46,404 nt of DNA from Oscillospiraceae bacterium. Lineage in GTDB: Bacteria > Bacillota > Clostridia > Oscillospirales > Ruminococcaceae. Shown here piece by piece: positions 1-46,404 of this stretch. Under the pieces are notes generated by a model. It was not told the origin of the DNA. It did no database searches and saw only the letters and a program-made list of their open reading frames with translations. The translations under genes were made by a program, and so were the position numbers. The stretch spans positions 90,948 through 137,351 of the forward strand of contig JAAVIF010000026.1 of the NCBI GenBank assembly GCA_014799365.1, in the 5' to 3' direction. Position 1 is the stretch's first letter; the number at the start of each line of letters is the position of its first letter.

Positions 1-797
1 TCGTAGCAGTAACCGCCGTCAAACTCGTAAAGTCCCGCGGCGTCCTTGGGGAAATGAGCGGGAACCCAGTCCAAAATAAGACCGATACCGTTTTGGTGAC
101 AGTAATCCACAAATTCCATAAAATCGTGAGGAGTGCCGAAGCGTGATGTAGGCGCATAATAACCTATCTGCTGATAACCCCATGAACCGTCAAAGGGAAA
201 TTCCGCAACGGGCATGATCTCAATATGAGTGTAGCCCATCTTCTTAACATAGGGAATAAGCTTTTTTGCAAGCTCCATGTAGTTAAACAGCTCGTCCTCG
301 TTGTGCTTCTCCATCCACGAGTTCAGATGTATCTCATATATATTGATTGCCGAGTCGTATATGTTCTTGGATTTGCGCTGTTTAAGCCACTTTTCGTCGT
401 TCCATTTAAATCCGTCAATATCATATATCTTGGTAGCGGTATTGGGTCGGGTTTCCATGTGGTAACCGTACGGATCGGCCTTAAGCTTGATCTGTCCCTG
501 CGAGCTTTCAATACTGTATTTGTAAATATCGTAGGTTTTTAAGTCGGGAATAAACAACTCCCATACGCTTCCGTCATTGCTTACTCTTTGCATGCGGTTT
601 TTAAATCTGTCCCAGTGGTTAAAATCGCCCACTACGCTTACGGAATTTGCATGAGGAGCCCACACACGGAAAATAACGCCCTTTTGCCCATCCTTCTCAC
701 AAAAATGAGAACCGAAAAAATCATAGGCCTCGGTCGCGCTTCCCTCATGGAAAAAGTGCAGAGCCACTTCATAATCTCTGTTGTTCTGAATTGCCAT
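1..797 (-). CDS. glgB: 1,4-alpha-glucan branching enzyme, 3' part outside window
   Basis: Glycogen branching enzyme (GH13): it cuts alpha-1,4 chains and re-attaches them as alpha-1,6 branches in the cytoplasm. The first 265 residues are visible, and the catalytic barrel residues lie beyond the window edge. The N-terminal part is a CBM48-like beta domain with VIFRVWAPHA and VVGDFNHWD. The start of the barrel follows, with FDGSWGYQ, TSRFGTPHDF and LDWVPAHFP, all hallmark GlgB stretches. The ATG at 797 is preceded by AGAAAGG at a good distance. A sigma-A-like promoter lies about 90 bp upstream. No neighbouring glycogen gene is visible on this side, so whether it sits in a glg operon cannot be told. 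Confidence 0.95.
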   Translation of the reverse strand, partial: MAIQNNRDYEVALHFFHEGSATEAYDFFGSHFCEKDGQKGVIFRVWAPHANSVSVVGDFNHWDRFKNRMQRVSNDGSVWELFIPDLKTYDIYKYSIESSQGQIKLKADPYGYHMETRPNTATKIYDIDGFKWNDEKWLKQRKSKNIYDSAINIYEIHLNSWMEKHNEDELFNYMELAKKLIPYVKKMGYTHIEIMPVAEFPFDGSWGYQQIGYYAPTSRFGTPHDFMEFVDYCHQNGIGLILDWVPAHFPKDAAGLYEFDGGYCY

Positions 798-888
798 GGA
801 AACCAACCTTTCTTTTCTGTTCTTGTAGAAATCAATAAAAATATGTAACTCAAGGTTCGCCTTTTTGGTAATTTTTTACCTTATGTTG

Positions 889-917
889 ATTGTACCACAC
901 ATTGCCAAGAAATTCAA
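889..917 (-). promoter_or_regulatory. Sigma-A promoter for glgB
   Basis: On the minus strand TTGAAT is followed by a 17-bp spacer and TACAAT. The predicted transcript has an 85-nt leader containing a small GGTAA/TTACC hairpin. Confidence 0.7.
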
Positions 918-1000
918 GTGTTTGTTAAAAATTTATTAAAGTTGCTTTTTTTGAGCTTTCATTTTTGTATAGTTTCACAATATGTAAATTTAAACCACAT

Positions 1001-1032
1001 AAAAAAGGGGAAGAACGCAAAATTCCGCCCCT
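1001..1032 (-). terminator. Rho-independent terminator after spoIIE
   Basis: On the minus strand AGGGGCGGAA and TTCTTCCCCT form a stem with one mismatch around a short loop, followed by a run of six T. It lies about 70 bp past the spoIIE stop codon. Confidence 0.8.
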
Positions 1033-1101
1033 GTAATGTTCAATTATTTTTTGAATAAATCATTTTAATATACCGATTTAAATTAACACTTTCTGCCGCT
1101 T

Positions 1102-3354
1102 TTATTTTTTCAATTGCAGCGCGACAATCGAAATATCGTCCTCCCTTCCCTTTTCGCAGTTAAACCTTGCCGCTCCCGCAACTGTTTTTACAAGCTCCTC
1201 CATATTCTTGCCGCTGTCCCTCATAAAAGCCTGCTCTAACCACTGCTCGGACAGGTCCGCACCGTCGGTGGTCATAATAATAACGTCATCCTCCTCCGCG
1301 TTAAAGCTCTGAGCGGACAAGGAAAGCGTACCGCTTACCCCTACGGGCAGACCGCTTCCCTTTATTTTCGTTACCTTTTTTCCGCTCCTTACAAATGTAT
1401 CGGCTCCCCCCGCCTTATAAAGAGTAGCTTTACCCGTATATAAATCTATACGGCACACATCGAGGGTGGCAAAGCTTTCATCGGAGGATTTCACCATAAG
1501 AGCGGTGTTTAACATTTCTATCGCCGCTTCGACCCCTACTCCGCTTTCAAGAAATTTGGTGAGCAGTCCGCAGGCAAAAGCACTGTCTATTCTGGCTCTT
1601 GCGCCGCTGCCCATTCCGTCCGATACAATGCTGTAATAATTTCCTTTTCCGTCTACGCAGGCGGTAACAAAATCGCCGTTGGCCGACTCTTTTCTTCTGC
1701 TGTACTGACATGAAGCGGATCTGATACCATATTCCGCACGCTGAAAAGCCGTTATCCTTACTCTTTTGCCAAATTCCAATATACAAGGCAGATCAAATTC
1801 TCTCTGAAGCATTTCGATCAGCATATCGCCTATTTCCTCCGCGGTACAGGCAAGCTCGCCCTCTCCGTAGGCTTCTATCATCATGTTTCCGTCAACCGTT
1901 TTGACCATCGCCTTAGGTGAAATTAAACCGCATCTTTCCAAAAGCCTGCTTACCTTTACCGAATACTCGGAGTTAAAAACTACCTCTCTTCCGAATTCCT
2001 CCGCCATGGAGTTAAATAATCTTTCGGTGGTGTCAAGCTGCTTGGTAAGAATATTTCTCATTTCTTTAATGCGCCTGTTCATCTGTCCGATCGAAACGAT
2101 GTCGTCATACCGTTTGTTTATTGCGTCACAAAGCTGCTGCTTTCTTTGACACCTTTCCGACAGCAATCCACCGAAATGATTTGGAGTTATTTTTTCACCG
2201 CAGCGCAGTATCTTTATAAAACCGTTCATCATTCGTACCGAGTCGTTATACTCCTCTCCCCAGCACTTCATGTTGAAACGGCAATTTTTGCATATTTTAT
2301 CGCAGGCTGAGTTATACACGTTGGATAAATCGTTATCGACGACCGTGCTTTCCAAGGTTTCCGCGGTTTTTTCCACCGCGTAGCGCAGCTCGCCTACGGT
2401 ATTTCCTACCAGCTCCAGTCTGCCCGCAAAAATTTCCGCCGCCATTCCGTCGGTAAAATTATGAGAATGCGGCTTGACCTTTTCCATAATTCTGTTTAAA
2501 GGCAAAGCCATAAATACTACCGAAGCAGTCAGCATATTCGCGATAAAGGAAAGCATGATCCTGTCCATGCCCAAAACGCCGCCTGCCGCCGCGGAAGCAA
2601 GCACAAACGCTGACGCCATCGGTATTCGTCCCTTATGGGCAATAAGTGCCGCTGCAACGGCTCCGCCCGAAAGAGCAAGCGAAGCGTAAATAAAGCTGCT
2701 GCTCCCTACCGCCGTACCTATTGCGCAAATTACACCCAAAGCCGCTCCGCCGCTCAAACGAAAACGGTAAGCCGCAATCAAAGCGATAACCCCCGATGCA
2801 ATTGCACCCAAGTTGAATATTCCCAAGGACAGATCGGAAAGAGCCGCAATAATAAATATAAGGGATATTCCCGCAGGTAAAAGGCTCACCGGCTTTCCCG
2901 ACAAAAGTCTTTCACCCTTTTTAAGTTTTTCCTCTGCGCTTAAAAAAGTAAAGCTTGTTATTGCGGCAATAAGTCCGAAAGCAAAGGAAATAAGAACATC
3001 CGATGTTTCCTTTGCGGTTATTATATTTACCAGCAGAACCGCCGAACCCGTCAGCGCACCGCTTACAAGCTGTCCGCCAATACCCTTTATTTTTCCTAAA
3101 AAGATTCTTAATACGCAGACTGCCGCGCCTGCCGCAATGTGCGGTACGGCTATTACAAAGTCTCCTCTCATAAGATAGCCCATCGCCGCCCCCACAAACG
3201 CGGAAAAACAATCCGCGCCGCTCATGCTGCCTATCAACGCTATCCCAAAAGGAGATATTTTTTCCATAAGGGAAGCTAAGGCAAGTCCAAAGCCGCAAAA
3301 AATTATCATGGGATACTTAAAATAATTCGGCTTTGAAAAAAGCTCTTTTTCCAT
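1102..3354 (-). CDS. spoIIE: Stage II sporulation protein E, membrane PP2C-type phosphatase
   Basis: SpoIIE dephosphorylates the anti-anti-sigma factor SpoIIAA to activate sigma-F in the forespore, and it associates with the polar septum. At 750 residues it is slightly shorter than the Bacillus protein (about 830). The first 290 or so residues are a run of about ten hydrophobic helices. A central regulatory region with a Cys-containing patch (CDKICKNCRFNMKCW) follows. The PP2C domain is at about 540-750, with metal-binding aspartates in VSDGMGSG (about residue 575), TTDGADL (about 695) and REDDISIV (about 740). The ATG has AAAGGA 9 nt upstream. It is monocistronic between a terminator and a long upstream region holding a candidate Spo0A-controlled promoter. 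Confidence 0.96.
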   Translation of the reverse strand: MEKELFSKPNYFKYPMIIFCGFGLALASLMEKISPFGIALIGSMSGADCFSAFVGAAMGYLMRGDFVIAVPHIAAGAAVCVLRIFLGKIKGIGGQLVSGALTGSAVLLVNIITAKETSDVLISFAFGLIAAITSFTFLSAEEKLKKGERLLSGKPVSLLPAGISLIFIIAALSDLSLGIFNLGAIASGVIALIAAYRFRLSGGAALGVICAIGTAVGSSSFIYASLALSGGAVAAALIAHKGRIPMASAFVLASAAAGGVLGMDRIMLSFIANMLTASVVFMALPLNRIMEKVKPHSHNFTDGMAAEIFAGRLELVGNTVGELRYAVEKTAETLESTVVDNDLSNVYNSACDKICKNCRFNMKCWGEEYNDSVRMMNGFIKILRCGEKITPNHFGGLLSERCQRKQQLCDAINKRYDDIVSIGQMNRRIKEMRNILTKQLDTTERLFNSMAEEFGREVVFNSEYSVKVSRLLERCGLISPKAMVKTVDGNMMIEAYGEGELACTAEEIGDMLIEMLQREFDLPCILEFGKRVRITAFQRAEYGIRSASCQYSRRKESANGDFVTACVDGKGNYYSIVSDGMGSGARARIDSAFACGLLTKFLESGVGVEAAIEMLNTALMVKSSDESFATLDVCRIDLYTGKATLYKAGGADTFVRSGKKVTKIKGSGLPVGVSGTLSLSAQSFNAEEDDVIIMTTDGADLSEQWLEQAFMRDSGKNMEELVKTVAGAARFNCEKGREDDISIVALQLKK

Positions 3355-3418
3355 TTCAACAATCCTTTCACCTTGCGCAGCCTCTGTTCAAATTTACTTT
3401 GACGCAAAGGCAACGGCT

Positions 3419-3456
3419 TTGAAAGAACCTGCTTTTATCAAAAGGTTCTTTCAAAA
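3419..3456. repeat. Perfect inverted repeat in the spoIIE leader region
   Basis: TTTGAAAGAACCT and AGGTTCTTTCAAA are exact inverted arms of 13 bp around a 12-nt loop. The element lies about 65 bp before the spoIIE start and would fold in its leader RNA. There is no clear T-run after the minus-strand hairpin. A 125-codon open frame across this area on the plus strand has no recognisable protein content and is not called. Confidence 0.6.
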
Positions 3457-3550
3457 TTACGATCCTTGCTTTTCGGGTACAGCTCCAACAAATAAAAAGC
3501 ATGCTTTATCGCGCAAAAGATCATTTTACGTTCAATCACAACGCTCATTT

Positions 3551-3590
3551 TGTCGAATTATACCTTTTCCTTTTTGCGCGGCTTGTCTAA
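3551..3590 (-). promoter_or_regulatory. Candidate Spo0A-dependent promoter of spoIIE
   Basis: On the minus strand TAGACA (3584-3589) and TATAAT (3557-3562) are separated by 21 bp. This is the unusual long spacing known for Spo0A-activated sigma-A promoters such as B. subtilis spoIIE and spoIIG. Two Spo0A-box-like heptamers lie on the plus strand: TGTCGAA at 3551-3557 (exact consensus) and TGTCTAA at 3584-3590 (one mismatch), 33 bp apart. The exact box lies downstream of the -10, which is not the classical activating position, so the role is inferred. Confidence 0.5.
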
Positions 3591-3606
3591 AAAGCAAACC
3601 GCGCCT
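3572..3606. other. Hairpin GCGCGG/CCGCGC within the 534-bp gap upstream of spoIIE
   Basis: GCGCGGCTTG and CAAACCGCGC can pair around a short loop. It overlaps the proposed -35 region. The rest of the 3355-3888 gap is AT-rich with no supported gene. Confidence 0.35.
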
Positions 3607-3735
3607 CCGTTACCGATATTATTATACTACCCGTGAAAGAAAAAAAATGCCGAAAAACGTTTGCCGAAAAGACTTTGTTGAAATCAAAAAAAAGGCTCGG
3701 ATTTTGGCGGATTTGTATATTGTTATCGGAATAAT

Positions 3736-3777
3736 AAAAAGCGTATTCCGAATAAGCTTTCCGGAATACGCTTTTTT
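3736..3777 (-). terminator. Terminator downstream of the HIT gene
   Basis: AAAAAGCGTATTCCG pairs with CGGAATACGCTTTTTT around an 11-nt loop. The stem is flanked by A and T runs, so it can work in both directions. It lies 112 bp beyond the HIT stop codon. Confidence 0.85.
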
Positions 3778-3888
3778 ACTCCCATTTTCAGATTAGGGTT
3801 GTTGATGCTCTGCTATCCAAATTCTTCGTCAAAGTGCCAGGACTGACAGTTATCCATAACGTATAGCCACCCGATAACTCGAAATTCG

Positions 3889-4290
3889 TCACATTCTTAC
3901 TTTTTCAAACACACAACCGATATCCTTTTTTGCCCCTTTAAATTTTGGCCATGCATCAATCCCGTCATTCTGTTGTCTGGGAATAATATGAATATGGAAA
4001 TGGGGAACCGATTGACCTGCGCTTTCATCGCTGGCATTGAGCAAATTGACCCCATCATAACCGCATTCTTCAATTAAATGCAGAGAAACATTTTTTACTG
4101 TTTTCATAACGGCATATAATGTGTCAGGTTCACAATCCAGAACATTCTTACAATGCTTCTTCGGGATTACCACTATATGACCGTCAACATCTTTGGCAAT
4201 ATCCATAAATGCAATAGTTTCTTCATCCTCATAAACTTTCATACTTGGAATATTCCCTGCTACAATTTTACAAAAAATACAATCACACAT
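3889..4290 (-). CDS. HIT family nucleotide hydrolase/transferase
   Basis: A 133-residue protein of the histidine triad superfamily. These proteins cleave nucleoside phosphoramidates or dinucleotides with the middle histidine as nucleophile. It begins CDCIFCKIVAGNIPS, the standard HIT opening with a zinc-type CxxC. It ends in the triad motif HFHIHII at about residues 98-104. The length is typical of bacterial HIT proteins. The ATG is preceded by GGAGGT. It is a stand-alone gene with its own promoter and terminator. The exact substrate cannot be read from sequence. Confidence 0.93.
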   Translation of the reverse strand: MCDCIFCKIVAGNIPSMKVYEDEETIAFMDIAKDVDGHIVVIPKKHCKNVLDCEPDTLYAVMKTVKNVSLHLIEECGYDGVNLLNASDESAGQSVPHFHIHIIPRQQNDGIDAWPKFKGAKKDIGCVFEKVRM

Positions 4291-4325
4291 TTTTTACCTC
4301 CAAAAATTTCGATTTGGTGCTCCGA

Positions 4326-4354
4326 ATATTATCATAAGCATTCAGCATATTCAA
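4326..4354 (-). promoter_or_regulatory. Possible sigma-A promoter of the HIT gene
   Basis: On the minus strand TTGAAT is followed by a 17-bp spacer and TAATAT, about 36 bp upstream of the start codon. Confidence 0.45.
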
Positions 4355-4429
4355 TATGAGTTGGTGAAATTGTCGGAGTTTTATCACAGCAACCATCATC
4401 TTAAAAGGGACCTTTTTTAAAACATATTC

Positions 4430-5257
4430 TCAGAGTTTACCTACGACCTCTTCAAGAAATTTTACGATAGCGTCCTCTTTCATTTCATCGCCCTGCCCCC
4501 TATCCGCCATTGAAGCGATCGCGGGATTTATGGGCAGTCTGCAAACCGAATCTATACCGAAACGCTTTGCCGTTTCCTCAATGTGGCTTTCACCGAAAAT
4601 ACTGTGTTCCCTGCCGCATTGGTCACATTTAAAGTAGCTCATATTCTCAACTATACCGAGAATGGGGATATTCATAGCCTTAGCCATATTTACCGCTTTT
4701 TCCACTATCATTGAGACCAATTCCTGCGGGCTTGTAACAATTATTATTCCGTCTACGGGGATCGACTGAAATACCGTCAGCGGTACGTCGCCCGTTCCGG
4801 GAGGCATGTCAATAAACATATAATCAACATCGCCCCAGATAACGTCTGTCCAAAACTGCTTAACTACCCCGGCTATGACGGGTCCTCTCCAGATAACGGG
4901 ATCGGTGGTGTGCTCGATAAGCAGATTAAGGGAAATAACATTTATTCCCTTTCCCGTTTTTACGGGTAAAATTCCGTTTTCGTCACCGTACGCCTGGCCC
5001 GAAAGCCCAAATACCTGCGGGATAGAGGGTCCCGTTATATCTGCGTCGAGTATAGCCGTTTTTTTTCCGTTTCTGTTAGTCTGAGCAGCAAGCATTGAGG
5101 TTACCATGCTTTTGCCCACTCCGCCCTTGCCGCTTACTACGGCAATTATTTTTTTGATTTTGGAAAGAGGGTGCGGCTTTTCTCTTAAATCCTGAGGATC
5201 CTTTCTTGATGAACAGTTCTCTCCGCAGGAGGAACAGTCGTGTGTACATTCGCTCAT
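4430..5257 (-). CDS. mrp: Mrp/NBP35 family P-loop ATPase, Fe-S cluster carrier
   Basis: A 275-residue MRP-type ATPase of the kind that carries [4Fe-4S] clusters to target proteins. It has the deviant Walker A GKGGVGKS at about residues 43-50, the MPPGTGD switch stretch, and a C-terminal CDQCG pair (about residues 212-216), the CxxC that bridges a cluster between two subunits. The N-terminus carries extra cysteines in a Cys-rich segment (CTHDCSSCGENCSS), as in NBP35-like forms. AAGGAAAGG lies upstream of the ATG. No Fe-S assembly genes adjoin it. Confidence 0.94.
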   Translation of the reverse strand: MSECTHDCSSCGENCSSRKDPQDLREKPHPLSKIKKIIAVVSGKGGVGKSMVTSMLAAQTNRNGKKTAILDADITGPSIPQVFGLSGQAYGDENGILPVKTGKGINVISLNLLIEHTTDPVIWRGPVIAGVVKQFWTDVIWGDVDYMFIDMPPGTGDVPLTVFQSIPVDGIIIVTSPQELVSMIVEKAVNMAKAMNIPILGIVENMSYFKCDQCGREHSIFGESHIEETAKRFGIDSVCRLPINPAIASMADRGQGDEMKEDAIVKFLEEVVGKL

Positions 5258-5387
5258 TTTTTTGTCCTTTCCTTAAAACATGCTCATATAGTAATTGACG
5301 TTCATCTTTTTGGAAAAAAACCGCCCGCTGTTCCTATATGAACATTTTTTTAATATTTATCGTTTTTTAAATTCGATTAACACAAAA

Positions 5388-6527
5388 TCATCCGCACATT
5401 TCAGCAATTCCGACATTAGTGGAAATAATGGTATTTTTTCCGTTCTCTTTTCCGTAATACAGCCTGGAATCCGCTATTTGAACCAAAGCGTCTATATTTG
5501 ATGAGGGATTGATAAACTCGGTATGCTCCAGAATCTCCAGACAGTCGACAAAACCAAATGTCATCGTAACCTTCACCTGAATGTTGTTATATTCGATTTT
5601 CAGCGCGATAATACGGTCTCTCATTTCATTTAAGCGGGCAAGACAATCCTCCTTTGTACCCATTATAACCAAAAGGAACTCTTCGCCGCCCCAGCGGCAG
5701 GCAATATCTTTTTGATCCGCCGTATCGTTTATAATTGCGGAAATATTTTTCAGCACCTCGTCACCGCAGCCGTGGCCGTAGGTGTCGTTTATTTTTTTAA
5801 AGTTATCGATGTCACCCATGATAACGCAAAAATGACCCTTATCCTTCATTTCGTCGTAAAGCTTATAGAGACTGCGGCGGTTGTACAGTCCCGTCAAAGC
5901 ATCGTGCATCGCGCTGTAATTCAGCTTTTCGTTTGCCGTATTAAGCCTTCTGATAAGATCATGTATTTCCATTATAAACATTCCGGAAAAGAACAGTGTA
6001 ACAATAATATCGAAAATTATATTTAACCCCCGCATAAATTCGATCTGATCCTTATCCAGAGTTCTGTGGAATATACTTGTTATGAGCGGGTCAAGCTTGT
6101 TCAGATAAATTAAAGAAAATAGAGTTAAAACAAGCGTTATAGCGGCAAAAATCATGATCATTTTAAGAAACTGATGTTTTTCGCACGCAAGGTACAAAAC
6201 GTAAGCGGCAACCATAAGAGCCACTATCGCATAAAGGAAATAGCAGGTCTCAAATCCCAGCCAAACCGTACATATGACAGCGTGTGCCGTAATTTCGGCA
6301 TATGAGGCGGATATCCAAGCCGTTCCGTGCTTCTCGATATCCCCCTTGCGGCTTACTATTCCTCCTGTAAAGTAAAATAAAACGCTTACAATATTAAATG
6401 TCATCAATGCGTATATTTCATTAACCAAAAAAATGGCAAAAAATATCGTGTGCATTATTGCACTGACAAAAAATATCATCTGATATTTAAAAGAACTTTT
6501 CAACTCAATTTCTAAAATATTTTTCAT
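5388..6527 (-). CDS. Membrane-bound diguanylate cyclase
   Basis: A 379-residue protein that would make cyclic di-GMP from two GTP. The N-terminal 205 or so residues contain about six hydrophobic helices of no recognised sensor type. A C-terminal GGDEF domain follows, with HDALTGLYNRR at its start, DIDNFKKIND, and the active motif GGEEF. The usual RxxD product-inhibition site five residues before GGEEF reads DQKD, so feedback control is probably absent. I moved the start 17 codons in from the longest frame, because the ATG at 6527 has GGAAG 9 nt upstream. A consensus promoter precedes it. The opposing EAL phosphodiesterase is 21 kb away. Confidence 0.93.
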   Translation of the reverse strand: MKNILEIELKSSFKYQMIFFVSAIMHTIFFAIFLVNEIYALMTFNIVSVLFYFTGGIVSRKGDIEKHGTAWISASYAEITAHAVICTVWLGFETCYFLYAIVALMVAAYVLYLACEKHQFLKMIMIFAAITLVLTLFSLIYLNKLDPLITSIFHRTLDKDQIEFMRGLNIIFDIIVTLFFSGMFIMEIHDLIRRLNTANEKLNYSAMHDALTGLYNRRSLYKLYDEMKDKGHFCVIMGDIDNFKKINDTYGHGCGDEVLKNISAIINDTADQKDIACRWGGEEFLLVIMGTKEDCLARLNEMRDRIIALKIEYNNIQVKVTMTFGFVDCLEILEHTEFINPSSNIDALVQIADSRLYYGKENGKNTIISTNVGIAEMCG

Positions 6528-6581
6528 ACAGCATCGCTTCCTTATTCTTACAATTTTGCAGAAGAAAAATAATATCATGTA

Positions 6582-6610
6582 ATTTTATCATTTTTTTATC
6601 AATTTGTCAA
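6582..6610 (-). promoter_or_regulatory. Consensus sigma-A promoter of the diguanylate cyclase
   Basis: On the minus strand TTGACA, a 17-bp spacer, and TAAAAT. It lies about 55 bp before the chosen start and overlaps the extended open frame upstream, which supports the shorter start. Confidence 0.8.
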
Positions 6611-6690
6611 GTTTATGAAATTAGGCTTCCTTTTCAGCATGTGTTGCTATATGCCTGTATTCAGAATATCAGTCGAAATGTCGGACCCGT

Positions 6691-6713
6691 AGGTTATCCG
6701 TGACGGATAACCG
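6691..6713. other. Perfect GGTTATCCG/CGGATAACC hairpin
   Basis: A 9-bp perfect stem with a 3-nt loop just beyond the stop codon of the DinB-like gene. There is no T-run, so it is more likely a 3' stabilising hairpin or operator-like palindrome than a classical terminator. Confidence 0.5.
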
Positions 6714-6731
6714 ATCGATTAACTGAAATAA

Positions 6732-7391
6732 TCAATTTGAATGTATCTTATTTTTAATACGCAAGCTTGCTTCTGTGTGCATAATCCAGTGCCTTGAAAA
6801 CGGCATTTGAATCAGTCCGCGAATATCCTTATCACACCAATAATCAATCAGCCAAATTGCGTTTTCATCGGTGCTTACAACATTCAGCGATTTTAAGTAT
6901 TCTTTTCTTTCTTCCGATATTTTCCTTTTCAATTCGTTATAGGATAAATTTTTGATTATCTTCTCGGTACTTTCCTTTACTTCAAAAATATATGAATAAA
7001 GTTCTTTCAGATTAAGCTGTCTTGAGAAATCCGCAATCTGTTGCTTTACAAGTTCATTCCCTGTCGTTATTATGGGAGAATTGATACGTTCCTGATAATT
7101 TCCCGCAAAAAATACCTGTTCATCTTCGCTTATCAATACATGCGCAACTATATCTTCGATACGAAAAATATGCCAGATCGAATAAACGATCGTTTTACTG
7201 TGGTAACCGTCTGCATTTATAAAAGGAATTGCATTAAAATCTGTTCTGCTTAACTCGTCATTAAATGATGTTAAGTTTTTCATTAACTTATTGCGTAAAT
7301 CAAATAAAGTATCAATACCCACTTCATAAGTATCTTTCTTTTTTATTTGAGTTTGCATTATTTTATTAAGTTCAGACCATTCTTTATTCAT
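6732..7391 (-). CDS. DinB/YfiT-like four-helix metal protein
   Basis: A 219-residue protein that looks like the DinB superfamily: four-helix bundles with a three-histidine metal site, often thiol-dependent transferases. Candidate ligands are in SIWHIFRIEDIVAH in the middle and RHWIMHTEASLRI near the C-terminus. The ATG at 7391 has AGAGG 9 nt upstream and gives a natural MNKEWSEL start. The longer frame to 7439 has no ribosome binding site. It follows the YdeI-like gene by about 50 bp on the same strand, so the two are probably co-transcribed with the acetyltransferase upstream. The substrate is unknown. Confidence 0.75.
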   Translation of the reverse strand: MNKEWSELNKIMQTQIKKKDTYEVGIDTLFDLRNKLMKNLTSFNDELSRTDFNAIPFINADGYHSKTIVYSIWHIFRIEDIVAHVLISEDEQVFFAGNYQERINSPIITTGNELVKQQIADFSRQLNLKELYSYIFEVKESTEKIIKNLSYNELKRKISEERKEYLKSLNVVSTDENAIWLIDYWCDKDIRGLIQMPFSRHWIMHTEASLRIKNKIHSN

Positions 7392-7444
7392 ACTAAATTG
7401 CCTCTGATCAAGTTTATTTAGGAAACCATAGGCGCGCATATCAT

Positions 7445-8005
7445 TTACATAGGCTTCAGATTTTTATTGAGCCTATCCACCATCCAAGCGATTCGCCTTT
7501 CCCGCCCGGAATCTGTCTTTGCGTCAAAATACGCTCGTGTGTAGGTTTTCTTCACCGATAAAGGCATGGCATGAAAATTTGTGCAGGCCGGCTCATAACC
7601 TTCCAGCAGTGCTGAAAGCTGAGCAATTTGTTCCTCTGTAACCGCCATTGATTTCGGAGCATTCCACTGACCGTTTTTTTGAGCTTCCTCTATTTTCTTT
7701 CTCCCGAAATCGGTCATAAGTCCCCGTTCTTCAAGACTTTTGACCAACGCCTTATTTTTCTCCGACCACTTGCTCTTCTCCCTGCGCATAGAAAAATATT
7801 TCTTATAAGTTTTATCGTCAATGCTTTGCATCTGTCCGTCAATCCAGCCAAAGCAAAGAGCTTCTTCAAGTGCTTCTCCCGCTTTTATTGTTTTCGGTCC
7901 GCCCGATTTGCCAAATAAAAGCCAAACGCCGTCACTTGACAGGCAATTATCAGAGAGCCATTTTCTGAATTGTTCTCTGTCGGCAAATTCCATTATATTA
8001 CTCAT
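7445..8005 (-). CDS. YdeI/OmpD-associated family protein
   Basis: A 186-residue protein with the family signature: an N-terminal WLSDN..SSDGVWLLFGKSG segment, then EALEEALCFGWIDGQ, FSMRREKSKWSEKN and a C-terminal RAYFDAKTDSGRERRIAWMVDRL helix. The biochemical role of this family is not established; related proteins are often annotated as resistance-associated. The ATG at 8005 has a strong AAGGAGG and lies 13 nt after the acetyltransferase stop codon, so I prefer it to the longer frame starting at 8044. It is the middle gene of an apparent three-gene run. Confidence 0.85.
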   Translation of the reverse strand: MSNIMEFADREQFRKWLSDNCLSSDGVWLLFGKSGGPKTIKAGEALEEALCFGWIDGQMQSIDDKTYKKYFSMRREKSKWSEKNKALVKSLEERGLMTDFGRKKIEEAQKNGQWNAPKSMAVTEEQIAQLSALLEGYEPACTNFHAMPLSVKKTYTRAYFDAKTDSGRERRIAWMVDRLNKNLKPM

Positions 8006-8018
8006 TATGCGTTCCTCC

Positions 8019-8474
8019 TTATAACTTTTTGACAAACGCAACATTATTTTTCAACTCATAAAATCCTATTTTTTTATAAAATTCAAATGCCGGTACATTG
8101 TTTTCCGTCAACAGGAAAATATGAGTCATCCCCAACTCTTTGCATACTCTTTCTATTTCGTTTACAAACAGCGTGCCTATTCCCTTTCCCTGCTTTGAGG
8201 TGTTGATACACAACTCATCGATACAATATTCCGTACCGGAATACCAGTGTTTTTTATGTCCCATGGAAATACCGATCAACTCGGTATCCTCGTATAATCC
8301 AAAAGTCAAAGAATTATTCTGTCCTATTAAATCATGAATATATAGCCGCAGTTGATTTTTGTCGGACCAATCGTCATTCCACGGTTCTTTCGCAAAGACA
8401 CTTACAAACAACTCCTTAATAATCTCGGCTTCACTTTCATCTAACCGTTTGAAGGAATACTTCTCTATATCCAT
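8019..8474 (-). CDS. GNAT family N-acetyltransferase
   Basis: A 151-residue acetyl-CoA-dependent acetyltransferase. The acetyl-CoA pyrophosphate loop is visible as QGKGIGT (motif A), following the CIDELCINTS strand. The C-terminal part, NVPAFEFYKKIGFYE, is the usual motif B. The EPWNDDWS segment near residue 32 is seen in small-molecule acetyltransferases, including some aminoglycoside-modifying relatives, but the substrate cannot be assigned. TAGGAG lies 8 nt upstream of the ATG. It is the first gene of a run with the YdeI-like and DinB-like genes. Confidence 0.9.
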   Translation of the reverse strand: MDIEKYSFKRLDESEAEIIKELFVSVFAKEPWNDDWSDKNQLRLYIHDLIGQNNSLTFGLYEDTELIGISMGHKKHWYSGTEYCIDELCINTSKQGKGIGTLFVNEIERVCKELGMTHIFLLTENNVPAFEFYKKIGFYELKNNVAFVKKL

Positions 8475-8570
8475 TTATTGCTCTCCTAATTCACAAAATT
8501 CAGAATTTGCAGCTCCGATATACATTTACCGATCGTTTAAGGTAATGTATATTGTCCGTAAATATCAAAA

Positions 8571-9143
8571 TTATCGCTTCAGGTGTATAACCTCATCTGC
8601 AAGAAAGTCGCACTCCCGCATATCGTGAGTTACAAAAATGACGGTTTTTCCTTTTATTTTTTCTTTACAGTATTCCATTACAATATTTTTGGTCTCATTG
8701 TCCAGCCCTTTAAACGGTTCGTCAAGAAACAGCACCTTATACTCTGCCATTAAAGCTCTTAATAAGGCCACTCTGCGCTTCATACCTCCGCTTAGCTCTC
8801 TTACCGCCTTATTTTCACATTTTTCAAGCCCTATTTTGGATAATTCCTCCGCGATCTCGCCTTTACCGTACCTTTTTCCCGTAACCAAGCGAATATTTGC
8901 CGAAGCGGTAAGATTTTCACAAAGTCTGTTTTCTTGAAATACCGCGCTGACGGGCTTAGGACAAACAATCGTCCCGCCGTCGGGAGGGAGTATTCCCATT
9001 AAAACAGCTAAAAGCGTAGACTTGCCGCAGCCAGACTGTCCGATAACCGCCGTTGTCTGACCGCCTGCAAAAATATGTGAAAAGTGATTTAAAACCGTAT
9101 TTTCGCCGTAAGATTTTATTATATCCTCTGCAATAACTTCCAT
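8571..9143 (-). CDS. ABC importer ATP-binding protein, nitrate/sulfonate/thiamine-precursor type
   Basis: A 190-residue ATPase that would energise the permease encoded just upstream. It has Walker A GQSGCGKSTL, the signature LSGGMKRRVALLRAL, Walker B VLFLDEP and the H-loop THD. It is shorter than typical SsuB/TauB ATPases (about 240) and lacks a C-terminal extension. The ATG at 9143 is chosen because GGAAATGG is well spaced; an ATG four codons earlier is too close to it. It is the last gene of the SBP-permease-ATPase operon. The ligand is unresolved. Confidence 0.92.
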   Translation of the reverse strand: MEVIAEDIIKSYGENTVLNHFSHIFAGGQTTAVIGQSGCGKSTLLAVLMGILPPDGGTIVCPKPVSAVFQENRLCENLTASANIRLVTGKRYGKGEIAEELSKIGLEKCENKAVRELSGGMKRRVALLRALMAEYKVLFLDEPFKGLDNETKNIVMEYCKEKIKGKTVIFVTHDMRECDFLADEVIHLKR

Positions 9144-9211
9144 TTGTACAACCATTTCCGTTAATATTTTACCATTTTTATATCAATCTCTTTTTCTGAA
9201 AGGGATTGATA

Positions 9212-9958
9212 TTACATTCTTTCAACACGCTTTACAAGCACATTGACGGCTGTTATAAAAAGCTTTTCGCACAGCCAGCTTATAAGAATTATAACAACGG
9301 TCCACGCAAACAGATCGGCGGTTTCAAGGTAAATTTTAGCTTGATACAGCTTTTCTCCTATCGAACCGTCGGGAATCCCTATAACCTCGGCAGCAACTCC
9401 CGATTTCCAGCAAAGGCCGATAGCAAGACCCGCCGCGGAGCGAATGTAAGGCAAAAGCTGTGACAGGTAAATTCCCACAAATCTTCTCCGCGCCGGTATT
9501 CCGAAAATCCTTGCCATTTCTTTAAGCTTCAGGTCCAGCGCGTCTATTCCCTCCAGCATATTTAAATAAACAATAGGTACGCATATCAAAAATGTCACAA
9601 GTACAGAAAGATTTTTTGAAGATACCCATATCAGCGCGAGAATAGTAAAGGAGGCCACCGGAATAGCTTTAAGCACGGAAATAAGGGGAGCCAAAAAAAT
9701 ACGCACAAAAGACAGCTTTCCCGAAACAACAGCCAAGCCGACTCCCGTAACAAGCCCCAATGCAAAGCCCGAAAGTATCCGCCCCGTGGAAAACAATATG
9801 CTTTTCCAAAAATCAAGTTCCGCAATAAGATCAAATATTTTTTGTACTACGGCAGTTGGTGTAACCAAAAGGATTTTTTGATTAAGAGCCATTGCGCCAA
9901 GCTGCCATATTATAAGCCAAAACACTATGCAAAGCAGTGTTATAACGCGCTTTTTCAT
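9212..9958 (-). CDS. ABC importer permease, SsuC/ThiX-like
   Basis: A 248-residue inner-membrane permease with about six hydrophobic helices. The cytoplasmic ATPase-contact loop MLEGIDALDLKLKEMARIFGIPA matches the EAA loop of the BPD_transp_1 family. The LCWKSGVAAEVIGIPDGSIGEKLYQAK segment is typical of nitrate/sulfonate/taurine and thiamine-precursor permeases. The start at 9958 was chosen over the 21-codon longer frame because MKKRVITLL begins the first helix and AAAGG lies upstream. It sits between the binding protein and the ATPase genes. Confidence 0.92.
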   Translation of the reverse strand: MKKRVITLLCIVFWLIIWQLGAMALNQKILLVTPTAVVQKIFDLIAELDFWKSILFSTGRILSGFALGLVTGVGLAVVSGKLSFVRIFLAPLISVLKAIPVASFTILALIWVSSKNLSVLVTFLICVPIVYLNMLEGIDALDLKLKEMARIFGIPARRRFVGIYLSQLLPYIRSAAGLAIGLCWKSGVAAEVIGIPDGSIGEKLYQAKIYLETADLFAWTVVIILISWLCEKLFITAVNVLVKRVERM

Positions 9959-10078
9959 TCTTCGGTAAAACCTTTTCGTAATGTTTATTGAAAGTATAAT
10001 GTATTTTATACAATTAACCAACTAAAAATATTCACATTGATTCTCATTCGGTGTCAAAACAATAATCTATATTATGTA

Positions 10079-10118
10079 AAAAATGCCTTACCGCACAAAC
10101 GGCAGACATTTTTTTATT
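10079..10118 (-). terminator. Possible intra-operon attenuator between binding protein and permease
   Basis: On the minus strand an imperfect stem (ATGTCTGCCG against CGGTAAGGCAT) is followed by a T-run in the 183-bp gap after the binding-protein stop. It could partly terminate transcription, giving more binding protein than permease. Confidence 0.4.
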
Positions 10119-10141
10119 TTAGCAGTTCTCTATATATTATG

Positions 10142-11236
10142 TTATGCACCGTAATAAAAATCGTCAGCGGGTACCGCACCGCCCACCGCTTCGGGAACCT
10201 GTTCAAACAGCACATTCAGATAACCCGAAAGCTTTTCCTTCATCTCCTCGGCAGTAATGCAAACGATGTTGCACTTCGGTATTGCCTTTTCCGCCACCGC
10301 CGCCTTGATTATTCCGTACTTTTCCACAAGCTGAGCCGCTTCGGAAACATTTGCGTTGACATATTCGACTGAGGCCGCGTATCTTGTCAAAAACTCGTTT
10401 ACGGCTTCGGGATTTTCTTCCGCAAACTCCGTTCTGACGGCTACTACTCCCGTAATCATTGCACTTCCGTTATCTAACTTATTCCATTCCTCAGTAAGAT
10501 CAAGTACAGCGTTAATACCGTCGTTTTGAGCCTGCGCGCTTGTAACAAAAGGTTGTGGAAGCATTGCTACGCCGTTTTCATCCGCAAGAAGCGCGGCGAC
10601 GCATTCCGCGTGCTCGCTTTTCCACTCGATTGTAAGGTCTTTTTCGGGATCAATCCCATTTTGTGTCAAAATGTAATTCAGCGCGTACTCGGGAGTTGCG
10701 TTTTTACCGCTTGCATAAACGGTTTTGCCTTTTAAATCCGAAACGCTTGTCACTGTATTTCCGTTTTCGCAAATATATATAACTCCCAGTGTGTTTACCG
10801 CCAATACCTTAACTCCGCCCTCGGTCTTATTATACAGCACCGAAGCAAGATTGGCGGGTACACAGAAAATATCCGTATCCCCCTTTATTACCTTCGGTGA
10901 GAGCTCGTCCACCGCAGATACAATACTGAATTCATAAGAATAACCTTCGGCTTCGCTGTCCTCCATTAGCTTCGTCATGCCCATTGCGGTAGGACCGCTT
11001 AAAGCGGTGATATTGATATTGACCGCCAAATCGGTATTATCCGAAGCTTCTCCTCCGCTTTGGCTGTCAGTGCCATGTGTTTCAACGCTTTCCGAAACCG
11101 AAGGCGTTTGCGGTTTGCTGTCTGAAGACATGCTGTTGTCGGAATTGCCCGCTGCGCTTGAATCGGAGCAGCCCGATAAGATACCGACGCATAGCATTGC
11201 GGTTGTAAATGCTTTAAAACTGTTTTTAATTGTCAT
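10142..11236 (-). CDS. ABC importer substrate-binding lipoprotein, NMT1/SsuA-like
   Basis: A 364-residue extracytoplasmic binding protein. A signal peptide leads to the lipobox ILSGC, so it would be tethered to the membrane. A Ser/Asn/Asp-rich linker of about 45 residues follows, then the two-lobed domain (NINITALSGPTAMGM, VSDLKGKTVYASGKNATPEYAL, MLPQPFVTSAQAQ). This pattern fits COG0715 proteins that bind nitrate, sulfonates, taurine or thiamine precursors. No metal-binding or ligand-specific motif decides between these. AGAAGGG precedes the ATG. It is the first gene of the three-gene importer. No thiamine or S-box riboswitch was seen upstream. Confidence 0.92.
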   Translation of the reverse strand: MTIKNSFKAFTTAMLCVGILSGCSDSSAAGNSDNSMSSDSKPQTPSVSESVETHGTDSQSGGEASDNTDLAVNINITALSGPTAMGMTKLMEDSEAEGYSYEFSIVSAVDELSPKVIKGDTDIFCVPANLASVLYNKTEGGVKVLAVNTLGVIYICENGNTVTSVSDLKGKTVYASGKNATPEYALNYILTQNGIDPEKDLTIEWKSEHAECVAALLADENGVAMLPQPFVTSAQAQNDGINAVLDLTEEWNKLDNGSAMITGVVAVRTEFAEENPEAVNEFLTRYAASVEYVNANVSEAAQLVEKYGIIKAAVAEKAIPKCNIVCITAEEMKEKLSGYLNVLFEQVPEAVGGAVPADDFYYGA

Positions 11237-11364
11237 TTTTTTGCCCTTCTTGTTCTGTTATTTATTCATTTATTTTATGCCGACCAACTAACGCCGAACG
11301 CGGCATTGCAGCAGCATTTTATTTTATATATTTTTTGTTTTACCTATGTAATTATGCTTTAACA

Positions 11365-12303
11365 TTACAAATTTGCTTTTTTCGCTTTAACGCTGAAAGC
11401 AATATGCCCGTGTGGAGTGTTCCAAAGCATGCTTATATCGGGATGACTGTTTTTAAAATCGCTTTGAAATCTTCCTTTTTCCACTGTTCCGTCGCCTATA
11501 AGCACAATATTCTCATTTGTATAGCTTCTTATAAAGTTCTCGGAAAAAGTGCGGGACAGCTCACCTGTCATTGACATTGCAATTTCGTCTAAGGTCTTAA
11601 GCTCTTTTCCCATTAGCTTTCCTAAAGTATAACACAAAAGCTCTCTGTTTATCACTGTGACCGCTCGATAAACTCTATTGCTTTCACCTCTGAAAATAGT
11701 GTAATAATAAACGGATTTTCCAATATCATAGCCGTCGTAATTCATATTTTCGGCTTCTATATGGATTTGGAAAATACTGTTCATAAAGTGTTCGGCCCGA
11801 GCTTGCAGCAGTGTAAGAGCGTCGCTGTCCAAATTCGTTTCCCATTGACTTCTTATTCTCCCTACTATTGCCTGATCCTCAAGCATTACATGAGCAGTAA
11901 GCCACGCGGCACATACGCCCGCAAAATGTTCGACAGACTTTTCGGAAAAATCGGTTTCCGCCATTTGCCTTTCAAGAGCGGGTATGGTAATTTCACGCAT
12001 ACTGTCGTGTATACGTTTATGATTTGCATATCCGCCGTATCCTATTTTGACCTGAAATGCCTCTTCCTGCGCAAAATGCTGAATAGTATATTGTTTTAAG
12101 TATTTTACCACTTCCATACAGGTTTTTTTGTTTTTTTCAAAATCCTTCAGCATAAGATTTTTAAGCAGTCGGCGCACTATGGTAAACAAACGCATATGAG
12201 CCGAGTCAATCTCTTCAACCCCCACACAGTATTGATCCTTCCATGCAAAAATCTCATCGATATTTTCAATATTCTTATCAATCATTTCCTGATTCTTGCT
12301 CAT
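11365..12303 (-). CDS. Hemerythrin-CheX-like fusion protein
   Basis: A 312-residue two-part protein. Residues about 10-150 form a bacteriohemerythrin, a di-iron four-helix bundle that binds oxygen. The ligands are seen in SAHMRLF, HFAQEE, HKRIH and HVMLED. Residues about 190-312 resemble the CheX/CheC-like phosphatase fold: VYRAVTVINRELLCYTLGKLMG, then LDEIAMSMTGELSRTFSENF, then a final strand HIAFSVKAKK. The N-terminal half suggests oxygen or redox sensing, and the C-terminal half a signalling output. The ATG at 12303 has GGGGA 8 nt upstream; a TTG 5 codons earlier is less likely. No chemotaxis genes adjoin it. Confidence 0.8.
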   Translation of the reverse strand: MSKNQEMIDKNIENIDEIFAWKDQYCVGVEEIDSAHMRLFTIVRRLLKNLMLKDFEKNKKTCMEVVKYLKQYTIQHFAQEEAFQVKIGYGGYANHKRIHDSMREITIPALERQMAETDFSEKSVEHFAGVCAAWLTAHVMLEDQAIVGRIRSQWETNLDSDALTLLQARAEHFMNSIFQIHIEAENMNYDGYDIGKSVYYYTIFRGESNRVYRAVTVINRELLCYTLGKLMGKELKTLDEIAMSMTGELSRTFSENFIRSYTNENIVLIGDGTVEKGRFQSDFKNSHPDISMLWNTPHGHIAFSVKAKKANL

Positions 12304-12493
12304 TTGCATATTCCCCAATCTTCTAAAACATTTACCTAAAAGCTGTTAATATTTGTTAATTATATCATATTTCCGCAAAATAGTCAAATTATTTCAACCG
12401 GCTTATTTGGATTTTTATATAATGTTAAGTATAAAAACAACCGTCAAAGGAAAAATAAATCAACATCGTTTAGATTACTGTTACGGAGTTAAT

Positions 12494-12838
12494 ATGAAAA
12501 AAATTTTTATGGGCGTTATATGCGGATTATTAAACGGATTATTCGGTTCCGGCGGCGGAGTTGCCGCAGTACCCATGCTTGAAGCGGCAAAGCTTGAAGC
12601 AAAGGAAAGCCACGCCACCTCGGTAGCGTTGATATTTGTCTTAAGCCTTGCCACAACAATAAGTTATTTTTTGGGCGACAAGCTCGATTTCACAATGGCA
12701 TGGTCTTATATCCCCTACGGCTTAGTCGGAGCCATTGCGGGAGCCGTGCTGCTCAAAAAAATACCCAATTCCCTTTTAAGACGAATTTTCGGCGTTATAA
12801 TCCTGTTTGCCGCCTTCAGGATTCTGGTGAAGCAATGA
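12494..12838 (+). CDS. TauE/SafE-type (TSUP) half-transporter, first half
   Basis: A 114-residue membrane protein with three to four hydrophobic helices. It resembles the N-terminal half of TSUP carriers, which move sulfite, sulfoacetate or other organic anions. NGLFGSGGGVAAVPML is the family's glycine-rich opening motif. The ATG at 12494 is preceded by CGGAG; the longer open frame upstream is not coding-like. Its stop codon overlaps the start of the next gene by ATGA, so the two halves are translationally coupled and probably assemble together. Full TSUP proteins are about 240-270 residues, close to the sum of the two. Confidence 0.85.
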   Translation: MKKIFMGVICGLLNGLFGSGGGVAAVPMLEAAKLEAKESHATSVALIFVLSLATTISYFLGDKLDFTMAWSYIPYGLVGAIAGAVLLKKIPNSLLRRIFGVIILFAAFRILVKQ

Positions 12839-13248
12839 ATATAATAATAGGGATTTTATCGGGGATAGCCGCGTCAATGGGCTTTGGAGGAGGATTTATA
12901 CTTATAATTTACCTTACCACCTTTTCCGATGTAAACCAGATCACCGCACAGGGTGTTAATCTTCTTTTCTTCCTGCCTGTCGCGCTTGTGTCTTTGATAA
13001 TACATCAAAAAAATAGCCTTATAAAATGGAAGGTGCTGTTGAGACTTATTCCCGGCGGTATAATCGGTATTCTTCTCGGTACGTTTATTTCTTCTCATAT
13101 AGACGTGGATTTTCTTCAAAAGCTGTTTGCGGGACTGCTCATATTCGTGGGATTTAAAGAGCTTTTTCACAAAAATGAAAAAAATTCAAAAAAGGTCTTG
13201 ACAAATGAACAAAAATCCAATATAATATATGACAATGAAATGCGATGA
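12835..13248 (+). CDS. TauE/SafE-type (TSUP) half-transporter, second half
   Basis: A 137-residue membrane protein that repeats the TSUP motif as SMGFGGGFILIIYLT and NQITAQGVNLLFFLPVALVSL, with about four hydrophobic helices. It starts at the ATG overlapping the stop of the previous gene, not at the longer frame to 12700, which overlaps the first half. The last 20 or so residues are hydrophilic (KNEKNSKKVLTNEQ). Its 3' coding end contains the consensus promoter of the downstream T-box leader. Confidence 0.85.
   Translation: MNIIIGILSGIAASMGFGGGFILIIYLTTFSDVNQITAQGVNLLFFLPVALVSLIIHQKNSLIKWKVLLRLIPGGIIGILLGTFISSHIDVDFLQKLFAGLLIFVGFKELFHKNEKNSKKVLTNEQKSNIIYDNEMR
13198..13226 (+). promoter_or_regulatory. 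Sigma-A promoter of the leuA T-box transcript
   Basis: TTGACA, a 17-bp spacer and TATAAT, all inside the last codons of the preceding TSUP gene. The predicted start of transcription is near 13233, at the beginning of the T-box leader. Confidence 0.85.
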
Positions 13249-13490
13249 CAGGGAAAAAAGCAATTTTGTTTTTTCAGAAAGCCGTTGTTTGATGCGAAAC
13301 GGTAAAGCGGAATTGTAATAGCTCACCCTTGAGCAGTCGGCTGAATACAGTAGGCTTGATCGGGTACTCCCGTTACAGAGTTACACATTGTTTGATGTGG
13401 CTAAGGTGAGTACGGCAGTATGCCGTGCTAAAAAGAGTGGTACCGCGAGGAATTGTCCCCGTCTCTTTACATAGAGACGGGGTTTTATAT
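13233..13490 (+). promoter_or_regulatory. Leucine T-box leader upstream of leuA
   Basis: A T-box leader senses uncharged tRNA by a codon-like specifier and by the tRNA 3' end. The conserved T-box sequence GAGTGGTACCGCG is at 13435-13447, with TGG pairing to the tRNA acceptor end. The specifier context AGCTCACCCTTGAG, before the distal stem, reads CTC, a leucine codon, which agrees with leuA downstream. The terminator stem CCCCGTCTCT (13457-13466) and AGAGACGGGG (13473-13482) is followed by TTTT. Low charged tRNA-Leu would favour the antiterminator. The specifier is my reading of the alignment pattern. Confidence 0.95.
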
Positions 13491-13544
13491 TTGTATCTGT
13501 CGGTGCATGCTGCCTTTCCCACAAACCGAGAAAGGAAAAAGGAT

Positions 13545-15206
13545 ATGAAAAACACAGAAAAGTACACAAGAAACTATTTTATGCCCCCTTATCCCTGCTT
13601 TAAATGGACGGAAAAGGAGTATATCGACAAAGCCCCCGTTTGGTGCAGCGTAGATCTGAGGGACGGAAACCAAGCTTTGGTGGTTCCCATGACCTTGGAG
13701 GAAAAGCTTGAATTTTTTAAATACCTTGTAAAAATCGGCTTTAAAGAAATTGAAGTGGGCTTCCCCGCCGCCTCCGAAACAGAATACGAGTTTTGCCGCG
13801 CGCTGATCGAGGAAAACCTTATCCCCGACGATGTTACCATTCAGGTGCTTACCCAGTCCCGCGAGCATATCATCAAAAAGACCTTTGAAGCCTTAAAGGG
13901 TGCGAAAAACGCAATAGTACACCTGTACAACTCGACCTCGGTAGCGCAGCGCGAGCAGGTTTTCAGAAAATCAAAGGAAGAAATAATCGATATTGCCGTA
14001 AGCGGCGCAAAGCTGTTTCTCCAGTATGCAAAGGAATTTGAGGGTAATTTCAGATTCGAGTATTCTCCCGAAAGCTTTACGGGTACCGAAATGGAATTTG
14101 CGCTGGAGATATGCAACGAGGTGTTAAAGATTTGGGATCCTAACCCCGAAAACAAGGTGATCATCAATCTCCCCGTAACCGTTGAGCTGTCAATGCCTCA
14201 CGTTTACGCAAGTCAGATCGAATACATGTGCGAAAATCTCTACAAAAGAGAAAACGTAGTTGTTTCACTTCACCCTCACAACGACAGGGGCTGCGGCGTG
14301 GCGGATACCGAGCTTGGGCTGCTTGCGGGCGCGGACAGAGTTGAGGGTACGCTGTTCGGCAACGGCGAAAGAACGGGCAACGTTGATATTGTCACTTTGG
14401 CTCTTAATATGTATACCCATGGAGTAGACCCGATGCTTGATTTTGAAAACATGCCCGAAACCGTTGCGGTATATGAAAAGCTTACGGGAATGAAAGTAAA
14501 CGAGCGTCAGCCCTACGGCGGCGCGCTGGTGTACGCCGCTTTCTCGGGCTCGCATCAGGACGCTATCGCAAAGGGCATGAAATGGCGCGAGGAAAAGGAA
14601 GTACCTCACTGGACGGTTCCCTATCTGCCTATTGACCCAAAAGATGTGGGCAGACAGTACGACGGCGATGTTATACGTATCAACAGCCAAAGCGGCAAGG
14701 GCGGTATCGGCTTCCTGCTTCAGAAGAAATTCGGCATAGATCTGCCTCCAAAATTCCGCGAAACAGTCAGCTATGCTGTTAAAGATATTTCCGACAAGCA
14801 GCATAAGGAGCTTTTACCCGATGAAATTTACAATGCCTTTATGGAAAAATATGTAAACGCAGAGAGCAAGCTTAAGTATAAAGAGGTACACTTTGTTCAG
14901 GGCGACGAATACGAAGCGAAGCTCACCATTATTCAGAATAATAAGGAAAGAGTTATCACAGGCACGGGCAACGGCAGGCTTGACGCAGTAAGCGATGCGT
15001 TAAGACGCTGTCTGAACATAACCTTTACTATATGCTCATATAAGGAACACGCTTTGAACACAGGCTCCAAATCAAAGGCAATATCCTATGTTGAGATCGC
15101 CGACAAAAACGGCGTTATAACATGGGGCGCGGGAGTACACAGCGATATAATCACTTCATCTGTGAAAGGTCTTATCAGCGCGTTGAATTTAAGCGATATT
15201 TTATGA
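13545..15206 (+). CDS. leuA: 2-isopropylmalate synthase, LeuA type 2
   Basis: A 553-residue enzyme that condenses acetyl-CoA with 2-oxoisovalerate, the first committed step of leucine synthesis. The N-terminal barrel opens YFMPPYPCFKW and has the metal/substrate motif SVDLRDGNQAL. HPHNDRGCGVADTELG and FGNGERTGNVDI carry the catalytic histidines and Gly-rich stretch. A C-terminal LeuA dimer/allosteric domain starts at about 430. The length and opening fit the yeast-like LeuA2 form. The ATG at 13545 is preceded by AAAGG; upstream in-frame codons run through the T-box terminator and are leader. A bidirectional terminator follows the gene. Confidence 0.96.
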   Translation: MKNTEKYTRNYFMPPYPCFKWTEKEYIDKAPVWCSVDLRDGNQALVVPMTLEEKLEFFKYLVKIGFKEIEVGFPAASETEYEFCRALIEENLIPDDVTIQVLTQSREHIIKKTFEALKGAKNAIVHLYNSTSVAQREQVFRKSKEEIIDIAVSGAKLFLQYAKEFEGNFRFEYSPESFTGTEMEFALEICNEVLKIWDPNPENKVIINLPVTVELSMPHVYASQIEYMCENLYKRENVVVSLHPHNDRGCGVADTELGLLAGADRVEGTLFGNGERTGNVDIVTLALNMYTHGVDPMLDFENMPETVAVYEKLTGMKVNERQPYGGALVYAAFSGSHQDAIAKGMKWREEKEVPHWTVPYLPIDPKDVGRQYDGDVIRINSQSGKGGIGFLLQKKFGIDLPPKFRETVSYAVKDISDKQHKELLPDEIYNAFMEKYVNAESKLKYKEVHFVQGDEYEAKLTIIQNNKERVITGTGNGRLDAVSDALRRCLNITFTICSYKEHALNTGSKSKAISYVEIADKNGVITWGAGVHSDIITSSVKGLISALNLSDIL

Positions 15207-15224
15207 TTATAGATAACAAATAAT

Positions 15225-15273
15225 AAAAAAATCGTTTTCGGTTTGCTTTGTTACAAGCCGAAAACGATTTTTT
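15225..15273. terminator. Bidirectional terminator between leuA and a methyltransferase gene
   Basis: AAAAAATCGTTTTCGG pairs with CCGAAAACGATTTTTT around a loop of about 16 nt. The arms continue as TTTG/CAAG. The A/T runs on both sides let it end transcripts from leuA (plus) and the convergent methyltransferase (minus). Confidence 0.9.
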
Positions 15274-15285
15274 GTTCTTATGATC

Positions 15286-16047
15286 TTATTTCTTAGCTAC
15301 TATGAACAATCTTTTAAAAGGAAACAGAACCTTTCCGTTCTTTTGTACGGCATAAGCATTTTTAATATTATCAAGCACCTTGTTCAAAAACCTTTCACAT
15401 TCAATTTCATCGAGCTTTTCAGTATAGGGATTAAGAGCTGTGCCTCTGATAAAGTTCAGAATATTTTCATGACTGTCCATCACATGATAATAATCGGTCA
15501 CCCAGATGTTTACATCGTCCGACAGCTTTGACAGTATATCATAGTAATCATTCGCCGAAAAAGCAACGGTTTTTCGGACCTCTGCATTCCGCAGTCTTTC
15601 GGGTAAAACCGTTTTTGCTTCATTTATACACTTGCTTGTGGGCATTAAATAGGAAAGAGGAAGCTGTGCCGCAAAAACTCCGTTTTCGTTAAGCATTTCA
15701 AAGGAATTGTTTATAAACTCCTCTTGATTTGTCAGCCACTGCATGAACGCGTTGGAAAAGATCAAATCAAATTTTCCCATATCAAAAAGCGGCTTGCTGC
15801 AATCTCTTTGAACAAAATCAATTTCCGGCAAAGTCTTTTTGGCGGCTTCAAGCATATTTTCGGATAGATCGGCGCCGATTATTTCTGAGTTTTTAAAAGC
15901 CGCCGCAAGTGCCGCCGTACTCATTCCCGAGCCGCAGCCCACGTCAAGTATACGTTTAAAATCGTTATCCTTTATTCTGTTCACCAAGTCAGCCGAGGGC
16001 TGTGAACGTTCTTTTTTGTAAGCACCGTAAAGCTGTGCGTTCCACAT
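15286..16047 (-). CDS. Class I SAM-dependent methyltransferase, trans-aconitate methyltransferase-like
   Basis: A 253-residue cytoplasmic methyltransferase. It opens with MWNAQLYGAYKKERSQPS, which resembles Tam (trans-aconitate 2-methyltransferase). The SAM-binding motif DVGCGSGMST (about 36-45) is followed by the acidic ADLSENML, a DFVQRDC loop and FSNAFMQWL. The close resemblance of the opening and of the AQLPLSY segment to Tam supports that subfamily, but the substrate is inferred. It is a single gene, convergent with leuA and sharing its terminator. Confidence 0.85.
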   Translation of the reverse strand: MWNAQLYGAYKKERSQPSADLVNRIKDNDFKRILDVGCGSGMSTAALAAAFKNSEIIGADLSENMLEAAKKTLPEIDFVQRDCSKPLFDMGKFDLIFSNAFMQWLTNQEEFINNSFEMLNENGVFAAQLPLSYLMPTSKCINEAKTVLPERLRNAEVRKTVAFSANDYYDILSKLSDDVNIWVTDYYHVMDSHENILNFIRGTALNPYTEKLDEIECERFLNKVLDNIKNAYAVQKNGKVLFPFKRLFIVAKK

Positions 16048-16141
16048 TGGTTTCGCCTCCTGTTTGAAGATTTATCGTTTCTTTAATTATATAGCAAAGA
16101 GCTGAAAGGGTCAAGTATTTATAAAAATTTCAATTAAGGTA

Positions 16142-16170
16142 TTGACAAATCCGATTCATTGCGGTAAAAT
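16142..16170 (+). promoter_or_regulatory. Consensus sigma-A promoter of a tiny gene
   Basis: TTGACA, a 17-bp spacer and TAAAAT. It sits 30 bp before a 34-codon open frame and 170 bp before a strong terminator. Confidence 0.8.
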
Positions 16171-16200
16171 ATAAAAAAGCTTTTATATCGGGAGAATGTT

Positions 16201-16305
16201 ATGCTTAATTTATTCACAACTGCCTTTATATTTTGGTTTAGCGGCTTGAGCTTTTACTATGGCTTCAAGTATTTTTTGCGTGCCAAAAATAAAGTTGCGG
16301 TGTAA
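16201..16305 (+). CDS. Small hydrophobic membrane protein, 34 residues
   Basis: A short open frame that would be missed by length cutoffs. It is bracketed by its own promoter (16142-16170), a GGGAG ribosome binding site and a terminator (16341-16370), a complete transcription unit. The protein has one hydrophobic stretch (LFTTAFIFWFSGLSFYYG) and a short basic tail (FLRAKNK), which fits a single-helix membrane peptide. No homologue is recognised and no antitoxin-like RNA is evident on the opposite strand. Start and stop are clear, but whether it is translated is inferred. Confidence 0.6.
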   Translation: MLNLFTTAFIFWFSGLSFYYGFKYFLRAKNKVAV

Positions 16306-16340
16306 CGGATAAATTCGGCGTGTTTTTTCACGAAATTTTA

Positions 16341-16370
16341 AGCCTGCACCACGGCGGTGCAGGCTTTTTA
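16341..16370 (+). terminator. Terminator of the tiny-gene unit
   Basis: GCCTGCACC and GGTGCAGGC form a 9-bp perfect stem with a 5-nt loop, followed by TTTTTAT. Confidence 0.9.
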
Positions 16371-16462
16371 TAATCAAGTTATGGTCAAATGATGTAAATG
16401 ATCCTGTTCCGCAGGTGCAAAACCGCACTTTATCAAAATAAAGAAAAGGAGAACATTTGCAT

Positions 16463-17257
16463 ATGGAAACGCTTGATTATCTGAAAAACTTTTACGAGAA
16501 CTACGACGAAGACAGCCGTTTTAGTTCAAAGCACGGTATGGTCGAGTATCTGACCACAATGCGTTACATCGAAAAGTACATTTCCCAAAACAGCAGAATA
16601 ATCGAGATAGGCGCGGCAACGGGACGTTACAGCCACGCACTCGCTCAAAAGGGATACAGGGTTGACGCTGTGGAGCTTATTGAACACAATATTGAAATAT
16701 TCAAAAGAAACACGAAAGAGGGAGAGAATATTTCCATAGTGCAAGGCAACGCGTTAGATCTATCGGATTTTGAGGATAACACATACGATATAACGCTGCT
16801 GTTAGGCCCGATGTATCATCTTTTTACAAAGGAGGATCAGCAAAAGGCACTCTCGGAGGCTGTCCGCGTAACCAAAAAAGGCGGAATGATATTCACGGCT
16901 TACTGCGGAAACGATGCTACTATCGTTAAATTTTGCTTTGGAAAAGGTATGATAAACATTGAACCTTACAAATCATCATTGATCGATCCCGTTACCTTTA
17001 AAGCCGATTCAACTCCTGAAGAGATTTTTGCACTTAACCGAAAAGAGGATATTGAAGCCTTGACGAAGTCTCTCCCCGTTAGTCGTATAAAATTTATCGG
17101 AACGGATATGGCGGCCGGTTATATAAGCGATACGGTTGACGGCATGGATGAGGAAACCTTCAGCAGTTTTTTAAATTATCATTTTTACATTTGCGAGCGG
17201 CAGGATATGGTAGGAGTTTCAACCCATTTTCTTGACATTTTGGAAAAAATAAAATAA
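16463..17257 (+). CDS. Class I SAM-dependent methyltransferase
   Basis: A 264-residue methyltransferase with the SAM-binding glycine motif IEIGAATGRYSH (about residues 40-51), an acidic VELIEHN after strand 2, and a typical catalytic region LLLGPMYHLFTKEDQQ. The substrate is unknown. AAAGGAG precedes the start; the ATG at 16463 is about 11 nt from it and a TTG two codons earlier is about 5 nt away. I chose the ATG, but the alternative is close. The gene stops 30 bp before aroF, so it may be co-transcribed with the shikimate operon, though no link to that pathway is evident. Confidence 0.85.
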   Translation: METLDYLKNFYENYDEDSRFSSKHGMVEYLTTMRYIEKYISQNSRIIEIGAATGRYSHALAQKGYRVDAVELIEHNIEIFKRNTKEGENISIVQGNALDLSDFEDNTYDITLLLGPMYHLFTKEDQQKALSEAVRVTKKGGMIFTAYCGNDATIVKFCFGKGMINIEPYKSSLIDPVTFKADSTPEEIFALNRKEDIEALTKSLPVSRIKFIGTDMAAGYISDTVDGMDEETFSSFLNYHFYICERQDMVGVSTHFLDILEKIK

Positions 17258-17287
17258 TAAATCAAAAAAAGAAAGGAAACCAACAAA

Positions 17288-18307
17288 ATGATCATTATCT
17301 TAAAAAAGGACGCACCTAAACAAGAGGTAGCCGAGCTTTGCCGAAGCATTGAAGCTCAGAATATCAAGATCAACGAGGTAATAGGCGCACATACCACTAT
17401 TCTGGGACTTATCGGCGACACACACAAGGTAGATATGGAGGCTATCGAAGCGCAGGAAATCGTTGAATCGGTTCAGCGCGTGCAGGAGCCTTACAAGGGA
17501 GTAAACAGAAAGTTCCACCCCGAGAACACCGTTGTAAGCGTAGGCGATACCAAGATAGGCGACGGAAACGTTGCAGTGATCGCGGGACCCTGCTCTATCG
17601 AAACCGAGGAGCAGATAGTAGACACCTGCATGCAGGTAAAAGCGGCGGGAGCGAATCTTTTAAGAGGCGGCGCGTTCAAGCCCAGAACCTCTCCCTACTC
17701 CTTCCAGGGCTTGGGCGACGAGGGTCTTAAGCTGTTCTTAAAGGCAAAGAAAGCAACGGGGCTTCCCATAGTGACCGAGCTTATGTCATTGGCTCATTTG
17801 GACCTCTTTGCCGATGTTGATATAATTCAGGTCGGCGCAAGGAATATGCAGAACTTTGAGATGCTTAAGGAGCTTGGCAAATGCGATAAGCCTATTTTAT
17901 TGAAAAGAGGTCTTGCAAATACGATAGAAGAGCTGCTGATGTCCGCCGAATACATTATCGCAGGCGGAAACACAAATATTATCCTTTGCGAAAGAGGTAT
18001 AAGGACCTTTGAGACACAGACAAGAAACACACTGGATATTTCGGCGGTACCCGTTATAAAAACCTTAAGCCACCTCCCCGTTGTTATCGACCCCAGCCAC
18101 GCAACAGGCAAATATGAGCTTGTGGAGCCTATGTCAATGGCGGCAGTTGCGGCGGGAGCGGACGGACTTATTATCGAGGTACACAACAATCCTCAAAAAG
18201 CCCTTTGCGACGGCGCACAGTCTCTTACCCCCAAACACTTTGACGCTTGTATGAAAAAATGCGCTTCCATTGCTTCGGTTTTGGGTAAAAAGGTAGGTAC
18301 TCTTTAA
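17288..18307 (+). CDS. aroF: 3-deoxy-7-phosphoheptulonate synthase, type Ibeta with N-terminal ferredoxin-like domain
   Basis: A 339-residue DAHP synthase joining phosphoenolpyruvate and erythrose 4-phosphate, the first step of the shikimate pathway. The first 70 or so residues (MIIILKKDAPKQEVAEL) are the ferredoxin-like fold typical of the Thermotoga-type enzyme, which usually gives feedback inhibition. The barrel has VIAGPCSIE, the substrate motif LRGGAFKPRTSPYSFQG, a metal-binding DPSHATG and EVHNNP near the end. GAAAGGAAACC precedes the ATG. Its stop overlaps the aroB start by one base. Confidence 0.96.
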   Translation: MIIILKKDAPKQEVAELCRSIEAQNIKINEVIGAHTTILGLIGDTHKVDMEAIEAQEIVESVQRVQEPYKGVNRKFHPENTVVSVGDTKIGDGNVAVIAGPCSIETEEQIVDTCMQVKAAGANLLRGGAFKPRTSPYSFQGLGDEGLKLFLKAKKATGLPIVTELMSLAHLDLFADVDIIQVGARNMQNFEMLKELGKCDKPILLKRGLANTIEELLMSAEYIIAGGNTNIILCERGIRTFETQTRNTLDISAVPVIKTLSHLPVVIDPSHATGKYELVEPMSMAAVAAGADGLIIEVHNNPQKALCDGAQSLTPKHFDACMKKCASIASVLGKKVGTL

Positions 18308-19359
18308 TGATAAAAATTAACGTTAACAATTCTTTAAGCTACGATATACTTATAGAAAACGGCTTGCTTGAAAAATGCGGCGAGCTTGTTTCCTCTGTGG
18401 TAAAATCGAAAAAATGCGCCGTTATTACGGACGATATTGTAGATAAGCTTTACTCCGATATAACGGTAAAAAGCCTTGAAAAAAGCGGTTTTAATGTCGT
18501 AAAATTCGTGATTCCCAGCGGAGAAACCTCTAAATCTCACGAACAGCTTATTTCCATATATAACTTTCTTTCGGAAAACGATATTACAAGAACGGATTTC
18601 CTTGTGGCACTGGGCGGCGGTGTAGTCGGCGACCTGACGGGTTACTGCGCGGCTACCTATCTCAGAGGTATCGATTATGTTCAGATACCCACAACTCTGC
18701 TTGCGCAGGTTGACAGCTCCGTGGGCGGAAAAACCGCCGTTAATATAGACGCGGGAAAAAATCTTGTAGGCTGCTTTAAACAGCCCGTATTGGTGATAGC
18801 AGATACCGATACCTTATCCACGCTTTCGGATGATATTTTTGCGGACGGAATGGGCGAAGTCGTAAAATACGGCATGATACGCTCAGGCTCTCTTTTTGAC
18901 AAGCTTTCAAACGGCAATTTCCGCAATAACATCAATGAAATAATAGCGGAATGTGTGAGCATAAAGCGCGACGTGGTGCAAAACGACGAGTTTGACACTG
19001 GAGAACGCATGATACTTAATTTCGGTCACACCTTCGGCCACGCGATCGAAAAGTATCTCGGCTACGGCAATATCCCCCACGGCAAAGCGGTGGCAATCGG
19101 AATGTATATGATGACCTCCGCCGCCGAAAAAAAAGGCAGCGTCCAAAAAGGAACGTCCGACAAGCTTAAAGCCTGCCTTGAAGCCAATTCCCTGCCCTTT
19201 TGCAACGATATTGCGACAGATAAGCTTTACTCGCTGTCAATAGGAGACAAAAAGCGAACCTCCGATAAAATCAGAATAATAATTTGCCCCGAAATCGGAA
19301 AAAGTCAAATAGTTACCATGTCACTGAACGAGTATAAAGAATTTCTGGAGTTAATATGA
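18307..19359 (+). CDS. aroB: 3-dehydroquinate synthase
   Basis: A 350-residue NAD- and metal-dependent enzyme converting DAHP to 3-dehydroquinate. It has the NAD-binding GGGVVGDLTGY, the substrate loop QIPTTLLAQVDSSVGGKTAVN, metal-ligand motifs GMGEVVKYG and LNFGHTFGHAIE, and PHGKAVAIGM. Normal length for the family. It overlaps the neighbours by one base upstream and by ATGA downstream, so it is translationally coupled within the aro operon. Confidence 0.97.
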   Translation: MIKINVNNSLSYDILIENGLLEKCGELVSSVVKSKKCAVITDDIVDKLYSDITVKSLEKSGFNVVKFVIPSGETSKSHEQLISIYNFLSENDITRTDFLVALGGGVVGDLTGYCAATYLRGIDYVQIPTTLLAQVDSSVGGKTAVNIDAGKNLVGCFKQPVLVIADTDTLSTLSDDIFADGMGEVVKYGMIRSGSLFDKLSNGNFRNNINEIIAECVSIKRDVVQNDEFDTGERMILNFGHTFGHAIEKYLGYGNIPHGKAVAIGMYMMTSAAEKKGSVQKGTSDKLKACLEANSLPFCNDIATDKLYSLSIGDKKRTSDKIRIIICPEIGKSQIVTMSLNEYKEFLELI

Positions 19360-20567
19360 CAAAAAATATCAAAATAACACCGAGCAGGCTTTCGGGGAAG
19401 ATAACCGTTCCCGCTTCAAAAAGCATTTCCCACCGCGCTCTTATCTGCGCCGCTCTCGCAAAGGGCAGATCGGAAATAAAAAATCTCCTGGACTGCGCCG
19501 ATACAAAGGCCACAATAAACATTTTAAACGCTTTTGGCGCGAAAATAACCAAAGAGGGGGATATAACTGTCGTTGAGGGAATACAAACGCCCTCCGAAAC
19601 AGCAATTGCCGATTGCTTTGAAAGCGGCTCTACTCTCAGATTTTTAATTCCCGTTGCCGCCGCTTTGGGCTGCGAAGCGGAGTTCCACGGCAGGGCAAAG
19701 CTTCCCGAAAGACCTATTACACCGTACTTTACAGAACTGACAAAAAATGGTATAATATTTAAAACAAAAACTATGCCCTATCAAATTTCGGGACGCCTTC
19801 AAGCGGGAGATTTCAGCCTTGCGGGAGATATTTCCTCCCAGTTTATAAGCGGTCTGTTATTCGCTCTTCCCTTGCTTAACGGCGACAGCAGGATAATTAT
19901 TACCTCGCCCTTGCAGTCAAAGCCCTATGTTGATATAACCATAGCGGAATTGAACAAATTCGGAGTTGAAATCAAAGAAACCGAATACGGCTACTTTGTA
20001 AAGGGAGATCAAAGCTATACTCCCCAAAACACCGTTATCGAAGCGGATATGTCACAGGCAGCTTTTTTCGTGGTGGCAAACGCACTGGGCTCGGAAATTG
20101 AGATCGAAGGACTTAATATGAACAGTCTGCAAGGCGACAAGGCAATTATAGATATTGTCAAAAACGCCAACGGAAACGCCTTTGATGTTGACGCATCGCA
20201 GATACCCGACTTAGTCCCTATTCTGACGGTTTTAGCCGCATTTTCAAAGGGTACATCTCATATAACCAACTGCGGCAGACTGAGATTAAAGGAATGTGAC
20301 AGACTGGCGGTAACGGCGGCGGAGCTTAACAAGCTTGGCGCAAGAGTTACAGAAAACAGCGACAGCTTGGTTATAGAAGGCGTTGACAAAATTCACGGAG
20401 GAATTTGCGACTCGCATGTAGATCACCGCATCCCCATGTCCTTAGCCATTGCTTCGACCCGTTCCACAGAGCCCGTAACAATAAACGGCGCGGAATGTGT
20501 AAGCAAGTCATATCCGAATTTCTTTGAGGATTTTATATCCTTAGGCGGAATAGTCAACGAAGTTTGA
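19356..20567 (+). CDS. aroA: 3-phosphoshikimate 1-carboxyvinyltransferase (EPSP synthase)
   Basis: A 403-residue EPSP synthase that adds enolpyruvate to shikimate 3-phosphate. It has PASKSISHRALICAALA, a DCFESGSTLRFLIP loop, ISSQFISGLLFA, ADMSQAAFF, RLKECDRL and VDHRIPMSLA. These are the substrate-binding stretches of both lobes. It starts in the ATGA overlap with aroB and its stop codon lies 35 bp before the aroC start. Length is slightly below E. coli AroA (427), as in many clostridia. Confidence 0.97.
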   Translation: MTKNIKITPSRLSGKITVPASKSISHRALICAALAKGRSEIKNLLDCADTKATINILNAFGAKITKEGDITVVEGIQTPSETAIADCFESGSTLRFLIPVAAALGCEAEFHGRAKLPERPITPYFTELTKNGIIFKTKTMPYQISGRLQAGDFSLAGDISSQFISGLLFALPLLNGDSRIIITSPLQSKPYVDITIAELNKFGVEIKETEYGYFVKGDQSYTPQNTVIEADMSQAAFFVVANALGSEIEIEGLNMNSLQGDKAIIDIVKNANGNAFDVDASQIPDLVPILTVLAAFSKGTSHITNCGRLRLKECDRLAVTAAELNKLGARVTENSDSLVIEGVDKIHGGICDSHVDHRIPMSLAIASTRSTEPVTINGAECVSKSYPNFFEDFISLGGIVNEV

Positions 20568-20602
20568 ATTTAATACAATCCTTTAATGAAAGGAAAAACG
20601 TA

Positions 20603-21679
20603 ATGTCATCTACATTAACTCTCGGCAATATATCGCTTTCAATTTTCGGCGAATCTCACGGCCCCGCAATAGGAGCGGTCATAGACAATCTTCCCGCCGG
20701 AGAAGAGCTTGATATTGAAAGAATATACAAATTTATGGCGCGCCGCGCTCCGAAAAAGGACGGCACCAGCACAATGCGCAGCGAAACGGACACTCCCGAA
20801 ATAATAAGCGGCTTTTATAACGGAAAAACTACGGGAGAGGCCCTCTGCGCCGTAATAAAAAACAAAGATCAGCATTCGGCGGATTATAAAAGCATTTCAG
20901 AGCTTGCAAGACCGGGACATGCCGATTATACCGCTTTTTTAAGATATAACGGCTCCAACGATCCCAGAGGCGGCGGTCACTTTTCGGGAAGACTTACCGC
21001 GCCGCTTGTTTTTGCGGGAGCAGTATGCGAACAAATGCTTGAAAAAAGAGGTATAACCACTGCCGCTCACATTTATTCGATAGCAGGCGAAAATGACAGG
21101 CCCTTCGACCCCGTGAACGTTAACGCAGAACAGCTTAAGCTCGTTAAAACAAGGTATCTTCCTGTTCTTGACAAAAATGCCGATGAAAAAATGAGAAGCG
21201 TAATTGACAGGGCGAGAAACGATTTAAATTCGGTGGGCGGCATAATAGAGTGCTGCGCTGTGGGCTTTCCTGCGGGGTTAGGCTCGCCGATTTACAACGG
21301 AATAGAAAACCGCGTTTCACAGCTTGTTTTCGGTATTCCCGCCGTAAAGGGCATTGAGTTTGGTATCGGCTTTGAAGCCGCCGCAATTTACGGCAGTGAA
21401 AATAACGATGAATTTTACATTGAAAACGGTGAGATCAAAACAAGGACAAATAATTCCGGCGGGATTTTAGGCGGTATATCAAACGGTATGCCCATTATTT
21501 TCAGAGCGGCAATAAAGCCCACTCCCTCAATCGCGCGCCCGCAAAATACCGTTAACTTTGTTAAAAAAGAAAACTCGGTAATGGAAATAAAGGGCAGACA
21601 CGACCCTTGTGTAGTCCCGAGAGCGGTTCCCTGCGTTGAGGCCGCTTTAAACGTTGCTTTAATGTCATTTCTTGTATAA
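20603..21679 (+). CDS. aroC: Chorismate synthase
   Basis: A 358-residue FMNH2-dependent enzyme making chorismate from EPSP. It has FGESHGPAIGAVIDNLPAG at the start, RPGHADYTAFLRY, DPRGGGHFSGRLTAPLVFAG, GGIIECCAVGFPAG, NNSGGILGGISNGMP and RHDPCVVPRAVPC. All are hallmark segments with the flavin and substrate contacts. The ATG at 20603 has GAAAGGAAAAA upstream; the longer frame to 20564 starts inside the aroA stop region and is not needed. No aroD, aroE or aroK is in the window. Confidence 0.97.
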   Translation: MSSTLTLGNISLSIFGESHGPAIGAVIDNLPAGEELDIERIYKFMARRAPKKDGTSTMRSETDTPEIISGFYNGKTTGEALCAVIKNKDQHSADYKSISELARPGHADYTAFLRYNGSNDPRGGGHFSGRLTAPLVFAGAVCEQMLEKRGITTAAHIYSIAGENDRPFDPVNVNAEQLKLVKTRYLPVLDKNADEKMRSVIDRARNDLNSVGGIIECCAVGFPAGLGSPIYNGIENRVSQLVFGIPAVKGIEFGIGFEAAAIYGSENNDEFYIENGEIKTRTNNSGGILGGISNGMPIIFRAAIKPTPSIARPQNTVNFVKKENSVMEIKGRHDPCVVPRAVPCVEAALNVALMSFLV

Positions 21680-21711
21680 ATTGACTTTACAGATCAAAAG
21701 GAGGAACAAAG

Positions 21712-22266
21712 ATGTTTCAGTCTCCGAAAATCATAATTGACGACAAGCTTACAATACAAATATATCTTTGTTATCTCCTCGATCAATTGGGCGAGCTGTC
21801 GGAGGAGCAATTAGCGGATATTATAGATGAAATCGAAGCGGTAAATTCCTTGGATTTTTTTGAAGCGTTAAGTATCGCGCAGGAAAAGGAGCTTATAAAA
21901 ACCTGCAACGAAAAAAACAAAAAGCTGTATTCCCTGCTTTCTACCGGTAAAACCCTGACGGACGAATTTCTTAACCGTATTCCCCTGTCAATAAGAGAAA
22001 AAAGCGTTGAATACGGAAAATATTTGCTTAAAATGGCTGATCTGGAACGTTCGATAATTTGCAGGATAGAAAGAACCGACTATAACGGTCCATGTTATCT
22101 CACCGTTAAATTCCTGAATGAGCTTAACGGAGATAATTTAATGGATTTAAGAATTTACGCCCCCGATTACGAACAGGCAAAGCTGATGCGGGAAAGATTT
22201 TTTGAAAAGCCGTCGGATATTGTTACAAAAATTATGAAAATGTTTATTAAGGACAGTTATTTATAA
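21712..22266 (+). CDS. DUF4364 family protein
   Basis: A 184-residue protein recognised as the Firmicutes DUF4364 family (KLTIQIYLCYLLDQLGELSEEQLADII, then LDFFEALSIAQEKELI, a LLSTGKTLTDEFLNRIP segment and a C-terminal YLTVKFLNE strand). The N-terminal half looks like a winged-helix DNA-binding fold, so it may be a transcription regulator. The function is not established. AAAGGAGG lies 9 nt before the ATG. It follows aroC by 32 bp and precedes the flavodoxin-like gene by 17 bp, so it is probably read from the same transcript. Confidence 0.75.
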   Translation: MFQSPKIIIDDKLTIQIYLCYLLDQLGELSEEQLADIIDEIEAVNSLDFFEALSIAQEKELIKTCNEKNKKLYSLLSTGKTLTDEFLNRIPLSIREKSVEYGKYLLKMADLERSIICRIERTDYNGPCYLTVKFLNELNGDNLMDLRIYAPDYEQAKLMRERFFEKPSDIVTKIMKMFIKDSYL

Positions 22267-22283
22267 TCAGAAAGAGGGCAGCT

Positions 22284-22811
22284 GTGAATATTATTATCAG
22301 CTTCAGCGCAAGAAAAAACGGCAATTGCGATACGATCGCAAGGTATATTGCCTCAGAAAATGATCTGTGTATCAATATGAGAGAGCTTGACCTTCGGCCT
22401 TGCGCTGAATGCAGCTACGAGTGCATGACCGATAAATGTGTACATAATGATGAAATATACTCTCTCCTTGAAAAATGTTCCCATGCAAATAAAGTATTTT
22501 TCATTGTCCCTATGTATTGCGGTAATCCCTCCTCGCTGTATTTCATTCTTAATGAACGAAGTCAGGACTTTTTTATGCGAAACGAAAGCCTGTATGAAGA
22601 ATTTACAAAAAAACTTTATATCATAGGCGTATACGGAAACAAACAGGATTATCCCGATTTTTTAAACCTGTTTCAAAAGCAATATGAGTTTTCGGACGCG
22701 AACGAGCATATATTGGGCTTGGAGCGGCACTTATATCATCATAAAATAAACGATTTATTATTAAACGAAAATGACGTAAAAGAAAAGATCGCCGTATTTT
22801 TAAAAAAATAA
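22284..22811 (+). CDS. Flavodoxin-fold protein of the FMN-reductase/NAD(P)H-quinone type
   Basis: A 175-residue protein resembling NADPH-dependent FMN reductases. It starts NIIISFSARKNGNCDTIARYIA, where the SAR.NGNCD loop would bind the flavin phosphate. It carries a CAECSYECMTDKCVHNDEIYSLLEKC stretch with Cys residues in the usual place, and FFIVPMYCGNPSS for the flavin ring. The initiator is GTG at 22284 with AAGAGGG upstream. The protein is shorter than classical reductases, and a redox partner is not evident. Confidence 0.75.
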   Translation: MNIIISFSARKNGNCDTIARYIASENDLCINMRELDLRPCAECSYECMTDKCVHNDEIYSLLEKCSHANKVFFIVPMYCGNPSSLYFILNERSQDFFMRNESLYEEFTKKLYIIGVYGNKQDYPDFLNLFQKQYEFSDANEHILGLERHLYHHKINDLLLNENDVKEKIAVFLKK

Positions 22812-22872
22812 TTTTCATTTTTAATTCAACTCAACACCCTGCAAAAACCGCAGCGCGGCTTTGTGGGGTGTT

Positions 22873-23063
22873 ATACTAATATCCGTTTGGACAGTAGATA
22901 AAATCTACTGTCCAAATCCTTCGGCTTTGCCGAAGGACCGCCAAGGGCGGTGGATATGTACGTTCAATACAATATCTGAGGGAGCTTCGCTCCCTCACGC
23001 TGCCGCAATAGCGGCAGCGCATTTAAAAAGTGGCTTGTCTACTTTTTAAATGGATATTAGTAT
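22873..23063. repeat. MITE-like palindromic element with nested hairpins
   Basis: A 191-bp stretch with perfect 12-bp terminal inverted repeats: ATACTAATATCC at 22873-22884 and its reverse complement at 23052-23063. Inside lie five further hairpins: TTTGGACAGTAGAT/ATCTACTGTCCAAA, TCCTTCGGC/GCCGAAGGA, GAGGGAGC/GCTCCCTC, GCTGCCGC/GCGGCAGC and ATTTAAAAAGT/ACTTTTTAAAT. No protein-coding content is credible; a 62-codon open frame is a by-product of the GC-rich stems. It could be a non-autonomous mobile element or a structured RNA. No target duplication is certain. Confidence 0.65.
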
Positions 23064-23112
23064 TATACTTAATACAGTTAACCGATCTAAAACTGAAATT
23101 TCATATAAAGCC

Positions 23113-23141
23113 TTGCATTTATGCCTAACAAATGATATAAT
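23113..23141 (+). promoter_or_regulatory. Sigma-A promoter of the 845-residue surface protein gene
   Basis: TTGCAT, a 17-bp spacer and TATAAT, about 57 bp before the ATG at 23198. Confidence 0.7.
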
Positions 23142-23197
23142 ATTTATAATTAAACGTTTTTTTACATTTTTAGACCTTATCAGCTTGGAGGAAAAAT

Positions 23198-25735
23198 ATG
23201 GATCAAAACAATAACATACAGTCCGACAGCCGAGTTGACGGCATAAATGATACCGATCAGCAGCGCATGCCAAATAAGGAATACTCTCTTCCTCAGAATA
23301 AAGAACAGTTTAGACAGGTTTTACAGCAGGCGCAGCAGGGACAGTATCAACAACAGTATACCGAATCTCCTCGTCAAGTAAATCAAAACATACAGGAGCA
23401 GTACGGCGCATACGAACAGTCGGCCGCACCCAAACAGGAAAGCTTTTCCGATTATCGGAAGCCTGTTTACGTAAACCGTTTTACCCCGGCAAAAGTAAAA
23501 AAGAGATTTAATCCCCTTGTTATTATCATACCCGTTGCCATACTTTTGATTGCGGCGGCTGTTGTGTTTTTTATTTTCTTTTATAATACCGTTTCATACC
23601 GAAAAGCAGAAGAAAATTACTTCGGCGGAATTTACAAATCATTGTTAAGTCATGTCGAAAGCGCGGAAGAAAAAAGCAAAAACCTCGCTTCATCGCAATT
23701 GGAGGTTAACATAACCTCCCCCTTGGGCGGCACGTTGGATATTGCCGATGTTGATTTATCAAATATTTTCCTGCGCCTCGATACGGCGGTACAAGGCGGC
23801 AGTATTTACAATACGCTGGATATTGTGTCGGGAAAAATAACCGAAAACGCCGAAGGCTGGATCGACAGAGAAAAGAGAAGCGCGCTTGTACTGCTCCCGG
23901 GTATTTCCGATATTTACGCATACGCTGAAGATTCGTCCGCTTCCTCAGAAGCCGCCGAGCCTTCGGAGTACATAAAAGCTTTCGGCGAAGTTTGGAGCAA
24001 AACCTCGGAAAATTACTTTGAGCTTATCGGAGAACCCGAAATAGTAGAAGAGCAGGAGTTTACAATAAACGAAACCGCATATACCGCCGATAAATATGTA
24101 GTACACCTTGACGGAATACAAACAGCAAAAATTGAAAAAGCTTTAATAGAAAATATAATTGAAAACGAAAAAACGGCGGAAATTCTCTCTAAACAAATGG
24201 GATATGAGAATAAAGAAGAACTGCTTGCCGATGAAAAAATAAATAATGAGCTTGACAGGCTAAGCGAAATAATTAACGGTGCGCAAGCCGATTATCCCGC
24301 CCTTGAAATGACCGTTTATATTAAAAACAAAGCCGTTATCGGCAGAGATATGGTTATTGCATTTTCCGAACAGCCGGAAAATGAGGAAACAGATTCACAA
24401 GCCCATTTTAAACTCTTTGAAATTCCCACTGATAAAGGAAATTTAACCCACCTTTATGTTAAAAACAGCAGTACCGAAATAACGGTAACATGCGAGGACG
24501 AAGCAAGCGGAGCCGATAAAAACATTCACGAGGGAAAGCTTTCGGTTTCTTACGGAGGTAATACCTACACCGCGAGCTATTCCGAATTTGCCGTTACAGA
24601 AGAGCTTTTCCAGGGCAATGCGGTTATTGTCTCGGAAAAGGATCCCGCCCTTACAGCGGCCATAGAGATGAAAACGGAAAACGGTATAAAGAAGTTTACT
24701 CTTTCCGTTCCCAATGTCGTTGCGGCAACAGTTGAGTTAACAACTCCCTCCGATTTACTGTTCAAAGAAATGCCTGCCCTTTCCGACGGCGAATACGCAG
24801 ACTTCTCCGATTATACATATAACGAAGAATACAGCAGGTCGGAAGCATCCGCGGCCGCTGTTGAAAAATTCGGCTCGGATATAAACAAATATATATTAAA
24901 GCTTTTGGGGTTGGCTGACCCCGACGAAAACGACAAAGACGATTCGGACAATAAAACAAATCTTCCCAATACCGAAAACAACGCTTCCGAAAATTCAAAC
25001 GACAGCAATCATGAAAGCTCTTTATCGTCCGAGGATAATACAAACGGCAGTGAGAACAGCGAAGCATCAGGCAGCGAAAGCACCGAACCTGTCACCGCCG
25101 ACAGTGAAAATACCTCACAAAACGGTTTGGACGCCGCTCCCGGGACAAGCAGCACGGAAAGCACCACCCCCGTTATAGTCACCTCCGCTCCAAACGGCAA
25201 TTCCGCAAATACAAGCAGTTCACAAACCACAACTGTCCCTTCCGCTTCAACGCTTGATGTGGGCGGCTCACAAAAAATTAGCAGCTCACAGTTGAACAGC
25301 TTTAACAGCGGAAATTATTACAAGGCGGAAATTTACGTTGACGGAGCTTCAAACGCCGACAGCAGCGTTTATATTTCCGAAATAAGCGGCAGCTTTGACA
25401 GCTATATTAAAGGAAAAGCGTTACAGATAGATTTTGCGGAGGGTTACAGCTTTGATTCTGTCCTTGTAGTTTTGACAATTCCCTCAAATACCGTTACCGG
25501 CGGCAGATATTACCCTTACAGCGATACTCTCCGCGGCTTAAACCGTTACCGCTTAATGGGAATGAAAAACTCTGACAGTTACGAAAGCGAGGTCGAATTT
25601 TACAAGTATTCGGGTAATCAGATCGGATTTATTGTTGACGGCCCCGGTTATTTCTATCTTATTGATATGGACGAATACTATCACAGCGTTTTCGGCATAA
25701 GTCCCGACGATATGGAAATACAATACGCTGAATAA
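23198..25735 (+). CDS. Large single-pass surface protein of unknown function
   Basis: An 845-residue protein not assigned to a known family. Residues 1-105 are polar and Gln/Asn-rich with no hydrophobic run, and presumably cytoplasmic. One membrane helix covers about 107-129. The rest is predicted outside: an alpha/beta region (about 130-570), a long low-complexity Asn/Ser/Thr/Asp/Glu linker (about 572-688) and a C-terminal folded region (QLNSFNSGNYYKAEIYVDGAS to the end) rich in aromatic strands. No catalytic motif, sortase signal or signal peptide is seen. GGAGG precedes the ATG. It is monocistronic with a strong terminator. It may be a sensor, scaffold or anchor; the binding partner is unknown. 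Confidence 0.85.
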   Translation: MDQNNNIQSDSRVDGINDTDQQRMPNKEYSLPQNKEQFRQVLQQAQQGQYQQQYTESPRQVNQNIQEQYGAYEQSAAPKQESFSDYRKPVYVNRFTPAKVKKRFNPLVIIIPVAILLIAAAVVFFIFFYNTVSYRKAEENYFGGIYKSLLSHVESAEEKSKNLASSQLEVNITSPLGGTLDIADVDLSNIFLRLDTAVQGGSIYNTLDIVSGKITENAEGWIDREKRSALVLLPGISDIYAYAEDSSASSEAAEPSEYIKAFGEVWSKTSENYFELIGEPEIVEEQEFTINETAYTADKYVVHLDGIQTAKIEKALIENIIENEKTAEILSKQMGYENKEELLADEKINNELDRLSEIINGAQADYPALEMTVYIKNKAVIGRDMVIAFSEQPENEETDSQAHFKLFEIPTDKGNLTHLYVKNSSTEITVTCEDEASGADKNIHEGKLSVSYGGNTYTASYSEFAVTEELFQGNAVIVSEKDPALTAAIEMKTENGIKKFTLSVPNVVAATVELTTPSDLLFKEMPALSDGEYADFSDYTYNEEYSRSEASAAAVEKFGSDINKYILKLLGLADPDENDKDDSDNKTNLPNTENNASENSNDSNHESSLSSEDNTNGSENSEASGSESTEPVTADSENTSQNGLDAAPGTSSTESTTPVIVTSAPNGNSANTSSSQTTTVPSASTLDVGGSQKISSSQLNSFNSGNYYKAEIYVDGASNADSSVYISEISGSFDSYIKGKALQIDFAEGYSFDSVLVVLTIPSNTVTGGRYYPYSDTLRGLNRYRLMGMKNSDSYESEVEFYKYSGNQIGFIVDGPGYFYLIDMDEYYHSVFGISPDDMEIQYAE

Positions 25736-25756
25736 ACTTTAATACTAAATCTCAAT

Positions 25757-25801
25757 AAAAATGACGTTTTCACCGAACATCGGTTGAAAACGTCATTTTT
25801 T
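25757..25801. terminator. Bidirectional terminator between convergent genes
   Basis: AAAAATGACGTTTTCACCG pairs with CGGTTGAAAACGTCATTTTT with one bulge and a 5-nt loop. The A and T runs allow it to serve the surface-protein gene (plus) and the LEA-like gene (minus). Confidence 0.92.
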
Positions 25802-25818
25802 GTTTCTTTATTTTATCG

Positions 25819-26448
25819 TTATAGCTGGTCTACTATCTCAATTTCCTCAAAAAGCGCACTTTCGTCATCGTCAAGGTCCTCGACCTCCGCTTCGGGTATT
25901 CCGACAGGTATAGACTTAATCTCATCGTCATCAGAAATATCCGACGGAGCTACATTGATAGAAGTAACCAAGTTTTTTATCTCCTTTAACTCGTCCTTGA
26001 TATTACCGCCTGTTTCCCTCAGCTCGTCTTTGATATTTCCGCCGGTTTCCTTAAGCTCGCCCCTGATGTTGCCTGTTGTTTCCTTTACCTGTTCTTTCAA
26101 ATTTACGGTAGTCTCTTTTACTTGTTCCTTTAAGTTGCCGGTAGTTTCCTTAACCTGCTCCTTAAAGCTTTCTCCCGTTTCCTTAAGGTGTTCGATGGTT
26201 TCTTCTCCCTTTTTAACCATATCCTCGGATTTTACCTGCTTGATTCCCTCGGAAATTTTATCGGCGGTGGTTTTGATAGTGCCTACCGCGTACATAGACG
26301 CTCTGCGGATCTTTCCGCCTTTACGGGATTCTTCCTTGTACTCCGTATACGCAGAGGTGTTTTCCTTCTTTTCCGTCATTTTTTTATACACTAAGTATCC
26401 GATCCCCGCTGTTCCTGCCAATGCTAAAATTGCTGTTAATGCTTTCAT
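25819..26448 (-). CDS. Membrane-anchored protein with 11-residue LEA-like repeats
   Basis: A 209-residue protein. The N-terminus (MKALTAILALAGTAGIGYLVYKK) is a single helix with a positive end, fitting a membrane anchor. Residues about 40-90 are charged. Residues about 90-155 hold six tandem 11-residue units such as KETTGNLKEQV and KETGGNIKDEL, an alternating K/E/T/Q pattern like group 3 LEA and apolipoprotein-type amphipathic repeats. The underlying 33-bp DNA repeat has diverged. The C-terminal 50 residues are acidic (ISDDDEIKS, DLDDDES). The family may overlap with YtxH-like anchored helical proteins. Its function is unknown, with stress protection only a guess. Confidence 0.8.
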   Translation of the reverse strand: MKALTAILALAGTAGIGYLVYKKMTEKKENTSAYTEYKEESRKGGKIRRASMYAVGTIKTTADKISEGIKQVKSEDMVKKGEETIEHLKETGESFKEQVKETTGNLKEQVKETTVNLKEQVKETTGNIRGELKETGGNIKDELRETGGNIKDELKEIKNLVTSINVAPSDISDDDEIKSIPVGIPEAEVEDLDDDESALFEEIEIVDQL

Positions 26449-26494
26449 AGTGTTACCCTTTCTTTTTATTTGAATGTAATAAAATAAATTTTAA

Positions 26495-26523
26495 AATATA
26501 CTTTGCGGACTTACAGCCTTCAA
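26495..26523 (-). promoter_or_regulatory. Probable promoter of the LEA-like gene
   Basis: On the minus strand TTGAAG, a 17-bp spacer and TATATT, about 47 bp upstream of the start codon. Confidence 0.55.
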
Positions 26524-26606
26524 GTGCTTATGATTTTATTATTTTACCATAAATTTCAAAAAAAGTAAATACTTATTTTTAAAAAACACAAATATACGAA
26601 AAAAAT

Positions 26607-27278
26607 TTATCTCAAACAGGCCTCCAGATAGTAGATCGGCAAACCCATTTCGGTAAAGCGTTCCTCGTATTCAGTCATAATATTCCCCGCTATTTTGCTG
26701 TTATGTAAGTCAAGAGAAACATTTCTTAAATACCAGCCGTTTTGCGAAAAATTTTCGACAGAAAATTCAAAAAGACGTTGATTATCAGTTTTTTGCTTAA
26801 TATACCCGTCCTCGGTAAGAATAGACCTATATATATTCAAAAACAAAGGATGAGTCAAACGGTGCTTTGCATAGCTTTCTTTCGGATACGGACAGCTGAA
26901 ATTAAGATAAATGCGCTGTACCGATTGAGGCGTGAAAGCTTTTTCCAAATACTCCGCCTTGCCCGCGTAGTATTTCAGATTTTTTATACCGCTTTTTTGC
27001 GTCCTTTCCATAGCAGTGACCAGAACATTGGCAGTCTGCTCCAAGGCTATAAAATTTATATCGGGATTCTGTTCCGCCGTTTGCTGGATAAACCGCCCCT
27101 TGCCGCAGCCGATCTCAAGGTGTACGGGATTATTGTTTCCGAAAATCCTTTCGTTGTCAAACGGTTCAATTATAGGTCTTTCTCTTTGCTCCGCTATGTA
27201 ATCGGGAAGCCAGCCGAGACAAACATCTCCGCATTGCTCCAAACGCTCTTCTAAATGGCGTTTTTTTCTCATTCTCAT
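26607..27278 (-). CDS. trmB: tRNA (guanine-N7)-methyltransferase
   Basis: A 223-residue SAM enzyme that forms m7G46 in tRNA. It has the SAM motif LEIGCGKGRFI, the DINFIALEQ acidic loop, the NLKYYAGKAE stretch and C-terminal LTHPLFLNIY and YEERFTEMGLPIYYLEA. The usual catalytic loop NFSDPWPKxRHxKRR reads NFSCPYPKESYAKHR here, with Cys in place of the Asp and Tyr in place of the Trp. Other segments are conserved, so the assignment is solid, but this change deserves a check. AAAGGA precedes the ATG. It stands alone between two intergenic stretches. Confidence 0.92.
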   Translation of the reverse strand: MRMRKKRHLEERLEQCGDVCLGWLPDYIAEQRERPIIEPFDNERIFGNNNPVHLEIGCGKGRFIQQTAEQNPDINFIALEQTANVLVTAMERTQKSGIKNLKYYAGKAEYLEKAFTPQSVQRIYLNFSCPYPKESYAKHRLTHPLFLNIYRSILTEDGYIKQKTDNQRLFEFSVENFSQNGWYLRNVSLDLHNSKIAGNIMTEYEERFTEMGLPIYYLEACLR

Positions 27279-27675
27279 TTTTATTTTATCCTTTCCTTTT
27301 CATACCTTATATAAGTATATCACAATACCGATAAAATGTCCATAAAAAAATAACCCTTTATTCTTGCGGATTATATCGCTTGCCGCCAATCGGATGATCA
27401 CCCAAATTATGAATCAACATTCATCTTTATTGAGGGTTACAAAATAATTTGTATAAAATGTATAAGAAATTGTAAAAAAATTTGTTGAAACCGGTATAAT
27501 TGTTTGCTTGATATAACTTTTTTTCAAAAAATTCTTTTTTTAACCATTTGTTAACGTATTTAGAAAACGTTTACATTTTTGTTTTCTCAAAATTGTGTTA
27601 ACAGTAAACAAAAAAGAAGGTACTTTTTTATAATTTTTGTCATGTAACTCTGTTTAATGCCGAAACAAAAATCTC
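27279..27675. other. AT-rich intergenic region with a cre-like site
   Basis: A 397-bp stretch with no supported gene. At 27562-27575 AGAAAACGTTTACA matches the CcpA/LacI-type operator TGNAANCGNTTNCA except for the first base. It lies about 100 bp upstream of the phosphodiesterase promoter. The rest is AT-rich with poly-T tracts. Confidence 0.35.
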
Positions 27676-27704
27676 TTGACCTTTTCTTTTTTTTAGTATA
27701 TAAT
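27676..27704 (+). promoter_or_regulatory. Consensus sigma-A promoter of the EAL phosphodiesterase
   Basis: TTGACC, a 17-bp spacer and TATAAT. Transcription would start near 27711, leaving a leader of about 160 nt before the TTG start codon. Confidence 0.8.
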
Positions 27705-27718
27705 AATAGTTAGTAAAA

Positions 27719-27862
27719 ATGTATAAAAAAGCAAGTTTTCAACAACGGTTTTTTATACGTAAATTTCAGGCATTTATATACAATTACGAGACATCATATG
27801 GGCTAACATCACTGACAAATTTACTGACCCCATATAATCGGGCGTGTTCAAAATCCCGAAGG
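27719..27862 (+). promoter_or_regulatory. Structured leader of the phosphodiesterase mRNA
   Basis: Three potential hairpins are visible: GTATAAAAAA/TTTTTTATAC at 27720-27757, CATATGGG/CCCATAT at about 27796-27833, and TCGGG/CCCGA at about 27839-27859, which ends directly at the AGGAGG ribosome binding site. The GGG and CCC blocks of the second and third hairpins could exchange partners. It does not match a c-di-GMP riboswitch as far as I can see, so it is only a candidate regulatory leader. Confidence 0.4.
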
Positions 27863-27870
27863 AGGCACCA

Positions 27871-30411
27871 TTGCAACAACCTTACTTACATAATGACACC
27901 GAATTTATCGGTAATGTAAAAATACTTATCACTGATACGGACACCGACATATTAAATGCGGATGAAGCCGTTTATCGGTTTTTTTCAGTTCAGAATTCTC
28001 ACGGTGACGATCTAATCCGCGCTTTGGAAATGGATAAGTATGTAAAAGAGATTAAGGAAATTTCCGCTGTACGCGGCAGCTTTAATCTTGTTATGAAAAA
28101 CTCGCACGGATATTTTTACGCCGTTTTTTCCGTGGATAAAAAAACAGAGGATAAAACGGCAGTAAATCTTATGCTGTTTAAGTCCCACGAAACCGATACC
28201 GTTTTAGTGGCGGCTTCTCTGTCGGCAGACTGCATTTTCCGCTATGATCTTAAAGCCAAGAAAATGTATATTTATACCAATCGCAACGGTGAATTTGCCT
28301 TTACGGGGTGTACGGACGATTTTGAAAAATATTTTACGGAAAACAATGTTGTCTGCAAAGATGACAAAGAATTGTTTCACGCATTATGCAGCGATATTTA
28401 CGAGGGCAAAAGCGATATAAGCTATGAGATCAGACTGTCAAACGGCGGCAGCAGCTTTTCCCTGTATTCTATTAAGGCGCAGACCACCATTACCGGCGGC
28501 AGTGAAAGCGTAATGGGACTGTTTGTAAATATTGACGGGAATAATCATAATACGGCATGTACCAATGAACGGTACTATGATTTTGAAAAAGAGATTACAG
28601 AATACGCTTTTGATATTGCGGATAAGGCACTTGAATCCGATGAGGCGATAAAATCCGTACTTACAAAAGTCGGAAAGCATTTTGGCCTTGACAGGGTATA
28701 TATTATAGAATTAGGTGAGAAGCCTTATTCCTTGGGAGTGGTTTACAGCTACTGCTCATCTGAGGAGTATACTCTGAAAGGTGATTTTGAACAGACGGAC
28801 AGAAAAAAATGGAATTTGATGTTATCCCTGTTTGACGTTAACGGAGTAATTTTATCCGAGGATATAAGGAACGATAAAACTCCCGATATACTGAAAGCTT
28901 TTTCCGTTTCCCTGTCAGGAAGTGCAAAATCCGCGCTTTACTATGCGCTTAACAATAACGGCAGATTTAACGGTATTTTATGCTGTGAGAGCTTTAATGA
29001 AGCAAAAAGCTTTGATATCCGAGATATAGGCACCGTTAAAACCGTTGGCAGGATCATTTCCTCATATCTGTTTAAAATACGTGAATTTCAGGACGCGGGT
29101 AAAACAATCGACCGCTTGACAAATTATGACAAGCTGACGGGAATGCCCAATTTCAATAAGTTTAAGCATATAGCGGCGGAAACGCTTCAAATGGAAGATA
29201 ATCCCGAAAATCTTTCGCTGATTTATTATGACATTAACAATTTTAAGTATATTAACGAAAAATACGGCGAAGAAAACGGAGACCGCGTACTGAAAGATTT
29301 TGCGGCGTCAATTGCACCAAATAAGGACGAAACCATATTCAGCTGCCGTATTTTTTCGGATAAGTTCGTTTCTCTTGTCCGCTGTTCAAAGGAAGAGCTT
29401 GAGAATAAGGCATTGTCCGTAGCCAACGCCTTTGTATACAACGAAAAGCTTAAGCACTCGGGCTTTAACTTTACATTCTCCTGCGGCTTGTATACCTTTA
29501 CGGATAAAAATACGGATATAAATATTGCATTGGATAACGTGACGCTTGCTGCGAAAACCGAAAAAAATATGACGGAAACCACCTGCGTCACATATCACGA
29601 AAATATGAGAAGCGATATAAAGCATGAGATAGAAATGCTTAACAACGCTATTAAAGGTCTTATTAACCGCGAGTTTGTAGTGTATTATCAGCCAAAGATT
29701 GCTCTTGAAAATTCACGGCTGGTAGGCGGCGAAGCGTTGGTTCGCTGGAAAAAACCAGACGGCTCCATGATACCGCCAAATGATTTTATTCCTTGCCTTG
29801 AAAAGAACGGCTTTATAACCGCGCTCGATTTTTACGTGTACGAAGAAGTCTGCCGTTTTATAAAGAGCCGAATTGACAGCAATCTCCCTGTTGTGCCTAT
29901 TTCCGTCAACGTTTCCATGCTCCATTTAAAGGAAGAAGGTTTCCTTGAAAGAATAAAGAGCTTGGTAAGCAGCTACGGCATACCGTCTCATCTGCTTGAA
30001 TTTGAGCTTACGGAAAGCGTGTTCCTTGAAAATCAAAAGGAAGCCCTTGACGTAATGGAGAAGATGAAAGAAATGGGCTTTATGGTTTCCATCGACGATT
30101 TCGGTTCGGGCTTTTCGTCACTTAACCTGCTAAAAAGCCTGCCTGTGGATATTCTGAAAATAGATAAGGAATTTTTCGCTAACCATACACTGCTGAATAA
30201 CGATCAGATAATTATTTCAAGTATTATCAGCATGGCGAGCCAATTACATATATCCGTTATCTGTGAGGGCGTGGAAACGGTAGATCAGATCCATTTCCTT
30301 AAGGAAACAAGCTGTGATATGGTTCAAGGCTATTTTTATTCAAAGCCTGTTGATGAGGATATGTTCAGAGATTTTAACTCGCATACCGATTTTCGCAAGG
30401 ATAATGAATAA
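27871..30411 (+). CDS. Cyclic di-GMP phosphodiesterase: sensory region, degenerate GGDEF, active-type EAL
   Basis: An 846-residue cytoplasmic protein predicted to hydrolyse c-di-GMP. The N-terminal 270 residues may hold PAS-like sensory folds, and residues about 270-420 look GAF-like. The GGDEF domain (starting YDKLTGMPNFNKFKHI) lacks the signature, which reads SDKFVSL, so it is probably non-catalytic or regulatory. The C-terminal EAL domain keeps GEALVRW, SVNVS, ELTES, IDDFGSGFSSL, DILKID, EGVET and QGYFYSKP, the metal and catalytic set. The TTG at 27871 has AGGAGG 5 nt upstream and is preferred to the GTG nine codons earlier. It opposes the cyclase at 5388-6527. Confidence 0.93.
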   Translation: MQQPYLHNDTEFIGNVKILITDTDTDILNADEAVYRFFSVQNSHGDDLIRALEMDKYVKEIKEISAVRGSFNLVMKNSHGYFYAVFSVDKKTEDKTAVNLMLFKSHETDTVLVAASLSADCIFRYDLKAKKMYIYTNRNGEFAFTGCTDDFEKYFTENNVVCKDDKELFHALCSDIYEGKSDISYEIRLSNGGSSFSLYSIKAQTTITGGSESVMGLFVNIDGNNHNTACTNERYYDFEKEITEYAFDIADKALESDEAIKSVLTKVGKHFGLDRVYIIELGEKPYSLGVVYSYCSSEEYTLKGDFEQTDRKKWNLMLSLFDVNGVILSEDIRNDKTPDILKAFSVSLSGSAKSALYYALNNNGRFNGILCCESFNEAKSFDIRDIGTVKTVGRIISSYLFKIREFQDAGKTIDRLTNYDKLTGMPNFNKFKHIAAETLQMEDNPENLSLIYYDINNFKYINEKYGEENGDRVLKDFAASIAPNKDETIFSCRIFSDKFVSLVRCSKEELENKALSVANAFVYNEKLKHSGFNFTFSCGLYTFTDKNTDINIALDNVTLAAKTEKNMTETTCVTYHENMRSDIKHEIEMLNNAIKGLINREFVVYYQPKIALENSRLVGGEALVRWKKPDGSMIPPNDFIPCLEKNGFITALDFYVYEEVCRFIKSRIDSNLPVVPISVNVSMLHLKEEGFLERIKSLVSSYGIPSHLLEFELTESVFLENQKEALDVMEKMKEMGFMVSIDDFGSGFSSLNLLKSLPVDILKIDKEFFANHTLLNNDQIIISSIISMASQLHISVICEGVETVDQIHFLKETSCDMVQGYFYSKPVDEDMFRDFNSHTDFRKDNE

Positions 30412-30481
30412 AGAGTGACTTTATTATATAATCTATTTTGTGCAACAAATTCCGACCTATGGAATTTTGTTATACCTCATT

Positions 30482-30520
30482 AAAGGGGCTGCTGCATTTA
30501 CTGCAACAGCCCCATTTTTA
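30482..30520 (+). terminator. Terminator after the phosphodiesterase gene
   Basis: GGGGCTG and CAGCCCC, extended by an imperfect inner stem, are followed by ATTTTTATT. It lies 70 bp beyond the stop codon and 4 bp from the end of the convergent ECF gene. Confidence 0.85.
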
Positions 30521-30523
30521 TTA

Positions 30524-31321
30524 TTACGAAGCATCAACTATCGGTTGTTCTATGCTAAGCTGTTCGTACAAATAGTCAAGCTTATTCTCGTAATCCTCTA
30601 TACGCTGCTCCAAAACTGCATTTTCCTCTGCCTGCTGTTTTTCAAGCTTGGTTTGTGCGGAAAGATTAAGAGTATAAACGGTGACGGTAATAAATGCAAA
30701 AGCGATAAGTCCGACGGTAACAGGGTTGAAATATCCCTTGCTCTCGGTCTGCTCGTTGATGAGAGTACGTATGGGAGTTTTGGTCAATGCCGCTCTTAAT
30801 GCAATATAAAGAGGTACCGAAATAACAACTGCCAAAACCGCGTTTATCAGTGATGTTACCGCATTTGTGCCTACCGCTATCCAAGCCGCTTCAACAGTGC
30901 CGCCGAGAATAAGAACGGTAAAAAAGGACTTGATAAGATACAAAACTATATAAGCTAACTGACCGAATACCGCTGCAAGTACTGTGGTTAAAACAGGAAT
31001 TTTTCCGTCTTTACCGCGGCGGTTAAGCTTACCCGCCACAAATCCCATTGCAAATTTTGATATAAAGGTGTAAGGTGCGGAAAGGACATAAGCGGGATTG
31101 AATAAATCGTACATGGCCGCTCCTATTCCGCTGGCAATACCGCCTGTGCTCCCGCAGAACAAAAGTCCCGCCAAAAGGCACATTGAATTGCCCAAATGTA
31201 TTCTCGTTACCAAAAGTCCGTTGGGTATCGGAAAAGACAGATAATTTCCCACATAAACAAGTGCTGCCATTAAGCCCACCGTAACTATTTTCATTATTCT
31301 CTTATTTGCTGTGCGTTCCAT
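30524..31321 (-). CDS. ECF transporter S-component with C-terminal helix and coiled-coil tail
   Basis: A 265-residue membrane protein. Residues about 1-185 are five to six hydrophobic helices of an energy-coupling-factor S-component (VTVGLMAALVYVGNYLSFPIPNG, then ARIHLGN-like TRIHLGN, then the LLFCGSTGGIASGIGAAMYDLFNP loop). These proteins capture vitamins and hand them to an EcfAAT module, not present here. An extra helix (about 205-225) and a charged heptad-like tail (KLEKQQAEENAVLEQRIEDYENKLDYL in part) follow, which is unusual. AAAGGAAG precedes the ATG. The substrate is not readable. A promoter and structured leader lie upstream. Confidence 0.88.
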   Translation of the reverse strand: MERTANKRIMKIVTVGLMAALVYVGNYLSFPIPNGLLVTRIHLGNSMCLLAGLLFCGSTGGIASGIGAAMYDLFNPAYVLSAPYTFISKFAMGFVAGKLNRRGKDGKIPVLTTVLAAVFGQLAYIVLYLIKSFFTVLILGGTVEAAWIAVGTNAVTSLINAVLAVVISVPLYIALRAALTKTPIRTLINEQTESKGYFNPVTVGLIAFAFITVTVYTLNLSAQTKLEKQQAEENAVLEQRIEDYENKLDYLYEQLSIEQPIVDAS

Positions 31322-31357
31322 TTCGGTTCTTCCTTTCGGGTCAAGTAAAGTAAATTT

Positions 31358-31466
31358 AATACTAATCCTTTTTAAAACTGCGGGATTAGGGATGCAATCC
31401 CTTTTTAAACCGTGAGTATTACGTCAGTTTAAATTGGTATAAAATTCAAATTTGATCGAATTGCGT
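31358..31466 (-). promoter_or_regulatory. Structured leader before the ECF S-component gene
   Basis: A roughly 145-nt leader with competing hairpins. On the plus strand, CTAATCC (31372-31378) can pair with GGATTAG (31383-31389), and GGGATT (31382-31387) can pair with AATCCC (31396-31401). GGGA/TCCC at 31389-31401 is also possible. A TTTAAAC/GTTTAAA stem lies further upstream. Such mutually exclusive pairing suggests attenuation or ligand sensing. It resembles none of the riboswitches I know for ECF genes (TPP, cobalamin, FMN, preQ1, THF). Confidence 0.4.
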
Positions 31467-31474
31467 CTGTATAT

Positions 31475-31503
31475 ATTGTAATAGGTAAATCTGTACAATG
31501 CAA
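31475..31503 (-). promoter_or_regulatory. Promoter of the ECF S-component gene
   Basis: On the minus strand TTGCAT, a 17-bp spacer and TACAAT. It implies the structured leader described separately. Confidence 0.65.
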
Positions 31504-31614
31504 ATTTTAAAAGTGCCATTTTATTTTTTATCGTTTTGTGAATTTTTAACTATTATTCAAAGGATTGTTTATAATTTTAATACATCTTAACAACATTATA
31601 AAATCTTTTTTTGA

Positions 31615-31658
31615 CAACAAAAACCGCTGTTTGTATATTTTATACAAAACAGCGGTTT
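31615..31658 (-). terminator. Terminator of the PadR operon
   Basis: AAACCGCTGTTTGTATA pairs with TATACAAAACAGCGGTTT with one bulge around a 3-nt loop. On the minus strand a TTTTTGTT tract follows. It lies about 54 bp past the PspC stop codon. Confidence 0.85.
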
Positions 31659-31711
31659 CTTGTCAGCTTTATTGAGATATTTTGAAGAAAAAACTCTTGG
31701 AGCTTTAAAAG

Positions 31712-31912
31712 TTAAAATGTCATTGATTTTGGCGGCAGAATACACGCCATAACGATATAGGCTATAAACATGGGAAACAGTGCGGTAAACACACTTATTA
31801 AAACTGCCAGCAATCTTACGATATTGTGATCTAAATTAAGATACTCAGCAATTCCCCCGCATACTCCGCAAAATACTCTTCCCTGCTCTATCTTATATAA
31901 TTTTTTAGGCAA
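31712..31912 (-). CDS. PspC-domain membrane protein
   Basis: A 66-residue protein of the PspC family: MPKKLYKIEQGRVFCGVCGGIAEYLN followed by a single long hydrophobic region and a short tail ILPPKS. Family members are membrane stress proteins, sometimes with anti-sigma or envelope roles. The start is uncertain: a TTG at 31912 gives the family's usual KKLYK beginning with AAGGAG about 10 nt upstream, while a GTG at 31921 is one base from that site. It overlaps the stop of the DUF4097 gene by a few bases, the last gene of a PadR-DUF1700-DUF4097-PspC operon. Confidence 0.85.
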   Translation of the reverse strand: MPKKLYKIEQGRVFCGVCGGIAEYLNLDHNIVRLLAVLISVFTALFPMFIAYIVMACILPPKSMTF

Positions 31913-31913
31913 A

Positions 31914-32903
31914 TTACTCACTCTCCTTATCCTCAAAATCAATCCTTACCTCGCCGATACCCGTATCGACCTTAAACTTGTACTTTCCTCCGCTTGTCTG
32001 AATGGGAGTGTTTCCGTTTACCTTTACCTGGCCTATGCCCGAATCAACGTTAAAGCTGTAATCGGAAGAATTTCCGTATACGGTCATTCTTATTTCGCCG
32101 CAGCCGTTGCTTATCTCGGCATCGCCGTTAATCTCACCGCTGAATTTAAAGCTGCCTACCCCGCTTTCCGTCTTAATATCTCCGCATTTTACTTCCGAAG
32201 CGTCAACCGCTCCCACGCCGGATTCGATTTTCAATTTACCGCAGCTTAACTTATTTATTGCAATTTCTCCCGTCCCGGTTTCCACTTCCAATTCCTTGTC
32301 GGCGGCAACGTCCTCCAAGCTCAATTTACCCACGCCGTTATCGATGTCGATCTCCGACGCCGCAAAATCGGAGATACGCATATCGCCCGCTCCGTTGTTG
32401 ATCTTAACGTTGTCGTATACCGAGGACTCGGGAAAGGTTATTGTGATCTCTTGGTTTCTGCTGCCGAAATTAAAGGCGAAAAGAGAAAAGCCCTTTTTAT
32501 ATTTTATATTGAGGGTATCTCCCTTGACCTCATATTTGAACCTGTCCGCTATAATATTTTTTGTCTGTATATCTATTTCTTCAACATTTCCTCTTTGAAT
32601 GACAATCTTGCCGTAATCTATATCTATTTTTACATTTTTGATCTCGCTTGTCTCCATTATTTTGGTTCCTCCGCTTTCAAATTTATAATCATAATCATTG
32701 TAAAACACCGATACCCCCATGGGATTTATCGTAACCTCGGGGAAATTCGTAAATAATCTCCAGCCGTCGATACATACGGCAATTATTACCAAGACCAGCC
32801 CCGCCGCCACTATTGAGCCGCCGACTATATATTTTGCAGCTCCTTTTTTTACTGTGTTGCCGCCTTTTTGAATACTGACATTTTCATATTCTGTTTTTTT
32901 CAT
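31914..32903 (-). CDS. DUF4097 family membrane protein
   Basis: A 329-residue protein. After an N-terminal basic stretch there is one hydrophobic helix (YIVGGSIVAAGLVLVIIAVC). Outside the helix is a beta-helix of repeated short strands (NVKINNGAGDMRISDF, IDIDNGVGKLSLEDV, ELEVETGTGEIAINKL, LKIESGVGAVDASEV), the hallmark of DUF4097 adhesin-like domains. The ATG at 32903 has GGGAGG upstream and overlaps the DUF1700 stop by ATGA. The first 20 residues contain a second copy of the start-region sequence (QKGGNT) described in the findings. Function is unknown; family operons respond to envelope stress. Confidence 0.9.
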   Translation of the reverse strand: MKKTEYENVSIQKGGNTVKKGAAKYIVGGSIVAAGLVLVIIAVCIDGWRLFTNFPEVTINPMGVSVFYNDYDYKFESGGTKIMETSEIKNVKIDIDYGKIVIQRGNVEEIDIQTKNIIADRFKYEVKGDTLNIKYKKGFSLFAFNFGSRNQEITITFPESSVYDNVKINNGAGDMRISDFAASEIDIDNGVGKLSLEDVAADKELEVETGTGEIAINKLSCGKLKIESGVGAVDASEVKCGDIKTESGVGSFKFSGEINGDAEISNGCGEIRMTVYGNSSDYSFNVDSGIGQVKVNGNTPIQTSGGKYKFKVDTGIGEVRIDFEDKESE

Positions 32904-33535
32904 TGTGTTACCTCCCTTTTGCCCGTAAGCCTGTTGATAAGAGACCCTATCCCTTTTATACAAGCCTGTATAAGCTTAAAAATCGCTTTGCACAGCGGAT
33001 AGATTGCCAACGGTATTAAGCCGCCCAAAATAAGCCCCATACCTATTAAAAATATTCCCGCTACGGGTTCGCTGAACAAAGCCACGATACCACCGATAAA
33101 AAGACCGATCGCCGCCGCCGTAAAGCCCCCGAACAGTCCTATTATCATACCTATAAGACCCACGATGATTCCAAATACCCCTGCCAGCAAGCCCAGCCAT
33201 ATAGGCGAAGCCAATACCGCAAGCACTATCACCAAAGCAAGCTGTCCGCCCGTCCATCTGTTAGCCTGTTGAGCGGGAGTGGGCGGAGGAGTGAAGCCGT
33301 TGTATCGGCCGCTCTCATTTTCCGTTCCCGTTTCGGAATTGTCCTTTTCGTTTTCCGTTATTATGGATTTAGCGAGCGTTTCGGGAGTACCCAAGCTGGC
33401 AATGACCGCCTGTTCATTTTCCTCTCCCGCGTCGCTGAAAAACTCCTCATAGTAGCTCATAGCCGCTTCCCGTTCCTCTTTTGGCAATGAAGAAAGCGCG
33501 CTTCTGAGCTGAGATAAAAACTCGTATTTATTCAT
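32900..33535 (-). CDS. DUF1700 family membrane protein
   Basis: A 211-residue protein. The N-terminus (KYEFLSQLRSALSSLPKEEREAAMSYYEEFFSDAGEENEQAVIASLGTP in parts) is the DUF1700 signature: an HAAS-like helical segment. Three to four hydrophobic helices rich in Gly/Ile follow. These proteins occur between PadR regulators and DUF4097 partners. The start overlaps the PadR stop by 8 bp. The stop overlaps the DUF4097 start by ATGA. Function is not established. Confidence 0.9.
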   Translation of the reverse strand: MNKYEFLSQLRSALSSLPKEEREAAMSYYEEFFSDAGEENEQAVIASLGTPETLAKSIITENEKDNSETGTENESGRYNGFTPPPTPAQQANRWTGGQLALVIVLAVLASPIWLGLLAGVFGIIVGLIGMIIGLFGGFTAAAIGLFIGGIVALFSEPVAGIFLIGMGLILGGLIPLAIYPLCKAIFKLIQACIKGIGSLINRLTGKREVTQ

Positions 33536-33860
33536 TGGGGGTTTGCTCCTCTCCTTGAGTAAAAATTATGTCCTCAATTTTTTTCTTATGCAGCTTCCAT
33601 TCCTCACGGTACAGTTCCAACGCCGCATTGCCCTTTGGAGTAACTCGGTAATACCGTCGGTTCCTGCCTTGAAACTCTCTGTCGTAGGTCTCCAGAACCT
33701 CTTCCTTTTGCAGCCGCCGCAGTACGGGGTATAGTGTGGATTCGGACACGTCTACGGCTACCCTTATATCCTGAGTTATTTTGTATCCGTAGGTGTCCTC
33801 TTTCGCCACTACCGCCAGCACCAAAGCGTCAAGCAACGCCGATGTAATCGGAAATCCCAT
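33528..33860 (-). CDS. PadR family transcriptional regulator
   Basis: A 110-residue winged-helix repressor. It has LDALVLAVVAKEDTYGYKITQDI, SESTLYPVLRRLQKEEVLETYDRE and RRYYRVTPKGNAAL, the standard PadR helix-turn-helix and wing. It is the first gene of an overlapping operon with DUF1700, DUF4097 and PspC, whose expression it probably controls, and it likely autoregulates. AGAGGTGATC lies before the ATG. The cue it senses is not known. Confidence 0.94.
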   Translation of the reverse strand: MGFPITSALLDALVLAVVAKEDTYGYKITQDIRVAVDVSESTLYPVLRRLQKEEVLETYDREFQGRNRRYYRVTPKGNAALELYREEWKLHKKKIEDIIFTQGEEQTPNE

Positions 33861-33903
33861 TTGATCACCTCTTTTTAAAGGACGTTTTTATTTGGTTTAT
33901 TAT

Positions 33904-33932
33904 ATTATAGCAAATATAATATCGTTTGTCAA
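33904..33932 (-). promoter_or_regulatory. PadR operon promoter with overlapping palindrome
   Basis: On the minus strand TTGACA, a 17-bp spacer and TATAAT. A perfect 8-bp inverted repeat ATATTATA-N5-TATAATAT at 33902-33922 covers the -10 element and is a plausible PadR operator. Confidence 0.8.
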
Positions 33933-33971
33933 TACAATATTACAAATTTTTTCATAATTCTCCATTTGTAT

Positions 33972-34008
33972 AAAAAAACAAGCGGTTTTTCGTTCCGCTT
34001 GTTTATAC
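33972..34008 (-). terminator. Terminator beyond the decayed YgiT gene
   Basis: AAACAAGCGG and CCGCTTGTTT form a 10-bp stem with a 9-nt loop. On the minus strand a run of seven T follows. Confidence 0.85.
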
Positions 34009-34024
34009 GTTTTTGACCCATATA

Positions 34025-34252
34025 TTATGCAGCACTGCTGTAATTTACAATAGAAATTTCCTGTGTGAATTGTTTTGCCTGTTCTGTGATTTGCTCCAAT
34101 CTTTTAACCACGTCTCCCGTATAAATGATCTCGTTACATTACGTACACTTATAACAAGGAACATTGCGCACAATTAAAAGGCAGTTTCCCAAATCGGTAA
34201 CAGTTGTTGTGTATCCCTTTTCTGCTTTGGCACCGCATTCCATACATAACAT
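34025..34252 (-). pseudogene. YgiT-type zinc-finger antitoxin, interrupted by a stop codon
   Basis: Translating the minus strand from the ATG at 34252 gives LCMECGAKAEKGYTTTVTDL, then NCLLIVRNVPCYKCT, then a TAA stop (34139-34141), then CNEIIYTGDVVKRLEQITEQ to the next stop at 34025. The two CxxC pairs and the GD-VV-LE pattern are those of YgiT/MqsA-type antitoxins. A single C/G to T/A change at the third codon after CYKC could have made the stop. AAGGA precedes the start. It follows remnants of its usual toxin partner. Confidence 0.75.
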
Positions 34253-34254
34253 TA

Positions 34255-34371
34255 TTAACATTCCTTCTTTCTTACTTTAAAATTGCTTTCCCACACATCA
34301 GAATCAGGAAAATATGCGGTTATTAAATATATAAAATCCGTATCACAACTTATTGTTCTATCGTTATCATT
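34255..34371 (-). pseudogene. C-terminal remnant of a DUF4258 toxin
   Basis: The minus-strand frame reads CDTDFIYLITAYFPD, then SDVWESNFKVRKKE and a stop, which matches the usual C-terminus of DUF4258 proteins. The stop lies 3 nt before the YgiT start codon, the normal operon order. Upstream, stop codons and an AT-rich tract replace the rest of the gene, so the toxin is truncated. Confidence 0.6.
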
Positions 34372-34428
34372 TTACACCAACTTTTATATTTAGTATTCCT
34401 AAAAATATAACTACTATTATTACAAATA

Positions 34429-35262
34429 TTACTCCGCAATCTCGTACGATTTAACACCGTTTGCATCAATATACCCTATCACAAATCCGTTTTTACTTAA
34501 CTCGGACCAACCGAATCCATACATCGGTTCATCACCAAAGCACCAGTTATCGTCAATGTAAGGAAAGTCGGTGCCTTCATGAAGCTTGCCGACATTTGGC
34601 GCGTATACGGCGACGGTACATTTATCGTTCATCACATACACATCCGCCGCAGCTTTCTCGGTATCGGGAAAGACCTCCAAAAGCCTTGCTTTCAGTTCCT
34701 CTTCTTCCTCCTCGCCGAGAAAATAATACTCATCAACAAGGTTATAGTCGTAGTCAAGGCAGAGGCCGGATAAGTAAATCTTTCCTGACCATAGACTAAT
34801 GTCAATGTTTAGACGATGAGGGACGGAAATACTTTTTTCGGAAAGAAAGTCATTGAAAACCGTCATGATTGTTTCGGCGGTTTTCTGCGACAACTGCAAT
34901 TGCTCCGCTCTTTCAGCTTCCTCTGCTTTTTCCTCATTCCACTTCAAGTGAAGCACAGTCCAGCATAAAAATCCCGACTTAATAGGGACTATCCCCTGCC
35001 GGGCCATTCCGTCCTTTATCAGCCCCCATATTTCACTGTCGCTATGTTCCTTTTCCCGTTCATTGGGAGCTAATATCAAATATGAACCACCCTCCAAAGA
35101 GGTCTTAATTTCTTTCCAATCCTCGCCCTGCGGCACAAAGCTTTGATCCGCCAACACAGCAATTAACAGCAGCGCGAGTATTATCAGACAAACCGAAACA
35201 GCGGCAAGACCCTTTCCCTGCCTCATAAGCCTGCTGTTATTCTCATTCTTATCATTGCCCAT
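34429..35262 (-). CDS. Hypothetical membrane-anchored protein
   Basis: A 277-residue protein that I cannot assign. After a polar Asn/Lys-rich N-terminus there is one hydrophobic helix (about 18-38, LAAVSVCLIILALLLIAVLA), then an extracytoplasmic region with a Glu/Lys-rich helical stretch (WNEEKAEEAERAEQLQL), a YFLGEEEEEELKARLLEVF segment, and a Tyr/Trp-rich C-terminus. No enzyme motif is seen. The ATG at 35262 has AGGGAG 8 nt upstream; a TTG two codons earlier is too close. It follows the glycosidase gene by 27 bp, so it is likely co-expressed. Confidence 0.75.
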   Translation of the reverse strand: MGNDKNENNSRLMRQGKGLAAVSVCLIILALLLIAVLADQSFVPQGEDWKEIKTSLEGGSYLILAPNEREKEHSDSEIWGLIKDGMARQGIVPIKSGFLCWTVLHLKWNEEKAEEAERAEQLQLSQKTAETIMTVFNDFLSEKSISVPHRLNIDISLWSGKIYLSGLCLDYDYNLVDEYYFLGEEEEEELKARLLEVFPDTEKAAADVYVMNDKCTVAVYAPNVGKLHEGTDFPYIDDNWCFGDEPMYGFGWSELSKNGFVIGYIDANGVKSYEIAE

Positions 35263-35289
35263 ACCCAAGTCTCCCTATTTTACCGCGCT

Positions 35290-36393
35290 CTATCCAATCT
35301 CTTTCTTTCCGATAGGATAAATCTTATCATAAATATACGACGCCATATCATTGGTAGCCTCCGAGGTAAGATCATACCTGTACCACACCATTTCCTCGCT
35401 GCTTGTATCAGACTGCATCCAAACCAGCATTCCGTTCCAGCCGTTGTCATACATTGAGCGGTACTTTTCGGGAAGAGTCATTCCCCTTTGCGAATCGTTG
35501 CTTGTCTCTCCGATAACGCAGGGCTTGTCGGTTTCAAGTCCGAAATCCTCGGGCGATTTATCAAACGGTGTTCCGAAAGAGCCTCTCATCCAGTCGTAGT
35601 AATGAGTGCTGTAAAAATCAAGATATGCCCCGTCAAGACCCGTTAACTCCTTTAAATACTCGTCGGAAACCTTATCCCCTTCGTACTTGTCGGAATTGTA
35701 CTTTATAATTCCTATTCCCGCCGTTACCAATGTATCGCACTTTTCATGGATCATTGCCGCGCATTTGCCAATAAGATAAGAAATATTATCCCAGTCAAAC
35801 TGCCCGCATTCTTCGTTTTCGTGTATCCAATCGGGTTCGTTTACAATATCTATTGAAAACAGATACTCTTTTTCTCCGTATCTTTCACAAAATTCAGATA
35901 CATATTTGTCAACATAAACATCGCAGGCTTCCTTTGAGGAAAGCATAGTCTTCCAGTTTTGGGTTTTAAAATGATCAAAGGATAAAAGAGTAGCCATTAC
36001 ATAAACACCGTATTTTTCAGCCAAGTTAAAAAGCTTATCAAGGTCTGTCCAATGCTCCTCGGCAATACTGTAAATCTCTCCTTGGCTGTTTAAGCGCACA
36101 ATGGACTGACCGTCACAGTTTACCCATATTCTTGTACAGTTTATATTGTCCTCGGCAAGCTGCGCAAAGGTCTTTTCCCACGCCTCGTCGTTCATTCCGC
36201 CGTTAAACTCATTCCAGTTATACCACGGAGTGTTGCAGCCGTTTAACCAAAGCTCATTGCCGTCCACCACAAACTTTCCGTCCTCAACGGTCACACGCGC
36301 GCTTGCCCTTTCCTCCGAGCAGGCGGAAAAGGACGCAACCGTAACCGCAGCGGCAAGAAATAACGCCGCCGCTTTTTTTATAATTCCCGTCAT
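35290..36393 (-). CDS. Secreted lipoprotein glycosidase, GH5/mannanase-like
   Basis: A 367-residue lipoprotein. A signal peptide leads to lipobox-like SFSAC, followed by a glycosidase barrel with VDGNELWLNGCNTPWYNWNEF, NCTRIWV, SIDIVNEPDW (acid/base Glu), a DFYSTHYYDW strand and CVIGETSN (nucleophile Glu). This layout fits GH5-type endo-beta-mannanases or cellulases, which act on plant glycans. The substrate is inferred. The ATG at 36393 has GAAAGG upstream; the TTG five codons earlier is unlikely. It precedes a hypothetical protein of the same transcript. Confidence 0.88.
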   Translation of the reverse strand: MTGIIKKAAALFLAAAVTVASFSACSEERASARVTVEDGKFVVDGNELWLNGCNTPWYNWNEFNGGMNDEAWEKTFAQLAEDNINCTRIWVNCDGQSIVRLNSQGEIYSIAEEHWTDLDKLFNLAEKYGVYVMATLLSFDHFKTQNWKTMLSSKEACDVYVDKYVSEFCERYGEKEYLFSIDIVNEPDWIHENEECGQFDWDNISYLIGKCAAMIHEKCDTLVTAGIGIIKYNSDKYEGDKVSDEYLKELTGLDGAYLDFYSTHYYDWMRGSFGTPFDKSPEDFGLETDKPCVIGETSNDSQRGMTLPEKYRSMYDNGWNGMLVWMQSDTSSEEMVWYRYDLTSEATNDMASYIYDKIYPIGKKEIG

Positions 36394-36426
36394 AAAATAA
36401 CCTTTCAAAATAGTTTTACCTTGTTC

Positions 36427-36480
36427 CGATAGGAGTGGTGTTCAAATTTCGCCGAAAAGACGTGCGCCAATCCTATCGAG
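36427..36480. repeat. Imperfect 12-bp inverted repeat with conserved core
   Basis: CGATAGGAGTGG and CCAATCCTATCG, one mismatch, flank a 28-nt loop. Its reverse complement shares GCGCACGTCTTTTCGGCGAAATTT with the palindromic element at 42742-42900. It lies at the end of galT. Confidence 0.5.
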
Positions 36481-36488
36481 ACATGTTC

Positions 36489-37994
36489 TTATTTGCTTAA
36501 GCTTTCGATAAATCTTATAAACGCCTGCTTTCCCTTTTCGTCGCGTTTAAACACACCCGCGTCACAAAGCACCTGTTCAAATACCCTGCCTACCTCCATA
36601 CGGATGATTTTCTCCGCGTTATCCCTTGAAAATTCAGGGTGAGCCTTTAAAATCTCATTTGCCCACTCCGCGTGAGAAGCGGTTTTGGGATCGGACGTCA
36701 GATCTTTGCCGTCAAGCATTGCTGTTTCCAAATCCTTAAGCTCTACCGCCAAACGCGATGGCAGCACCGCCAAGCCCATAACCTCTATCAAACCTATATT
36801 TTCTTTTTTTATATGGTGCAAAGAGGGATTGGGATGATAAACTCCAAGCGGTCTGTCCTCAGTGGTGATATTGTTTCTGAGCACCAGATCACATTCGTAT
36901 ACATCGCCCTTCATTCTCGCAATTGGCGTTATCGTATTATGAGGCACCCCGTCGGTTTCGGCGTAAATAAACACGCTTTCGTCGCTGTAACCTCTCCATT
37001 TTCTCAAAATAAGGTCACAAGCCCTCACAAGCTGATCTCTGCTGCGGCTTTGCACTCTTATGACAGACATAGGCCATTTCACGATACCGAAGGTAACGTC
37101 AGGATATTCGGAAATCGAAAAATATTTTTCCGTTTCGGCAGTTTCCATGGCAAAGGTATAGTTGCCGCCCTGAAAATGCTCATGACTGAGTATGGAACCG
37201 CCCACAATAGGCAGATCGGCATTTGAACCGACAAAGTAGTGAGGAATATATTCTATAAAATCAAAAAGCTTTTCAAATACCGCCGCGTCTATTTTCATAG
37301 GAATGTGCTTTTCGTTAAAAACAATGCAGTGTTCGTTGTAATAGCCGTAGGGAGAATACTGAAACTGCCATTTCTCTCCGCACACCGTAATGGGAATAGG
37401 GCGAAGATTCTGCCGTGCGGGATGAGTAAGCGTACCGCTGAAGCCCGCGTTTTCGGGGCAAAGCTGACATTTCGGATAAGCGGTGGACTTGCTTTGTCCC
37501 TGCTTTGCAATATCACGCGGATCCTTTTCGGGCTTGGAGCAGTTTATTGTAATATCAAGCTCGCCATACTCCGAGGAATATTTCCATTTTAAGTCCTTTG
37601 CTATCCTGCCCGCTCTTACGTAATTGACATTTTTATTGTACTCATAATAGTTTTCAACCGCGTTTACGGGTGAAACGGAATTATACCTGCGCTGAAATTC
37701 ATTGTAAACCTCGTGCGGCAAGGGAGTAACCACTCCCATAAGCTTAGTGTCGAACAAATCTCTTGAATTGGCGGTATCTTCGATAATGGAATTTTCGCAG
37801 GCGTATTTTATCAGCCGCTCCAAAATTTCATCGACAGATAAGTTCCCGTCCGATTCGTCAATTTCGGGCTGTTCCCAGTCGGACACGCCGAGAATATTCA
37901 TAAGCTGATTTCTTACCACGATTTCGTCAATTTCATCAATAAGTCCGTTTTTTATCGAATAATTGATCAAAAGCTGTATATCTCCGCAAATCAT
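36489..37994 (-). CDS. galT: UDP-glucose-hexose-1-phosphate uridylyltransferase, long Firmicutes type
   Basis: A 501-residue GalT of the type found in Firmicutes. It transfers UMP between UDP-glucose and galactose 1-phosphate in the Leloir pathway. It has FQYSPYGYYNEHCIVFNEKH, the ILSHEHFQGG motif bearing the active-site histidines, RSRDQLVRACDLILRKW and GVYHPNPSLHHIKKENIGLIEVMG. A zinc-type CPENAGF segment precedes them. AAAGGA precedes the ATG. No galK or galE is visible. It is on the same strand as, and upstream of, the GH5 gene, with a repeat in between. Confidence 0.95.
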   Translation of the reverse strand: MICGDIQLLINYSIKNGLIDEIDEIVVRNQLMNILGVSDWEQPEIDESDGNLSVDEILERLIKYACENSIIEDTANSRDLFDTKLMGVVTPLPHEVYNEFQRRYNSVSPVNAVENYYEYNKNVNYVRAGRIAKDLKWKYSSEYGELDITINCSKPEKDPRDIAKQGQSKSTAYPKCQLCPENAGFSGTLTHPARQNLRPIPITVCGEKWQFQYSPYGYYNEHCIVFNEKHIPMKIDAAVFEKLFDFIEYIPHYFVGSNADLPIVGGSILSHEHFQGGNYTFAMETAETEKYFSISEYPDVTFGIVKWPMSVIRVQSRSRDQLVRACDLILRKWRGYSDESVFIYAETDGVPHNTITPIARMKGDVYECDLVLRNNITTEDRPLGVYHPNPSLHHIKKENIGLIEVMGLAVLPSRLAVELKDLETAMLDGKDLTSDPKTASHAEWANEILKAHPEFSRDNAEKIIRMEVGRVFEQVLCDAGVFKRDEKGKQAFIRFIESLSK

Positions 37995-38033
37995 ATTACA
38001 ATCATTCCTTTCTTATTGTATGCCTATGGCTTA

Positions 38034-38062
38034 ATTATAACATTTACTCCAATTTATGTCAA
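38034..38062 (-). promoter_or_regulatory. Consensus sigma-A promoter of galT
   Basis: On the minus strand TTGACA, a 17-bp spacer and TATAAT, about 40 bp upstream of the start codon. Confidence 0.85.
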
Positions 38063-38153
38063 TAATCAAGACATATCAGAAGGTCTAAATTTTTACATAT
38101 TTCTTTGTTTTCATATATGCTCAAAAAAACCTGTTTTTTTACTTTTTTGGCAC

Positions 38154-38182
38154 TTGAAAATTCTTTATATATATGGTATAAT
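38154..38182 (+). promoter_or_regulatory. Sigma-A promoter of the Ddl-like gene cluster
   Basis: TTGAAA, a 17-bp spacer and TATAAT, about 110 bp before the start codon. It would drive the Ddl-like, DUF1934 and argS genes. Confidence 0.75.
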
Positions 38183-38212
38183 TTTTTAATAGCATATTTT
38201 AAACAATGTAAA

Positions 38213-38265
38213 TAAGAACCCGTCTTCATAAGACGTGTGCGTAAGTCTGTGAAAACAGGTTCTAA
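38213..38265. repeat. Palindromic repeat AAGAACC...GGTTCT before the Ddl-like gene
   Basis: AGAACC and GGTTCT bracket an inner hairpin CGTCTT/AAGACG. The 3' end TGTGAAAACAGGTTCTAA matches 17 of 18 bases of the end of the element at 42742-42900 (TGTGAATACAGGTTCTAA). It lies in the transcribed leader. Confidence 0.6.
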
Positions 38266-38292
38266 TAAATGCAAAGGCAAGGTAGCAAGTTA

Positions 38293-39363
38293 ATGGCTAA
38301 AACTAAGGTTGCGGTATTGTTCGGCGGACAGTCTAAGGACTACTCGGTATCGCTGAAATCGGCATATTCGGTAATAAATGCGTTATCGGAGGATAAATAC
38401 GATGTTATTCCCATAGGGATCACCCGGGTGGGAAGGTGGCTTTATTACCCGGGCAATTATGAATCCATAGCCGACGGAAGCTGGGAAAACGATTCCGACT
38501 GCTGCCCTGCCGTAATAAGCCCCGACGCGGTTCATCACGGAATAATAAAGCTGATCGATAACTCGGAAATGGCTATCCAGCGAGTTGATGTTATTTTTTC
38601 CGTCATATACGGAAAATTCGGAGAATGCGGACGTTTACAAAGCCTTTGCAAGCTTGCGGGCATTCCATTTTTGGGAAGCAATCCCGAAGCCTCAAGCACG
38701 GCAGTAGACAGATCAATGACTCATTTGCTGCTTGACGAAGCGGGGATAGAAACCGTAAAATATTTTTGTGTGGAACGAAGCGACATGCAGTTTATTGACG
38801 AAATAATAAACGCTCGGGAACAGGCTCTGAACTATCCCGTAAGAGTAAAGGCTTCAAGCTGCAGCTCGTCTATCGGCTCGAATATAGCCTTTGATAAAAA
38901 CGAGCTTAAGTCCGCACTGAAAATTGCATTTTCGCATCATCACAAGGCTGTTGTGGAAAACGCGGTCACGGGGAGAAGGCTCTGCTGCTGCGTTTATGAA
39001 AACGAGGGTCTTGTTACGGTATCGGAAATAGGCGAGACCGCTCCCGTTGAAAGCACTATCGACCGTTTGAACAATTATATAGGCAGGACCTCTAAATTCA
39101 AAGCACCGGCGGAAATATCGGAATCCATGTCGGAAAAAATAAAAAATACGGCCAAGCGCACCTTCAGAGTCATGGACTGTCAGGGCTTTGCGATAATAGA
39201 TTTTCTGCTTACAAATGATGAAAAATTGTACTGCACCAAGGTTTCCACCGTTCCCGGCTTTAACGAGGAAAGTATTTTATCAACTCTTCTTTCCGCAAAC
39301 GGATTAAGCTATTCGGATATACTCGAGATAATGCTTAACAACGCCTTGGAATCAAAAGCGTAA
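38293..39363 (+). CDS. D-alanine-D-alanine-ligase-like protein with altered catalytic residues
   Basis: A 356-residue ATP-grasp protein with clear Ddl ancestry (VAVLFGGQSKDYSVSLKSAYSV at the start, CGRLQSLCKLAGIPFLGSN, and PGF near the end). Key residues differ from Ddl. The GGxSxE(H/R)xVSL motif reads SKDYSVSL. HGxxGEDG reads YGKFGECG. KPxxxGSS reads KASSCSSS. The C-terminal RxD...NEINTxPG region reads IID...TKVSTVPG, so the phosphate-binding Arg and the Mg-binding Glu and Asn are lost. It may be a pseudoenzyme or have a new specificity. The ATG at 38293 is upstream of an AAGG. DUF1934 and argS follow. Confidence 0.85.
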   Translation: MAKTKVAVLFGGQSKDYSVSLKSAYSVINALSEDKYDVIPIGITRVGRWLYYPGNYESIADGSWENDSDCCPAVISPDAVHHGIIKLIDNSEMAIQRVDVIFSVIYGKFGECGRLQSLCKLAGIPFLGSNPEASSTAVDRSMTHLLLDEAGIETVKYFCVERSDMQFIDEIINAREQALNYPVRVKASSCSSSIGSNIAFDKNELKSALKIAFSHHHKAVVENAVTGRRLCCCVYENEGLVTVSEIGETAPVESTIDRLNNYIGRTSKFKAPAEISESMSEKIKNTAKRTFRVMDCQGFAIIDFLLTNDEKLYCTKVSTVPGFNEESILSTLLSANGLSYSDILEIMLNNALESKA

Positions 39364-39422
39364 AATACATAAATATAAAAATAAAATTTCAAGAGCATTT
39401 TTATAAATAAGAAAGGAAAAAA

Positions 39423-39857
39423 ATGAGTAAGGAAGTTTCTATAAAGATAAAAACCGTACAGTCCGCCGACGGAGACGAAGATGTTACCGAGCTTTTCACC
39501 TTCGGAAAGCTTTCAAGGCTGAAAGAAGGAAAGGGGTTTCATATTGTCTACGAGGAAAGCGAGGTAATGGGCTTTGAGGGCTGTAAGGTATCATTGGATA
39601 TAACCGACAGCTCCGTTAAAATGTCAAGAACGGGAAAAGCAAGCTCAACGCTGTTTATTGAAAAGGGCAAGAAGCATCACGGTCATTACGGGACACCCTA
39701 CGGAGATTTTATGATAGGAGTAAATACCGACGAGCTGAAAAACGATATGACCGACAAAGGCGGAGACTTGTATATGAAGTATACGATTGATATTAACTCG
39801 GACTTTTTGTCGGAAAACGAAGTATTTGTAAACGTTAAAGAATGCAAACTGCAATAA
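39423..39857 (+). CDS. DUF1934 (YwiB-like) beta-barrel protein
   Basis: A 144-residue protein fitting the DUF1934/YwiB family, a calycin-like barrel: ELFTFGKLSRLKEGKGFHIVYEESEVMG, GCKVSLDITDSSVKMSRTGK, then a TPYGDFMIGV segment and C-terminal strand MKYTIDINSDFLSENEVFV. In Bacillus, ywiB lies next to argS, and this order is kept. GAAAGGA precedes the ATG. The function is unknown. It ends 13 bp before argS and is probably co-transcribed with it. Confidence 0.9.
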   Translation: MSKEVSIKIKTVQSADGDEDVTELFTFGKLSRLKEGKGFHIVYEESEVMGFEGCKVSLDITDSSVKMSRTGKASSTLFIEKGKKHHGHYGTPYGDFMIGVNTDELKNDMTDKGGDLYMKYTIDINSDFLSENEVFVNVKECKLQ

Positions 39858-39870
39858 GGAGAAAACAAAA

Positions 39871-41556
39871 ATGATCAACACCATAGCTAACGCAAAAAAT
39901 GAAATAAAAGAAATAGTTCTGAACGCGCTGGGCAGACTTGTTGCCGAAGGAAAGCTGCCTGCCGAGCCTTTGCCCCCCTTTGCGGTCGAAATACCCAACG
40001 ATAAGGCTCACGGAGATTTCTCCTGCAACGCCGCACTGGTATCCGCAAAGCCCTTGAAGCAAAATCCGAGAAATATTGCGGCTATGATAGTGGATAATGC
40101 CGTTTTGGACGGTACCGCATTTGAAAAAATCGAGCTTGCGGGACCCGGCTTTCTTAACTTTTTTGTAGGCAAGGCTTGGTTTGCGGGAACGGTAAACGCC
40201 GTGCTTTCCGAAAAAGAGGATTACGGCAAAACAGACGACGGAAAAGGAAAAAGAGTACTTGTGGAATTTGTTTCGGCAAATCCTACCGGACCTATGCACA
40301 TAGGCAACGCAAGAGGCGGCGCACTCGGAGACTGTCTCGCTTCCCTGCTCCAATACGCGGGATATTATGTGGAACGTGAATTTTATATAAACGACGCGGG
40401 AAATCAGATAAACAAATTCGCTCTGAGCCTTGATATACGCTACCGTCAGCATTTCGGAGATACCGTTGAAATGCCCGAGGACTCATATCACGGACAGGAT
40501 ATAATAGACCATGCGGAAAATTTTGCAAAGGAATACGGCGACAAGTATATGGGCGTAAGCGAGGAGGAGCGCAGACAGGCACTTGTGGACTACGCTTTGC
40601 CCATTAACATAAAAGGACTTGAAGAAGACCTTTTGAAATACAGAATAAAATATGATACGTGGTTTAAGGAAAGCACGCTTCACAACGACGGCTCCGTTGA
40701 CGAGGCGGTAAAGCTGTTAAAGGAAAACGGATATACTTACGAGCAGGACGGCGCGCTGTGGTTTAAATCCTCCGGGCTTGGCGACGACAAGGACAGAGTG
40801 CTTATAAGAGCCAACGGAGTTCCCACCTATTCCGTTCCAGACATCGCCTATCACTACAACAAGCTTGAAAAACGTAAATTCGATATAGCGATAGACGTTT
40901 TGGGAGCGGATCACCACGGCTATATTCCCAGAATGAGGGCCGCGCTTACCGCTCTCGGAGTAGACGCGACGCGCCTTGACGTTGTTATTATGCAAATGGT
41001 TCGTCTTGTAAGAAACGGCGAAACGGTAAAGCTTTCCAAAAGATCGGGCAAGGCTATTACCCTGTCCACCCTTTTGGACGAGATCCCAATGGACGCGGCA
41101 AGATTTTTCTTTAATCTTCGCGACCCCAACACTCATTTTGAATTTGACCTTGATCTTGCCATTGAGGAAAGCTCCAAAAATCCCGTTTACTATGTTCAGT
41201 ACGCTCACGCGAGAATTTGCCGCATACTCGAAAAACAAAAAGAAGATGGCAACGAATGTAAGTTTATTCCCGAAAATCAGCTTGTTTTTACCGAACCCGC
41301 AGAAATAGAGCTTATCCGCCATTTGGCTTCACTGCCCGACGTTATCAGCGAGGGCGCAAAGACCTACAACCCCTCTTTGATAACAAGATACCTGATAGAG
41401 CTGGCACAGCATTTTCATAAGTTTTACGATGCCTGCCCCATTAAGGGAGCGGAGGAGACTGTTTTGCAGTCAAGGCTGTCTCTTTGCACTGCCGCAAAAA
41501 CAGTTATTAAAAATCTTCTTGATCTGCTTAAGGTAGAAGCCCCCGAAAAAATGTAA
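39871..41556 (+). CDS. argS: Arginine-tRNA ligase
   Basis: A 561-residue class I aminoacyl-tRNA synthetase that charges tRNA-Arg. It has the N-terminal additional domain, the HIGH-type motif NPTGPMHIGNARGGALGD, VLGADHHGYIPRM, the KMSKS-like VKLSKRSGKAITL and a C-terminal anticodon-binding domain (YVQYAHARICRILEKQ). Length is normal. TAAGGAGAA precedes the ATG. It is the third gene of a run with the Ddl-like and DUF1934 genes. No T-box lies upstream. Confidence 0.97.
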   Translation: MINTIANAKNEIKEIVLNALGRLVAEGKLPAEPLPPFAVEIPNDKAHGDFSCNAALVSAKPLKQNPRNIAAMIVDNAVLDGTAFEKIELAGPGFLNFFVGKAWFAGTVNAVLSEKEDYGKTDDGKGKRVLVEFVSANPTGPMHIGNARGGALGDCLASLLQYAGYYVEREFYINDAGNQINKFALSLDIRYRQHFGDTVEMPEDSYHGQDIIDHAENFAKEYGDKYMGVSEEERRQALVDYALPINIKGLEEDLLKYRIKYDTWFKESTLHNDGSVDEAVKLLKENGYTYEQDGALWFKSSGLGDDKDRVLIRANGVPTYSVPDIAYHYNKLEKRKFDIAIDVLGADHHGYIPRMRAALTALGVDATRLDVVIMQMVRLVRNGETVKLSKRSGKAITLSTLLDEIPMDAARFFFNLRDPNTHFEFDLDLAIEESSKNPVYYVQYAHARICRILEKQKEDGNECKFIPENQLVFTEPAEIELIRHLASLPDVISEGAKTYNPSLITRYLIELAQHFHKFYDACPIKGAEETVLQSRLSLCTAAKTVIKNLLDLLKVEAPEKM

Positions 41557-41588
41557 TTTTATTTATTATTCGGAAAGGATTTTTTAAA

Positions 41589-42740
41589 ATGAACACCGAC
41601 GACAGCCATAACCGAAGTTTTATAGTCAAGCTTAACGAAACCCAATTTCCCGAGCTTTTTAATACCGAAGACAACAGTATTGATCTTACGGCATTAGAAG
41701 ATAAGGAATATTTTGACAAAAAAATGGGCAATATTGACTGTGTGGATATTTTGGGGCTTCCTACGGAACGTTTAAACTCTTTTCAGCATAAAGATATTAA
41801 CTGCGCTGAAATAAATATTAAAATCGCCGATGCCGTAAAAAACTCGGTCTTGGCCGAAAACAAAAAAATTGCGGGAGTTGTCGGTTCAAGCGGTATTTTC
41901 ACCGATCCGTTTTCAGAGACCAGCTTTACCGAGCTTATCTCGGCTTATGACGAGCAAGTAAACGCGTTAAACTGTTATGTTGATCTCTACATTGTAAATA
42001 ATGTCACAGCTATGTCCGATATGCGCGCCGCTCTGCTTTCATGCAAAAAAACAGGAAAGCCTGTTTATGTAACAATACTCCCTATTGACGATAACTCGGA
42101 GGAGGTCGGCGGAATATCGGCATTGGGCGGGCTTATAACCGCTCAGGCAATGAGGACTGATGCTTTCGGAATAACCTGTACGGACCGTAAAGAATACAAA
42201 GAGACCGTAACAGAGCTTTTCCGTTACGCCAGAATACCTATTATCGCCGATATACCGCACCTTGATACCGATTTATCGGAATTACTCTCACTTGGCGTTA
42301 AATATTTGTCCTTTGAAGCAGATAGCTGCAGCATAATGGAAAAAATAAAAGAAAAAAAATATGTTTATCCAAATGCTGAACCGCTTGACGACTTTTTTGT
42401 TTTTACTCATTACGGAAGCGTATTTTTCCTTGAACCCGACACAACGGAAATTTCGGAACCGATAAGCTGTTTTCCCGATATGGAGGAAGTGATCTCCGAA
42501 GCGTGCAAAACCTCCTGCGACGTGCTCCGAGTTGAGATAAATTCAATCGACGACGCGATAGATTTTGCACGAAACGCTCATATGTCGTCGCTTCCCGTTA
42601 TGTTTATATCCGAAAATATTCTTGCGTTAAAAATGGCTCTCATGCTGTATCAGGGCATCGCGCTTATCGACAGCTCTACTCTTATCCCAAAGAACGAGCT
42701 TGAAGAGATTTGCAAAAAATATGGAGCGGTTGTATATTAA
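41589..42740 (+). CDS. Homocysteine-methyltransferase-like protein lacking the zinc site
   Basis: A 383-residue protein whose residues about 70-220 resemble the homocysteine S-methyltransferase barrel (INIKIADAVKNSVLA, KIAGVVGSSGIFTDPFSE, then VDLYIVNNVTAMSDMRAALLSCKKTGKPVYVTILP). The C-terminal GGCC that binds zinc and homocysteine is absent, and the residues beyond 230 do not clearly fit. It could be a pseudoenzyme with a binding role. GAAAGGA precedes the ATG. It follows argS by 32 bp, and may be expressed with it. Assignment is tentative. Confidence 0.7.
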   Translation: MNTDDSHNRSFIVKLNETQFPELFNTEDNSIDLTALEDKEYFDKKMGNIDCVDILGLPTERLNSFQHKDINCAEINIKIADAVKNSVLAENKKIAGVVGSSGIFTDPFSETSFTELISAYDEQVNALNCYVDLYIVNNVTAMSDMRAALLSCKKTGKPVYVTILPIDDNSEEVGGISALGGLITAQAMRTDAFGITCTDRKEYKETVTELFRYARIPIIADIPHLDTDLSELLSLGVKYLSFEADSCSIMEKIKEKKYVYPNAEPLDDFFVFTHYGSVFFLEPDTTEISEPISCFPDMEEVISEACKTSCDVLRVEINSIDDAIDFARNAHMSSLPVMFISENILALKMALMLYQGIALIDSSTLIPKNELEEICKKYGAVVY

Positions 42741-42741
42741 T

Positions 42742-42900
42742 AACCTATTTTCACAAGATTTGCACGCGTCTTTTCGGCAAATTTTGCCGATGACCGCGTT
42801 GGAAATCCTTGAAATACGTCAAGTATTCCTGCGGCTTTCCGCCTTGTCCTCGACAAAATTTGCTCGAAAATCCACGCACAAATCTTGTGAATACAGGTTC
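42742..42900. repeat. Nested palindromic repeat before the Nudix gene
   Basis: Outer arms AACCTATTTTCACAAG and CTTGTGAATACAGGTT match with two mismatches. The inner 13 bases TTCACAAGATTTG and CAAATCTTGTGAA are perfect. Inside lie CGGCAAATTTTGCCG and CTTGA/TCAAG hairpins. The repeat spans about 159 bp, ends in TACAGGTTCTAA just before the AAGGAGG of the Nudix gene, and shares ends with the element at 38213-38265. The open frames crossing it are not coding. Confidence 0.7.
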
Positions 42901-42918
42901 TAAGGAGGATCAAAAACA

Positions 42919-43461
42919 ATGCATCTTGAAGAAAAAACACTGGAAAGCGAGCTTGTTTACGACGGAAAAATCGTAAAGCTGTACAGAGACAAAGCACTGC
43001 TGGAAAATAACAGCGAGGTTATCAGAGAAGTAATAAAGCACCCGGGAGGAGTATGCGTGGTTCCTCTTACCGACAATAATGAGGTCATCATGGTTACTCA
43101 GTTAAGATACCCTCACCAGAAGGTTCTTACCGAAATACCCGCGGGAAAATTGGAATGGGGCGAGGATCATTTTAGCTGCGGCAAGCGCGAGCTTAAAGAG
43201 GAAACGGGCTGTACCGCCGAAAAGTATGATTATCTCGGCTGTCTGCTCCCCACTCCCGCTTATGACACCGAAGTAATCCATATGTATCTTGCCCGGGGGC
43301 TTTCCCAGGCTGAACAAAAGCTTGACGCCGACGAATTTCTCGATGTAAAGAAAATACCCTTTGACAAAGCCGTTGAAATGGTAATGAACGGAGAAATAAC
43401 CGACGCTAAAACACAGCTCGCGCTTCTTAAGACAAAGCTTCTTCTTGAGAGTGAGCGGTAA
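42919..43461 (+). CDS. Nudix hydrolase, ADP-ribose pyrophosphatase type
   Basis: A 180-residue enzyme that probably cleaves ADP-ribose and related sugar nucleotides. The Nudix box GKLEWGEDHFSCGKRELKEE is complete with TGC following, and its catalytic Glu pair is intact. The first strand EVIREVIKHPGGVCVVPL and the PTPAYDTEVIHMYLARGL loop fit the ADPRase (NudF-like) subfamily. AAGGAGG lies 10 nt before the ATG. The last 35 bp overlap the end of spoVG on the opposite strand. Confidence 0.93.
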   Translation: MHLEEKTLESELVYDGKIVKLYRDKALLENNSEVIREVIKHPGGVCVVPLTDNNEVIMVTQLRYPHQKVLTEIPAGKLEWGEDHFSCGKRELKEETGCTAEKYDYLGCLLPTPAYDTEVIHMYLARGLSQAEQKLDADEFLDVKKIPFDKAVEMVMNGEITDAKTQLALLKTKLLLESER

Positions 43462-43711
43462 TAAAGCCATTATAAACTGACAAAATTTCCTGCTCCAGCT
43501 TTTCTCTTGCCTCGGGGCTTATAGGGTGTACAATGTCTCTGAAATTCCCCGCATCGTCGCGTCTGCTGGGCATTGCCACAAAAAGCCGCTCATCACCCTG
43601 TATTATTTTAATATCATGAATGGCGAGGGCATTTTCCACTGTTAAGGATACAACGGCACGAAGCCTTGCTTCATTCATGGTTTTTCTTATTCTGACATCG
43701 CTGATATTCAT
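43427..43711 (-). CDS. spoVG: Septation regulator SpoVG
   Basis: A 94-residue RNA/DNA-binding regulator of sporulation, septation and envelope functions. It has MNISDVRIRK, LRAVVSLTVENALAIHDIKII, the VAMPSRRDDAGNFRDIVHPI strand-turn signature and a C-terminal AREKLEQEIL helix. GAAAGGAACG lies before the ATG. It is divergent from murC and convergent with the Nudix gene, whose 3' end it overlaps by 35 bp. Standard length. Confidence 0.97.
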   Translation of the reverse strand: MNISDVRIRKTMNEARLRAVVSLTVENALAIHDIKIIQGDERLFVAMPSRRDDAGNFRDIVHPISPEAREKLEQEILSVYNGFITAHSQEEALS

Positions 43712-43815
43712 TTTTCTGCGTTCCTTTCATTAGTGATAGTGTTAGTTTTAACGCAGCAAACGGAAATATTCATAAATTTATACAAACGGATTTTCGTCGG
43801 TATATGATATATGCT

Positions 43816-43852
43816 TTTTTGCATAATATTCAATAGGTACTTTTTGCATAAT
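43816..43852. promoter_or_regulatory. Direct repeats TTTTTGCATAAT upstream of murC
   Basis: Two exact copies of TTTTTGCATAAT begin 25 bp apart (43816-43827 and 43841-43852) between spoVG and murC. The first is part of an ATGC/GCAT palindrome. They could be operator or promoter elements. No -35/-10 pair with good spacing was found. Confidence 0.35.
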
Positions 43853-43880
43853 TTTACGGCTTTTTTGAAAGGAAGATTAT

Positions 43881-45254
43881 ATGGAAGATTTTCTTACAGG
43901 CAAAAAACATATACATTTTATAGGTATAGGCGGCAGCGGCATGTATCCGCTGGCGCAAATTCTTCATTCAAAAGGGTATTACCTGACTGGCTCGGACAAT
44001 AACGAAACAGAAACACTCGATTTGGTAAGAAAAATGGGCATACCCGTTCAGCTTGGACAGAGAGCCGAAAACATAGAAGGAGCTGACCTGATAGTATATA
44101 CCGCTGCCATTATGGATGATAATCCCGAGCTTGTTGCGGCTAAGAAAAGCGGTGCTACGGTAATTGAGCGTGCCGCCCTGTTGGGGCTTATTACAACAAA
44201 ATATTCAAATTCAATATGTATATCCGGCACTCACGGAAAAACCACCACTACCTCGATGCTTACTCAAATTTTCCTTGCCGAAAACATCGATATTTCCGCC
44301 GTAATAGGCGGTAAGCTTAAAGCGATAGGCGGCAGTGGCATTGCGGGGAAAAGCGATACGCTTGTGTGCGAGGCCTGCGAATTTCTTGACCACTTCCTCA
44401 ATCTGTCGGTAGACGTTGCCGTTGTGCTTAATGTTGACGAGGATCATCTGGATTATTTTAAAAACCTTGACAATATAATAGCTTCCTTTAACAAATTCTG
44501 TAAAAACGCCGCAAAAGCGGTTATAATCAACGGAGATGACGAAAACGCGATGAAAGCTTTGGAGAGTGTAACGGGTAAAGATATTATAACCTTCGGCAAG
44601 ACCAATAAAAACGACTGGTACGCCGAAAATATCCGTCATTCGGGAAATCTTGAGACCTATTTTACTGTTATGCACGATAAAAAGCCTTTCTGCGAAGCCG
44701 TTATACATGTTCCCGGAGAACACAATATAGTTAATGCGGTTGCTGCGGCCGCTGCCGCTTATTATTCCGGCGCGTCGGCAGAGGGCATAGCAAAGGGACT
44801 CGACGATTTCACGGGAGCGGGACGACGCTTTGAAAAATTCGGTGAATACGGCGGAATAACCGTTGTGGACGACTACGGTCATAACCCTACCGAAATTGCG
44901 GCCACCCTTACGACCGCAAAAAAAATGGATTTCAAGCGAGTATGGGCAGTTCATCAGCCCTTTACCTATTCCAGAACCTATACTTTTTTGGATAAATTTG
45001 CACAGGCACTTTCCATTGCCGACAAAACGGTGCTTACCGAAATTATGGGAAGCCGCGAAAAAAACACTTTAAATATCTACGCAAAGGATCTATGTGAAAA
45101 AATCGACGGCTGCGTATGGTTTCCCGAGTTTGAACAGGTTGCGGACTACGTTTGCGAAAATGCCGAAGAAGGCGATCTGATAATTACTCTCGGCTGCGGA
45201 GATGTATACAAAGTCGCAAGAATGATTTGCAAAAAGCTCAGTGAAAAGTTTTGA
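43881..45254 (+). CDS. murC: UDP-N-acetylmuramate-L-alanine ligase
   Basis: A 457-residue ATP-dependent ligase that adds the first amino acid to UDP-MurNAc in peptidoglycan synthesis. It has the Rossmann opening HFIGIGGSGMYPLAQI, the P-loop SGTHGKTTTTSM, a DHFLNLSVDVAVVLNVDEDHLDYF segment, PGEHNIVNAVAAAAAA and VVDDYGHNPTEI with AVHQPFTYSRT. Length is normal. GAAAGGAAGA precedes the ATG. It stands near spoVG (divergent) and upstream of the GH3 gene, with no other mur gene in the window. Confidence 0.96.
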   Translation: MEDFLTGKKHIHFIGIGGSGMYPLAQILHSKGYYLTGSDNNETETLDLVRKMGIPVQLGQRAENIEGADLIVYTAAIMDDNPELVAAKKSGATVIERAALLGLITTKYSNSICISGTHGKTTTTSMLTQIFLAENIDISAVIGGKLKAIGGSGIAGKSDTLVCEACEFLDHFLNLSVDVAVVLNVDEDHLDYFKNLDNIIASFNKFCKNAAKAVIINGDDENAMKALESVTGKDIITFGKTNKNDWYAENIRHSGNLETYFTVMHDKKPFCEAVIHVPGEHNIVNAVAAAAAAYYSGASAEGIAKGLDDFTGAGRRFEKFGEYGGITVVDDYGHNPTEIAATLTTAKKMDFKRVWAVHQPFTYSRTYTFLDKFAQALSIADKTVLTEIMGSREKNTLNIYAKDLCEKIDGCVWFPEFEQVADYVCENAEEGDLIITLGCGDVYKVARMICKKLSEKF

Positions 45255-45360
45255 TCTATTTAGTGTATGATTTATAAAAAATCGTACACCGGCAGAATTA
45301 TTTATGTAATCGTTTTATTTAAAAGAAAACAGAATACTTTTTCATAAAGGACGTTTAATT

Positions 45361-46404
45361 ATGAGTAATTATGATTATCTTAATCCCTCGATACCATTGA
45401 AAAAAAGAATAAAATCCCTCGTTTCCATGCTTACCTTAGAGGAAAAGATCGGCCTGATACCTACAAGACAGGCGGCCATACCAAGGTTAAAAATAAAGGC
45501 CTACAATGTGGGGAACGAGATTGCAAGGGGCTATGTTTCCCATGAGGAAAACGAACCCGCGACGGTATTTCCGCAGCCCACGGGAATGGCTTCCATGTTT
45601 GATACCGACCTAATGGAAAAAATAGGCGAGATAGCGGGAACAGAGCTTAGATATTACGATCAAAATACCGACAGAGATCATCTTATCCTGTTTGGTCCCA
45701 CCGTTGACCTTGCCCGTGACCCCCGTTGGGGCAGAAACGAAGAATGCTACAGCGAGGATCCTTTTCTTGCTGGGCAAACCGTAAAGGCTTACACCAAAGG
45801 AATCGTAGGAAACGACCCCGGCTGCTATCGTGCCGCACCCTCATTGAAGCACTTTTATGCCAACAATAACGAAAAAGACAGAGTTTCCTCAAATTCAAAT
45901 ATAGAACCCCGAACAAAATACGAGTATTATTACCGCGCTTTTCGACCCGCGATAGAATCGGGCTGCGCTCTCGGAGTAATGACCTCCTACAATTCGATCA
46001 ACGGCTTGCCCGCCATGATAAACCCCGATATAAACAAGGTGTGCAAAAAACAGTGGGGCATGAAATACGCGCTTACCGACGGCGGAGATGTCTCACAGAC
46101 GGTAAACGAACACAATTACACAAAAAATCACGCAGAAACCTTGGCTCTTGCCATAAAAAACGGAACCGATATAATGTGCGAGAACGCGGAGCTTATCACG
46201 AGCTCTTTGAGACATGCTTTACATAACGGCCTGCTTACGGAAAAGGAGCTTGACAAGGCAGTATATAACGCATTGTATCCAAGGTTTTTACTGGGAGAAT
46301 TTAACCCTGCCGAAAACAATCCTTATTTAAATATACCCGAAAGCAGCGTAAACTGCTTTAAATCAAAAGTGATTAACTTACAAGCGGCAAGAGAAGCGAT
46401 AACC
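45361..46404 (+). CDS. Glycoside hydrolase family 3 protein, 3' part outside window
   Basis: The first 348 codons of a GH3 beta-glucosidase/xylosidase-type enzyme; the C-terminal domain is beyond the edge. Seen are LTLEEKIGLIPTRQAA, the GPTVDLARDPRWGRNEECYSEDPFLAG signature, LKHFYANNNEKDR, MTSYNSINGLP and ALTDGGDVSQTVNEH, where the Asp after Thr should be the nucleophile (SDW/SDG in relatives). No signal peptide is visible, so it is probably cytoplasmic. AAAGGACG precedes the ATG. The substrate cannot be decided from this portion. Confidence 0.92.
   Translation, partial: MSNYDYLNPSIPLKKRIKSLVSMLTLEEKIGLIPTRQAAIPRLKIKAYNVGNEIARGYVSHEENEPATVFPQPTGMASMFDTDLMEKIGEIAGTELRYYDQNTDRDHLILFGPTVDLARDPRWGRNEECYSEDPFLAGQTVKAYTKGIVGNDPGCYRAAPSLKHFYANNNEKDRVSSNSNIEPRTKYEYYYRAFRPAIESGCALGVMTSYNSINGLPAMINPDINKVCKKQWGMKYALTDGGDVSQTVNEHNYTKNHAETLALAIKNGTDIMCENAELITSSLRHALHNGLLTEKELDKAVYNALYPRFLLGEFNPAENNPYLNIPESSVNCFKSKVINLQAAREAIT

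Follow-up and report, generated by a model that had tools for sequence, protein, structure and literature searches.

D-Ala-D-Ala ligase (Ddl) is known from textbooks as an essential enzyme and as a drug target. The nearest solved relative by sequence of the homologue described here is VanG (PDB 4fu0), one of the VanG-type D-Ala:D-Ser and D-Ala:D-Ala ligases. For another Ddl, passages of PMC6899670 name Glu22, His70, Lys104, Lys148, Glu184, Glu192, Lys220, Tyr221, Arg260, Asp262, Glu275 and Asn277 as the residues for ATP, metal and D-Ala. A comparable fate is that of the pseudoprotease CspC of Clostridioides difficile, according to excerpts of PMC6636752 a conserved relative of an enzyme that is kept for signalling rather than catalysis; it differs from the present protein in fold and pathway, and for the latter such a role is one that we infer. 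In the portions of the open-access literature covered, and under the spellings used, we found no described pseudo-Ddl. Searches there for ATP-grasp pseudoenzymes returned a tubulin ligase-like protein and no Ddl, those for a catalytically inactive D-Ala-D-Ala ligase paralog surfaced only work on the Acinetobacter envelope, and those for a Ddl with non-functional catalytic residues returned nothing.

Domains and family assignment

The window, by which we mean the whole stretch of 46,404 nucleotides that was analysed, encodes a candidate for such a protein.

38293..39363, + strand: pseudo-Ddl, a degenerate VanG-type D-Ala-D-Ala ligase homologue of 356 aa, identified from the ORF, domain and homology searches, predicted fold and motif alignment

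The ORF extends from an ATG at 38293 to a stop at 39361-39363. In domains and fold the product conforms to Ddl: the N- and C-terminal Pfam domains (PF01820, PF07478) are both complete, and fold prediction, a check proposed in an earlier note on this DNA, retains the ATP-grasp fold. Homology to VanG is full-length, with 32% identity across 340 structurally aligned residues of the model and the same predicted fold. The protein differs from VanG-type ligases in its eroded catalytic residues, in the absence of van-type genes among the scanned neighbours and in its score of 295.7 bits against the VanG D-Ala:D-Ser ligase model NF000091, well below the cut-off of 495. It also falls below the cut-off of TIGR01205 (238.1 vs 245.65) and lies just above that of the NCBIfam Ddl subfamily model NF002528 (264.7 vs 262). 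Annotation by NF002528 would thus give the misleading name 'D-alanine--D-alanine ligase' to an apparently dead protein.

Erosion of the catalytic site

Residues were compared with E. coli K-12 DdlB (L262) at eleven catalytic positions: E15, H63, K97, K144, S150, E187, Y216, R255, D257, E270 and N272. We chose these by E. coli numbering, with backing from passages of PMC6899670, and we take the two numberings to be equivalent by our own mapping. The principal altered sites are as follows.

38338..38340, + strand: Asp16, aligned with Glu15 of E. coli DdlB; Asp in 56/56 pseudo rows, Glu in 37/37 canonical locus rows
38608..38631, + strand: YGKFGECG (residues 106-113) in place of HGxxGEDG; His63 to Tyr
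38848..38877, + strand: KASSCSSSIG (KASSCSSS being residues 186-193) in place of KPxxxGSSxG; Pro145 to Ala and Gly149 to Ser, with Ser in 56/56
39193..39204, + strand: IIDF (residues 301-304) in place of R-x-D-F; Arg255 to Ile, Asp257 kept
39235..39258, + strand: TKVSTVPG (residues 315-322) in place of NEINTxPG; Glu270 to Lys and Asn272 to Ser

The four altered motifs YGKFGECG, KASSCSSS, IIDF and TKVSTVPG had been claimed in the earlier note, and all are present. Alignment with DdlB, which it had also proposed, shows seven of the eleven positions changed (E15D, H63Y, K97R, E187R, R255I, E270K and N272S) and K144, S150, Y216 and D257 retained; Lys215 of the omega loop, outside the eleven, is Asn. 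The note's claim that the Mg ligands of the NEINTxPG motif are replaced holds (E270K and N272S) and left out the surviving metal ligand D257, so that of the three ligands the window protein keeps Asp and has Lys and Ser at the other two. Among the substrate residues Glu15, His63, Arg255 and Lys215/Tyr216 only one of five is kept, the series reading Asp, Tyr, Ile and Asn/Tyr.

Erosion extends to the orthologues in the genus. None of the 56 full-length sequences keeps Glu270 of NEINT, and all three metal-ligand positions are gone in 35 of them; the individual losses are 31 for Lys144, 41 for Glu187, 36 for Asp257 and 55 for Asn272, and the omega loop is shorter or altered in most rows. The earlier note had left the choice between a pseudoenzyme and a changed reaction. 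A live ATP-grasp ligase that uses another substrate, or that works independently of metal with Arg or Lys at 270 in its stead, could account for the basic residue found there in 50/56, for the retention of Glu180 in 55/56 and for the predicted fold. The losses just listed and the altered omega loop speak against it, as does the C-terminal part, which would be the seat of any reaction and is the least constrained (see below). A changed reaction is improbable because 35/56 have lost all three metal-ligand positions.

Gene order and transcription signals

The pseudo-Ddl is followed directly by DUF1934 and argS, as the earlier note had read it.

38154..38182, + strand: promoter-like site of the form TTGAAA-17-TATAAT, the second hexamer preceded by TG, score 11/12
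39423..39857, + strand: DUF1934 protein, conserved downstream neighbour by gene calls and neighbour scan
39871..41556, + strand: argS, conserved downstream neighbour by gene calls and neighbour scan

A named genome collection of 76 loci, most of them from metagenome assemblies under the labels Ruminiclostridium, Oscillospiraceae or Clostridia, was examined for this arrangement. DUF1934 follows the pseudo-Ddl in all genus-type loci of the collection but six (L079, L099, L144, L148, L150 and L152), and these six stop at a contig edge. The promoter noted earlier scores 11/12; in ten aligned upstream regions, the window included, its -10 part (TATGnTATAA) is invariant and the -35 hexamer variable. 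The pseudo-Ddl is therefore probably expressed, leading the DUF1934-argS genes.

The 101-base leader (38195-38295) folds slightly better than its shuffles (z -2.0), with a pairing AGAACC...GGTTCT at 38215-38265 that encloses an inner hairpin, and the region 37900-38420 has no Rfam match up to E 1. We dropped the structured 5' leader as a candidate, the stretch being largely missing in the nine aligned nearest relatives, with a partial match only in L081. Farther downstream, the neighbour at 41589-42740 shows a partial match to homocysteine S-methyltransferase (PF02574, 44.5 bits) and does not contain the GGxCG motif, which is kept in only 5 of the 45 listed homologues (L086, L125, L136, L162 and L171), some of the others being cut short. 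This gene changes fast (dN/dS 0.17 vs L077) and is possibly a second degenerate enzyme of the same gene run.

Conservation and selection within the genus

Fifty-six orthologues in the genus have full-length open frames, and close pairs indicate strong purifying selection, with dN/dS for the pseudo-Ddl like that of argS. Catalytic residues are thus gone from a protein that selection conserves, and a pseudoenzyme is strongly supported on these sequence comparisons. Sequencing or assembly error, which the earlier note had named as a way in which its reading could fail, is excluded, since the same changes occur in genomes of other species. A pseudogene was likewise rejected on the open frames in relatives and the purifying selection.

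No copy was found in 10/71 genomes of the genus, four of which are at least 90% complete (G023, G025, G043 and G044), and the gene is therefore not indispensable. These absences, the promoter upstream of the pseudo-Ddl and the in-frame stop that interrupts one copy of another lineage (L138, g108-type, in the named collection) are what would be expected of slow decay, the gene being kept only as the promoter-proximal leader of a DUF1934-argS operon. Such decay is nevertheless very improbable in view of the 56 open frames, the argS-like dN/dS and the protein-level conservation of one segment. The earlier note's reading thus stands as regards a pseudoenzyme that is not decaying.

The same locus in other genera

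From a search of 297 genomes, 40 loci of other genera of the family were picked by hand for genus spread among the best-scoring matches listed. Canonical ligase motifs are found in 34 of the 40, and DUF1934 was detected downstream in 32 of these 34. Many canonical loci have a gap of some 800-900 bases between ligase and DUF1934, which in L129 is filled by an Asp/Glu racemase (murI-like). Canonical family ligases (e.g. L166, L129) occupy the same place before DUF1934-argS as the pseudo-Ddl, but they keep 11/11 catalytic positions.

The remaining six loci carry degenerate copies, four in g108 genomes and one each in g19 and g96. The g108 copies have lost His63, Arg255, the omega loop and Gly276 and keep Glu270; in g19 Glu270 is Lys and Asn272 is Gly, and in g96 Glu270 is Gln. 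Nineteen further genomes, chosen for low score or for g19 or g96 membership, yielded six more degenerate locus copies. These six, from g19 and g96 genomes, share the residue states of their lineages, L236 being without its N-terminus. In g108 and its look-alikes (L173-L176; L131, L134, L135, L137-L139, L141-L143) the Ddl at this locus is degenerate in a different way: MDK has become RNK, Arg255 is Leu, GEVNTMP is mostly retained and the omega loop is deleted; two of the nine g108 rows, L139 and L175, are identical.

In a careful tree of 105 rows, the 37 pseudo-ligases of the window's genus (g1) that were included, out of 56, form one clade (100/100) nested among canonical copies of the locus. 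A horizontally gained VanG cassette was rejected on this nesting. The same tree groups g1, g108 and one g19 row at 94/84 and leaves g96, a single row on a long branch, apart at an open fork. In a second, quick tree, with 16/56 of the g1 orthologues, a branch with support 73 separates all 32 degenerate rows used from the rest, and the three lineages other than g96 are grouped at 57. The degenerate lineages may have one common origin, and long branches could create such a grouping. Several inactivations are favoured from the sequence comparison, because both the broken residues and the replacement ligases differ between lineages.

Other ligases in the same genomes

The genome of the window holds two intact ligases, a VanG-type (L001) and a Ddl (L002), each with 11/11 catalytic positions, which answers the question raised earlier of a second, intact ddl. 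On contig G000:C19 of this genome the intact VanG-type ligase L001 is one of three consecutive genes, the others being for a VanW-like protein and a VanY-type carboxypeptidase, and together they form a vanG-like cluster.

A search of 55 genomes with L002 as query covered 15 of the 71 genomes of the genus. Another intact-motif Ddl is present in all 27 degenerate-locus genomes tested (these 15 and 12 of g19, g108 and g96); in G358 this other gene is cut by the contig edge. By contrast, no second Ddl was found in 33 of the 34 canonical-locus genomes, several of which are 78-91% complete and could hide one; the exception is G248, with a VanG-type ligase (L228). Six other extra matches in these 34 genomes are weak (<21 bits), and five of the six lie in frames of about 950-1370 aa. 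The replacement ligases are of three types: g1 and g19 have an L002-like one, g108 has another, and g96 has a short one of CLEANT type. For 13 of the 19 further family genomes the best match was only to such other ligases, with no recognisable locus copy. Thus, in genomes with another ligase, G248 excepted, we either found no locus copy or found it in a dead form; these counts are not independent events, as the degenerate lineages may form one clade (quick-tree support 73 and 57). Separately, in genus g51 a short CLEANT-type Ddl (L249, G339) lies in the same stretch as a DUF1934 match, possibly an in-place replacement, and G120 of that genus keeps a VanG-type Ddl before DUF1934.

A shift of constraint toward the N-terminus

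38398..38562, + strand: residues 36-90, the N-terminal segment changing most slowly relative to the C-terminal part in degenerate proteins, from pairwise identity and close-pair ratios

Pairwise identity over residues 36-90 is 0.674 in the 56 pseudo rows vs 0.524 in the 37 canonical rows, whereas over the C-terminal part (223-356) it is 0.376 vs 0.577. The shift is partly a relaxation of the C-terminal part, and in the pseudo rows the conservation of residues 36-90 is higher in absolute terms as well. We then compared the change in residues 36-90 over that in 223-356 in non-overlapping close pairs, which share ancestry within each clade. The segment was chosen by eye from conserved residues, which makes the test partly post hoc for this genus. 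The median ratio is 0.34 for the 28 pseudo pairs and 0.95 for the 18 canonical ones, and it is 1.44-1.63 for the 9 pairs of VanG, L002-type and other live ligases (pseudo vs canonical, P 4e-7; vs the 27 live pairs together, P 3e-9). The other three degenerate lineages, with seven pairs, also differ from live pairs (P 0.003), g108 being the weakest with a median of 0.73. In this first test the pseudo pairs were less diverged than the canonical ones (median difference 0.19 vs 0.35), so it was repeated within set ranges of difference. At 25-50% the ratios are 0.46 (25 pseudo pairs) vs 0.98 (18 canonical; P 7e-8), with P 0.0009 for the other degenerate lineages, and at 30-50% they are 0.41 vs 1.06 (18 pairs each; P 3e-7). 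The shift is also seen over the N-terminal part as a whole (1-129), at 0.39 vs 0.79.

These data bear on a regulatory pseudo-subunit that would pair specifically with the working Ddl as a hetero-dimer and tune D-Ala-D-Ala synthesis. Such pairing would suit the presence of a working Ddl in 27/27 genomes; Ddl dimers recur in crystal structures according to passages of PMC6899670, and Asp139, kept in 55/56, is by our mapping the dimer residue Asp103 of that paper. However, the conserved dimer residues given in those passages map, again by our own mapping, to about 113-139 of the window protein, so that segment 36-90, which precedes them, is not the described Ddl interface. The type of working Ddl also varies between lineages, which is unfavourable to specific pairing, and we consider this arrangement rather unlikely.

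A probable conserved pseudo-ligase

The reading that we prefer, with a probability of about 0.62, is that the protein is a conserved pseudo-ligase derived from the locus Ddl and kept for a non-catalytic, mainly N-terminal role, most likely as a binding or regulatory subunit. The gene would descend from the Ddl of a family locus ddl-(murI)-DUF1934-argS. Catalysis in this genus would be the task of another Ddl, of the L002 type, and the locus copy would have become a pseudo-ligase, probably unable to make D-Ala-D-Ala because its metal, phosphate and substrate residues and its omega loop are eroded. Its N-terminal half, residues 36-90 above all, would be what is retained, and through it the protein would act on a partner that perhaps belongs to the pathway of cell-wall precursors. 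The ATP-grasp half may serve as a scaffold or as a metal-free ligand pocket in which Arg or Lys replaces the metal-binding Glu; we speculate that the positive charge at the old metal site could hold an anionic ligand or merely neutralise the pocket.

It is conceivable, if doubtful, that the housekeeping Ddl of the family already had a further, non-catalytic function in its N-terminal part before catalysis was lost, and that the lineages with the three types of replacement ligase kept the dead copy for it. On that view the working Ddl of neighbouring genera would be a moonlighting protein as well. A Ddl that is genus-wide, under selection and apparently dead offers a natural experiment for telling catalysis apart from any other function that Ddl may have, and its fixed substitutions, its slow segment 36-90 and its live relatives at the same locus make a hidden function directly testable.
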